From the IMG/VR virus record IMGVR_UViG_3300037258_000107, positions 1 through 40,454 of that record: a stretch of 40,454 bases of DNA. One strand, given 5' to 3'. Each line of letters starts with the position of its first letter. Position 1 is the first letter of the stretch. The notes below the pieces were generated by a model. It was not told the DNA's origin. It made no database searches and saw only the letters and a list, made by a program, of their open reading frames with translations. A program made the position numbers and the translations under genes. Source of the stretch: a virus. Shown in pieces: positions 1 through 40,454 of this stretch.

Positions 1-517
1 GCCCATGCGGTTCTTGCCGGTCGGAATATCCCGGTTGATCCGCTTGTCGGCGGCCTTGATGTAAAGGCGGCGTTCGGTGATTTCGCAGCTGATGATTTCC
101 AGCTGCTGGTCCATCAGGACAGGCAGCACGGCTTCAGCCAGGTCGAAGTTTTCCAGCGGACGATACTTGTCCGACAGGAAAGCCCGGACCTTGCCGTCCA
201 GCGTGCGAACCATCCTGGCCGACGGGTCGGAATTCAGCCAGGTGTTCACATTCTGCACCAGCAGCGCAGGCTTTTCCGTGCGCATCCGGTCGTAATATTT
301 GGCCGGGATGCTCACATAGTCGCCGACCTGGCGATGGGCCAGATCGTTCAGCTGGAAGGCCGCGGTGTCTTCCAGGTTCAGGGCAGTCGTGACCTTGTCG
401 CCATCGGCATGGACTTCCATGGCCATCTTGGCGGTGGGCGCGACGTAATCCTTGCGGGTCGTGGCCTGGCGTTCGATTTCGGCGGCCATTTCCTGCAGAG
501 TTTTGCCGGTCTTCATT
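1..517 (-). CDS. DUF932-family phage protein (3' end cut by window)
   Basis: The frame opens with ATG at 517 behind a good Shine-Dalgarno (TAGGAGACTG) and runs off the left edge without a stop, so 172 codons are visible. The N-terminus (MKTGKTLQEMAAEIERQ) and the later segments VGDYVSIPAKYYDRM, NTWLNSDP and RAFLSDKYRPLENFDLAEAVLP match my memory of the DUF932 (phage/plasmid-like) family. Its biochemical role is not established; members sit among replication and early genes of phages and plasmids. It is the last visible gene of the leftward early block and is separated from its upstream neighbour by 109 bases holding a large stem-loop. Family call fairly sure; function unknown. Confidence 0.75.
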
Positions 518-578
518 TTTCAGTCTCCTATTCCGCTTGTCCCCGGGATGGGGGCCTGGGCGGCTTTGCGATGCGTTA

Positions 579-624
579 TTGCATCTATCTGGGTCCGGTC
601 AGCGCCGGGCCCAGAAGGTTGCAA
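579..624 (-). other. Long stem-loop between two early genes
   Basis: Arms TCTGGGTCCGG (588-598) and CCGGGCCCAGA (605-615) pair around a 6-nt loop with one mismatch. TTGCA (579-583) and TGCAA (620-624) can close it further. It begins 2 bases after the stop codon of the minus-strand gene at 627 and lies in the leader of the DUF932 gene. No T-run follows on the minus strand, so a simple intrinsic terminator is unlikely. RNA processing, partial attenuation or mRNA protection are possible. The pairing is seen directly; function is inferred. Confidence 0.5.
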
Positions 625-626
625 TC

Positions 627-950
627 TCAATAGTGGCGATAAGCGACCAGTTCGGCGCGCATGGCGGCTTTGATGCCCTGGGCGACCAGGGCGCGAACTT
701 CTTCCTGATGTTCCAGGGCGATCTTGGCGGGTGTGGTGGTGAAGGGCAGCGCGCGTTCGATGCGGCGGATCATGGCGTCGGCGCTGAGATTGAACATGCT
801 GGCGAAGATGATTTTGCCGTCCAGGTCATAGCCAGACCATTGCGGGCCAGTGCGGTCATCGCAGCGGGCGCGCTGCACGGTGGCGATAGGACGGCCGTCG
901 CGGTAAGCGGTGGCGAACTGGGTGGAATTGTCGATTTCGAGGGTGATCAC
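627..950 (-). CDS. Small hypothetical protein
   Basis: A protein of 107 residues if it starts at GTG 950, which has a GGGAG box 9 bases upstream. ATG codons at 971 and 992 are in frame and are alternatives, with weaker ribosome sites. The sequence looks soluble and mixed alpha/beta: a beta-like start (MITLEIDNSTQFATAYRDG), one central Cys, then a helical C-terminus rich in Ala, Arg and Glu. I recognise no family. It is the first gene after a candidate promoter at 1011-1039, apart from the preceding gene by 99 bases, so it may head a short transcript with the DUF932 gene. Confidence 0.6.
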   Translation of the reverse strand: MITLEIDNSTQFATAYRDGRPIATVQRARCDDRTGPQWSGYDLDGKIIFASMFNLSADAMIRRIERALPFTTTPAKIALEHQEEVRALVAQGIKAAMRAELVAYRHY

Positions 951-1010
951 TGTCTTTCTCTCCCGGGTCATGGACCCTGTTTGGGGCGGCATCAGCGCCG
1001 CGACACCCCG

Positions 1011-1039
1011 TTTAGAGCATGGATCGCGGCGCGGGTCAA
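1011..1039 (-). promoter_or_regulatory. Candidate sigma70-type promoter
   Basis: On the minus strand TTGACC (1039-1034) is followed after exactly 17 bases by TCTAAA (1016-1011). The -35 matches consensus at 5 of 6 and the -10 at 4 of 6. It lies in the only sizeable gap of this part of the leftward block and would start RNA near 1004, upstream of the gene ending at 627. Motif and spacing are seen; activity is inferred. Confidence 0.45.
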
Positions 1040-1049
1040 ATACCCGGTA

Positions 1050-1598
1050 TCAGTTAATCGACGGCCCCCGAAACCCCAGTTCCCCAGGCTTCGGCCCCCA
1101 GGCGTCTTTCCAGTATCCTGGCGGCAGGCTTTCCTCTTCGTCGCCCTGGCGGAAGGTCTTCATCCGCCAGCGCCAGACTTCTAGAGTTTCCCCCTTGTCA
1201 GGGACCGTGGGCTGGCCCCAGGGCGCGCGGTTCATGCGCAGCGCGTTGCGCATCCATGTGCCCCATGTCGCTGGCCAGTCGGCCGCCAGGGTCCCTTTGC
1301 CGATATGATAGTCCCGGAAGGCATCGGCCTGCCCCTGGGCGTCGATCACCAGGTCCTGGCGTTTCGCCTGGGCCCAGAATCCCTTGGCGCGGTCGATCTG
1401 CGCCTGGTCCGGGAAACCTTCCGGCAGGCTGCTGCGCGCCTTGTTCTTGGGCAACTTCTTCGGCTTCGCGCTGATCGCCAGGTCGAACAGCCGGTCCAGG
1501 TATCCAGGCTGTTTCAGGAATTCGCGCATCTTATGTAACCCGTTCGCTTTGTCTGCGCGGATTTCCTTGATTTTGCTGATGAACTCTTCGTCGGTCAT
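1050..1598 (-). CDS. Replication-associated protein resembling the C-terminus of DnaT/YdaU-type proteins
   Basis: 182 residues from ATG 1598, chosen because of the GAGGAAAGG ribosome site 10 bases upstream; the frame stays open to 1964, but that stretch is low quality. The N-terminal 30 residues are helical (MTDEEFISKIKEIRADKANG). The C-terminal part has the pattern 'FRDYHIGKG...ADWPATWGTWMRNALR', typical of the tail of phage replisome-organiser proteins of the DUF1376/YdaU and DnaT type, which handle ssDNA and helicase loading. The usual N-terminal winged helix is absent. It lies downstream of the DnaB-like helicase, so a helicase-loading role is plausible but inferred. Confidence 0.7.
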   Translation of the reverse strand: MTDEEFISKIKEIRADKANGLHKMREFLKQPGYLDRLFDLAISAKPKKLPKNKARSSLPEGFPDQAQIDRAKGFWAQAKRQDLVIDAQGQADAFRDYHIGKGTLAADWPATWGTWMRNALRMNRAPWGQPTVPDKGETLEVWRWRMKTFRQGDEEESLPPGYWKDAWGPKPGELGFRGPSIN

Positions 1599-1639
1599 TG
1601 CGTGCAGTCCTTTCCTCAAGACAGAATCAGCCCCATGGG

Positions 1640-1948
1640 TCAGATCGGCAAACCGCGGCGCGGTGGGGCGGGTCGGACGGTCTTCCCCCTTACGTTGCTG
1701 ATCGGCGACGGCCCTGGCCACCCCAGGAATCCCTTTTCGTCGGTCGTCGGCGCGCCTTGCGGCGTCTGGGGTGCTGGTTCTGCCCGACGTGCCACGCACG
1801 CTGACTCCCGCCCCAGAAATGAGCCTGTCGGACGGGTGGCAAGGTTGTGAAAGGCCGGGTTTTGCGGCATATTGCCGGTCCCCCAATGCCCCAACGGATG
1901 CCATCCATCCGTATTCGGCCCCGTCGGATTCCAGTCCGGCGGGGTCAT
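1640..1948 (-). CDS. Doubtful Trp/Pro-rich hypothetical protein
   Basis: 102 codons from ATG 1948 (GTG 1981 is an upstream alternative), filling an otherwise empty 414-base stretch between the helicase gene and the DnaT-like gene. The N-terminal part is unusual (MTPPDWNPTGPNTDGWHPLG), with closely spaced Trp, His, Gly and Asn; the C-terminal half is Pro/Arg-rich and low complexity. Ribosome site is weak. All three minus-strand frames stay open over 1690-1908, so an open frame alone is poor evidence. Position in the operon favours a gene here; which frame is used is not certain. Confidence 0.35.
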   Translation of the reverse strand: MTPPDWNPTGPNTDGWHPLGHWGTGNMPQNPAFHNLATRPTGSFLGRESACVARRAEPAPQTPQGAPTTDEKGFLGWPGPSPISNVRGKTVRPAPPRRGLPI

Positions 1949-2012
1949 TTCTTTGCGCGGCCACGATGCGCTGGCCGTCACGATTCCGTCAATCGCTAGG
2001 GCTTGTGCCCAG

Positions 2013-3629
2013 TTATCGCTGATCCCCCAGCAGCCCGGTGATCAGGTCTTCGTCTTCCTGGCGCTCGCCGCGGCGCATCGGCTGTTCGTCGCGCACCGCG
2101 CTGGCTGCCATGTCGGCCCAAAGGGACAAGGTCGTCTTCCGGCCCATCCGGTTCTTGCCGACTATCAGGTCGAAGTGATTCCTGGCGGCCTGCATGTCCG
2201 AATTCCAGGTGTTCCAGGCCGGTTCGCCAGGCGCGGAGTCGGGGCGCGCATCCGACAGGGCTTCAGCCATCCGGTACGGCAAAAGCATGATGTCGGCTTC
2301 CTGGCGGATCGCCTTCGATTCGCGCACGTCGCCAGCCCGGGGACGCTGGTTTTCCTTGCCGCGCGCCTTGTCGTCTTCGTTCAGCTGGCTGCCTGCCACG
2401 ACCGGCCAGTTCAGTTTCTTGGCCAGGCCCTTCAGCCCGCGCACGATCCCAGCGACTTCCTGTTCACGCGGCCGGAACTGGCGCGATGCCGGGTCGACGA
2501 TCTGGATATAGTCCACGATCACCAGGCCGATGGGGTCTTCGCTGGCCGCGCATTTTTGCCCTTCGCGGATGCGGGGATCGTTCCTCCATTTTGCCTGAAA
2601 GGCCCGGGCCCGCGCTGCCATCTGCGCCACGGTCAGCCCGTCTTCGTCGTGAATTTCCAGCCAGGGACTGAAGCCGCGCAGGTGATCGCGGGCGAACATC
2701 ATCCTGGCGAAGTCGCCCACGCTGAAACCCAGGGTGCGACCGTCGGCGGTGACGCCGGTCGCCCTGAACTTACGGTAAGCGATGGCATTGGCGTCAGCGA
2801 TGGCGAAGTCGATGTCGGTCAGGATGCGCTGGGTCCAGGGCTTGCGCTTCATTTCCAAGCTGAAGACGATGGTGGGGACGAAGGCCGCCGCCGCCTGCCA
2901 GCTGAAGCCGCCCATCAGCGCCGACTTGCCCATGCCAGGTTTGCCCGCGACGATGATCAGGTCCGCGCCCTGGAAGCCGCCGGTTTCATTGTCGACCTTG
3001 GTCATCCCAGTTTTGACCGCGCGCACCGGCTGGCCCGAACTGGCCCGTTCAGCATCGCGGATGGATTCGTCGGCCGCTTCATCGGTCGACTGGAACTTCG
3101 CCTGGGCAGCATAGCGTTCGGCTTCATCGGCCACGCTGCTGATGCTGGCCAGGCAGTCGCGCACCAAGCTGGGGCCTTCCAGCAGAAGGGTCTTGGCTTC
3201 GTCCAGCGCCGCCAAGGCGTCGCGGCGCATGCTGTGTTCGCGGATGATCAGGGCATAGTCGCGCACGGCCGGTATCGCCGGGGCTGCGCCATACATGGCT
3301 TGCAGATAAGACTGACCTCCGGTTTCTATGATGCCAGCGTCGGCCTTCATGGCAGCGTAAACGGTCAGGACGGTGATCGCGCGGTCGCCCTCATTCGACC
3401 AGGCGACCATCTGGCCAAAGATGCGCCCGTGCAGGGGATCGTAAAAATGCCAGTCTTCCAGGATACCAGCCGCCTGGGGGATCAGCGCGCTGTCGCGCAG
3501 CATGGAACCGATCAGCGCCTGTTCGATGTCGATGTCGTAAGGGTTATGGACCGGCTGGGCCGGTTGCTCTTGTGCGCTCAAGCGGTCACCGGGGCGAAGC
3601 GGCCGGTCTGATTTCCGAAGGTCGTCCAC
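2013..3629 (-). CDS. dnaB: DnaB-type replicative helicase
   Basis: 538 residues with the DnaB layout. The N-terminal domain begins at about residue 28 (DIDIEQALIGSMLRD). The C-terminal RecA-like ATPase has Walker A GKPGMGKS (about 229-236), the switch FSLEM (about 255-259), Walker B LVIVDYIQIV with Asp 372, the GSQLN sensor and a late Arg/Glu motif (RESKAIRQEADIM). It should unwind phage DNA as a hexameric ring at the fork. The listed start is GTG 3629, overlapping the methyltransferase gene by 52 bases. TTG 3581, overlapping its stop as TTGA, is a reasonable alternative and would remove 16 residues outside the conserved part. No primase or helicase-primase fusion is visible, so priming is probably host-supplied. 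Confidence 0.93.
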   Translation of the reverse strand: MDDLRKSDRPLRPGDRLSAQEQPAQPVHNPYDIDIEQALIGSMLRDSALIPQAAGILEDWHFYDPLHGRIFGQMVAWSNEGDRAITVLTVYAAMKADAGIIETGGQSYLQAMYGAAPAIPAVRDYALIIREHSMRRDALAALDEAKTLLLEGPSLVRDCLASISSVADEAERYAAQAKFQSTDEAADESIRDAERASSGQPVRAVKTGMTKVDNETGGFQGADLIIVAGKPGMGKSALMGGFSWQAAAAFVPTIVFSLEMKRKPWTQRILTDIDFAIADANAIAYRKFRATGVTADGRTLGFSVGDFARMMFARDHLRGFSPWLEIHDEDGLTVAQMAARARAFQAKWRNDPRIREGQKCAASEDPIGLVIVDYIQIVDPASRQFRPREQEVAGIVRGLKGLAKKLNWPVVAGSQLNEDDKARGKENQRPRAGDVRESKAIRQEADIMLLPYRMAEALSDARPDSAPGEPAWNTWNSDMQAARNHFDLIVGKNRMGRKTTLSLWADMAASAVRDEQPMRRGERQEDEDLITGLLGDQR

Positions 3630-4174
3630 CCTGGCCTGGTCGTGCGGCCGAACAATTCCAAGTAGGGCCCGGCCAGCAGCCGTTCTATGCGGCTATAGAC
3701 GATGTCGGGCTTCCTGGAATGTTGACGCGCTGGTTCGATTATACCCATGCGCACGTCGGCCTTAAGGCGCTTTGGCGTGCCCCGGGTGAACAGCAGGCAT
3801 GGTTCGCCATTCTGGCGCGTCCAGTAGCCCATCTTCATGTCGGCTTTGATGGTGTCATCGAATAGGTCCAGCGATCTGCCGTCTGCCTTCAGCCAGTCGA
3901 ACCCAGCAGTCTTGTATGTGAACCCGCACGCCTCTCCGAAAGCCAGGGTCTTCAGCAGCTGCGGCCAGGTCGTCCAGCACAACAGCACGGCGTGCTTGTG
4001 GGCGACGCGGTCTATATCTTCGGCCATGGCCATGATCTGGGGCCAGGTCATCGTCGGATAGTGACGGTCGGCGCTGCGCTTCTTCCCCTTGGCCGACCTG
4101 GTGACAAACCTGGTGGGCGGGTCGACATACAGGACTGGGAAAGACCCGGCGGAAAGGTCGGACAGCTGGATCAT
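3578..4174 (-). CDS. MT-A70-like adenine DNA methyltransferase with variant DPPT motif
   Basis: 198 residues, a usual length for phage MT-A70 proteins. Family marks are the catalytic-loop region LYVDPPTRF (residues 15-23), then KGKKRSADRHYPTM, a central CWTTWP strand, and the C-terminal PARQHSRKP / RIERLLAGPYLELFGR / RPGWTTFGN signature. The family transfers a methyl group from S-adenosylmethionine to adenine N6. The normal catalytic box is DPPW or another aromatic; here it is DPPT (Thr21, codon at 4112-4114), which may weaken or alter activity. The ATG overlaps the upstream stop as ATGA. It may protect phage DNA or mimic host methylation; target unknown. Confidence 0.85.
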   Translation of the reverse strand: MIQLSDLSAGSFPVLYVDPPTRFVTRSAKGKKRSADRHYPTMTWPQIMAMAEDIDRVAHKHAVLLCWTTWPQLLKTLAFGEACGFTYKTAGFDWLKADGRSLDLFDDTIKADMKMGYWTRQNGEPCLLFTRGTPKRLKADVRMGIIEPARQHSRKPDIVYSRIERLLAGPYLELFGRTTRPGWTTFGNQTGRFAPVTA

Positions 4175-4473
4175 GGGTTAGGCCGCCCGATGGGATCGAC
4201 GCGCACCTTGAGGGTAACGCCCCCCCCCACGGGTGAATCCAGCACGATCTGCCAGGACGCATAGGACATATGGCGCGGGCCAAGCATGCAGGTATGGCCG
4301 CGCAGGTCGATCAGTTTGGCTTCGTCGTCGTGTTCATCATCGGCAAAGAACCGCCCGGCCAGGGTGAAATAGGTTTCCAGGTATCGCGGGCCGCTGTTTT
4401 CCAGCCAGCGGATTGTGTTGCCAGCGCGGACCCCATCCAGGTACGCCGATTCACTCGCAAAGCCCCGGCCCAT
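4171..4473 (-). CDS. Hypothetical early protein, 100 aa
   Basis: The start ATG overlaps the resolvase stop by one base (TGATG) and the stop overlaps the methyltransferase start (ATGA), so translation is probably coupled on both sides. The N-terminal half is helical and charged (YLDGVRAGNTIRWLENSG, then an acidic DDEHDDEAK stretch); the C-terminal half looks beta-rich. One Cys, no membrane segment, no motif I recognise. A helper or DNA-metabolism role is suggested only by its position between a resolvase and a methyltransferase. Confidence 0.75.
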   Translation of the reverse strand: MGRGFASESAYLDGVRAGNTIRWLENSGPRYLETYFTLAGRFFADDEHDDEAKLIDLRGHTCMLGPRHMSYASWQIVLDSPVGGGVTLKVRVDPIGRPNP

Positions 4474-4991
4474 CAGCCCTTGATCCTTCCCAGCAGACCG
4501 ACCTTGCCGATCCCGTATTGAAGGATCGCCAGGGCTTCGGCGGCGTCGTGTTCTTTAATGTCGCGCCCATTGCGACGGCAGTATTCCAGGGCGTGGGCTT
4601 TGGGGTTTTTCGGGTAGCCTTCGCCATAGACGGCTGCCCGCCAGGTATTGGGGGCGGGGAATTCGAACTGCTTCACCCCCGCGTTCGCCGCGCCAGCCCT
4701 GGCCGCGCCGTTCAGCATGGTCAGGCAACGGTCACCGTGGGCGCTGGTCGGGGTCCAGACGTCGCGGCTGTTTTTCTTTTTGATCGTGCGCAGCGCAGCT
4801 TCGATGATCACCGCTTCGATCATGTTACCACGGCAGATCGTGTTCACCGCGCTATAGATAGACCCCAGCGTCTGCTGGATGCGTTCGTCGGCGTAGCCGG
4901 GAAGACGCCAGGTCCCGACGTGGGCGCTGGCGAGATTATCGCCAAACGCCCAGCCGGTCGTGACGGCCAGATCAAGGGCCAGGATGCGCAA
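4473..4991 (-). CDS. RuvC-like Holliday-junction resolvase
   Basis: 172 residues with an RNase H-type fold: first strand MRILALDLAVTTGWAFG with Asp7, central VIIEAAL with Glu64, and a C-terminal HDAAEALAIL helix with Asp149 and Glu152. This is the acidic set of RuvC-family resolvases that cut four-way junctions with Mg2+. The Asn-Thr-Trp-Arg (NTWR) segment before the last helix is also typical of phage versions. It would resolve branched replication or recombination intermediates before packaging, complementing the RecT protein of the plus-strand block. Three bases separate it from the upstream gene; it overlaps the downstream gene by one base. Confidence 0.85.
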   Translation of the reverse strand: MRILALDLAVTTGWAFGDNLASAHVGTWRLPGYADERIQQTLGSIYSAVNTICRGNMIEAVIIEAALRTIKKKNSRDVWTPTSAHGDRCLTMLNGAARAGAANAGVKQFEFPAPNTWRAAVYGEGYPKNPKAHALEYCRRNGRDIKEHDAAEALAILQYGIGKVGLLGRIKG

Positions 4992-4994
4992 CGG

Positions 4995-5555
4995 CTAATC
5001 CTCTTCTTCTTTGCTGCCGCCTTCCAGGTTGTCCTTCTGGGCGTCGTTCCAGCGGCGCATGTATTCGACATGACCGGGCGAACCTTCGGGCCAGCGCGTC
5101 GTGTCAGGCGTGCGCGCAGCTTTGCCATCGCGCCAACCTTCGGACTTGGCCTGTTCTTCGACGCTGCCGAACTTCGGTTCATACAGCGACAGCTGCACAG
5201 GGGTGCCGTCTTCGCGCATGAAGACCTGCAGCTGCTTCAGCATGGTGGCGATGTCCAGCGGGTCCGACCGCTTGAACCCCAGGGCCAACGCCACGGCCTG
5301 CATGTCAACGCCCGCTTCCTTGGCCGACTTCTTCGCCGCGGTCACGCGACCGGCCGCCGTCTTCGCCGCGTCCTGGTAACCCTTGATCTGATTCAGGTGA
5401 TAGAGCAGGTCTTTCTTCGGCGGCATGTTGCCCGCCAAAAGCGGCGCGGCTTCGCCGGTCGCCACTTCGACGGTTTCTTCCTTCGTCGGTTTGGCCGCGC
5501 GCCCCTTGCGCGCTGACCCGACCTTCTTCTTCACCACCTTTTTCTTTGCAGCCAT
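4995..5555 (-). CDS. Basic-tailed protein with a ribosome-modulation-factor-like C-terminus
   Basis: 186 residues. The N-terminus is a Lys-rich, histone-like tail (MAAKKKVVKKKVGSARKG). A helical middle (DLLYHLNQIKGYQDAAK, then AKKSAKEAGVD) recalls small alphaproteobacterial DNA-binding proteins, but I cannot assign a family. The C-terminal segment SEGWRDGKAARTPD ... WPEGSPGHVEYMRRW resembles the GW.AG...NPW..GS......GW.. pattern of RMF-like proteins. It ends in an acidic tail. The ATG overlaps the upstream gene by 25 bases. Nucleic-acid or ribosome binding is a guess from charge and pattern, not shown. Confidence 0.7.
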   Translation of the reverse strand: MAAKKKVVKKKVGSARKGRAAKPTKEETVEVATGEAAPLLAGNMPPKKDLLYHLNQIKGYQDAAKTAAGRVTAAKKSAKEAGVDMQAVALALGFKRSDPLDIATMLKQLQVFMREDGTPVQLSLYEPKFGSVEEQAKSEGWRDGKAARTPDTTRWPEGSPGHVEYMRRWNDAQKDNLEGGSKEEED

Positions 5556-5788
5556 CTTTGATCCTTCGGGGCAAAAAATGCCCGCTGTTTGTCTGACCGA
5601 ACCATATCTGCCAGATTTTCCTGTATCGCCCGGGCCTGCGCCATGATCGCGGCCTTCAGTTCGACAGCATACTTTTCGGCGCTTTCGGGCGGGATCGGCC
5701 CATGCGCCAGTTCGCGGCCAGTTTCGGGCCAGCGTTCGATGATGAAGGTCCCATTCGCGCGGACCTCTGACGTGATCAGAACTTTCAC
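5531..5788 (-). CDS. Small hypothetical early protein
   Basis: 85 residues from GTG 5788, which overlaps the upstream stop as GTGA; a longer in-frame extension to 5947 is a shadow of the neighbouring gene. It starts with a beta hairpin-like stretch (MKVLITSEVRANGTFIIER) and continues into helices containing AVELKAAIMAQARAIQENLA, ending in a basic tail (WLQRKRW). I recognise no domain. It belongs to the string of translationally coupled small genes just downstream of the divergent promoter region, typical of early phage genes that act on the host; no specific function can be given. Confidence 0.7.
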   Translation of the reverse strand: MKVLITSEVRANGTFIIERWPETGRELAHGPIPPESAEKYAVELKAAIMAQARAIQENLADMVRSDKQRAFFAPKDQRWLQRKRW

Positions 5789-6051
5789 TTGATCACCAGG
5801 GGCGGGACGGCCTTCATTTTGTAGGGAACAATCCGCTGGCCCTTGCTGGCGCGACCAGACGACTGGGCGATGAAGTTGCCCTGGGCGTCTATCAGTTCGA
5901 CGACGCCATCTCCATCGCCCGCAGCGGTCAGGAAGGTGCCAGAGCATTTCGTGACCAGAAACAGGTCGTTCCCGGTCTTCTCATATTCGACCGCACGGCT
6001 GTCGTGCAGTTCGCCTTCGATCATCAGGTCGCAACGTCCCTTTGGGCTCAT
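5785..6051 (-). CDS. Small beta-rich hypothetical protein
   Basis: 88 residues with ATG 6051 overlapping the upstream stop and GTGA coupling downstream. The sequence alternates strand-like segments (CDLMIEGELHDSRAVEYEKT, LFLVTKC, VVELIDAQGNFIAQS) with charged turns and ends KAVPPLVIK. It could be a small barrel or beta sandwich. Two Cys residues; no catalytic motif. Function unknown; position suggests an early gene. Confidence 0.7.
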   Translation of the reverse strand: MSPKGRCDLMIEGELHDSRAVEYEKTGNDLFLVTKCSGTFLTAAGDGDGVVELIDAQGNFIAQSSGRASKGQRIVPYKMKAVPPLVIK

Positions 6052-6257
6052 GACAGCCGCCAGACGCGCGTGCCGTCACCTTCGGCCTTCGTCGTGAAGT
6101 CCATGGACGACTCGGTCCTGATGCGGCTGACCATGGCGCGGATACTATGGGGCGGACTGTTCGCAAACAGTTGCGACGTTCCGATTTTCATCCCCTTGAT
6201 CTGGTCGGTGATGCTGACCGGCGGGGGAGGGTCGGCGACCGTGGCGCGCTTTTTCAT
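6048..6257 (-). CDS. Small hypothetical early protein, first gene of leftward block
   Basis: 69 residues; ATG 6257 is preceded by GGAGACC, a good ribosome site, and the stop overlaps the next start. A Pro-rich start (MKKRATVADPPPPVSITDQI) leads to ELFANS-like text (TSQLFANSPPHSIRAMVSRI) and a C-terminal GDGTRVWRL. This pattern is common in small phage proteins, but I cannot name a characterised family. It is promoter-proximal in the leftward early unit, directly downstream of the divergent control region, so it should be among the first proteins made. Confidence 0.7.
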   Translation of the reverse strand: MKKRATVADPPPPVSITDQIKGMKIGTSQLFANSPPHSIRAMVSRIRTESSMDFTTKAEGDGTRVWRLS

Positions 6258-6336
6258 GGTCTCCGATGTTGCACGCGGCTAAATCGCTGTCAATCGGGAT
6301 TGACGCCGATTGATTGACGCGCATATGGTCGCCGCC
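6258..6336. promoter_or_regulatory. Divergent promoter/operator region
   Basis: The 79-base gap between leftward and rightward blocks. GTCAATC (6289-6295) and GATTGAC (6298-6304) form a perfect inverted repeat with a 2-base spacer, and a third GATTGAC lies at 6312-6318. Read outward, the repeat arms supply TTGACA (minus strand, 6293-6288) and TTGACG (plus strand, 6300-6305), i.e. two back-to-back -35 boxes. TATGGT at 6324-6329 (18-base spacing) is a possible plus -10; CAACAT at 6266-6271 (minus, 16-base spacing) is a weaker minus -10. One bound regulator could control both directions. Repeats are seen; promoter use is inferred. Confidence 0.55.
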
Positions 6337-7674
6337 ATGACGAACCACCTTTTGCTGATCGACGCCAGCGGATTCGCCCATCGTGCCTTCTATGCCAATG
6401 CCGCCATGTACCGCGCCGACGGGCTGCCCATCTGGGCAATCGTTGGCTTTATGGGGATGGTCTGGTCGCTGCGCCAACGGGCTCAGGCTGATTCTCCGAC
6501 CCATGGCGCTTGCGTGTTCGATGCGCCTGGGAAGAACTTCCGGCATCACCTTTTCCCCGATTACAAGGCGAACCGGCCGAAGGCGCGCCGGGCCGAACTG
6601 ATTCCCCAGCTGCCTTACATGCGCCACGCCGCGACCGCCATGGGTCTTCCCCCGGTGGAGAAGTCCGGCTGGGAAGCCGACGACGTGATCGCCACGCTTG
6701 CGACCGTGGCCGCGCGCCGCGGATGGCGGACGACCATCGTGTCTAGCGACAAGGACTTCTGTCAGCTGGTCCGCGATGGTGTGATCGAGATTATCGAACC
6801 GCTGAACCGTGCGCGCGTGCTGACCGCGGGCGTGAAGGCGCGCTTCGGCGTACCGCCCGACCTGGTGCCAGACGTGCAGGCCCTATGGGGCGACGACGTC
6901 GACGGCATCCCTGGTGTCGATGGGATCGGCGGCAAGGGCGCGGGCGCGCTGATCCGCCAGTTCGGCGGCCTGGAAAATCTGATCGACGCGGCGAATCGGT
7001 CTGGGATGCGCGTCGGCACGCCAGCGGTGCGCAAGGCGATCCGCACCGCCGCAGCAGCAAAGCCCCCGCATGACGTGCGCACCTTCAAGAAACTGGCGAC
7101 CCTGGACGTCAATGTCCCCGGGCTGCCTGACCTGGACGACCTAGTCCTGCACAAGCCCGAACCCGATCACCTGAAGGAAATGCTGAAGGTCTTGGGCGAA
7201 GGCCGCCGGTTTAACGATATGTTCGGCGGCAATCCCGATGTGACGATCCGGCTGCCGCACGTTCCGGCATCCTTGGCCTGGTGGCATGGGGTGCCGAAGC
7301 CGTCGTTCCCGGCCGGGACCGGGACCAGGAACTTCGAACCTGCGCCGCTGAAAGAGATTCCGCGCGATCCGCAGGACGGTTACTTCAAGACCCGGCTGAT
7401 CCGCGGCGGCCCGTGGGTGCCCGCTCGCATCTGGCGCGATCAAGAAAAAGACTTCATCAGCGGCATCCCCACGGGGTTCGACGTCGTGAAATGCGAGATT
7501 GACGGCAAGCCGCGCAATCCCTTGCGAGAGTGGATGTCCATCGCGCGCATGCCGATCAGCAAGGAAGATTTCGATCACCGCGTCGCGCTGGGCGGATGGG
7601 CGAAGAATCACGACAAGGCCAGCAGCGAAGCCAATCCCGGCAAAGTAATCGACTGGAACAAGGAACCTTTGTAA
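6337..7674 (+). CDS. PolA-type 5'-3' exonuclease / flap endonuclease with extra C-terminal domain
   Basis: 445 residues from ATG 6337. Exonuclease motifs in order: LLLIDASGFAHRAFYA, FDAPGKNFRHHLFPDYKANR (arch region), GWEADDVIATLA, IVSSDKDFCQLV and the helix-hairpin-helix region WGDDVDGIPGVDGIGGKGAG. These acidic clusters bind two metal ions and cut 5' flaps or ends. The nuclease fills roughly residues 1-290; the rest adds a separate segment starting near GYFKTRLIRGGPWVPARIW with no polymerase signature. No Shine-Dalgarno precedes ATG 6337, and the predicted transcript start would lie at or next to it, so translation may be leaderless; ATG 6325 is an alternative. It starts the plus-strand operon that includes recT. 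Confidence 0.9.
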   Translation: MTNHLLLIDASGFAHRAFYANAAMYRADGLPIWAIVGFMGMVWSLRQRAQADSPTHGACVFDAPGKNFRHHLFPDYKANRPKARRAELIPQLPYMRHAATAMGLPPVEKSGWEADDVIATLATVAARRGWRTTIVSSDKDFCQLVRDGVIEIIEPLNRARVLTAGVKARFGVPPDLVPDVQALWGDDVDGIPGVDGIGGKGAGALIRQFGGLENLIDAANRSGMRVGTPAVRKAIRTAAAAKPPHDVRTFKKLATLDVNVPGLPDLDDLVLHKPEPDHLKEMLKVLGEGRRFNDMFGGNPDVTIRLPHVPASLAWWHGVPKPSFPAGTGTRNFEPAPLKEIPRDPQDGYFKTRLIRGGPWVPARIWRDQEKDFISGIPTGFDVVKCEIDGKPRNPLREWMSIARMPISKEDFDHRVALGGWAKNHDKASSEANPGKVIDWNKEPL

Positions 7675-8894
7675 TGGCCGATGATGTCACGCCGGGCCCG
7701 GCCGAAGCCGCGCCTGGTCACAATTCCGGGGCGACCCCGGCAGACCTGAAGTCGCTGATGGATGGTCTGCCCAGCGTCGATGAACTGGTCGCCCTACTGA
7801 TCACCGCGAACCAGGACGCCCTGGATCGGGTCAAAGGACTGACCGACAAGGGCGGCGAATTCCTGTTCATCGACAGCGACGCTAAAGACGCCGATGCGAC
7901 AGAATTCCTGGTAAAGCTGCGCGCCCGCTATACCACCAGCGAAGCCGAACGGGCGGCGATAAAACAGCGGTTCGACGAACTGGCCGGTGCCGTCCAGGCT
8001 TTCTTCAGGAACGGCATCCTGGACCCGCTGGGCGCGGCCCCGACGAACAAGCGGGAAGAATTCGATCCTATGACCGCGACCCAGTACGGCATGGGCGTGC
8101 GCATCACCATGGCGCAAACCTTGTTCAAGCGCCGCAAGGTCGAAGAGGAACAGCGGGCCCGCGATGCCGAAGCCGCGCGCCAGCGCAAGATCGAAGCGGA
8201 TGCAGCGGCAGCGCGCGAGGCCGAACGGCTGCGGCTGAAAAAGATTGCTGATGACGAAAAGGCTGCCCGTGACGCCGCCGATGCTGCAGCTGCGGCCGAA
8301 CGCAAAAGGATCGCCGACGAAGCTGCTGAAACTGCCAGGCAACTGGCCGCCGCCGCATCGCGCAAACGCAATGAAGAAACCCGGTTGGCCGCGGAAGCCG
8401 CCGCTGCGGAAGCCCAGCGGATTGCCGATGAAGCCGCCGCCGCCCAGGCAGAGGAAGACCGCAAGGCTGAAGCCGACCGGGTTGAAGCCCAGCGCCTGGC
8501 CGACCAGGCTGCCGAAGCCCAGGCTGAAGCCGACCGGGCAGAGGAAAACCGGCTGGCCGAAGCCCGGTCAAAGGCCGAAGAGGCAGCCGCCGCGCGGACC
8601 GCCGATCTGTCCCGGGCCCGCGGCGGCAAGGGCGGCGTGTCCAGCCTGCGCGAATTCGTCGACTTCCGGGACCTGAAGCGTGACCAGCTTGGGGTTATCT
8701 CCCCCAATGCGCACCAGGCTATCCCGTCGGTCTGTTACCTGCTGCCCTTCCTGAAGGACGCGGCGCTGGAATCAGCGGTCAAGGAATACGCCAAGGCCAA
8801 CAAACAGACGGTGGCGGACGGTATCAAGACCGGGCGGCAGCCCCTGCATGGCGTCGTCTTCTTCATGAACAACAGGTCGGCTGGGCGCAAATGA
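7674..8894 (+). CDS. Ala/Glu-rich coiled-coil protein
   Basis: 406 residues; ATG 7674 overlaps the exonuclease stop (TAATG). Residues about 1-150 are a mixed domain (includes LMDGLPSVDELVALLITAN and AVQAFFRNGILDPLG). Residues about 155-320 are a continuous charged, Ala-rich coiled coil of the TolA look. The last about 80 residues form a compact C-terminal domain (SLREFVDFRDLKRDQLGV ... TGRQPLHGVVFFM). No signal or membrane segment. Its place just before recT suggests a recombination or nucleoid-related partner, but that is only context. Coiled-coil DNA contains an 18-base direct repeat. Confidence 0.75.
   Translation: MADDVTPGPAEAAPGHNSGATPADLKSLMDGLPSVDELVALLITANQDALDRVKGLTDKGGEFLFIDSDAKDADATEFLVKLRARYTTSEAERAAIKQRFDELAGAVQAFFRNGILDPLGAAPTNKREEFDPMTATQYGMGVRITMAQTLFKRRKVEEEQRARDAEAARQRKIEADAAAAREAERLRLKKIADDEKAARDAADAAAAAERKRIADEAAETARQLAAAASRKRNEETRLAAEAAAAEAQRIADEAAAAQAEEDRKAEADRVEAQRLADQAAEAQAEADRAEENRLAEARSKAEEAAAARTADLSRARGGKGGVSSLREFVDFRDLKRDQLGVISPNAHQAIPSVCYLLPFLKDAALESAVKEYAKANKQTVADGIKTGRQPLHGVVFFMNNRSAGRK
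8464..8538 (+). repeat. 18-base direct repeat in coiled-coil coding DNA
   Basis: AGGCTGAAGCCGACCGGG occurs exactly at 8464-8481 and again at 8521-8538. The 57-base offset is 19 codons, so the repeat keeps frame and reading (EAEADR-like). It suggests that the coiled coil grew or shrinks by slippage or recombination in units of 19 residues. Confidence 0.7.
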
Positions 8895-9076
8895 ATGACG
8901 ACCGCGACCGCTGGACCGAAGACGACATGGCTATCTTCCAGCGAAACCTGGAAAGGCGACTGCGCGCTTTTGTGGGTCAGACTTTGACGCCAGAACTGCA
9001 GACCAGGGTCACGACGATGATCCTGAACATGACAAAGGACTATTTCCATCAGGACGATGGCGAAGTCGATTTTTAA
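8891..9076 (+). CDS. Small hypothetical protein before recT
   Basis: 61 residues, ATG overlapping the previous stop as ATGA. The sequence (MNDDRDRWTEDDMAIFQRNL ... VTTMILNMTKDYFHQDD) is helical and acidic with no membrane segment or Cys. It is sandwiched between the coiled-coil protein and recT with 17 bases to the recT start, so it is surely co-expressed with the recombination genes. Family not recognised. Confidence 0.7.
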   Translation: MNDDRDRWTEDDMAIFQRNLERRLRAFVGQTLTPELQTRVTTMILNMTKDYFHQDDGEVDF

Positions 9077-9093
9077 CCCAGAAGGACCTGCAC

Positions 9094-10284
9094 ATGACCG
9101 ACGAACCCACGACCGAAAACCTGCCCGCAATTACCGACGAAACCCTGCGCCGGGCTGGTCTGCCGACCATGATGGAAATGTCGCCGGGCCTGGCCATCTT
9201 CTTCGATGACGCCATCTATGCCCGCTGCAAGCAGATCGCCACCGTGATGGCGAACGGCGGGTCGATGACTCCCAAGCATCTTCGCGGCAAGCCGGAAGCC
9301 TGCTTTTCGGTTGTCAGCATGTCGATCAATTGGCGGATGAACCCCATGCAGGTCGCGCGGTCGACCTATGAAACCCCTGGCGGGAATATCGGCTACGAAG
9401 GCAAGCTGATCCAGGCGATCCTGGAACTGTCGGGCAAGATCGACGGCCAGATTCGCTTCACACATGAAGGCGACTGGTCGAAGGTCCGCCGCAAATTCAA
9501 GATGGAGACTGGCAAGAGCGGCGGCGAATATCCCACTCCGACCTGGACGCCTGAAGATGCCGAAGGTCTTTTTGTCAAAGTGTCGGCGTGCCTGAAGGGC
9601 GAGGAAGTCGACCGCACGCTTGACGTCTACCTGGACACCTGCTGGCCGCTGAACTCGCCCCTTTGGGCTACCGATCCGCGCCGCCAGATTTGTTACTTTG
9701 GCGTCCGGGCCTTTGCGAACCTGGCCACGCCCACGCTGCTGTTCGGCATCCCGTTCGACGTCGATCCCGCGGGCCTATCCGACATGGTCGACATCACCCC
9801 GGCCCGGCCCCAGGCCAGCGAATTCGCCAGGTCGCCGGAAAAGGATAACCCCGACCTGGGCGACTGGACGGCCAAGGCGAACTTCGCCAACACCATTGGC
9901 GAACTGGCAACGGTCAGGAAGGACGGCCTGGCGGCGCTGTCCCAACCGCTTCATGCCAGGTTTGAGGAAACTTGCGACAATCGCGGGCGGCAGATCACGG
10001 CCGGTGAACCCGACCAGGTCCAGGTCGAAGGCGATCAGAACCACCAGGACGCCGACCAGGAAACGCCCCAGGATGACAAACAGGAAGGCGCGGTCGAAGC
10101 CCCGTTCAAGCGCGGCACGCGCCTGCTGGACGGTCTGACCGTCCCGGGCGACATCATCGAACTTCATGCGTCCATCGCCGAAGAACTGAAGGGCAAAAAG
10201 GACAAGGACCTGTGGCGCGGGACCTGTGAAGCCAAGTGGAAGGAAGTCGGCGGCACGGGCAAGATGCCCAAGGCGGTTGGCTGA
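9094..10284 (+). CDS. recT: RecT-family single-strand annealing protein
   Basis: 396 residues behind an AGAAGGA site. The conserved RecT core lies in residues about 30-225: ARCKQIATVMANGG, the SVVSMSINWRMNPMQVA helix, GNIGYEGKLIQAILE, then DPRRQICYFGVRAFANLATP near the end of the core. The family coats ssDNA as rings or filaments and anneals homologous strands during phage recombination. After the core there is an acidic Asp/Gln/Glu-rich linker (about residues 300-340) and a C-terminal extension (LLDGLTVPGDIIELHASIAE). No RecE, lambda Exo or SSB gene adjoins it; the upstream 5'-3' exonuclease may provide the resected strand. Confidence 0.9.
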   Translation: MTDEPTTENLPAITDETLRRAGLPTMMEMSPGLAIFFDDAIYARCKQIATVMANGGSMTPKHLRGKPEACFSVVSMSINWRMNPMQVARSTYETPGGNIGYEGKLIQAILELSGKIDGQIRFTHEGDWSKVRRKFKMETGKSGGEYPTPTWTPEDAEGLFVKVSACLKGEEVDRTLDVYLDTCWPLNSPLWATDPRRQICYFGVRAFANLATPTLLFGIPFDVDPAGLSDMVDITPARPQASEFARSPEKDNPDLGDWTAKANFANTIGELATVRKDGLAALSQPLHARFEETCDNRGRQITAGEPDQVQVEGDQNHQDADQETPQDDKQEGAVEAPFKRGTRLLDGLTVPGDIIELHASIAEELKGKKDKDLWRGTCEAKWKEVGGTGKMPKAVG

Positions 10285-10445
10285 TGCACCTGCACATAGG
10301 ATGGCCGCAAGGACTCTACCTGCTGACCGGCTTTATTGGCTTAGGCTGCGCCGGTTGGACTCGTGAGTTTGGTAACGTCGTTATCGGCGTCGCACTATGG
10401 GTCCCCATCTTGGGGCTGCTTTACTGGGGCGGGTTCTTTGGCTGA
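10284..10445 (+). CDS. Small two-helix membrane protein
   Basis: 53 residues from ATG 10284, which overlaps the recT stop (TGATG). Two hydrophobic helices are evident: GLYLLTGFIGLGCAGW and NVVIGVALWVPILGLLYWGG, separated by a short charged turn. It is likely an inner-membrane protein of unknown role. Possible roles for such early phage membrane peptides include superinfection exclusion or host takeover; nothing in the sequence decides. Confidence 0.65.
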   Translation: MHLHIGWPQGLYLLTGFIGLGCAGWTREFGNVVIGVALWVPILGLLYWGGFFG

Positions 10446-11091
10446 TGACGAAAAGATCGCCATCCGCAAGCCGCCGACCGATGCCCGCTTCGCCCTGCAT
10501 CTTCCCCAGCAACGGGGGAAGTGCAGGTGGTGCGGCAAGCCGGTCGACCCAGCGACCGGGCGGTTCCTATGGCACGACGACTGTCACGCCGAATTCTATA
10601 TCATCATGTTTCCCGATTCCGCGCGGCGGGCGGTTGAGCAGCGGGACCATGGCGTCTGCTTCGATTGCGGCGAAGACTGGTCGGAACGCTATGTCCTTCG
10701 GCCCAGCGGCATCACCTTCACAATGTCGGGCGACCTGGGCATGGACTGGGACGATCCCGGGGTCCGCGAACAATATCACGCCGACCGCCGCCTGGGTTTC
10801 TGGTCATACAGCGAACTGGTCTGGGTCAGCCTTTGGCATGTCGATCACAAGGTCCCACTTTGGAAGGTCGCGCATCTGCCCGCGCTCAAGCGCCTTGTCT
10901 TTTTCATGCTGGGCAACATGGTCACCCGCTGCCATCGGTGCCACGCGATCAAGACCAAGGAAGAGGCAGCCGAACGCGCCCACTTCAAACGCCTGCGCGC
11001 GCCCAAGGCTGACCGCAAGCCGAAGCCGCGCTGGGGATCACGACCTTTCCCGCCCAAGGGGTCGCGGCCGATGAAGAGGAAAAAGCCCTGA
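10438..11091 (+). CDS. HNH endonuclease with multiple zinc Cys pairs
   Basis: 217 residues if started at TTG 10438, the only plausible initiation codon before the first Cys pair; it overlaps the membrane-protein gene by 8 bases. Cys29-X2-Cys32 with Cys49, and Cys74-X2-Cys77, look like zinc sites. The HNH core is WHVDHKVPLW (His134, Asp136, His137), then LGNMVTRCHRCHAIKT with Asn160, Cys165, Cys168 and His169. Such enzymes nick or cut DNA using a single metal ion. A Lys/Arg/Pro-rich tail follows. It may act in recombination, host DNA breakdown or as a homing enzyme; it interrupts no gene, so homing is less likely. Confidence 0.8.
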   Translation: MADDEKIAIRKPPTDARFALHLPQQRGKCRWCGKPVDPATGRFLWHDDCHAEFYIIMFPDSARRAVEQRDHGVCFDCGEDWSERYVLRPSGITFTMSGDLGMDWDDPGVREQYHADRRLGFWSYSELVWVSLWHVDHKVPLWKVAHLPALKRLVFFMLGNMVTRCHRCHAIKTKEEAAERAHFKRLRAPKADRKPKPRWGSRPFPPKGSRPMKRKKP

Positions 11092-11375
11092 TGGCCGACG
11101 AAGAAAAGCCGGTGAACGAATACCTGCAGCGCGACTATGCCACGCTGGACCCAGACGCGCGCCGCATCCAGCGCCGGGCCTTCAAGGCCGGTTATGACTA
11201 TTGCGCCAGCCTGGTGGTACCGCCGCGGCCGACCTTCCCCGATCTGGCCGCGCTGGAATCCCTGCGCGACCGCCAGCAGCAGCTGGACGAAGACGGGACC
11301 ATGGTCGGCGTGTCCCGCCAGGCGCTGGTGGAAGTCCTGGCCTTCATCGACTCCATCACAAAGGAATCGTCATGA
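11091..11375 (+). CDS. Hypothetical protein, 94 aa
   Basis: ATG overlaps the HNH stop by one base (TGATG), and the stop overlaps the next start (ATGA). The protein is helical and charged (MADEEKPVNEYLQRDYATLD ... RRAFKAGYDYCASLVVPP ... ALVEVLAFIDSITKESS) with a single Cys. It has no recognised domain. It is part of the coupled chain of small accessory genes between recT and the DUF5131 gene. Confidence 0.7.
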   Translation: MADEEKPVNEYLQRDYATLDPDARRIQRRAFKAGYDYCASLVVPPRPTFPDLAALESLRDRQQQLDEDGTMVGVSRQALVEVLAFIDSITKESS

Positions 11376-11659
11376 CCTATCACCGCGCTCACGCGCGCAA
11401 CAGCGACCCGGCCACCAGCGTCGAAGCGGCCGACCGGGTCCATGACATCACCGGGGCCCAGCAGCGCGTCCTGGAAGTCTTGAAGGCCCATGGGCCCCTG
11501 ACCGATGAACAGCTGGTCGATCTGCTGCCCCGCATGTCGCCAAGCGGCGTGCGGTCCCGCCGGTCGGAACTGGTCGAACGCCGCCTAGTCCGCGACAGTG
11601 GCGTCACCACCACCACGAAACTGAACCGCCGAACCATCATCTGGGAGATTTGCCAATGA
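11372..11659 (+). CDS. Small winged-helix DNA-binding protein
   Basis: 95 residues. After an N-terminal segment seen in several phage proteins (RAHARNSDPATSVEAADRV), the rest reads as a winged helix: QQRVLEVLKAHGPLTDEQLV (helices 1-2), MSPSGVRSRRSELVERRLV (recognition helix, with several Arg) and a beta wing (RDSGVTTTTKLNRRTIIWEI). It probably binds DNA or acts as a small transcription regulator. The ATGA overlap couples it to the preceding gene. Target unknown; the inverted repeat at 6289-6304 would be a natural candidate to test. Confidence 0.7.
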   Translation: MTYHRAHARNSDPATSVEAADRVHDITGAQQRVLEVLKAHGPLTDEQLVDLLPRMSPSGVRSRRSELVERRLVRDSGVTTTTKLNRRTIIWEICQ

Positions 11660-12315
11660 CCGACGCCTATCCTCTCGCCTGGCCGGAAGGCTGGCCGCGC
11701 ATGTCACGCGGCGGTCGCAAGAGTGCCAAATTTGCCACTGTTACCCAGAAGTATGGGGATGGTGGGTCAAACTGGAAGGCCAGCAGCAAGCTATCCATCG
11801 GCGAAGGGACCAAGCGGATTCTGGCCGAACTGCGCACCTTCGGGGTCCGCGATGGCCAGTTCATCATCAGCACGAACCTGAAGCTGCGCCAGGACGGCCT
11901 TCCCTATTCGGACCAGCGCGCCCCTGAAGACCCCGGGGTCGCCGTCTACTGGACCAGGAAGGGCAAACAGCAGGTTATGGCCATCGACCTGTACGACCGC
12001 GTCGCCGATAATCTGGCCGCCATAGCCGCCACCCTGAACGCCATGCGGGCCATCGAACGCCATGGCGGGGCCACGATCCTGGACCGGGCCTTTACCGGCT
12101 TCACGGCCCTGGCGAACCCCGACACCTTCGATGCTCATTCGGTCATGGGCCTGCTGCGCCAGCACGGGCCTTTTACCCGCGATCAGATCAGCGCCAGGTT
12201 CAAAGACCTGTCGCGGATTTACCACCCGGACAGCGGCCACGAACGGGCCAGTACAGAGGAATTCCAGAAGCTGGTCCGGGCCCGGGATGAACTGCTGAAG
12301 GGGTGCGCAACATGA
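11656..12315 (+). CDS. Phage protein with C-terminal J domain (DnaJ-like)
   Basis: 219 residues. The first about 140 residues form an unassigned basic/beta domain (GRKSAKFATVTQKYGDGG ... FIISTNLKLRQDGLPYSDQ ... YWTRKGKQQVMAIDLYDR). From about residue 160 there is a J domain: helix SVMGLLRQHGPFTRDQISAR, then LSRIYHPDSGHE with the HPD triad at 190-192, then EFQKLVRARDELL. J domains recruit and stimulate Hsp70 (DnaK). The phage protein may steer host DnaK to replication or assembly complexes; partner inferred. Coupled to both neighbours by ATGA overlaps. Confidence 0.8.
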   Translation: MTDAYPLAWPEGWPRMSRGGRKSAKFATVTQKYGDGGSNWKASSKLSIGEGTKRILAELRTFGVRDGQFIISTNLKLRQDGLPYSDQRAPEDPGVAVYWTRKGKQQVMAIDLYDRVADNLAAIAATLNAMRAIERHGGATILDRAFTGFTALANPDTFDAHSVMGLLRQHGPFTRDQISARFKDLSRIYHPDSGHERASTEEFQKLVRARDELLKGCAT

Positions 12316-12437
12316 AAAAGATCGGGCCCTTGATCATCGGGGTGATCGTCGGCGGCATCGTCGGGATCGCCTGCAAAAGCCCCGCTGCTGGGATCATTGT
12401 CGGAATCCTGGCCTTCGCTGCCATGGGGGAAGTCTGA
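12312..12437 (+). CDS. Tiny glycine/isoleucine-rich membrane peptide
   Basis: 41 residues; ATG 12312 overlaps the J-domain gene stop (ATGA), and its stop overlaps the next start (TGATG). The sequence begins MKKIGPLIIGVIVGGIVGIA, continues to a Cys and a second hydrophobic stretch (AAGIIVGILAFAAMG). GxxxG-like spacing suggests one or two packed membrane helices. The double overlap makes it very likely to be a real gene despite its size. Function unknown. Confidence 0.65.
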   Translation: MKKIGPLIIGVIVGGIVGIACKSPAAGIIVGILAFAAMGEV

Positions 12438-13375
12438 TGGCAGCAAATACCAAGATCAGCTGGGCGACCCACACGATGAACTTCTGGCTGGGGTGCGACA
12501 AGATCGGCCCGGCTTGCGATGGCTGCTATGCCGAAAAATGGGCGCGGCGCGCAGGCATGCCGGACCTTTGGTCCGGTCGTCGCCAGCGGACGAAGACCTG
12601 GGGCGATCCGCCCAGGTGGAACAGGATCGCGCTGCGCGATGGCACGCGGCCCAGCGTGTTCAGCAATTCCTTGGCGGACTTCTTCGACAATCACGACGAC
12701 GTCACCATCATGCGGGCCGATGCCTGGCGGGTCATCCGGGATAACCAGGCGCTGGACTGGTATCTGGTAACTAAGCGCATCCCTAACGTCGAAAAGATGC
12801 TGCCGCCAGACTGGTCGCGCGAACGGTACGGTCATGTCGTGATCATCATCACGGTAGTGACCCAGGCAGAAGTCGACCGCGATGTCCCGCGCCTGATCGC
12901 GCTGAAGCAAAAATATCATTGGCTGCGGATCGGTCTTTCCATCGAACCCATGCTTGGCCCTATCGACCTGACCAAGTTCCTATTCGTCGGCGCGGAAGGT
13001 GGCGTCGAATATAGCTATACCCCGCGCAATTACCTGGACTGGGTGATCGTGGGCGGGGAAAGCGGCGGCCAGGCGCGGCCGATGCACCCGAACTGGGTCC
13101 GCGATCTGCGCGGACAGTGTAACCGGGCTGGCGTCCCCTTCCACTTCAAGCAATGGGGGGAATGGGGCCCCGACCAGGCCGAACTGAACCCACGCCATCG
13201 GTCGACCTGGGTGGCCATGGATGGCCGCGGCACGACCGACAATATCGAAGCGGCGCTGCGCGGTGAGACTGGCACGACCTGGATGCTGCAGGTCCGCTAT
13301 GGCGTCGACAAGACCGGCCGCACCCTGGACGGCCATGTTCATGATGATGGCCCGCGCCAGCCGGTGGTGGCCTGA
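12437..13375 (+). CDS. DUF5131 (phage Gp37/Gp68) three-cysteine, radical-SAM-like protein
   Basis: 312 residues. The N-terminus carries the family's three-Cys motif CDKIGPACDGCY (Cys20, Cys27, Cys30), spaced CX6CX2C, which in this family is thought to hold an iron-sulphur cluster as in radical-SAM enzymes. Other marks are SVFSNSLADFFDNHD, YLVTKRIPNVEKMLP, GLSIEPMLGPIDL, VIVGGESGGQARPMHP and PFHFKQWGEW. The substrate is not known. In many bacteria the partner gene tcmP lies next door; none is seen here. Overlaps on both sides (TGATG) place it firmly in the plus-strand operon. Confidence 0.85.
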   Translation: MAANTKISWATHTMNFWLGCDKIGPACDGCYAEKWARRAGMPDLWSGRRQRTKTWGDPPRWNRIALRDGTRPSVFSNSLADFFDNHDDVTIMRADAWRVIRDNQALDWYLVTKRIPNVEKMLPPDWSRERYGHVVIIITVVTQAEVDRDVPRLIALKQKYHWLRIGLSIEPMLGPIDLTKFLFVGAEGGVEYSYTPRNYLDWVIVGGESGGQARPMHPNWVRDLRGQCNRAGVPFHFKQWGEWGPDQAELNPRHRSTWVAMDGRGTTDNIEAALRGETGTTWMLQVRYGVDKTGRTLDGHVHDDGPRQPVVA

Positions 13376-13590
13376 TGCCAAGGGACGAAGCTCCCGCCAT
13401 AGGCTGGCCGGACTGCCATCTGCGCCTGGTCCCCGATCCTGATCCTGGCGACCGCGCGGCGCACCTGCGCGTGCTGATCCTGAACGCGACCGACACCTTC
13501 GGGGAAGACAGCCCCATCGTCGCCGAACTGAAGGTCAAGTTCGACGCTGCCATGCGCGAGGCTGTCGCCAGACGTGCGAAGGGCCCCTGA
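13375..13590 (+). CDS. Small hypothetical protein, last gene of plus-strand operon
   Basis: 71 residues; ATG overlaps the DUF5131 stop (TGATG). The sequence is acidic in the first half (DCHLRLVPDPDPGDRAAHL) and helical at the end (VAELKVKFDAAMREAVARRA). No domain recognised. Its last codons and stop lie inside the left arm of the downstream terminator hairpin, so termination and the end of translation are physically linked. Confidence 0.65.
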   Translation: MPRDEAPAIGWPDCHLRLVPDPDPGDRAAHLRVLILNATDTFGEDSPIVAELKVKFDAAMREAVARRAKGP

Positions 13591-13618
13591 CCAGATCGCC
13601 AGGGGCCCCATAGTTTTT
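13581..13618 (+). terminator. Rho-independent terminator of the plus-strand operon
   Basis: GGGCCCCTG (13581-13589) pairs perfectly with CAGGGGCCC (13600-13608) around a 10-nt loop, followed by CATAG and TTTTT (13614-13618). It sits between convergent units, ending the plus-strand block. On the minus strand the stem has no following T-run, so it is probably one-way, though the hairpin may also protect the late mRNA end. Confidence 0.8.
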
Positions 13619-13634
13619 ACGGTGGATATGGAGA

Positions 13635-14102
13635 TTAAAGGGCGCTTGCGGTCGCCTTGATCACGCCGACAGCCGACGCGATGGCATTGGACGAAAGGTT
13701 CGTGAGGCTGGTCACGGCGCTTTCCCCAAGGCTGACCGCGGCCTGCAGTTCGGGATTGTTGATGATGGTCAGAACGCGGGCGACCGCATCGTCGACCGAA
13801 CTGGCTTCGGTCTTCACGGTATTGACCGCGGCGGTCAGGAAGGACTGGGCGTCTTCTTCCAGGGCTTCGATTTCGCCCACCGTCCAGGCGACGCCGTTCT
13901 GCAGATCGGTCAGCACGGCGGGGACGTTGCCGCCCTTCACGTCATTGAACAGCTGGGTGAAGCCAGCTTTGATTTCGGTCACGTCTTGCGACAGGTCAGC
14001 GCCAAGATTGCCGGTCGCAGGCGGATCGACGCCTTCTTGGGACATCGAACAGACAGCGGCCATGGCCATGACAGCGACGCCGTTCTTCAAGATTGTGCGC
14101 AT
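13635..14102 (-). CDS. Exported helical hypothetical protein, last late gene
   Basis: 155 residues from ATG 14102 with a GGGAGT ribosome site; a longer open frame to 14318 overlaps the previous gene and is rejected. The N-terminus MRTILKNGVAVMAMAAVCSM looks like a signal sequence or membrane anchor with a Cys at residue 18, not a canonical lipobox. The mature part is amphipathic helix (DLSQDVTEIKAGFTQLFNDV, SSVDDAVARVLTIINNPEL, SLTNLSSNAIASAVGVI). It is downstream of the lysis genes. A periplasmic or membrane helper of lysis or exclusion is possible; not shown. Confidence 0.65.
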   Translation of the reverse strand: MRTILKNGVAVMAMAAVCSMSQEGVDPPATGNLGADLSQDVTEIKAGFTQLFNDVKGGNVPAVLTDLQNGVAWTVGEIEALEEDAQSFLTAAVNTVKTEASSVDDAVARVLTIINNPELQAAVSLGESAVTSLTNLSSNAIASAVGVIKATASAL

Positions 14103-14161
14103 GTGAAAAACTCCCGGGTTTGTGGAAGCCGCAAAGTGGCGGGTTTCCCGGGGAAGGTCAA

Positions 14162-14539
14162 TTACCCGTGGGCCCCGACCTTGACCCAATTCCAGAACCA
14201 CGCCCAGAAACCCACCACGACGCCGCCCGTGACGATGGTCAGGATCGTGAAGAAAACCCGGGACCCTGCCTTCAGCGACCCCTGGCGCAGCGCATGCAGG
14301 AATTCGACGTCCTGCCAAAGTTCGGGCCGCTTGCGCAGCGTGCGCACGAACATCAGGTCTTTTTTGAATTCTTCGACCGATTCGACATTGCCGCGGGCGA
14401 CGCCGAACAGGGCGAAGGTTTCGTTCAAGATGTCATTACCTGCCAGCTTCGACGCCGCCAAGGCGATGCGCTCGGCTTCGGTGGTGCTGACACGGTGTTC
14501 ATAGTCCTGGTGCCGCGAGGCATGCGGATGGTCTGACAT
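14162..14539 (-). CDS. C-terminally membrane-anchored hypothetical protein
   Basis: 125 residues from ATG 14539. The first 95 residues are soluble and helical (HRVSTTEAERIALAASKLAG, VEEFKKDLMFVRTLRKRPEL). Near the C-terminus is one strong membrane helix (RVFFTILTIVTGGVVVGFWA) ending in FWNWVKVGAHG. This layout is of a tail-anchored inner-membrane protein. It lies downstream of the holin-like gene. A second holin, antiholin or membrane regulator of lysis is conceivable; no family recognised. Confidence 0.65.
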   Translation of the reverse strand: MSDHPHASRHQDYEHRVSTTEAERIALAASKLAGNDILNETFALFGVARGNVESVEEFKKDLMFVRTLRKRPELWQDVEFLHALRQGSLKAGSRVFFTILTIVTGGVVVGFWAWFWNWVKVGAHG

Positions 14540-14564
14540 TGCAAGCCTTGCTGGGCGTAAGCCC

Positions 14565-14849
14565 TTAAGCGGCCTGGGTGCCGGTGAAGCTGGACGAACC
14601 CAGGATCGCGCCCAGGAAGCCCGTCGGCGTGATCGTGCCTGCAATGGCGTGGCCGTTGATCGTGGCCTTGAAGTCCGCATTGTGACCATCCAGCTGCACG
14701 GTGCCGTTCACGGTGTTGCCCTGCTGGGTCGCCTGGATCGTGCCGTTCCCATACTGGGTGTGCGTGATCTGGCCGGTCAGGCCGCCCTTGCCGTCGGGGT
14801 TCAGGCTGACCTGGGCGGATTTCCCGCTAACGGTGACGTTATAGTTCAT
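14565..14849 (-). CDS. Small beta-repeat hypothetical protein
   Basis: 94 residues, ATG preceded by GGAGACTGCCCC. Almost entirely short beta strands with Gly/Asn turns: MNYNVTVSGKSAQVSLNPDG, QITHTQYGNGTIQATQQG, TVNGTVQLDGHNADFKATI, HAIAGTITPTG. The repeating 'G-T-I/V-Q' pattern suggests a small beta sandwich or solenoid. No signal peptide, no Cys. It sits between the lipoprotein and the membrane-anchored protein in the lysis-proximal cluster. Function unknown. Confidence 0.65.
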   Translation of the reverse strand: MNYNVTVSGKSAQVSLNPDGKGGLTGQITHTQYGNGTIQATQQGNTVNGTVQLDGHNADFKATINGHAIAGTITPTGFLGAILGSSSFTGTQAA

Positions 14850-14860
14850 GGGGCAGTCTC

Positions 14861-15247
14861 CTAGTCTTCTGGTCGGGCCAGGATGGCAGAACCATCTTGG
14901 TGAGTCGTATCATAAACGCAATTCTTCGCCACATTGCGCTTTGCGATGCCGTTCAGATTGAACTGGCTGGCGGCGGTTTTTCCAGCTTCACCGGCCGCGC
15001 CCAGGGCCGGGATCAGCGGATTGATCGGGGTATAGGACAGCATCCCCGCGCCGCCTTCGAAGCCTGATTCGCCGATGTCAGATATGGACGCCTGTGGCTG
15101 CCAGTTCGCCGCCGCCTGGGTGCAGAAGGCAAGATCGGCCTGGAACTGGGTCTGATCGGTCACGCGCAGCGTGTCGGGCGTGTAAGCGATGGTGCAGCCG
15201 CCCAAGACGATCAGCAGCGCCAGCGTCGCGGCAATCTTCACGGTCAA
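14861..15247 (-). CDS. Phage lipoprotein
   Basis: 128 residues with a clear lipoprotein signal: MTVKIAATLALLIVLGGC, lipobox LGGC with Cys18 for lipid attachment. The mature chain has two more Cys (in LAFCTQAAANW and AKNCVYDTTH) that could form a disulphide. The ATG overlaps the holin-like gene's stop as an ATGA. Next to holin and endolysin it could serve as an outer-membrane spanin component, but it is longer than typical o-spanins and is not Pro-rich; superinfection exclusion is the main alternative. Confidence 0.75.
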   Translation of the reverse strand: MTVKIAATLALLIVLGGCTIAYTPDTLRVTDQTQFQADLAFCTQAAANWQPQASISDIGESGFEGGAGMLSYTPINPLIPALGAAGEAGKTAASQFNLNGIAKRNVAKNCVYDTTHQDGSAILARPED

Positions 15248-15651
15248 GCCTTCGCGGGAGGGGCGGGCGCGACCGGGGTCACGGCAGCCTGGGGGGATGC
15301 CTGGATAGCGTCGATCTGGCCGCTGGTGGCCTTGGCGGCGATGGCTTCAGGAACTTGGCCGGTGATCGCCGCCTGGACGGTGTTCGCCACGACCGTCAAT
15401 TCGGACGTCTGCTGGGCAGAGAATCCCAGCTTCGTGGCGATGCCAGACAGGATTACGCCGACCAAGACCTGAACGATCAGTGAAACGGTGTCTTTGTCGG
15501 GGACATAGTAGCCCTTCATCACGAAGTAGCAGGCCGCGTAGCCGATCAGGAAAGCGCCAGCCATGGCGGCGGCGTACCGTCCGAATAGTTCAAGGCGCGG
15601 GTATTTCGTCAGTCCAGCGATGATCGCCTGGTTCACGACGGGATTGGCCAT
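15244..15651 (-). CDS. Holin-like membrane protein
   Basis: 135 residues. Two membrane helices follow a short charged N-terminus: YAAAMAGAFLIGYAACYFVM and VSLIVQVLVGVILSGIATKL. A flexible Ala/Pro-rich C-terminal tail (QASPQAAVTPVAPAPPAKA) completes it. Size, topology and location just downstream of the endolysin gene fit a class II-type holin that opens the inner membrane. No sequence family is recognised, so the call rests on topology and context. Confidence 0.65.
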   Translation of the reverse strand: MANPVVNQAIIAGLTKYPRLELFGRYAAAMAGAFLIGYAACYFVMKGYYVPDKDTVSLIVQVLVGVILSGIATKLGFSAQQTSELTVVANTVQAAITGQVPEAIAAKATSGQIDAIQASPQAAVTPVAPAPPAKA

Positions 15652-15704
15652 GGCAGCACCTTCGGGGTTTGCCTTGTCGCTTTAACCCACCCTGGTCCTG
15701 TCGT

Positions 15705-16145
15705 CTATGCCGCAGCGGGCAGCGGCCGGTCGGTTAAGAAAATCTGATGGCCCCAGGTTCCCAGCTTTCGCATCTTGAGCGTCCAGCCTGGCGATGGGAT
15801 CGACAGCGCGTAATAAAACAGCGCGCCGCCGGTAAAGTCATGAGCGGTCTGGGCGGTGATGATGATCTGCGCCAATTCCTGCAGGGTCGCGTCCGAATCG
15901 GGCAACCGGCATGCAGCAGGGAAGTTTGGGTCGATGAACGTCTTGCCATCGACGATGCGCGGGCTGAACCAGCCAGAGAATCGCGCATGCCAAAGGCAGG
16001 CTTCCCCCAGGGACTTACCCCACCGACCATCCTTGACGGAATTGACCAGGACGTGCGCGACAGCCTGCTGGCCGATCAACGGTTCGCCCCTGGCTTCCTG
16101 CCAGAGCGTGCGCGCTGCGGTCAGAAGATTCCAGTCGGTGATCAT
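15705..16145 (-). CDS. SleB-type cell-wall hydrolase (endolysin)
   Basis: 146 residues of the SleB/Hydrolase_2 family: LLTAARTLWQEARGEPLIGQ with candidate catalytic Glu17, AVAHVLVNSVKDGRWG, ACLWHARFSGW and a central QIIITAQTAHDFTGGALFYY. These enzymes cleave peptidoglycan glycan strands. There is no signal peptide, so release through a holin is expected, consistent with the neighbouring two-helix protein. Start at ATG 16145 overlaps the stop of the upstream exported protein by 4 bases. Confidence 0.88.
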   Translation of the reverse strand: MITDWNLLTAARTLWQEARGEPLIGQQAVAHVLVNSVKDGRWGKSLGEACLWHARFSGWFSPRIVDGKTFIDPNFPAACRLPDSDATLQELAQIIITAQTAHDFTGGALFYYALSIPSPGWTLKMRKLGTWGHQIFLTDRPLPAAA

Positions 16146-17413
16146 TGCGGGGTGATGACCGCGCCAGGATCGCCCTGCACCTTCACGGTCCAGTTCAGCC
16201 GGGCCCCGGTGATGTAGCTGTTATTCGGGCAGCCGCCGTAGACGTTGGGCGTGGCGTACAGGGACACGGTGTAGCCATAGCCAGGGGTCCCGGCCAGCGA
16301 TGCGCTGATCGGAGAAGTGAAACAAACTCCCGAACTGTTCTGGGGGTCGGAATTCTTCACCTTCACTGGTCCCATCTGGTTACAGCAGCCGGTGGAGAAG
16401 ACGGGGACTTCGACGTCTTCGATGTCCAAGGCCACGCCAGGCAGCGCACTGGATTCGACGACGGTCTGGGCGTTCACTTCGACGCGGTCGCCAAACTGGG
16501 CGCTGGCCATAGTGACGGTGGCGAACAGCTTGGCGGTCCCAAGTGTGAGGCCGCTTTTCTGGCTGCCGTTTTGGTTGTTCTGGGCGCGCAGGGTGGTGAC
16601 GTCGATCATCGGGGCCGCGCGACCGGCCGCAGCCATGGCTTCGGCCTTCGACTGGCCCGACCAGACGTTCAGCCAGCGCGCGGACAGCGGGTTCGAAAAT
16701 CCCCCGATCTGGAAGCGGTCGATGATCGGGGCAAGGCTGGCCGGGAAGCTATAGGGGCCACCGTTGGTGCCATCGGGCAGATGGATCGTGACCTGGTGGT
16801 TCACTTCGTCGATGTCCCATGACACCTGATAGGCCGCGCCGATGGTCAGCGGCAGGTATGTGCCAGAACCCAGGACATTGAACCCGGCCGGGCAAGACCC
16901 GGTCACGCAATAGGTCAGCGCCCAGCCGCCCTGTCCAAAGTTGAGATGCAGAAAATTTGTGAACGGGGTACAGCCGCCCATGCCGGAACCGCACATATCG
17001 GCGATCAAGGTCAGCGGCATAGCGCCCGCGCCAGCCGGTTCGATCCTGAAGCTGCCGCCCTGGCTGGTGATCGGGACAGGCGTGCCGCCCAGCGTCGCGG
17101 TATTGGGGAATTCGTTATAGGTGTTCGAACAGCTTGGCGCGGGCGTGCAGCCCGCCAGGCCGTTCGTCCCTTCGCCATTGATGGCCTGGAAGGTCCCCGC
17201 GCCGATGTTCGACCAGGCGCTGTTCCCGGATTCCAGCGTGGTGCCGGTGATGGTGGTGCCGTCCGGCAAGTCAAAGATGCCATAGATCAGCGGACTGGCG
17301 GACGGCCGCTGGGCGATTCCCTTGTAAGCATCCTGGGCGAAGGAAGGCAGCGCCATCACGACCAGGAACAGAAGAATCAGAAGGCTGAAAAAGAACTTCA
17401 TAAAATTGCGCAT
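16142..17413 (-). CDS. Exported Cys-rich fibre/lectin-like protein
   Basis: 423 residues with AAAGG ribosome site. The N-terminus (MRNFMKFFFSLLILLFLVVM, then ALPSFAQ|DAYKG) is a textbook Sec signal peptide, cleavage near residue 26. The body is beta-rich and Gly-rich, recalling a concanavalin/LamG-type sandwich in the middle (WDIDEVNHQVTIHLPDG), and contains many Cys, often in pairs (CTPAPSC, MCGSGMGGC, CVTGSC, GCCNQ), which fits an oxidising compartment. It follows the fibre gene and precedes endolysin. It may be a secreted surface-modifying or fibre-associated protein; a tail role would make the signal peptide strange. Confidence 0.7.
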   Translation of the reverse strand: MRNFMKFFFSLLILLFLVVMALPSFAQDAYKGIAQRPSASPLIYGIFDLPDGTTITGTTLESGNSAWSNIGAGTFQAINGEGTNGLAGCTPAPSCSNTYNEFPNTATLGGTPVPITSQGGSFRIEPAGAGAMPLTLIADMCGSGMGGCTPFTNFLHLNFGQGGWALTYCVTGSCPAGFNVLGSGTYLPLTIGAAYQVSWDIDEVNHQVTIHLPDGTNGGPYSFPASLAPIIDRFQIGGFSNPLSARWLNVWSGQSKAEAMAAAGRAAPMIDVTTLRAQNNQNGSQKSGLTLGTAKLFATVTMASAQFGDRVEVNAQTVVESSALPGVALDIEDVEVPVFSTGCCNQMGPVKVKNSDPQNSSGVCFTSPISASLAGTPGYGYTVSLYATPNVYGGCPNNSYITGARLNWTVKVQGDPGAVITPQ

Positions 17414-17429
17414 GGCGATTGCCTTTCGG

Positions 17430-19376
17430 TTATCGGGGGCTGGGCCAGTAAGTCACGGTGAAATTATTGGAGGAAGTCAGGCTGCCGGTGCTGATCACGA
17501 TGGTGCCCGCACCAGATGAACCCGGGCTGATGCCGGTGATATTCGTCGAACCTGAACTTTGGGCGACCGAATTGTTTCCAACGCCGACAAAATTGGCACT
17601 GTTGTCATATGTGCCGCAATGCGCTGAAGACCCAACGCCACCGCTTTCAAAGACACAGTATTGGCCGCCCGTGTTCGCAGGGGTGGAAGCAGTGACGGAA
17701 CTGCTGGCCCCGGCAGATAGTCCGGTGACGCGCGTCGCGGTGGCGACAAAGGGACTGGACGCGGTGCTGAGTGGGGAAAGATTTCCGACGGTGCCCGCGT
17801 TATTGTATAGGAAATACCCGCTGGTCCCGCTGGTCACCGTCGTGCTGCCAATTGTGATGCCCGCGCCAGCAAAGCAGTTCGCTCCCGACGTATAGATCAC
17901 CACGCCAGCCGCAGTGCGGCAGAGAGAACCGCCGGTCGTGCCGGTGGTGGCCACGCCCGCCGCGGTGACGCCGCCGCCCAGGACGACGCCGCCGGTCGAA
18001 GTCCCGCCAACGGTGATGCTGCCGCTTCCCTTGGCGTCCAGGGTCAGGTTTTCGTTCGTGCCGGATGAAACTGTCGATACGGCAGCGCCGCTGCCCGCCG
18101 CCGCGGACTTCACCAGGATGCCAGTCGCGGCGCTTGCCGTCGAAGCGTCGACCTTCAGGCTGGGGTTTGTCGCACCATTGGGACCCACCGCGACCGCGCT
18201 GGCCGACGCGGACGTCACCGTTTCGGTTCCACCAATGGCGGAATTGCCGGTGATGGCCAGGGCGTTCGACCCGATGGTCGCGCCGCCCAGCGCCAGGCTG
18301 GTGCCGGTGGCCGCGCCCAGGATCGGCGCGGTGAAGGTTTTCTGGCCGGTGACGTTTTGGCTGCCGGTCAGGGTGGTGACATTGCTGGCCGCGACGCCGC
18401 TGTCCTGGATGGTCTTGCCGCCGGTCCCGTTGAAGCTGGGCAGATTGCCGGACACGGCCGACGAAGGGCCGATCACCATGGTGCCGATGGCGACGCCACT
18501 ATCCTGGACGCCACCCGCGGTTGACCGCATGGTCACGACATCGCCGACGGTGTTGCCGCTGGTGCTGCCGAAGATCGCGGCGCTGCCAGTGTTCAAGGTC
18601 TTGCGCCAGGTGGTGGCGACCAGGTCGTAAATATAGGTGACCGACCGGCCAGCTTCGATCACGTCGGTGCTATTGCCGTTAATGGTCGTGCCCGCGCCCG
18701 CGGTGATCGTGTCGGTCGCGGTGGCGTCGACATTGTTCACGGTGATGCGCGCGCCGTTCGCCAAGCCGGTCACGGTGCTGGCGGGGAACGTGTCGGTCAT
18801 CGCACTGCCGGAATGACTGCGGCGGGTTTCCAGCTGCAGGTCGACGGTCGCATAAGTGTAACTGGCTGCGGTCGAGATTTGGGGCGGCAGCAGGTTTTCC
18901 AGGTGGCCGGTCCCAGGATCGGCGACAGACTTGCCGGTCGGGATGCCAGACGTGGGCGCGGTGCCCGTCGTGTCGGTCGCCAGGTTCACCGGGCCGAAAC
19001 TGGGCGCGCCGCTCGCGTTGCCGTGCAGCAGGGTCGTGCTGGTGCCGGTGGTGCCCAATCCGGCTGGGCCCGACGTACCGCCGCCGATCACCAGCTGGTT
19101 AGCGCCCAAGGCTGGGCTGGACGCCATGGTCGTGGTGGTGGGGTAATAGGGGACGCCCCCAGGCGTGCCAGCCGATAGGCCGGTGCCGCCCTGGGGAACG
19201 GTCAGCGGCGCGCTAGGCGTGTTGGCGTCCTGCTTGTTCTGAAAACACTGATTCCACTGGGCAGCGGTCAGCACGGCCCCGTTGATGATCTGGGAACAGC
19301 CGCTTTGTGCGGCGGCTGGTGCGGCCAGCGCGACCAGGATGCCAGCGGCCAGCAGGGCGGTGCGGATCAGCTTCAT
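17430..19376 (-). CDS. Tail-fibre-like protein with Sec signal peptide
   Basis: 648 residues from ATG 19376 (AAGGA site); the open frame to 19451 is not needed. MKLIRTALLAAGILVALAAP followed by AAAQS is a clear signal peptide. Then the segment GAVLTAAQWNQCFQNKQDA, the fibre-type PSAPLTVPQGGTGLSAGTPG and TTTTMASSPALGANQLVIGG, and a long Gly/Ser/Thr-rich repetitive beta region to the end, ending in LTSSNNFTVTYWPSPR. The repetitive part is typical of phage fibres and of trimeric beta-helices. Location after the fibre chaperone supports a fibre; the signal peptide suggests export to periplasm or cell surface. Both readings are kept open. Confidence 0.75.
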   Translation of the reverse strand: MKLIRTALLAAGILVALAAPAAAQSGCSQIINGAVLTAAQWNQCFQNKQDANTPSAPLTVPQGGTGLSAGTPGGVPYYPTTTTMASSPALGANQLVIGGGTSGPAGLGTTGTSTTLLHGNASGAPSFGPVNLATDTTGTAPTSGIPTGKSVADPGTGHLENLLPPQISTAASYTYATVDLQLETRRSHSGSAMTDTFPASTVTGLANGARITVNNVDATATDTITAGAGTTINGNSTDVIEAGRSVTYIYDLVATTWRKTLNTGSAAIFGSTSGNTVGDVVTMRSTAGGVQDSGVAIGTMVIGPSSAVSGNLPSFNGTGGKTIQDSGVAASNVTTLTGSQNVTGQKTFTAPILGAATGTSLALGGATIGSNALAITGNSAIGGTETVTSASASAVAVGPNGATNPSLKVDASTASAATGILVKSAAAGSGAAVSTVSSGTNENLTLDAKGSGSITVGGTSTGGVVLGGGVTAAGVATTGTTGGSLCRTAAGVVIYTSGANCFAGAGITIGSTTVTSGTSGYFLYNNAGTVGNLSPLSTASSPFVATATRVTGLSAGASSSVTASTPANTGGQYCVFESGGVGSSAHCGTYDNSANFVGVGNNSVAQSSGSTNITGISPGSSGAGTIVISTGSLTSSNNFTVTYWPSPR

Positions 19377-19386
19377 GGCGGCGTCC

Positions 19387-19872
19387 TTACTTCGGGGCTT
19401 TCGGCAGGGGCGGCGGATTCGACCAATCGGCCACGCTGGCCGGGTAATCACGCAGCGCGCGCCGATAGCGGGCCCATGCCGTTTTTCCCACCGCGTCCAG
19501 CGGGCTGTCTTCGAACTGGGTGTAATCCGAATCCTTCAGCGCCTGGTTGCGCTGGGCGATCATGCCAACCTTGACCTGGTCGGGCGTCGGGCCCGGGCGG
19601 TCGATCAGCTTGGGCAGCCCATCATCGCCCGCCACGATCTGTTTGCCCGCGGCCTGGCCGTCCATCAGTTCGGTGTGGCGCGCCTGGGTGATTTCGACCG
19701 CGTCTTCCGGCAGCTTGCAGTTCGGATTTGGGGCGCTGACTTTCTTCGCTACCACACCTTTGGCGGCCTTCTTCGGATCGAAGGCGGGATCGTCGATCAG
19801 GATTTCGCGCGGGCCGTGCAAATGGTCCATGAACAGCGAAACCGTCGCAGCCTGGAAATAGTATTTCGGCAT
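19387..19872 (-). CDS. Tail-fibre assembly chaperone-like protein
   Basis: 161 residues from ATG 19872 with an AAGGAA site. The sequence MPKYYFQAATVSLFMDHLHG, then LPEDAVEITQARHTELMDGQ, DDGLPKLIDRPGP and the final QRNQALKDSDYTQFEDSPLD ... WARYRRALRDYP match the build of Tfa-like fibre chaperones, whose last part is the widespread 'R...L..TDW' helix region. Such proteins help fibres trimerise and are adjacent to fibre genes, as here. Confidence 0.8.
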   Translation of the reverse strand: MPKYYFQAATVSLFMDHLHGPREILIDDPAFDPKKAAKGVVAKKVSAPNPNCKLPEDAVEITQARHTELMDGQAAGKQIVAGDDGLPKLIDRPGPTPDQVKVGMIAQRNQALKDSDYTQFEDSPLDAVGKTAWARYRRALRDYPASVADWSNPPPLPKAPK

Positions 19873-19882
19873 CGGTTTTTCC

Positions 19883-20440
19883 TTACTGGCCAAAGGCGAG
19901 AATCCACCCGATGGCGATCCCGCTGGTCGTGGAATCGCTCACATATAGGTGGCATTTATTGTTGCCGTTGTTGACAGCCTGCGCGCTGGCCACGGCCGAA
20001 TTGACGTTCACGCCCGGGGTGGCCTGGATATTGAGGCAGCCGGTCGGGAAGGTCGCCGGATAGGTGACGTCGGCCGACCCGACATTTAGGCCAGCGACCG
20101 GGCTGCCCGCGCTGCCTACGCTGATGCTGTAGGTCGTGATCATGAAAATGTAGCCGCCCGGCAGGGTCAGCACGCCGCTGGTCAGCTTGCTGTCGAACAG
20201 GTCCTGCAGCGCGGTCAGAAGCTGGTTTGTGACCGTGCGGTCGGGCGTGACCCCTGCGGCCGTCAGGATCGCCAGCAATTCCTTCAGCAGCGTGTTGAAC
20301 CAGTAGGCGGGCCAGACCGTGCCAGGGACCGGCGGATCGGCGGCCGGATTGCCATCGGTGGCATATTGCGGCGTCCCGCCGACCGGCGGCTGATCGGCAT
20401 CGGCCCAAGGGACTGAACTGTCGGAAACTAGCAGGTCCAT
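19883..20440 (-). CDS. Tail fibre or collar protein
   Basis: 185 residues, GAGGGG site before ATG. The N-terminal half is Pro-rich then helical (YWFNTLLKELLAILTAAGVT, RTVTNQLLTALQDLFDSK). The C-terminal half is beta-rich (LPGGYIFMITTYSISVG) and ends GIAIGWILAFGQ, reminiscent of the C-terminal gp53/receptor-binding domains of short fibres. It directly follows the YmfQ-type baseplate protein, in the slot held by the fibre gene (S) in Mu. It may be the true virion fibre, leaving the signal-peptide protein for another job. Confidence 0.7.
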   Translation of the reverse strand: MDLLVSDSSVPWADADQPPVGGTPQYATDGNPAADPPVPGTVWPAYWFNTLLKELLAILTAAGVTPDRTVTNQLLTALQDLFDSKLTSGVLTLPGGYIFMITTYSISVGSAGSPVAGLNVGSADVTYPATFPTGCLNIQATPGVNVNSAVASAQAVNNGNNKCHLYVSDSTTSGIAIGWILAFGQ

Positions 20441-20453
20441 CTAAGGCGTCCCC

Positions 20454-21047
20454 TCACGAATACTTGAACAGCAGGATGGTATGGGCGGGCTTCACCCGGT
20501 TCATTTCACACTCTAGCACTTCATTGCCATAGGTCGAAAACGGGTCCCCGAATCGGTTCGCGCCGAAGATGAACCCGCGCGGACCATACAGGGGCGCATT
20601 GATCTGCCAAGTGTAAGCCCAGCCGTCCCCCAGGAAACGGTTGCCGAATCGCATCCCAAACTGGGCCGGGATGTATTCGGTGATCGTGATGTCATAGCCC
20701 AAGGCCGCCGCCAGGGCGATGAAATAGGCGGCCGACTGGCCCCCGGTCGCGATGAACCTGGCCAGGACCTGCTGCTGGCGCTGCAGGATTGTCGGCGCGA
20801 CGCCCGCGCACGGGTCCGGCAGCCCCAGGGTCGCTTCCCATTCGGGCAGCAGTTCGACCGTGGTGGCCGGGAAGGCGTCGACGATAAGGTCGCTGACCCG
20901 CTGGCAAATGCGCTGCCAGGTCGGCGCGCAGCCTCGCATGGTGGCCGTCATGATCGTGTCGAAGTCCCGGGGCCAAACCTTGCCGCGGGGCAGCATGCCG
21001 ATCAGGCGGCTGGCCAGGTCGTCGTCGGAATACTGGGGCGCGGCCAT
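20454..21047 (-). CDS. YmfQ/DUF2313 baseplate-to-fibre protein (Mu gp48-like)
   Basis: 197 residues. Family text: SRLIGMLPRGKVWPRDFDTI, LIVDAFPATTVELLPEWEAT, LGLPDP, then QRQQQVLARFIATGGQSAAY and a final ECEMNRVKPAHTILLF. These are the conserved parts of the phage Mu gp48/YmfQ group, thought to sit at the baseplate rim and connect fibres. It begins 4 bases after the gp47-like stop and keeps Mu gene order. Confidence 0.87.
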   Translation of the reverse strand: MAAPQYSDDDLASRLIGMLPRGKVWPRDFDTIMTATMRGCAPTWQRICQRVSDLIVDAFPATTVELLPEWEATLGLPDPCAGVAPTILQRQQQVLARFIATGGQSAAYFIALAAALGYDITITEYIPAQFGMRFGNRFLGDGWAYTWQINAPLYGPRGFIFGANRFGDPFSTYGNEVLECEMNRVKPAHTILLFKYS

Positions 21048-21051
21048 CCGG

Positions 21052-22224
21052 TTATTCCCAGGTCATGGCCCCGCGGGTCGGCAGGTATCCGGTCGCCGCG
21101 ACGATATTGTCGGTCGGGCTGACCATGACGCCGTCGCCGAAACCGGGGACTGCCGCGACCGCGGCCTGCAGGTCGATCAGATTCACTTGGCCGCCAGCTT
21201 CGCCAGTGTTCAGGTCGATGGTGCCGCCGACCGACCCCTGGGTCAAAAAGACATCGTCGATAGCGGCTTCGACCGCGGCCTGGATGGTCGGGTCGCTGAT
21301 GTTCTTGAAGGTGAAGGCGATGGCGTCATCGACCGGAGCCGCGGCATAGACCAGGGCGGTGACTGGGCGCTGCGGGAACAGATTGTTCGCCAGTAGCAGC
21401 TGATCGCCGGTTGCCGGGGAGGCTCGCGTTTCCAAGGTGGCCACGCCATTGGTGCCCTGGGGAAAGCCCCCGTAGGCCGATTCGACGTCGTCCATCATGA
21501 AAAAGACTGTCACGCTGCCCGCGCCCATGCCCAGCGGCTGGCACCAGGCGCGCGTCACGCCAGGGACGGCCAGGGCCCATTTGACATAATCTGCCTGCGC
21601 GCCGCCCTGTGGGGGCTGTTGGTAAGCCTGCAGCATGCGGCTGCGGAATTCGTCCTGAGTTTCGATGTCCGCGCCGCCAGTCACGGCCGTGCTGACCACG
21701 CTGTTCGACTGGATGCCCGCGATGTTGCTGCCCAGGGTCAAGACGGTGCCGACCGGGCAGTTACCAGCCGCGCCAGGATCGACGGCTTCGATGTTGACGG
21801 TCAGGGTGCCGTCATCGGCGACCGTGGCGTCGGCCAACGTGATGAAGGCGACGTTGTCGCCGCGCTGCAGTTCTGACCCCACGGGCAAGAGCGGGACGCC
21901 GCCCACCGTGGGCGTGCATCCCGTGAAGGTCGTCGCGCCGCCGCCATTGATGTCGGGATCGCCCGCCTGGGTGGCCGCCTTCAGGTAGACGTCCTTCAGC
22001 GCACCCCAGGCATAAAGGAATTCATCTTCGGCGGTGAAAGGGACGGCCATCCGCGCGCCCCAGTCGATATAGCCGTATTGCTGATTCGCCATGCCCGCCA
22101 GGACGGTCATCACGATGCGCAGGTTCGCAAACCGCAGCAGCGGGTCCGCGCCAGGCAGCTGGGCCTGCATGTCGGCGGACGCATCGGCCCGCAGCTGGGT
22201 CAGGGTTTCGCGTTCGAAGGGCAT
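21052..22224 (-). CDS. Baseplate J-like wedge protein (Mu gp47)
   Basis: 390 residues. N-terminal LTQLRADASADMQAQLPGAD, the early QQYGYIDWGARMAVPFTAED..LYAWG region, VGSELQRGDNVAFITLADATV and PGAAGNCPVGTVLTLGSNIA with the ETQDEFRSRMLQAYQQPPQG motif are characteristic of the Baseplate_J family. It forms wedges around the hub in contractile tails. The C-terminal domain ends with the NIVAATGYLPTRGAMTWE strand. One-base overlap with the gp46-like gene upstream. Confidence 0.92.
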   Translation of the reverse strand: MPFERETLTQLRADASADMQAQLPGADPLLRFANLRIVMTVLAGMANQQYGYIDWGARMAVPFTAEDEFLYAWGALKDVYLKAATQAGDPDINGGGATTFTGCTPTVGGVPLLPVGSELQRGDNVAFITLADATVADDGTLTVNIEAVDPGAAGNCPVGTVLTLGSNIAGIQSNSVVSTAVTGGADIETQDEFRSRMLQAYQQPPQGGAQADYVKWALAVPGVTRAWCQPLGMGAGSVTVFFMMDDVESAYGGFPQGTNGVATLETRASPATGDQLLLANNLFPQRPVTALVYAAAPVDDAIAFTFKNISDPTIQAAVEAAIDDVFLTQGSVGGTIDLNTGEAGGQVNLIDLQAAVAAVPGFGDGVMVSPTDNIVAATGYLPTRGAMTWE

Positions 22225-22754
22225 CAGTTGTTCCAGACCCAGACATAATTCAGGGCTTTTAGGGTCCCGTCCGTTTTATACAAAACCACGCCCAAGACCA
22301 GCTTACCCGGGACGGTCGACACGATTCGGGCCGCGATCTGGATTTTGGCGACGACTCCGTCGTCGATCAGCCATTTCAGGGCTTCGGCCGCGTAGTCTTC
22401 GGCCTGCTGGGCGATCCCCGGGGTTAGCTTCGCGCGTTCGAGCAGCCAAAGCCGGGACCCGATAGGGTAATCCTGGCCCGCATCGCCCCACCAGCCGCGC
22501 ATGTCATTGGTGCCATCCGGGATCACGTCGTCGGGCAGCGCGACCCGGTCGGTGAACAGGCTGATCAGCGTCGCGGTCGCCAGGTCGTCGCCGGACAGCA
22601 GGTCATGGCCGGACAGCTGCCAGTCGCCCCGGGCGTTCTGGACGTCCCAGACCGTCATAATATCGGTGTGGGCCGGTGGAGGGTTTTTCGGAAAGCCGAT
22701 GGGGCTTTGACCGATGACGAATTCGCCAATGGGATCGCCGCCGATTGCGCTCAT
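22224..22754 (-). CDS. Mu gp46-like baseplate protein (gp25/W-type wedge)
   Basis: 176 residues from ATG 22754, overlapping the gp45-like stop; a longer frame to 23009 is a shadow. Conserved points are MTVWDVQNARGDWQLSG near residue 33, LISLFTDRVALPDDVIP, DMRGWWGDAGQDYPIGSRLW, LLERAKLTPGIAQQAEDYA and LKWLIDDGVVAKIQI. These match the Mu GP46 family, a wedge component with a T4 gp25-like job at the sheath-baseplate interface. Order gp45-gp46-gp47 as in Mu. Confidence 0.9.
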   Translation of the reverse strand: MSAIGGDPIGEFVIGQSPIGFPKNPPPAHTDIMTVWDVQNARGDWQLSGHDLLSGDDLATATLISLFTDRVALPDDVIPDGTNDMRGWWGDAGQDYPIGSRLWLLERAKLTPGIAQQAEDYAAEALKWLIDDGVVAKIQIAARIVSTVPGKLVLGVVLYKTDGTLKALNYVWVWNN

Positions 22755-23410
22755 ACCTTCACCACGTTTTGCGTCGCCTGCACGGTGCCGCCGCCGCCGC
22801 CGACGACCGGGTCCCCGTCCATTACCACGCGCTTGCCCGCCGGACCCAGCACGACGGTGCCGGGATTGTTCAGGGTGACGTTGCCGCCCCCCAGGTTCAG
22901 GGTGACGTTGCCGCCGTTCATGTTCAGCGTCACCGGCATGGTGCCACCCGCTTTGTTGCTGGCGGTCAGATTGCTGCAGTCCATCAAGATGAAGGGTTCG
23001 CCGTTGCACTCAATTTCCCAGCCCGCGCCCTTCTTTGCCCAAATCCACTTACCGGCCGCGCCGTTTTCACCGTTGGCGTCATGGATGGCGGTTTCGCCAT
23101 CATTGGCCAGTGGCATGCGCGCGGTCTGATTCCCAGTGGCGACGACGATCCCCCAGGTCCGTTCGGCGTTCAGGAAGATGATCGCGCAATCGGAATTCTT
23201 CGGGGCCCGCGATACGAAACCGAATTCCGCCAGGCGCGGCAAGTTCATCAGTTCCACGGCGCTGACCTGGACCTGAATCATCTGGACAGGGCCGTGGTCG
23301 TTATTGATCACCATCTGGATGCGCCCGCGGCCCAGCATCATCTTCAGGCCGTTCAGCGACCTACTGACACCTTGGCGCAAGGCCCGGAAGTGTTCTTCCC
23401 AGCCGATCAT
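22751..23410 (-). CDS. Mu gp45-like baseplate spike protein
   Basis: 219 residues. The first 130 residues form an OB-like domain (RGRIQMVINNDHGPVQMIQV, NLPRLAEFGFVSRAPKNSD, AIIFLNAERTWGIVVATGNQ). The C-terminus is a repetitive beta-helix (GGTMPVTLNMNGGNVTLNLG, then GNVTLNNPGTVVLG), as in membrane-piercing spikes, ending in a Gly-rich turn (GDPVVGGGGGTVQATQ). It is the central needle that punctures the outer membrane on sheath contraction. Overlaps both neighbours by 4 bases. Confidence 0.9.
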   Translation of the reverse strand: MIGWEEHFRALRQGVSRSLNGLKMMLGRGRIQMVINNDHGPVQMIQVQVSAVELMNLPRLAEFGFVSRAPKNSDCAIIFLNAERTWGIVVATGNQTARMPLANDGETAIHDANGENGAAGKWIWAKKGAGWEIECNGEPFILMDCSNLTASNKAGGTMPVTLNMNGGNVTLNLGGGNVTLNNPGTVVLGPAGKRVVMDGDPVVGGGGGTVQATQNVVKV

Positions 23411-24486
23411 GGCGCGGTCGCCGCCATTACGTCGCCAGGTAGCGGCTGCAGCAGGATCGGTTCCGGCAGGAAGGCCGCCTGGGGCATCGCCTGGATGATC
23501 GCGGTCGTGCCGGTCAGCCGGTCACGCTTAAAGGTCACCTGGCTGATGATCCAGATCAGGCCGTCGGGCAATTTCAGCGCGGGCGCGTCAATCGGGATGA
23601 TGGCGTTCGGCGTCCACAATTTGCCGTCGGTGTCGCGCCAGCTGTCGACCGTGGCGATGACGACGTTAGACCGGCCAGCCCGCCGGGCTGCTTCCCAGAT
23701 CGCGCGCTTCTTCGCCACGTCATTGCCCAGCGCGCCGCCCTCGCTGATGATCGTGCGCAGCCGGTGGCGCTTCACACCCGGGTCGGTCGTGGTGGCCAGC
23801 AGATTGCCGCCATTGCCCAAGTCGGACAGCGTATCCACCGCGGTAATGAAGGCTTCGTAATCGCTGAACCGCTGGTCCATCGAATAGTCGGCGTCGGCAT
23901 CCTGGATATTCTCGCCCTGCTTCATGCCTGAACCCATGATGTCGCTGCCCGCCTGGGCCAGCACCAGGTTGCCGTTCGGCAGGTCATAGATCAGCAGGCC
24001 GCGAAACCGCGCCAGCCGTTCGATGATCGAATAGGCGCTTTCGCCAATGGTCAGATTGAACTGGGGGATCGGCGGACCCGTGTCGACCTGGCCTTCGACG
24101 GTGATCCCATAAGGCTGCAGCAGCTTGTTCGCAATTTCCAGGACCGATGACCCGTTGATCTGGCCGCCCGGCCATTCGGCGCTGCAGTCGACGGCATCCT
24201 GAGACTTCGACCGGCCCGAGTATCCGACGAAGTGATTCTTCTTCCCGCGGATCGAAGGCTTCAGCCGGTCGACCCAGCCGGTCATCACCAGATCGCGGCC
24301 GATCTGGACCGTGCAGGGATCGCCAGGCTGCAGGATCACGCTACTGCTGGTTTCGGAGAATTTTTCGGTGGCCCTGATGTTGAAAAGCCAGGGGCAAACT
24401 TCAATACCCACCGCGACTTCGATGTCTTCCCAGCCCCCCAGGGTCTGGCCGCCGGAAGTGATTGTCAGGTCGCCATCGTCCGCCAT
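23407..24486 (-). CDS. Mu gp44/gpP-like baseplate hub protein
   Basis: 359 residues: MADDGDLTITSGGQTLGGWE start, VCPWLFNIRATEKF, PGDPCTVQIGRDLVMTGWVD, FVGYSGRSKSQDAVDCSAEW, LLQPYGITVEGQVDTG, IIERLARFRGLLIYDLPNG, and C-terminal VDSWRDTDGKLWTPNAII. This is the Mu P / late-control-D type hub (T4 gp27-like) that holds the spike. Its ribosome site AAGAAGG lies inside a small hairpin (24491-24506), and a 278-base non-coding gap precedes it, so translation may be controlled there. Confidence 0.9.
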   Translation of the reverse strand: MADDGDLTITSGGQTLGGWEDIEVAVGIEVCPWLFNIRATEKFSETSSSVILQPGDPCTVQIGRDLVMTGWVDRLKPSIRGKKNHFVGYSGRSKSQDAVDCSAEWPGGQINGSSVLEIANKLLQPYGITVEGQVDTGPPIPQFNLTIGESAYSIIERLARFRGLLIYDLPNGNLVLAQAGSDIMGSGMKQGENIQDADADYSMDQRFSDYEAFITAVDTLSDLGNGGNLLATTTDPGVKRHRLRTIISEGGALGNDVAKKRAIWEAARRAGRSNVVIATVDSWRDTDGKLWTPNAIIPIDAPALKLPDGLIWIISQVTFKRDRLTGTTAIIQAMPQAAFLPEPILLQPLPGDVMAATAP

Positions 24487-24490
24487 GCGA

Positions 24491-24506
24491 CCTTCTTACA
24501 GGAAGG
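24491..24506 (-). promoter_or_regulatory. Hairpin covering the ribosome-binding site of the gp44-like gene
   Basis: On the minus strand CCTTC (24506-24502) pairs with GAAGG (24495-24491) around CTGTAA. GAAGG is the core of the Shine-Dalgarno and lies 4 bases before ATG 24486. When folded, initiation would be hindered; all other tail genes here lack such a hairpin at the start because they overlap their neighbours. Pairing is seen; control is inferred. Confidence 0.45.
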
Positions 24507-24645
24507 CCCCGGCAGCGCGCCACCCGCCGGGATTTGTCAAAGGCATCTATGCCCAAGACGGCGGGGCCTTCGACCTTTCACGACTCGCTGGCTAAGACAG
24601 GTCCGGGCCCATCTGTTTGATCCAGCACGACAGCCAATAAGACCG

Positions 24646-24720
24646 GGCGCGCCCGTTGGTATTTCGGCGGTACTTTCCTGGTCGCCCAGGTCACAATCTT
24701 TAAGCTACGGGCTATGCGCC
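24646..24720 (-). ncRNA. Candidate structured RNA element (11-bp closing stem)
   Basis: Minus strand GGCGC-ATA-GCCCGT (24720-24707) pairs with ACGGGC-GCGCC (24656-24646), leaving ATA bulged. The enclosed 50 nt hold CCTGG-GCGA-CCAGG (24690-24677). Length of 75 nt recalls a tRNA, but there is no D-arm/anticodon/T-arm set with U33, GG or TTCRA. It may be an independent small RNA or part of a leader for the baseplate genes. Confidence 0.35.
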
Positions 24721-24764
24721 CGGCAGGACTTCGACCTGCATCCCCGCGCTGTAACAATTACAGC

Positions 24765-26219
24765 TTAAGACGATAGCGCCTTGAAGGACAAGGGCATGAA
24801 GGCGGGATGGCGGGCATCAGCCAGCCGGACCAGTTCGTCTGCGCGGGTGCTGTCCTGGTAAATCCGCTGCGCGGCCACCAGGGAAACCAGGCTGCCCGGG
24901 AAGGTGAACCGCTGCATGGGCGGCAGCTGGGCCCCGCGGCCGTCCAGGATCGCCGACACGGTCGCCTTCGCGCTGACCAGGGCGTCATAACTGGCATCAT
25001 CGCCCGCATCACCCGCGATCACTGATTCGGTGTCCAGCAGGGTGCAGACGTTTAGGCGCAGGGTGTTGGCGTCGTTTTCAGACTGGGGCTGATACTGATC
25101 GGTGACCCTGACCAGGGCAGCCAGCGCGGTGCGGCGCAGCAGATTTCCCATCGCGGTCTGCATGGTCGCCGCCGCCTGGCCGATGGTCGAAGACCCGGTC
25201 GGGGCCGCCGGGTAAAAGTTCGCCAGCATCGTGAACAGCCGGATGCCGTCCGACGGGTTCACAATCGACGCGACCAGGGCCGCAGCAGCCGCCTGGGCGG
25301 CCGGTGGCGGCCCGCTGGGTTCGGTAATGCTGGCGGCCGTGATCAAGGCGTCACCAGCCTGGGTGACAGCCGCGCGTTCCTGGGTGGCCGTAAAGATCAG
25401 GTCTTCCATGGTCGGCGGCATGGGATTCGTGGACAGGCCGGTATTGAAGCCCGCCAGGGCCCCGTTGAAGAACCGGCCGAAGTTGCCCGGCAGGCTGGCG
25501 GCCAGGTTGAAGATGCCGGTGGCGTCGGTCGCGGCCTGGGTCAAAAGCCCGACCCAGCTGGTCACAGTGCCGACCGCCATGTCGACGACAAAGGACCCCA
25601 GGGCGACCCCGGGGGTCACCGCGGTGATGAAGTCCTGGCTGGCCGCGCTGTCGATCCCGTCGGCTGCGCTATCCATGTCGTCATCTTGGCTGGTGCTGGC
25701 AGCCGGAAAGGTGCGGTCGCCGCTGTCATAACAGGCCAGGGTGAATTCGGCGAAGGTCGCGCCGTCCAGGCGCTGGGTCACGATCAGCCCTTCTTCCGGG
25801 ATGCTGACCTGCAGGCGGCCCAGCGTGGGATGGACCAGGGTTCCGGCCCCATTGGCTTCGGCCGCGCCGATCAGCTGCTGAATCTGGTCGCTGACATCGC
25901 CGCCGCCATAGACAAGCGAATCGGTGATCATGAAGCCCTGGATGCTGAACTTTCTGGTCGCGCGGCCCAGGTCTTCCGGCCAGGGCGTGTCCCGGAACGG
26001 ATATTCATGCAGCGCGATGGATCGACCGAATCGGCCTTCGCACGTCGTCACGCCGAATGGCACGCCCCGGAAGCTGGCGGCCTGCAGCAGGGACAGGAAC
26101 TGGGGATAAGTCCCATTGAAGTTCGCCGGGACCGGCAGATCGCCCAGGCCGCCGATGAACCCGTCGACCAGGTTTTCGGCGTCGCTGATGCCTCGCGTGA
26201 TGCCGCTGATCAGGCTCAT
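24765..26219 (-). CDS. Mu gp43/gpN-like tail protein (DNA-circularisation N-terminal domain)
   Basis: 484 residues. The N-terminal region FNGTYPQFLSLLQAASFRGV ... GRSIALHEYPFRDTPWPEDL, GRATRKFSIQGFMITD, HPTLGRLQVSIPEEGLIV is the DNA_circ_N/Mu gpN pattern. The family name is historical; in Mu-type tails the protein sits between tape measure and hub. The remaining long helical Ala-rich part ends in YQDSTRADELVRLADARHPA, a LysM-like/hub-binding tail in relatives. Stop TAA is directly followed by the first hairpin of the structured gap. Overlaps the tape measure by 4 bases. Confidence 0.88.
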   Translation of the reverse strand: MSLISGITRGISDAENLVDGFIGGLGDLPVPANFNGTYPQFLSLLQAASFRGVPFGVTTCEGRFGRSIALHEYPFRDTPWPEDLGRATRKFSIQGFMITDSLVYGGGDVSDQIQQLIGAAEANGAGTLVHPTLGRLQVSIPEEGLIVTQRLDGATFAEFTLACYDSGDRTFPAASTSQDDDMDSAADGIDSAASQDFITAVTPGVALGSFVVDMAVGTVTSWVGLLTQAATDATGIFNLAASLPGNFGRFFNGALAGFNTGLSTNPMPPTMEDLIFTATQERAAVTQAGDALITAASITEPSGPPPAAQAAAAALVASIVNPSDGIRLFTMLANFYPAAPTGSSTIGQAAATMQTAMGNLLRRTALAALVRVTDQYQPQSENDANTLRLNVCTLLDTESVIAGDAGDDASYDALVSAKATVSAILDGRGAQLPPMQRFTFPGSLVSLVAAQRIYQDSTRADELVRLADARHPAFMPLSFKALSS

Positions 26220-28006
26220 AGGTTAAAATCCGGCATGCTGGTTTCGGTCTTCAGGATCGTTTTAACCGGCCCGTTGCTGTCGGTCACGGTCGCCTGAACG
26301 CCAGGCGGCAACCCCTTCAGGTGCAGTGTCAGCGTGCCGTCGACCTTGGCCGTGCCAGGCTTGGGAGCGTTCTGCCAGACCTGCCCCATGTCGCCGCCAT
26401 CGCTGCCCACCTGGGCTGCCGTCTGATCGGACGGCCCGCCATTCGCGGGCGCGGTCAATTCGGCCTTGGGGTTCGACCCCATGACATAAGGCTTCCCGCC
26501 CGGAACCTTTTCAGGGGCGTTCTGCTGATCCTGGCGCGCCTGCTTTAGCGCCGCGGCCATTTGGTCGGCGCTGATGCTGGCCTTATTGTTGGCGATGCCC
26601 GCGTAATGGCTTTGGCCAGTGTCGGGATCGGCCACGCTGGCCCATTCCTTGGACGCGGCCTTCACCGCGCCGCGCAGGTCGTTCGATTTGCCGCTGACAT
26701 AGTCGGCAATCTCCGGGCGCTTCATGCCGACCAGGTACTGGCGGAAGATGCGTTCCTGCATGCCCTGGTCGAACTTCTGGGAAGTGTCCAGGTGCATGGC
26801 CTTCACGGCCGCGGCCAGCGTGTCCTTCGTCATCTGGAATTTTCCCGCCGCGTTGAAGTCCCCGCGCTGCTGGGCGTCCATGATCGACTGGATCGAACTT
26901 TCCACCAGGTTCACATGCGCGCCCTTGTAGCCGCCGCGCTTGCCCAGGTTCACGCTATCATAACCGCCTTCGCCCGCGCTGATCAGGTTGCCCAGGTCGC
27001 GCCATGCTTTCGGGGTCAGCCCGGCCGCGTCCAGCACAGATTTGCCGACGCCGCCCACCGCCTTGATCGCATCCTTCCCGTAGGCCATCGCGCCATGGCC
27101 CATCGCGCCAAAGACGCCATATTTGTCGATGTTCTTCTGGGCGTTGACGTTGTGCTGGGTGATCCAGTCCCAGAATCCCTTCGTGCTGAACCAGGATTTT
27201 TCAATCGACTGACCCAGGCCATCGAAGGACAGCGACATCAGGTCGATGCTCTTGCGGTATTCATTGGCCCGCTTCAAATCGTCGTCGGACAGCGGCGGCT
27301 TCACCTTCGCGGCAGCCTCGTTATAGGCTTCCCAGGCTTTGCGGCCCTGCAGCAACATGGGCAGCAGGGCTTCGACGCCGAACTGCTGGGCGACCAGCAT
27401 CTTCGTCTGGACCGGGGCTTTCGCCAGCTTGCCACCAGGCCCAAAGGCATCGGCCAGGTCGCCGATGGCGGCTTCAGTGTCGATGGCCCCGTTCTTCGTA
27501 TATTTCAGCCGCATCCCCAGGCGGTTCATCATCATCAGCGCGCCCTGGTTTCGACCCCAGCGGGCATCTTGCAGGGTCGTGCCCAGGTTCTGGATCGCAC
27601 CATCCATGTCGCCGACCTGCAGGCCCGCCAGCTTCGCGCCGCCTTCCAGGACCTGCACGCGCTGCGCGGCCACGCCAGTGGTGGCGGCGAACCGCATGGT
27701 CGCGGACTGGGAATAAATCAGCTGTTTGCCATAGGCGGCCATCGCGGCCAGGCTGCCCACGCCCACCACGCCCGCCAGCGCGGGGGAGATTCCGCCGATG
27801 CTCTTAACCGCATCGGTCGCCATGCTGCCAAGTTTGCCGACCCCTTTGGCCAGCTTGTCGATGCCGACTTCCTTGCCCAGCGCCTTGACGGATTTCCCAA
27901 CATTCGTGATGGGGGCGACGATGCTGCCCAGGCCCTGTTTGATGGCCCGGACCCTGGCGGTGGCGGCATCGGTGGCCGTCACCATGATATTGTAACGGGT
28001 GCCCAT
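26216..28006 (-). CDS. Tape measure protein with embedded lysozyme-like domain
   Basis: 596 residues. The N-terminal 100 residues are an amphipathic helical Lys/Gly/Ala region with a hydrophobic stretch (ISPALAGVVGVGSLAAMAAY), usual for tape measures. Residues about 343-460 form a muramidase-like domain: LISAGEGGYDSVNLG with candidate catalytic Glu346, then DFNAAGKFQMTKDTLAAAVK, a substrate-positioning part and FDQGMQERIFRQYLVG. This would let the tail tip cut peptidoglycan during DNA entry. The C-terminus has a disordered Pro/Ala/Gly linker and a small beta domain (GTLTLHLKGLPPGVQATV). Starts one base within the E' frame stop. Confidence 0.88.
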   Translation of the reverse strand: MGTRYNIMVTATDAATARVRAIKQGLGSIVAPITNVGKSVKALGKEVGIDKLAKGVGKLGSMATDAVKSIGGISPALAGVVGVGSLAAMAAYGKQLIYSQSATMRFAATTGVAAQRVQVLEGGAKLAGLQVGDMDGAIQNLGTTLQDARWGRNQGALMMMNRLGMRLKYTKNGAIDTEAAIGDLADAFGPGGKLAKAPVQTKMLVAQQFGVEALLPMLLQGRKAWEAYNEAAAKVKPPLSDDDLKRANEYRKSIDLMSLSFDGLGQSIEKSWFSTKGFWDWITQHNVNAQKNIDKYGVFGAMGHGAMAYGKDAIKAVGGVGKSVLDAAGLTPKAWRDLGNLISAGEGGYDSVNLGKRGGYKGAHVNLVESSIQSIMDAQQRGDFNAAGKFQMTKDTLAAAVKAMHLDTSQKFDQGMQERIFRQYLVGMKRPEIADYVSGKSNDLRGAVKAASKEWASVADPDTGQSHYAGIANNKASISADQMAAALKQARQDQQNAPEKVPGGKPYVMGSNPKAELTAPANGGPSDQTAAQVGSDGGDMGQVWQNAPKPGTAKVDGTLTLHLKGLPPGVQATVTDSNGPVKTILKTETSMPDFNL

Positions 28007-28215
28007 CAGTAGCGCCTCAGTTTTTCAACGCGGACGCCCTGGCTATACCACCATTTGATTTGTCGTGGGGTCAGGTCCCAGCCTTGGTTCGGGCCCCAAC
28101 AGAAGACCGCGCTGGTTTCCGCGATCTTATCGCCCAAGTGGCGAAGCCAGCCCGCTAGGCCGTCGCCGAACTCTTGGGCAGGGCCTTCGTAAAAAGCGCC
28201 AGCCACGCCGCGCAT
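28006..28215 (-). CDS. Tail chaperone second frame (gpE' type), -1 relative to gpE-like gene
   Basis: 69 residues from ATG 28215, overlapping the gp41/E-like frame by 61 bases in the -1 frame and ending just before the tape measure. The sequence (FYEGPAQEFGDGLAGWLRHL, then WGPNQGWDLTPRQIKWWYSQ) matches the look of the small frame-shifted partner of tail chaperones in Mu/P2-type phages. The -1 frame is open from 28221 downward. A T-run, CTTTTTA on the minus strand (28196-28190), lies in the overlap, though its codon phase is not the ideal slippery one. The product may be a fusion (E-E') or start independently. Confidence 0.6.
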   Translation of the reverse strand: MRGVAGAFYEGPAQEFGDGLAGWLRHLGDKIAETSAVFCWGPNQGWDLTPRQIKWWYSQGVRVEKLRRY

Positions 28216-28484
28216 TTGTCATGATCGCGCTGGCGCAGATTTTCGACTTCATTGGGCGGGATGCCGCTGCAAAGGCTGATAAGAAGGGTCATGGCGGCGA
28301 CGCCGTCGTCGTTCGTCTGATTCGCCTTCTGGAAGAATTCCGACAGTTGCTTCGCGGTCGGCTCTTTCAGCGTGATGGCGGTCAGGGGCTGCGCCCCCGT
28401 GCGCTCGACGGGCGTGCGCAGGCTGATCGTCGTCTGGCCTTCGCCGGTGTAAAAGCCAGATTCGTCGCGGTCGCTGTCGGCCAT
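28155..28484 (-). CDS. Tail assembly chaperone, Mu gp41/gpE-like
   Basis: 109 residues, acidic N-terminus and helical core: ISLRTPVERTGAQPLTAITL, KEPTAKQLSEFFQKANQ, AAMTLLISLCSGIPPNEVEN, LRQRDHDKCAAWLALFTKAL. This is the phage tail assembly chaperone proteins E/41/14 family that loads on the tape measure during tail assembly. Zero-distance junction with the tube gene (TAA followed by ATG) and a -1 overlapping frame downstream strengthen the call. Confidence 0.88.
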   Translation of the reverse strand: MADSDRDESGFYTGEGQTTISLRTPVERTGAQPLTAITLKEPTAKQLSEFFQKANQTNDDGVAAMTLLISLCSGIPPNEVENLRQRDHDKCAAWLALFTKALPKSSATA

Positions 28485-28859
28485 TTACGCCGTACCTTCC
28501 AGCACGCTGCCGGTGCCGCCCTCATACCGGACAGTGACCGTGCCTTCTTCGCTGTTCACTTCGGTGGGGCCGACCTGCCACATGCCGCGGCCATTGACGG
28601 TCTTCCCGCTGATCAGCTGGCAGAAGATATTGCCGTCGTCGATGTCGTTCAGGCCCGCGATCACGATGCCGCTGCTGTCGCGCAAGACCATGCTGATGAA
28701 CGGCACGCGCGGGGACAGCTTCTGGCCATGGATGCCGTCCATGCCCTTCTGGGTTTCGCGGTCGGTCGCGCCAGGGTCCCAGCTGAATTCCCCGACCAGG
28801 CGATAGCCCTGCCCATTGATGGACAGGAACGCCATGCCAGAATTTGCATTGTCGGCCAT
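28485..28859 (-). CDS. Tail tube protein (Mu gp40/gpM-like)
   Basis: 124 residues, normal size for Mu-type tubes. SGMAFLSINGQGYRLVGEFS, WDPGATDRETQKGMDGIHGQ, SPRVPFISMVLRDSSGIVIA, QLISGKTVNGRGMWQVGPTE and VNSEEGTVTVRYEG are the conserved beta strands of this family. It polymerises into the inner tube within the sheath. The upstream sheath gene ends 15 bases earlier, standard Mu order. Confidence 0.9.
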   Translation of the reverse strand: MADNANSGMAFLSINGQGYRLVGEFSWDPGATDRETQKGMDGIHGQKLSPRVPFISMVLRDSSGIVIAGLNDIDDGNIFCQLISGKTVNGRGMWQVGPTEVNSEEGTVTVRYEGGTGSVLEGTA

Positions 28860-28874
28860 CGCTTAAGCCTTTCC

Positions 28875-30392
28875 TTACTGCCGGAACTGAACCAGCGCCG
28901 CGAAGACGTTCAGCTGGTTCATCACGGTTGGGACATAGAGAACGTCGACGCGGTTGGGATTCTGCGCGTTCTGTTCGACCTGGATATTGGCGGCGAAGTC
29001 CGCCAGGTCCTGCGCCTGCCCCGCGTTCACGAGGTCACTGTAATGCCCGATCAGGTCCTGTTTGATCTGGGCGGGCGTGACGATGAAGCTGCCGGGCGGG
29101 ATGCGGGACATGCTAGCGGCCAGTTTGCAGCGCGGATAGTTGCTGGTCACATAGATGGCCAGGTCCTGCAGCAAGAACATCAGCTGGAACATCGTTTCGA
29201 TGCCCAGATAGCTGTCGTCGGGCTGGCCGAAGGCGTTTTCCTGGTAGGTCGTGATCAGCTTGGACAGCGTCACGACGCCACCATCGCCCACGTTGAACGT
29301 GCTGATGCCGGACCAAAGCAAGGTATTCTGGTCGGACAGCAGGAACTGGCTGGTCACGCCGGGCGCGGACACGCCATTGATGACCAGGGTCTGCATCGGA
29401 CGGCCAGGATCGGCGCGCAGCGCGACCAGGGCGGACGCCGAATAGGCGGGGGCCCAAAGCCAATGCGGCGTCAGGCTGCCATTCTGCGCCAGAATCGTCA
29501 TGTGCTGGTCATTGCGCGTCAGGCCCAGAGTCTGGGCGGTGCCGACCGTGCCGACCATGGCGGTAAAGCCATGGCCGTAAATCTGCTGCGACCAGGCCCA
29601 GCGGCCCGTCTGGTCATTGAAGAACGTCTGCAGTGAATTCAGGCTGGTGGCGTCGTAATACGGCATGATGACGCCGTCGAACGCCTTGTCGCCCAGCGCG
29701 GCCAAGCCAGCGGTCAGGCTGGGGTTCGTGGTGCCACCAGCCATTGCGGTGACGGTGATCGCCAGGGCGGTCGGCATCTGCTGACCTGCCTGGATTCCGC
29801 CAGCGTTCAGCACCAGCGGAATATCATTTTCCGAAAGGCCCTTGTTCTTGGCGGTGATGATGACCTTGTCGGGATTCGGGGTGACCGTGTCCACCACCGC
29901 GGTGACGGGCAGGTTCACGTTCGCATTGATGGCCGCGGTCATCGCGGTGGCCAGCTGCGCCAAGGTCATGGTGGCCGTGACGGCTATCTGGACCAGGACG
30001 TCGCCGACGTTCAGGTTCAGCGTGCCCGCAGCGGTCGCCACATGGGTGAACAGCAGGCCGCCGACGGCCGCGACGGCCGCGCCATCATCGGCAAGCGGCA
30101 GATACCAGACTTCGCCGAACGAATCGTTCAGGCGATATTTTCCAGCCATCAAAGCCAGCATCGAACCCGCGCCCGCGAGCGTGACCGCGTCGGCCATCTG
30201 GCCATTGCCGTCGGGCGTACCGCCCTGGGCCAAGACCGGAACATTCGCCACGCCCGCGCCCGCGCTGGTCATCTGGCCGATCAGCAGGGCGCGCTTCTGG
30301 CCCGACTGCAGGGTGTTCGCCTGGCTGTTGTTCAGTTCGGCGAAGAACAGCGGAACCCGCAAATTTTCGGGAATGTTGCTGAAGCTGATCAT
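28875..30392 (-). CDS. Contractile tail sheath protein (Mu gp39/gpL-like)
   Basis: 505 residues. N-terminus SFSNIPENLRVPLFFAELNN, early SGQKRALLIGQMTSAG, VTLAGAGSMLALMAGKYRLN, DGVIMPYYDATSLNSLQTF, WAWSQQIYGHGFTAMVGTVG and the C-terminal SRIPPGSFIVTPAQIKQDLI, NRVDVLYVPTVMNQLNVFAA are diagnostic. A variable middle insertion carries Ig-like strands. Presence of a sheath makes the virion a myovirus. AAGGATC ribosome site before ATG 30392. Confidence 0.92.
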   Translation of the reverse strand: MISFSNIPENLRVPLFFAELNNSQANTLQSGQKRALLIGQMTSAGAGVANVPVLAQGGTPDGNGQMADAVTLAGAGSMLALMAGKYRLNDSFGEVWYLPLADDGAAVAAVGGLLFTHVATAAGTLNLNVGDVLVQIAVTATMTLAQLATAMTAAINANVNLPVTAVVDTVTPNPDKVIITAKNKGLSENDIPLVLNAGGIQAGQQMPTALAITVTAMAGGTTNPSLTAGLAALGDKAFDGVIMPYYDATSLNSLQTFFNDQTGRWAWSQQIYGHGFTAMVGTVGTAQTLGLTRNDQHMTILAQNGSLTPHWLWAPAYSASALVALRADPGRPMQTLVINGVSAPGVTSQFLLSDQNTLLWSGISTFNVGDGGVVTLSKLITTYQENAFGQPDDSYLGIETMFQLMFLLQDLAIYVTSNYPRCKLAASMSRIPPGSFIVTPAQIKQDLIGHYSDLVNAGQAQDLADFAANIQVEQNAQNPNRVDVLYVPTVMNQLNVFAALVQFRQ

Positions 30393-30404
30393 GGGCGGCG
30401 ATCC

Positions 30405-30740
30405 TTACTTCTGGGCCTGGCTGGCAGCGGCAGGCGCGGCCGGGGGTTTCTGGGTCTGGTCGGCAGGTTTGGCCGCAGCGGCGACCTTCGCCTTTTCGGC
30501 CGCTTCTTCAGCGGCAGCGCGATCTTCGGCCGCCTTTTTGGCGCGGGCGGCGTCGGCCGCTTCAAGATTCGACTTGGCGTCTTCGACCTTGTCATCGGCG
30601 ACCAGGGCCACGTCGCCATCGCTGATCCGGCGGCCCCAATAGATGGGGTCAAGGGTGCCGACATCGCGGCCTTCCGGGGGCAGCGTATCCTTGCGCGTGG
30701 GGTCGACGATGGTCAGGTCTTTTTTGGGAATCACGAACAT
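30405..30740 (-). CDS. DUF2635 (Mu gp38-type) small tail protein with long Ala/Lys tail
   Basis: 111 residues. The first about 48 form the DUF2635 domain: MFVIPKKDLTIVDPTRKDTL, PPEGRDVGTLDPIYWGRRIS, DGDV. This tiny protein always precedes the Mu-type sheath gene. Here it is extended by about 60 residues of charged Ala/Lys/Glu coiled coil and Pro/Ala linker (AKSNLEAADAARAKKAAEDR ... PPAAPAAASQAQK). Role in the tail unknown. Confidence 0.82.
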   Translation of the reverse strand: MFVIPKKDLTIVDPTRKDTLPPEGRDVGTLDPIYWGRRISDGDVALVADDKVEDAKSNLEAADAARAKKAAEDRAAAEEAAEKAKVAAAAKPADQTQKPPAAPAAASQAQK

Positions 30741-30752
30741 GGTCTGCCCTCT

Positions 30753-31448
30753 TCAGTCTTCCGGGACCGGCAACAAGATTTCCGCTTCGCCCTCGATTCG
30801 CCCATCCGGCCCCTGGGTTCGCGGTGCCGGGGTGGGCGTGTAATCCATCGGGGGATCATAGGTCCCCGACGGGTCTGCCACGTTTATCAGGTCCGCGTAA
30901 ATATGGAAGCGGTCGATGTCGACGGTCGGCGGGGTCTGGAAGTCTTCGGTGCCCTGGTAGAATTCGAAGTCGAAGGTCATGGAGAAGGCCCCGCGGGTCA
31001 TCTGCCCTTCGGAATTCACCGCATACTTCGTATGGACAGACTTCAGGCGCTCGACCAGGCCGGGCGCGCCCGTCACTTCCCCGGCGACAATCACGCCGCC
31101 GCCGAACAGCACGGGATTGCCGATCACGGCCAGTTCGACATCGCGCTGGAACATGCCAAGGGCAGTCCAGACGTCGTTCGCTTCGGCATTGTCCGGTTTC
31201 GCGGTCGCGCTGACTTCGCCGATCACTTCCAGGGTGCAGCCGGTGGTGAACTGGATGCCGGACTTCCCCAGGCCATCCTTGATTTCCTCCGGGACGCTGA
31301 TCTTCAGGATCGGTTCGGCGACGGGATCGGTCGGCCAGGTCAGCGGCAAATAAACCTTGTCGTTCGCTGGCGTGGGAAAAGTCGGCCCAGCTGGTTTCAA
31401 AGCATTGTAGACCGCGGTCATGATCTGGGGGGTGACGGTGCCAGTCAT
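30753..31448 (-). CDS. Tail completion/terminator-like protein (Mu gp37 position)
   Basis: 231 residues. Early text VTPQIMTAVYNALKPAGP, PLTWPTDPVAEPILKISVPE, GMFQRDVELAVIGNPVLFGG, APGLVERLKSVHTKYAVNSE and MTRGAFSMTFDFEFYQGTED has the shape of DUF1834/tail-terminator proteins: first helix, then a beta sheet packed on helices. The slot (after head-tail joining, before DUF2635 and sheath) corresponds to Mu gp37 and lambda Z/U. It probably caps the tail for attachment to the head. Family match is only moderate. Stop-start overlap with the FII-like gene. Confidence 0.65.
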   Translation of the reverse strand: MTGTVTPQIMTAVYNALKPAGPTFPTPANDKVYLPLTWPTDPVAEPILKISVPEEIKDGLGKSGIQFTTGCTLEVIGEVSATAKPDNAEANDVWTALGMFQRDVELAVIGNPVLFGGGVIVAGEVTGAPGLVERLKSVHTKYAVNSEGQMTRGAFSMTFDFEFYQGTEDFQTPPTVDIDRFHIYADLINVADPSGTYDPPMDYTPTPAPRTQGPDGRIEGEAEILLPVPED

Positions 31449-31807
31449 GGCAGCGCCCCCGCATAGACCTGCAACATCAGTTTCTGGACGCCATGGCTGT
31501 CGGGGCGAACCTCTTTGACCATGAACTTATTGCCGAAGTTGGGCGAGTCGGGATCGGTCAGCTGCAGCATGTCATTCGGCGCTGCCCTGTAGGTGTTGGA
31601 ACGGAACTGCCCTTCGTTGATACCGATCACCGGCATGGCGTCGCTAGTGTAGGACAGCCCGTCGATGATCGTGGTTTCCCGATAGCCTTCATCGAAAACG
31701 CCGACTAGCGGGAAGGGTGGCGCGCCATCGCCAGGATAGTATTGGATCGCTTCCCCGAAAACCTCGACGGTCGGGGCCCCCACTTCCCCTTCCCAGTCGA
31801 TGGCCAC
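31445..31807 (-). CDS. Head-tail joining protein, lambda FII-like
   Basis: 120 residues, close to the 117 of lambda gpFII. The sequence is beta-rich: APTVEVFGEAIQYYPGDGAP, FPLVGVFDEGYRETTIID, TYRAAPNDMLQLTDPDSPNF, KFMVKEVRPDSHGVQKLMLQ. The 'DG...F.G.FD......D' and 'I.....Y.V.....D..G...L.L' parts resemble FII-type connectors that complete the head and accept the tail. Lambda order (E, FI, FII) supports the call. Confidence 0.75.
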   Translation of the reverse strand: MAIDWEGEVGAPTVEVFGEAIQYYPGDGAPPFPLVGVFDEGYRETTIIDGLSYTSDAMPVIGINEGQFRSNTYRAAPNDMLQLTDPDSPNFGNKFMVKEVRPDSHGVQKLMLQVYAGALP

Positions 31808-31818
31808 GGGATTGCCTC

Positions 31819-32313
31819 TTACTTGGCGGGTTGCTGGCCCTGACCGGCGGAATGACCACGGATCAGACCGGCATCTTCCAGGACCTTCGGGCCCGACCGT
31901 TCGACCAGTTCACCGTTCGGATCGCGGACATGACCCAGCGCCACCAGCTTGGCGTATTCCACCGGGGTCAGCATGATCTTCGCGCCCGGGCCATGCGGTT
32001 CGGTCTGGCCGTGTTCGGTGAAAACGCTGCGACCAGGCGCGACGATGGCTTCGATGGTCGCCTGCTTGTCGCGGGCGGCCTTCTGACCGGCGATCTGCTT
32101 GGCGCGCAGCGCCTGGATGCGGGCCTGGGGATTGCTCTTGGCCGCCTCTTCGGCTTCCAGCTTGTCCAGTTCGGCCTGGTCTTCGACCGACAGACCGTTT
32201 TTGGCCGCGCGGTCTTCAAGATCACGCTGTTCCGGGGACAGCTTTGCGCGGCGCTTGGCTTCCTTGTCGGCCGCGGCGGCCTTGGCTTCGTCGGTCTGGT
32301 TTTCTTCGGCCAT
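31819..32313 (-). CDS. Acidic coiled-coil head protein in the lambda FI position
   Basis: 164 residues. The N-terminal about 100 residues are charged Ala/Glu/Lys helix (MAEENQTDEAKAAAADKEAK, KLSPEQRDLEDRAAK, LSVEDQAELDKLEAEEAAKS). A short C-terminal domain carries VFTEHGQTEPHGPGAKIMLT, PVEYAKLVALGHVRDPNGEL and ERSGPKVLEDAGL. Located between the major capsid protein and the FII-like gene, the place of lambda FI, which helps the terminase find proheads. The function is inferred by position only. Confidence 0.6.
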   Translation of the reverse strand: MAEENQTDEAKAAAADKEAKRRAKLSPEQRDLEDRAAKNGLSVEDQAELDKLEAEEAAKSNPQARIQALRAKQIAGQKAARDKQATIEAIVAPGRSVFTEHGQTEPHGPGAKIMLTPVEYAKLVALGHVRDPNGELVERSGPKVLEDAGLIRGHSAGQGQQPAK

Positions 32314-32367
32314 GAATCACCTTCAGTCTTGGGCGAATTGCGCCCGGGTTATTACCGCGCTGGCGGC

Positions 32368-33423
32368 TTAAGTGTGAACGGTCGCGGCGAAGGTCGCGTT
32401 CGGGCGGCCCGGGATCACCAGGGGCGCGGACTGCATCATGATCAGCAGCTGCGCGGGGTCCTTGGTCGTCCAGGTCTTCGGCGCGTACTGAAGCGCCTCA
32501 TAGTTGAAGTCCGGGTCCAGAATCTGCGCGAACGCGCGAATACCCATCACGCCGCCTTCGCCTTCGGCGGCCAGGATCACGGTCCCGGCCGGAAGCATCG
32601 GCTGCTGGGTGTTGCTGTCGTCGACGTACCAGTCGTTATAGACGACGATCTTCAGCTGGCCCCACTGGCCCTTCTGGACAATGCCCTTTTCGACCTGCGG
32701 GCCGGGGTTCAGGCGATTGTCATAGGGATTCCAGACCGGATACAGGACAGCGCCCTGCAGCTTCACGTCGGCGATGAACAGGTCGAAGGCGTCCTGGGTC
32801 ATGATGCACCAGTCGGGCGCGATGCCGACCAGCTTCAGCATGGCCAGCATCCAGACTTCCAGATCGGAAACGGGCGACACGCCCGCCTGGCCCCACTGGG
32901 CCCCCCCGGTCAGCGCCACCGTCATGGACGAATCGCGGCCGAAGTCGATGGTGGTGGTGGGGAAGCCGTCGCCCGCCACGGTCACGGTGCCGGTCAGGAC
33001 AGCCTGGACGGCCATCCATTCCAGGCGACGCTGGATCATTTCGACCTGGTCCTGCATTTCGAAGGCCAGGTTCGCCATCATGCGTTCTTCGCCGGACATT
33101 TCGCCGCCCAGCAGACGTTCGCCAGGCATGCGCTGGACCGGGCGCAGCAGGTCAGGTGCGCGCTTGTCCTTGATGTAGGGCGGTTCGAAGACGTTGGTCT
33201 GAACGCGGCGGGCTTCCACCAGCTTGCCTTCGACGCGCGGCGACACGAACGGGGCCATGCGGCGCTTGCCGATGATCACGTCGATGGCGACGAACCGGGT
33301 GTCCGACATCGTCACGCGCGGGAAGAAATGGTCCAGGAAGAACGTCTGCGGGGTCAGCAGCGTGGGGACGACTTCGACCAGGTCGGCGGTGTCGAACGCG
33401 AAGTTGATGGTCGGGGTGTTCAT
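32368..33423 (-). CDS. Major capsid protein, lambda gpE family
   Basis: 351 residues, close to lambda E (341). NFAFDTADLVEVVPTLLTPQ, TFFLDHFFPRVTMSDTRFVA, IDVIIGKRRMAPFVSPRVEG, RLLGGEMSGEERMMANLAFE, RRLEWMAVQAVLTGTVTVAG and DSEP-like C-terminal LDPDFNYEALQYAPKTWTTK are typical of the Phage_cap_E family (HK97 fold). No long N-terminal delta domain is present, consistent with a separate scaffold gene. Follows the decoration protein gene as in lambda. Confidence 0.93.
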   Translation of the reverse strand: MNTPTINFAFDTADLVEVVPTLLTPQTFFLDHFFPRVTMSDTRFVAIDVIIGKRRMAPFVSPRVEGKLVEARRVQTNVFEPPYIKDKRAPDLLRPVQRMPGERLLGGEMSGEERMMANLAFEMQDQVEMIQRRLEWMAVQAVLTGTVTVAGDGFPTTTIDFGRDSSMTVALTGGAQWGQAGVSPVSDLEVWMLAMLKLVGIAPDWCIMTQDAFDLFIADVKLQGAVLYPVWNPYDNRLNPGPQVEKGIVQKGQWGQLKIVVYNDWYVDDSNTQQPMLPAGTVILAAEGEGGVMGIRAFAQILDPDFNYEALQYAPKTWTTKDPAQLLIMMQSAPLVIPGRPNATFAATVHT

Positions 33424-33435
33424 GGGTCAGCCCTC

Positions 33436-34119
33436 TTAAGACGCCGGGTCGGCGATGATGGCCGACTTCAGGAAAATGTTGAACGGGCGCAGGGCGTCGC
33501 GCAGCGCCTGCAGGGTCCAGCTGACATCGTAGGCGACGCGGTTTTCGTTGAACTCGCCGGTCAGATAGATGCCGCCGTTCACGTTGCCGCCGGTCGCGTC
33601 GGCCTGTTCGGCCAGGATGCCCTGGGGGACCTGGCTGCCGTCGACCGCGGTGGCGACCGACTTCACCCAGCTATCCGCGCCAACCGCGACGTTGATGGTG
33701 AACTGATCGCCCGCCACGAAGGCGACGCCGCCCGCGGTTTCGGTGAAGTTCAGGGCCGGATTCACATAGTTGCCCGCGACGCCATTGGGCAGCGCCTGGC
33801 CGTCCGGGCCCACCAGCGTGAAGGCCGCGGCCCCGGTGAAGGTCAGGATATAGTTGCCGGTCTTGGTCTGGGTGCCCGCCACCAGGTTGGTGATGGTGCC
33901 GTTACCCGTGTTGCCGCCCTTGGCGGTCGCAACCAGCGCGCCCACCGTCTGCTTGCCCATCACGGTGCCGCGCGGCAGCAGCAGGCCGCCCGCAATGGTC
34001 GCATTGGCCTGGGTGACCAGCTTCAGATCGCCAGCGATCAGCTGATCGCTGACATAGAGGAAGCCGACGCTGCCAGGGATGATCGGCTGGTCGCCGACGG
34101 TGTTCACGGTCATGGCCAT
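33436..34119 (-). CDS. Head decoration protein (lambda gpD-like, enlarged)
   Basis: 227 residues, twice lambda gpD (110). N-terminal VSDQLIAGDLKLVTQANATI and the C-terminal GILAEQADATGGNVNGGIYL, TGEFNENRVAYDVSWTLQAL are the two halves of the HDPD family. Between them about 90 residues are inserted (GNTGNGTITNLVAGTQTKTG, FTLVGPDGQALPNGVAGNYV, GGVAFVAGDQFTINV), a beta module seen in many phage decoration proteins. It trims the capsid at three-fold sites. ATG 34119 has GGAG at good distance; ATG 34113 is a second in-frame start. Confidence 0.85.
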   Translation of the reverse strand: MAMTVNTVGDQPIIPGSVGFLYVSDQLIAGDLKLVTQANATIAGGLLLPRGTVMGKQTVGALVATAKGGNTGNGTITNLVAGTQTKTGNYILTFTGAAAFTLVGPDGQALPNGVAGNYVNPALNFTETAGGVAFVAGDQFTINVAVGADSWVKSVATAVDGSQVPQGILAEQADATGGNVNGGIYLTGEFNENRVAYDVSWTLQALRDALRPFNIFLKSAIIADPAS

Positions 34120-34131
34120 GTCGAATTCTCC

Positions 34132-34695
34132 TTACGAAGCCTTTTTGGTGACGCCGCGCGCCTTTTCGGCAGCGGCGGCAACGCGGGCCGCAAAGCCCTT
34201 GGGGCCCTTGGCTTTGGTGGGGTCATCGTGACCGTCACCGGTCGCGGGGGCGGGGGTAGGCGCGGGATGCCGGGCGCTGACCGTGCTGCGCGTCGACTGC
34301 GCGCCGATCTTGCCCAGAACCTTGATGATGGCGTCGGCGCTCATTTCCGGGCTGTCGGCCAGGAAGTCGCACGCGATGGCGGCTTTGCCCTGGGCTTCGG
34401 CGCTGGCCAGGACGGTCGACCAGCGAACATTTTCCGCCTTGCGACCCTCTTCCTTGCCTTCTTCCTTGGCCTTTTTGCAGTTTTCGTCTTCTTCGGCGCG
34501 GCGGGCGGCTTCTTCGTCGTCCTGCTCTTTTTCCCATTCGTCCAGGCGCTTCTTGTAGTCCTCATCGGACTCATCGTCGCGCTGTTCCGGCTTCTCGCCC
34601 TTCTTGCCAGCTTCAGGCTTGTCCTCGGGCTTGTCTTCGGCCTTCTTCGCGCCAAAGCTGCCCATCAGACCGGCAAAGCGGGAAAGTTTGGACAT
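34132..34695 (-). CDS. Putative scaffolding protein
   Basis: 187 residues, extremely charged in the middle (KPEDKPEAGKKGEKPEQRDD, ESDEDYKKRLDEWEKEQDDE, CKKAKEEGKEEGRKAE), predicted long helix. A helical C-terminal part follows (DFLADSPEMSADAIIKVLGK) and a basic Lys/Arg/Ala tail (GFAARVAAAAEKARGVTKK), a usual capsid-binding end in scaffolds. Gene order protease-scaffold-decoration-capsid is as in lambda C/Nu3/D/E, but here it is a separate gene rather than nested in the protease gene. Call from context and composition. Confidence 0.65.
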   Translation of the reverse strand: MSKLSRFAGLMGSFGAKKAEDKPEDKPEAGKKGEKPEQRDDESDEDYKKRLDEWEKEQDDEEAARRAEEDENCKKAKEEGKEEGRKAENVRWSTVLASAEAQGKAAIACDFLADSPEMSADAIIKVLGKIGAQSTRSTVSARHPAPTPAPATGDGHDDPTKAKGPKGFAARVAAAAEKARGVTKKAS

Positions 34696-34709
34696 GGGCT
34701 TCGATCCTC

Positions 34710-35597
34710 TTATCCGACCCGGTCCAGAATGTCCTGAAAGGCATCCGCCGGGGCGATCACTTCATCCGCGAGGCCAGCGGTGACGCCATCGGCCCCAAGA
34801 AACGTCCCCGCCTGCATGTCACGGATTTTTTCAACCGACAAGCCCCTATTTTGGGAGACAGTCGACCGGAACATACCGCTGATGGTGGTGATGTCCTTCA
34901 TGGCACGCTGATAAGCTTCATCGGAAAGCGGGATTTCGGGCGCGCCGTCGATCTTCCTGTCGCCATCATATAGGAAGGTGACCTTCAGCCCCGCACGTTC
35001 GATTGCCTTGGACAAATCGACGTGCATGGCCACCACGCCGATGCTGCCAGCGCCCCCGGTGCGCGGCACATAAATGCGCCGCGCCGCACAGGCCAGGCAA
35101 TAACCGGCCGAATAGGCGCTTTCGGTCAGAACCGCAAAGACCGGCTTCACCTTTTTGTCGATGGTGCTGATCGTATCGGCCAGGTCGAACAGGCCGGAAA
35201 CTTCGCCGCCCGGACTGTCGACGTCCATCATGATCGCCTTCACCAGCGGGTCGCGCGCCGCCGCGATCATGTTCTGGCGGATTCCGTCATACCCCGTCAT
35301 GCCGCTGAAGGGGCGAAGGCCGCCCAGCTTCATCACCAGGGTGTCGGCGATGTCGATCTTGGCGATGCCCAGTTCGACTTCATAGCCGGGTTCCGAATAG
35401 GTTTCGCCTTCTTCATCAAAGTCTTCCTTGTCCCAGGCACCGCTGGCGCGGATCGTGCCCAGGCTGGTTTCGATGCTGGTCAGCTGCAGGCGGTCGGCCA
35501 GCGCGCCGATGATCACTTCGGCTTTGCCGGGATGGATCGCCAAGGGCGTGTTGAACAGGCGCTGGGCCAGGTGGCCAAACCGACAGTCGTCCTTCAT
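34710..35597 (-). CDS. S49-family prohead protease (lambda gpC-like)
   Basis: 295 residues. ClpP/SppA fold signatures: IRQNMIAAARDPLVKAIMMD, VDSPGGEVSGLFDLADTI, TESAYSAGYCLACAARRIYV with nucleophile Ser163, GGAGSIGVVAMHVDLSKAIE, RAGLKVTFLYDGDRKIDGAP with probable Lys215 base. It cleaves scaffold and portal or capsid termini in the prohead. The ATG overlaps the portal stop (ATGA). Lambda gpC is longer because it contains Nu3. Confidence 0.92.
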   Translation of the reverse strand: MKDDCRFGHLAQRLFNTPLAIHPGKAEVIIGALADRLQLTSIETSLGTIRASGAWDKEDFDEEGETYSEPGYEVELGIAKIDIADTLVMKLGGLRPFSGMTGYDGIRQNMIAAARDPLVKAIMMDVDSPGGEVSGLFDLADTISTIDKKVKPVFAVLTESAYSAGYCLACAARRIYVPRTGGAGSIGVVAMHVDLSKAIERAGLKVTFLYDGDRKIDGAPEIPLSDEAYQRAMKDITTISGMFRSTVSQNRGLSVEKIRDMQAGTFLGADGVTAGLADEVIAPADAFQDILDRVG

Positions 35598-37372
35598 TTC
35601 GCAGGTTCCTTGGCAGGCTTGGGCGGCGCATCGGGTCCCTGACCCTGGGGCGTGGCCTTGGTGGCGACGGTCGGCGGCGACGGAATCGGAGTCGGTTCAC
35701 CACCCAGCCAATCCGGCGGGGCCAGCTTGCGATCCTCATACATGCGTTTTTCCATCTGCTGGGCGTCCAGAATCTCTTCCAGGTCTTCGCCCTGTTCGGC
35801 AGCCAGCTGTTCCAGCGAACCGACGCCCATCTTCAGACCCAGCCATGCGCCCTGCTTTTCGGCGACGGGGTCGACCCAGCCGCGGGCAGGACCAATCCAG
35901 CGCGCCCAGGCGTAGGCGTGACGCGCTTCGATGAAGTCGGGGACGACTCCGTTCGGAAGCGGGTAATCGTCCAGGTCCCAGGACTCTTCTAGCCACGCGC
36001 AGGCCACGGGATGGCAGAACCCGATGGTGAAGTTTGCGCGGCGACGGTCGAAGGACTTCCAGGCTTCGATCATGGCGGCGCGCATGCTCGAATAGTTGGC
36101 GTCGGCATAATTTTGGCTGATCTGCTGGGGCGACAAGCCAGTCGCGGCGCTGAAGTTGCGCAGAATCGCGCTTTCGAAGGCTTCGAAGTTGCCATGGGGA
36201 TGGCTGGCGCTGATCGTGTTGATTTTCTCGCCCGGGAACAGCGTCGCAATGCGCGCGTCGCCAAGCATCATGCGCTTCTGGTCGTGAAACTCCCCGCGCA
36301 GGTTCTGATAAAAGCCCAGACCTGAATTCATGTCCTGGATATAGGCCCCAGGCTGGGCGGCGTTCACGTCGACCGTGTTGCCCATCGCATCGGCCACCAT
36401 ATTGGGATCGAAGGGGCTTTCGATGTAGGCGGCGAACAGCGCGTTCACCAGCGCCGACTGAACTTCGACACGGTCGTATTTATTCAGCATCTTCATGCGG
36501 TCCAGCACGGGCGTCAGGATGCCCATGCCGCCCCGATGCTGGCTAGCGCGGTCATGGGTAAAGTTGTGAACCGTGATCGGGCGGCCATAGTCGTCTTCGC
36601 GCGGGATATAGGCCCACTTCATGGACTTGGCGGCCGTGACCCAATCGTTCTGATGGGCTTCGCGGATATAATACCCGACGGCCGCGCCGAACCGATCAAG
36701 GCGCACGCCACCGCGAATTTGCGTCCCGTCGGGCAGCATCTGGTCCCAAAGATTATTCTGGTTCGACAGGCGGTCGGGATCGACCAGCTGCACCGCGGTG
36801 CCGTAGCGGGCGCGGCCCGGGCTGACCCGGCTGGGTTCGTATCGGTTTACCGCCAGGCTGTCGCCGTCGACGATTTCATGCCGATAGGCGACATAAAAAA
36901 TTTGCGGCATCGTCAAGCCGCGTTCGATGTCGCACCATTTGCCGGGATCATTGGCCCAGGCGCGATAGTTGGCATCGGCCACGCGCCCGAATTCATGGGC
37001 CCAGACAGCATCAAACGCCTTGTTGCCGGTCATGGCGCGCAAGAACCGATAGTCGGGCCGGAAGATGGGGCGCAGGTTCGCGCCGACCACATTGTCCAGC
37101 ATGCGCATCACGGCACCGCTGCCCCAGCCATCATTGCGCACCAGATCGCGCACGCGACTGACAACCCGGTCACGGTAGGGAATCCGTTCGGTGTCGGCCG
37201 ACAGCAGCCCGGGATTCCACAAGGCGACTTCGTCGCTGGTCCGGCTGGCCGCATCCCAGGGCGTCCAGGGCTGCGGGCCATTCAACGCCATATACCGGCG
37301 AAACTCAGCGGTGCCGCGCGGCGGAATCTGCTGGCCGCGGGAATCGACAATCGTGGGGGCTTTTTCGGTCAT
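35594..37372 (-). CDS. Portal protein (lambda gpB family)
   Basis: 592 residues, close to lambda B (533). SADTERIPYRDRVVSRVRDL, VRNDGWGSGAVMRMLDNVVG, ANLRPIFRPDYRFLR, RYEPSRVSPGRARYGTAVQL, VDPDRLSNQNNLWDQ, YGRPITVHNFTHDRASQHRG, LSPQQISQNYADANYSSMRA and AMIEAWKSFDRRRANFTIGF are the family's main blocks. Twelve copies form the DNA channel and the terminase docking ring. A Pro/Lys-rich tail (PPTVATKATPQGQGPDAPPK) overlaps the next start. Confidence 0.94.
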   Translation of the reverse strand: MTEKAPTIVDSRGQQIPPRGTAEFRRYMALNGPQPWTPWDAASRTSDEVALWNPGLLSADTERIPYRDRVVSRVRDLVRNDGWGSGAVMRMLDNVVGANLRPIFRPDYRFLRAMTGNKAFDAVWAHEFGRVADANYRAWANDPGKWCDIERGLTMPQIFYVAYRHEIVDGDSLAVNRYEPSRVSPGRARYGTAVQLVDPDRLSNQNNLWDQMLPDGTQIRGGVRLDRFGAAVGYYIREAHQNDWVTAAKSMKWAYIPREDDYGRPITVHNFTHDRASQHRGGMGILTPVLDRMKMLNKYDRVEVQSALVNALFAAYIESPFDPNMVADAMGNTVDVNAAQPGAYIQDMNSGLGFYQNLRGEFHDQKRMMLGDARIATLFPGEKINTISASHPHGNFEAFESAILRNFSAATGLSPQQISQNYADANYSSMRAAMIEAWKSFDRRRANFTIGFCHPVACAWLEESWDLDDYPLPNGVVPDFIEARHAYAWARWIGPARGWVDPVAEKQGAWLGLKMGVGSLEQLAAEQGEDLEEILDAQQMEKRMYEDRKLAPPDWLGGEPTPIPSPPTVATKATPQGQGPDAPPKPAKEPAK

Positions 37373-37641
37373 GGGCCATATACCGGACGGATGGCGCGGC
37401 GACGGCCGCAGGGCATACCCAGCGCCTGCTGGATCATCATCATGAAGGCGGTCACATTGGCGACGCTGGTCATCTGGCGCGTGACCGACTTCGCGCCGTC
37501 GCCCTGGGTGTAAGACAGGGTCACGTTTTTATTACCAAGCATGACGTCGGCCTGGGCCTGCTGGGCCTGGACCAGCAGCGCCTGCAGCTGGGCCTGGGTC
37601 ATCCCCGCGAAGGGGCCGCACGGGACGGGGAAAACGGCCAC
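37369..37641 (-). CDS. gpW-like head-tail connector
   Basis: 90 residues from GTG 37641 with AGGAGCG ribosome site. GMTQAQLQALLVQAQQAQAD, VTLSYTQGDGAKSVTRQMTS and VANVTAFMMMIQQALGM, ending RRRAIRPVYGP, are the helix-beta hairpin-helix plan of lambda gpW. The protein seals the portal after packaging. Position between large terminase and portal is exactly lambda's. The stop overlaps the portal ATG. Confidence 0.9.
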   Translation of the reverse strand: MAVFPVPCGPFAGMTQAQLQALLVQAQQAQADVMLGNKNVTLSYTQGDGAKSVTRQMTSVANVTAFMMMIQQALGMPCGRRRAIRPVYGP

Positions 37642-37652
37642 TGATTGCGCTC

Positions 37653-39863
37653 CTATGGCGGCAGACGCCTACCTGTTGGCTTCGGCGCGACCTGGTCAAC
37701 CTTTACCGTGACCGTCGGCTTCACGTCCAGCGCGTGAACCGGGCCAAGGGCCTGGGGGATCGGCTCGCCTTCAGGCGTCACGGCTTGCGGGCCCTTCACC
37801 AGCGAATTGAATTCCCAGGGCGCGGCCCAGACCGGCGGCCGGTCCCATTTGATGCGGCGAATCCCGTGCAGGGTCGCCATCACATTGGACATGACCATCA
37901 GGTCCAGGGCTTCGTTCCGGGCGCTGGCGGTCAGCAGCTGCCATTTTCCATCCGGCAACCGGGCTTCAGCGACCAACTGTTCGAACCAGGGATGGGGTGA
38001 TTCGTTTGTGTCGCTGCGCAGGCCGTGAGGGAAACCGGCCGACATGCCCGCCGGGAAGTTCACAAAGCCAGGACCCGGGTCATCGCGCAGCAGCTGGCCC
38101 AGAAGTTCGTCTTTGAACAGGTTCGGGCTGAACAGCGCGACAGGGATTTCACCTTTCGCCACCACGTTGGCCTGGCGCTTCGTGTCCGGGTAGACGACCG
38201 AAAGCCGGTTCATGTTCACGCTGGGCTTCGCATTGCCCTTGGTCAGCATGATGTTGAAGGCATCGGGGCCGCCCTTGCCGCCCACCTGGCCATAATAGCG
38301 AATCACCCGGCGCTGCCGCCAGCGCCGCCAGGCCGAATAGGCTTGTTCGGTCACGCCAGGCGCGCCGCCACTGTCGATGCAGCTGGCGCGGATCGCCATC
38401 GACTGGCCGGAATTCCCCGCCATCGGCCAGGTTTGGCTGAACAGCTTTTCCGGCAGCTTGTCCCAATCGGCCGGGTTCGTGGCCGGATCGGCCAAGATTC
38501 GCCCGCGGTCGATGATCCAGCTTTCCCCGTCGATGCCATAGCCGCGCAGCAGCCATTCGAAGAACCCGACCTGGACGTCAACCGCGCAGACCAGGAACCG
38601 CACTCCTTCAGGGATTTCCCCCAGGCGCAGGCGCGGATCGGCGCGGTCGGCCAGGCCGTTGGCCGTGACGCTGCCCAGCATCTTGGACGGCACATAGGGG
38701 ACGCCGAACTGCTTGGTCATCACCTGGCGCAAGGTCTTGTCCTCCCCGGTGACCAGATAGTCGCGTTCGGCCTTCACCCGGGCGCGGGCCAGGCCGCCGA
38801 TCCCGCCGATCAGGAAGGGCGACATCAGCCCAACGATCCAGAAACCGGCGGTCTTCCGCTTTACCAGCTGGCCGGTGATCGTCCCATCCTGGGCGACGAC
38901 CTGGCCTTCACCGGCCCAAAATCCGGTGGAATTCATCTTTCGGCGGTGCTTATCGGCGATTTGACACCCGTTCACCGGGCAGAGCAGGTGCGCGCTGGTT
39001 TCGACTTCGTCCAGGCTGGCCGGGCGTTTGCGGATTTCCCCGGTGATCTTATCTGGGTCCAGGTCCTTTTCTTCGTCATAGGCCAGGACCATGACCCGGC
39101 TGGCCGTGGGATTCGGGCTCGAATAGGCCCCGCAGCACGGGCATGGCCACCACCAGACGCGCCGGTCGCTGTCGGCATAGATGGCCAGGATGCCTTCCGT
39201 CCAGTCGGTTTCCGGGCGTAGCCCCTTGCCGCGATCTGGATGCGACAGCGCCACCAGGATGGATTCGGCCCCATAGGTCTGGCGGCGCACGTCCAGCAGG
39301 ACCTTGGGATCGCCCAGGTCCTTCGGATAGGCGTCGATTTCGTCGCCGACGATCCGCGGGGCCTTTTTGTTGATCATGTTCTTTTCGGTGGCCGTCAGGA
39401 ATTCGACGGTCAGCGTGCGGAACCGTTTGAAGTGAAGGCTGTCGTCGATGGCCTTCAGGCCCAGCGCCGCCTTCATGTCGGGGTGCATTTCGATCATCTG
39501 GTCGATGGTCTTTTTGACGTAAGCCTGCAGGGCGTCGTCGCTTTGCATGAACCAGAGGAAGTCCCCTGGGCTGTTCATGATGCTGTGCTGCAGCAGGTTT
39601 TCTGCCCCATTGGTCTTGCCGCACTGTCCAGGCCCCACCACGCCGACGGTCAGGTATTGGCCGGGCTCCATGCAGTCCATCGGTTCGGCCATGTAAGGCG
39701 TCTTGCGCAGGCTGTAGCGCACGCCTGGCGCGATGAATCTTGACCTGGCAGCCGTCTGGCTGACCTTCAGCCTGGGCTTTGGCGTCATCCCCTCGCGGAC
39801 GGCCGCGCCGTGCGCGCCTCGATAGCGGGGAACGTCAAGCTGCCTTTGCGCTGTCGCTTCCAT
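37653..39863 (-). CDS. terL: Terminase large subunit (lambda gpA family)
   Basis: 736 residues. ATPase: Walker A GPGQCGKT (77-84), IVGDEIDAYP Walker B with Asp174/Glu175, then DPKVLLDVRRQTYGAESILV. Zinc-like pairs WPCPCCG and LLCPVNGC follow. Nuclease domain: FLVCAVDVQVGFFEWLLRGY with the first Asp, then CIDSGGAPGVTEQAYSAW. It translocates DNA into the prohead and cuts the concatemer. Start at ATG 39863 overlaps terS by 29 bases; ATG 39788 (MTPKPRL) is an alternative. The gpA type suggests cos-end packaging, but no cos site could be read in the window. Confidence 0.95.
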   Translation of the reverse strand: MEATAQRQLDVPRYRGAHGAAVREGMTPKPRLKVSQTAARSRFIAPGVRYSLRKTPYMAEPMDCMEPGQYLTVGVVGPGQCGKTNGAENLLQHSIMNSPGDFLWFMQSDDALQAYVKKTIDQMIEMHPDMKAALGLKAIDDSLHFKRFRTLTVEFLTATEKNMINKKAPRIVGDEIDAYPKDLGDPKVLLDVRRQTYGAESILVALSHPDRGKGLRPETDWTEGILAIYADSDRRVWWWPCPCCGAYSSPNPTASRVMVLAYDEEKDLDPDKITGEIRKRPASLDEVETSAHLLCPVNGCQIADKHRRKMNSTGFWAGEGQVVAQDGTITGQLVKRKTAGFWIVGLMSPFLIGGIGGLARARVKAERDYLVTGEDKTLRQVMTKQFGVPYVPSKMLGSVTANGLADRADPRLRLGEIPEGVRFLVCAVDVQVGFFEWLLRGYGIDGESWIIDRGRILADPATNPADWDKLPEKLFSQTWPMAGNSGQSMAIRASCIDSGGAPGVTEQAYSAWRRWRQRRVIRYYGQVGGKGGPDAFNIMLTKGNAKPSVNMNRLSVVYPDTKRQANVVAKGEIPVALFSPNLFKDELLGQLLRDDPGPGFVNFPAGMSAGFPHGLRSDTNESPHPWFEQLVAEARLPDGKWQLLTASARNEALDLMVMSNVMATLHGIRRIKWDRPPVWAAPWEFNSLVKGPQAVTPEGEPIPQALGPVHALDVKPTVTVKVDQVAPKPTGRRLPP

Positions 39864-40374
39864 CTGCCTTTGCCGGTGGTTCGACGACGTCGATAAACTC
39901 GCCCATGTCTTCGACGAAGCGGGCGCGCATTTCGTCGGTCATCCCCATGATCATCTTCACGTCATCGCCGGGCAGGTTCAGTTCCCGGCCGATCCTGGTG
40001 GCCAGGGCTTCATGTTCGGCCCCCAGCCGGACATAGGCCCCGCGGGTCGTGTCCAGCACGTCCTGGCGGTCGAAGACTTCGCCCAGCGCCTTCTTCAGCT
40101 TCAAGGCTTCCAGATCGCGGGCGATGTCCTGGCGGCTGGGCCCGGCCTGGTTGGGCTTTTCGCCGCCCTTGCGCAAAAATTCCACATACCAGCGGACAGC
40201 GTCGCGCGTCGGGTACATACCGCGCCCGGCTCGCGGCATCCCAAGCGCCACCAACTGGCTGATCCGCTGGATCGTCACGCCCAGCATTTCGGCCAAATAG
40301 CCGGTGGAAACCCCAGCAGGCGGGCGTTTTTTCTTCTGGCCTTTTTTGGCGGCCGGGCCGGGCTTTTTACCCAT
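39835..40374 (-). CDS. terS: Terminase small subunit (lambda Nu1-like)
   Basis: 179 residues. After a basic tail (MGKKPGPAAKKGQKKKRPPA) comes a Nu1-type winged helix: STGYLAEMLGVTIQRISQLV, ALGMPRAGRGMYPTRDAVRW, YVEFLRKGG. The rest is helical (DIARDLEALKLKKALGEVFD, RQDVLDTTRGAYVRLGAEHE), for oligomerisation and binding the large subunit. It recognises the packaging site, likely located near or upstream of this gene. First gene of the late block within the window; no strong Shine-Dalgarno is seen. Confidence 0.88.
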   Translation of the reverse strand: MGKKPGPAAKKGQKKKRPPAGVSTGYLAEMLGVTIQRISQLVALGMPRAGRGMYPTRDAVRWYVEFLRKGGEKPNQAGPSRQDIARDLEALKLKKALGEVFDRQDVLDTTRGAYVRLGAEHEALATRIGRELNLPGDDVKMIMGMTDEMRARFVEDMGEFIDVVEPPAKADGSDSAKAA

Positions 40375-40454
40375 GACGGCTAATATGCTGGTTCTAAAAC
40401 GAAAGTCGCCACTTTTTTCTCAGCGGGTGGAAGCTATCGGGCGCGCGCAATGCC
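40375..40454 (-). other. Leader upstream of terS, no gene seen
   Basis: 80 bases to the window end. On the minus strand it includes an A-tract (GAGAAAAAAGTGG), TTTCGTTTTAGAACC and CATATTAG, the latter a possible -10-like box. No convincing -35 with proper spacing, and no obvious cos-like inverted repeat. Late promoter or packaging site may lie here or just beyond the edge. Confidence 0.3.

Follow-up and report, generated by a model that had tools for sequence, protein, structure and literature searches.

The window analyzed in this study, a stretch of viral DNA of 40,454 nucleotides, carries on its minus strand a Mu-type contractile-tail operon in which the gp43-like and gp44-like genes are separated by an intergenic gap of 278 bp (24487-24764, minus strand). 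The gp43-like tail protein, encoded at 24765-26219 on the minus strand, contains a Pfam DNA_circ_N domain and carries the PHROG annotation 'baseplate hub'; the gp44/GpP-like baseplate hub protein is encoded on the same strand at 23407-24486. The length of the gap, the minus-strand genes on both of its sides and the close spacing of the remaining tail genes were all found as the original prediction had described them. The GC content of the gap (0.60-0.61) was near that of the genome (0.634). At the gp44 end, the motif AAGAAGG (24491-24497, minus strand), which reads as the likely Shine-Dalgarno sequence of gp44, is kept beside the gp44 start codon. Additionally, CTGTAA occurs at 24758-24763 and at 24496-24501 (minus strand), and these copies could represent the left and right members of a weak direct repeat flanking an insert, a 6-bp repeat being too short as proof of an insertion mechanism. 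Elsewhere in the window, genes for a DnaB-like helicase and an MT-A70 adenine methyltransferase-like protein were found on the minus strand between 2013 and 4174.

Comparison with the closest relative (L002), whose gp44 is 69-70% identical, showed that gp43 and gp44 lie only 13 nt apart there, so that the gap of this phage is about 265 bp longer and represents an insertion relative to that genome. A first scan of genome contigs yielded no relative. Further relatives were gathered by means of conserved gp44 motifs, and the junction was measured in the 108 in which both genes were located. It was at most 74 nt long in 83 of the 108 relatives, 105 nt in one and 257-1446 nt in the remaining 24. 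Among named phages with this tail, the junction measured 11 nt in phiKM1 and -4 nt in both BZS1 and phiNP. Every one of the 24 long junctions contained an antisense ORF of 78-232 aa, which spanned 77-98% of the gap in most of them; two junctions (L067 and L070) held a sense ORF in addition, and in another (L073) the antisense ORF extended past the gp43 stop. The cargo ORFs mostly had an N-terminal hydrophobic, signal-peptide-like or transmembrane segment, one group combined a zinc ribbon with a transmembrane segment, and most of the cargo was more AT-rich than its own phage. These results indicated that the gp43/gp44 junction is, in the relatives, a recurrent cargo slot for small reverse-facing accessory genes.

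The inverted repeats that had drawn attention to the gap were indeed present. In particular, we found a perfect 7-bp hairpin (GCUGUAA-UUG-UUACAGC; 24748-24764, minus strand) adjoining the gp43 stop, a CCUGG-GCGA-CCAGG hairpin and a pairing of 24643-24650 with 24716-24723 within the 75-nt stem that had been proposed, and several GC-rich hairpins were predicted in the gap. However, this structure did not rise above chance level. Folded as a whole, the gap had a predicted energy of -116.7 kcal/mol and a z-score of -1.62, and 10 of 200 shuffled sequences folded equally well; when the genome was divided into 145 non-overlapping windows of 278 nt on the same strand, 29 equalled or undercut the gap in z-score and 39 did so in energy. 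The motif reported to occur twice was likewise found in two copies, AGGTCGAAG at 24729-24737 and at 24568-24576 on the minus strand (plus-strand CTTCGACCT at 24568 and 24729), but their interpretation as a duplicated module was unsupported because such elements are common: perfect 7-bp hairpins number 39 in the whole window, including the one beside gp43, AGGTCGAAG occurs eight times in it, and a repeated 9-mer is present in 49% of 278-nt windows. Repeats and hairpins of this kind are as expected in a GC-rich genome. A scan of the gap against Rfam gave no family at its gathering score, no tRNA or tmRNA gene was called, and no promoter-like or terminator-like site was found within the gap. Together with the ordinary folding, these findings leave the phage small RNA that had been suggested without positive support. 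Among the papers searched, none described an RNA at the gp43/gp44 junction, and the gap, striking as it is, constitutes no evidence for a new RNA.

We found no homologue of the insert by BLAST in phages and plasmids or by a search for its exact pieces in IMG/VR, where the few matches shared nothing beyond the queried word, came without tRNAs or tail genes, and appear fortuitous. BLAST of the insert against 385 genomes gave eight matches; three were GC-rich chance matches, and the other five were tRNA 3' halves, all falling on 24701-24739. This interval (minus strand) has the appearance of a degenerate permuted-tRNA-like segment. Read from 5' to 3' on the minus strand, it begins with a T-arm-like GCAGG-UCGAAGU-CCUGC, continues with an acceptor-like hairpin, CGGGC-GCAUA-GCCCG, whose helix is closed the 'wrong' way round, and ends with UAGCUUA, which resembles the start of a D arm. 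A covariance model (R1), for which 30 ordinary tRNAs had been put into the permuted order, ranked the segment first in the window with 20.6 bits (E 1.3e-5), followed by a match of 12.5 bits. The same model reached at most 14.3 bits on 99 related tail loci (628 kb), and the tRNA modules of YrlA mostly scored 26-47 bits. The resemblance to a tRNA is thus probably more than chance, bearing in mind that R1 was chosen after the sequence had been seen. When 57 unselected tRNAs were used, the BLAST similarity of the gap was unremarkable.

The segment was compared with YrlA (Rfam RF02553), a bacterial Y RNA that includes a permuted tRNA-like module. The order of the T arm, the acceptor hairpin and UAGCU over 39 nt was the same in both, and in both the acceptor strands are joined by a short loop, unlike in tandem tRNAs; a tandem tRNA junction was rejected for the segment, whose 5-nt loop is too short and which forms no cloverleaf. 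YrlA was also the top-scoring Rfam match at the segment, although its 14.6 bits (E 4.3, a chance value) lie far from the gathering score of 69. In contrast to YrlA, the T loop (UCGAAGU) does not follow the UUCRA pattern, 24701-24739 lacks a D stem, and neither a terminal Y stem nor the Ro60-binding YrlA stem motif was detected: strands similar to GGCGAAUGC/CUUGUCGCC were absent from the surroundings of the module, and constrained folds showed none. The acceptor hairpin had a probability of about 0.05 in the RNA of the gap. De-permuted constructs of the segment gave no ARAGORN call and no cloverleaf, whereas 31 of 31 comparison YrlA-type sites were called; these calls were used solely for this contrast and were dropped as complete permuted tRNAs in phages, since the same procedure in a wider scan gave many different anticodons per site. 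A Ro60 (TROVE) gene is a usual, not universal, companion of YrlA in the same element; no such gene (PF05731) was present in the whole window, as against five of the six phage records found with permuted modules. The group II intron domain model RF02003 also gave a partial match to 24701-24739 (13.9 bits), which remained below its gathering score of 49 at an E of 0.91, and the gap is far shorter than a group II intron. The YrlA-type permuted RNAs found by pattern were located in the IMG/VR phage contigs L245, L247, L249, L258, L277 and L282, and in the record of L247 a TROVE/Ro60 gene lies immediately beside the permuted RNA. A Sphingomonadaceae MAG with a relative of this phage tail (L145) contained at least four tandem YrlA copies, one of them above the gathering score. 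Additionally, a prophage (G397, the record of L007) showed T-arm matches at both of its ends (3-19 and 55412-55428), as expected of tRNA attachment sites.

An occupied slot usually holds an antisense gene, and the gap of this phage could by analogy hold a gene for a small protein that has escaped recognition, with the plus strand as its likeliest location and perhaps an assembly error that broke it. One plus frame, and no other frame, is free of stops through the whole gap. However, this open frame contains no ATG, GTG or TTG inside the gap and has the worst codon score of all (-0.70); the codon signal of phage genes was absent from every frame, the best reaching -0.19 bits per codon compared with a mean of +0.53 in true frames. 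The antisense ORFs of the gap reach at most 36 aa, its frames gave nothing significant against Pfam or PHROG, and neither HMM nor tblastn searches gave a convincing match to a remnant of the antisense cargo proteins. We consider an encoded protein quite unlikely. A leader or attenuator tuning gp44 and the downstream baseplate genes, as also proposed for the hub, would suit a position directly upstream of gp44 and the predicted GC-rich hairpins. It is nevertheless very improbable: relative to shuffles, the gap folds no better than a fifth of the windows of the genome, it contains no terminator-like site, and the junctions of the relatives are nearly empty or are filled with unrelated antisense genes.

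More can be said for the possibility that the insert bears a divergent or degenerate YrlA-type tRNA-mimic RNA, or the relic of one, in which a T arm, an acceptor hairpin and the beginning of a D arm follow one another in circularly permuted order. The first rank under R1 above all related tail loci, the tRNA 3' halves that converge on one interval, the short acceptor loop and the top place of YrlA among Rfam matches, even at a chance E-value, are consistent with such an RNA. Against these stand the low YrlA score, the deviating T loop, the missing D stem, Y stem and stem motif, the rarely formed acceptor hairpin, the silence of ARAGORN and the lack of a TROVE/Ro60 gene; moreover, R1 was selected with the sequence in view, and unselected tRNAs brought out nothing unusual. 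We regard this origin as conceivable, if doubtful, and a functional tRNA-mimic RNA as unlikely. Its most specific form, a minimal divergent Y-RNA-like tRNA mimic that sits in the slot without a Ro60 of its own and acts via a host Ro60 or RNase, is hardly to be expected.

Among the three options originally offered, the best fit is the relic of an inserted element because the nearest relative lacks the insert and the junction has been recurrently invaded; the small RNA and the leader were unsupported. We consider it rather probable that the gap is an accessory insert of about 265 bp, presumably a decayed or non-coding occupant of the accessory-gene slot. A slot for small moron-like genes at the gp43/gp44 junction would have taken up the additional DNA, and its occupant would most likely be a decayed or non-coding remnant with neither a recognisable gene nor a demonstrable RNA structure. 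Such an insert would be co-transcribed with the late tail genes and may be tolerated because gp44 appears to keep its own ribosome-binding site, AAGAAGG. The decay of former cargo is an inference, no remains of an earlier antisense gene having been identified in the gap; the co-transcription and the lack of function are likewise inferred. Two observations run counter to decayed cargo: the GC content of the gap is close to that of the genome, unlike the mostly AT-richer cargo of the relatives, and the permuted-tRNA-like segment is not explained by the simple decay of a protein gene.

The insert shares with the moron and other accessory cargo genes of phage structural operons its place between two tail genes and its absence from a close relative, with 278 nt at a conserved gene junction compared with 13 nt in L002, and the same junction holds reverse-oriented genes in other phages. 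It differs from them in that no recognisable gene, promoter or terminator was found, and thus no autonomous gene of the moron type with a promoter and terminator of its own. In phages with this type of tail, reverse-facing accessory genes from uncharacterised families have repeatedly landed at the gp43/gp44 junction, and their products are often secreted or membrane proteins. Genes by which these phages interact with their hosts can be sought there. Phage workers may find more of interest in this slot and its gene families than in the supposed RNA.

Several features of the cargo in the relatives were observed in addition. A small protein family with the pattern DGY(L/M/V)GG...C...G, followed further along by a conserved P/T-(A/T)S(F/Y).C motif, recurs at the junction in antisense orientation (L050, L056-L058, L069, L070, L073, L100 and L113); its representative from L073 matched nothing in Pfam or PHROG. 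In L056, L057, L069, L080, L089 and L113, cargo proteins from different families share the C-terminal residues TLPAG (or TLPPG) beside the gp43 stop, as though recombination in the tail end exchanged the cargo or the tail end itself had a function. We also found, at L067:2423-3001, an antisense membrane ORF accompanied by a sense ORF of 99 aa that looks ferritin-like by eye.
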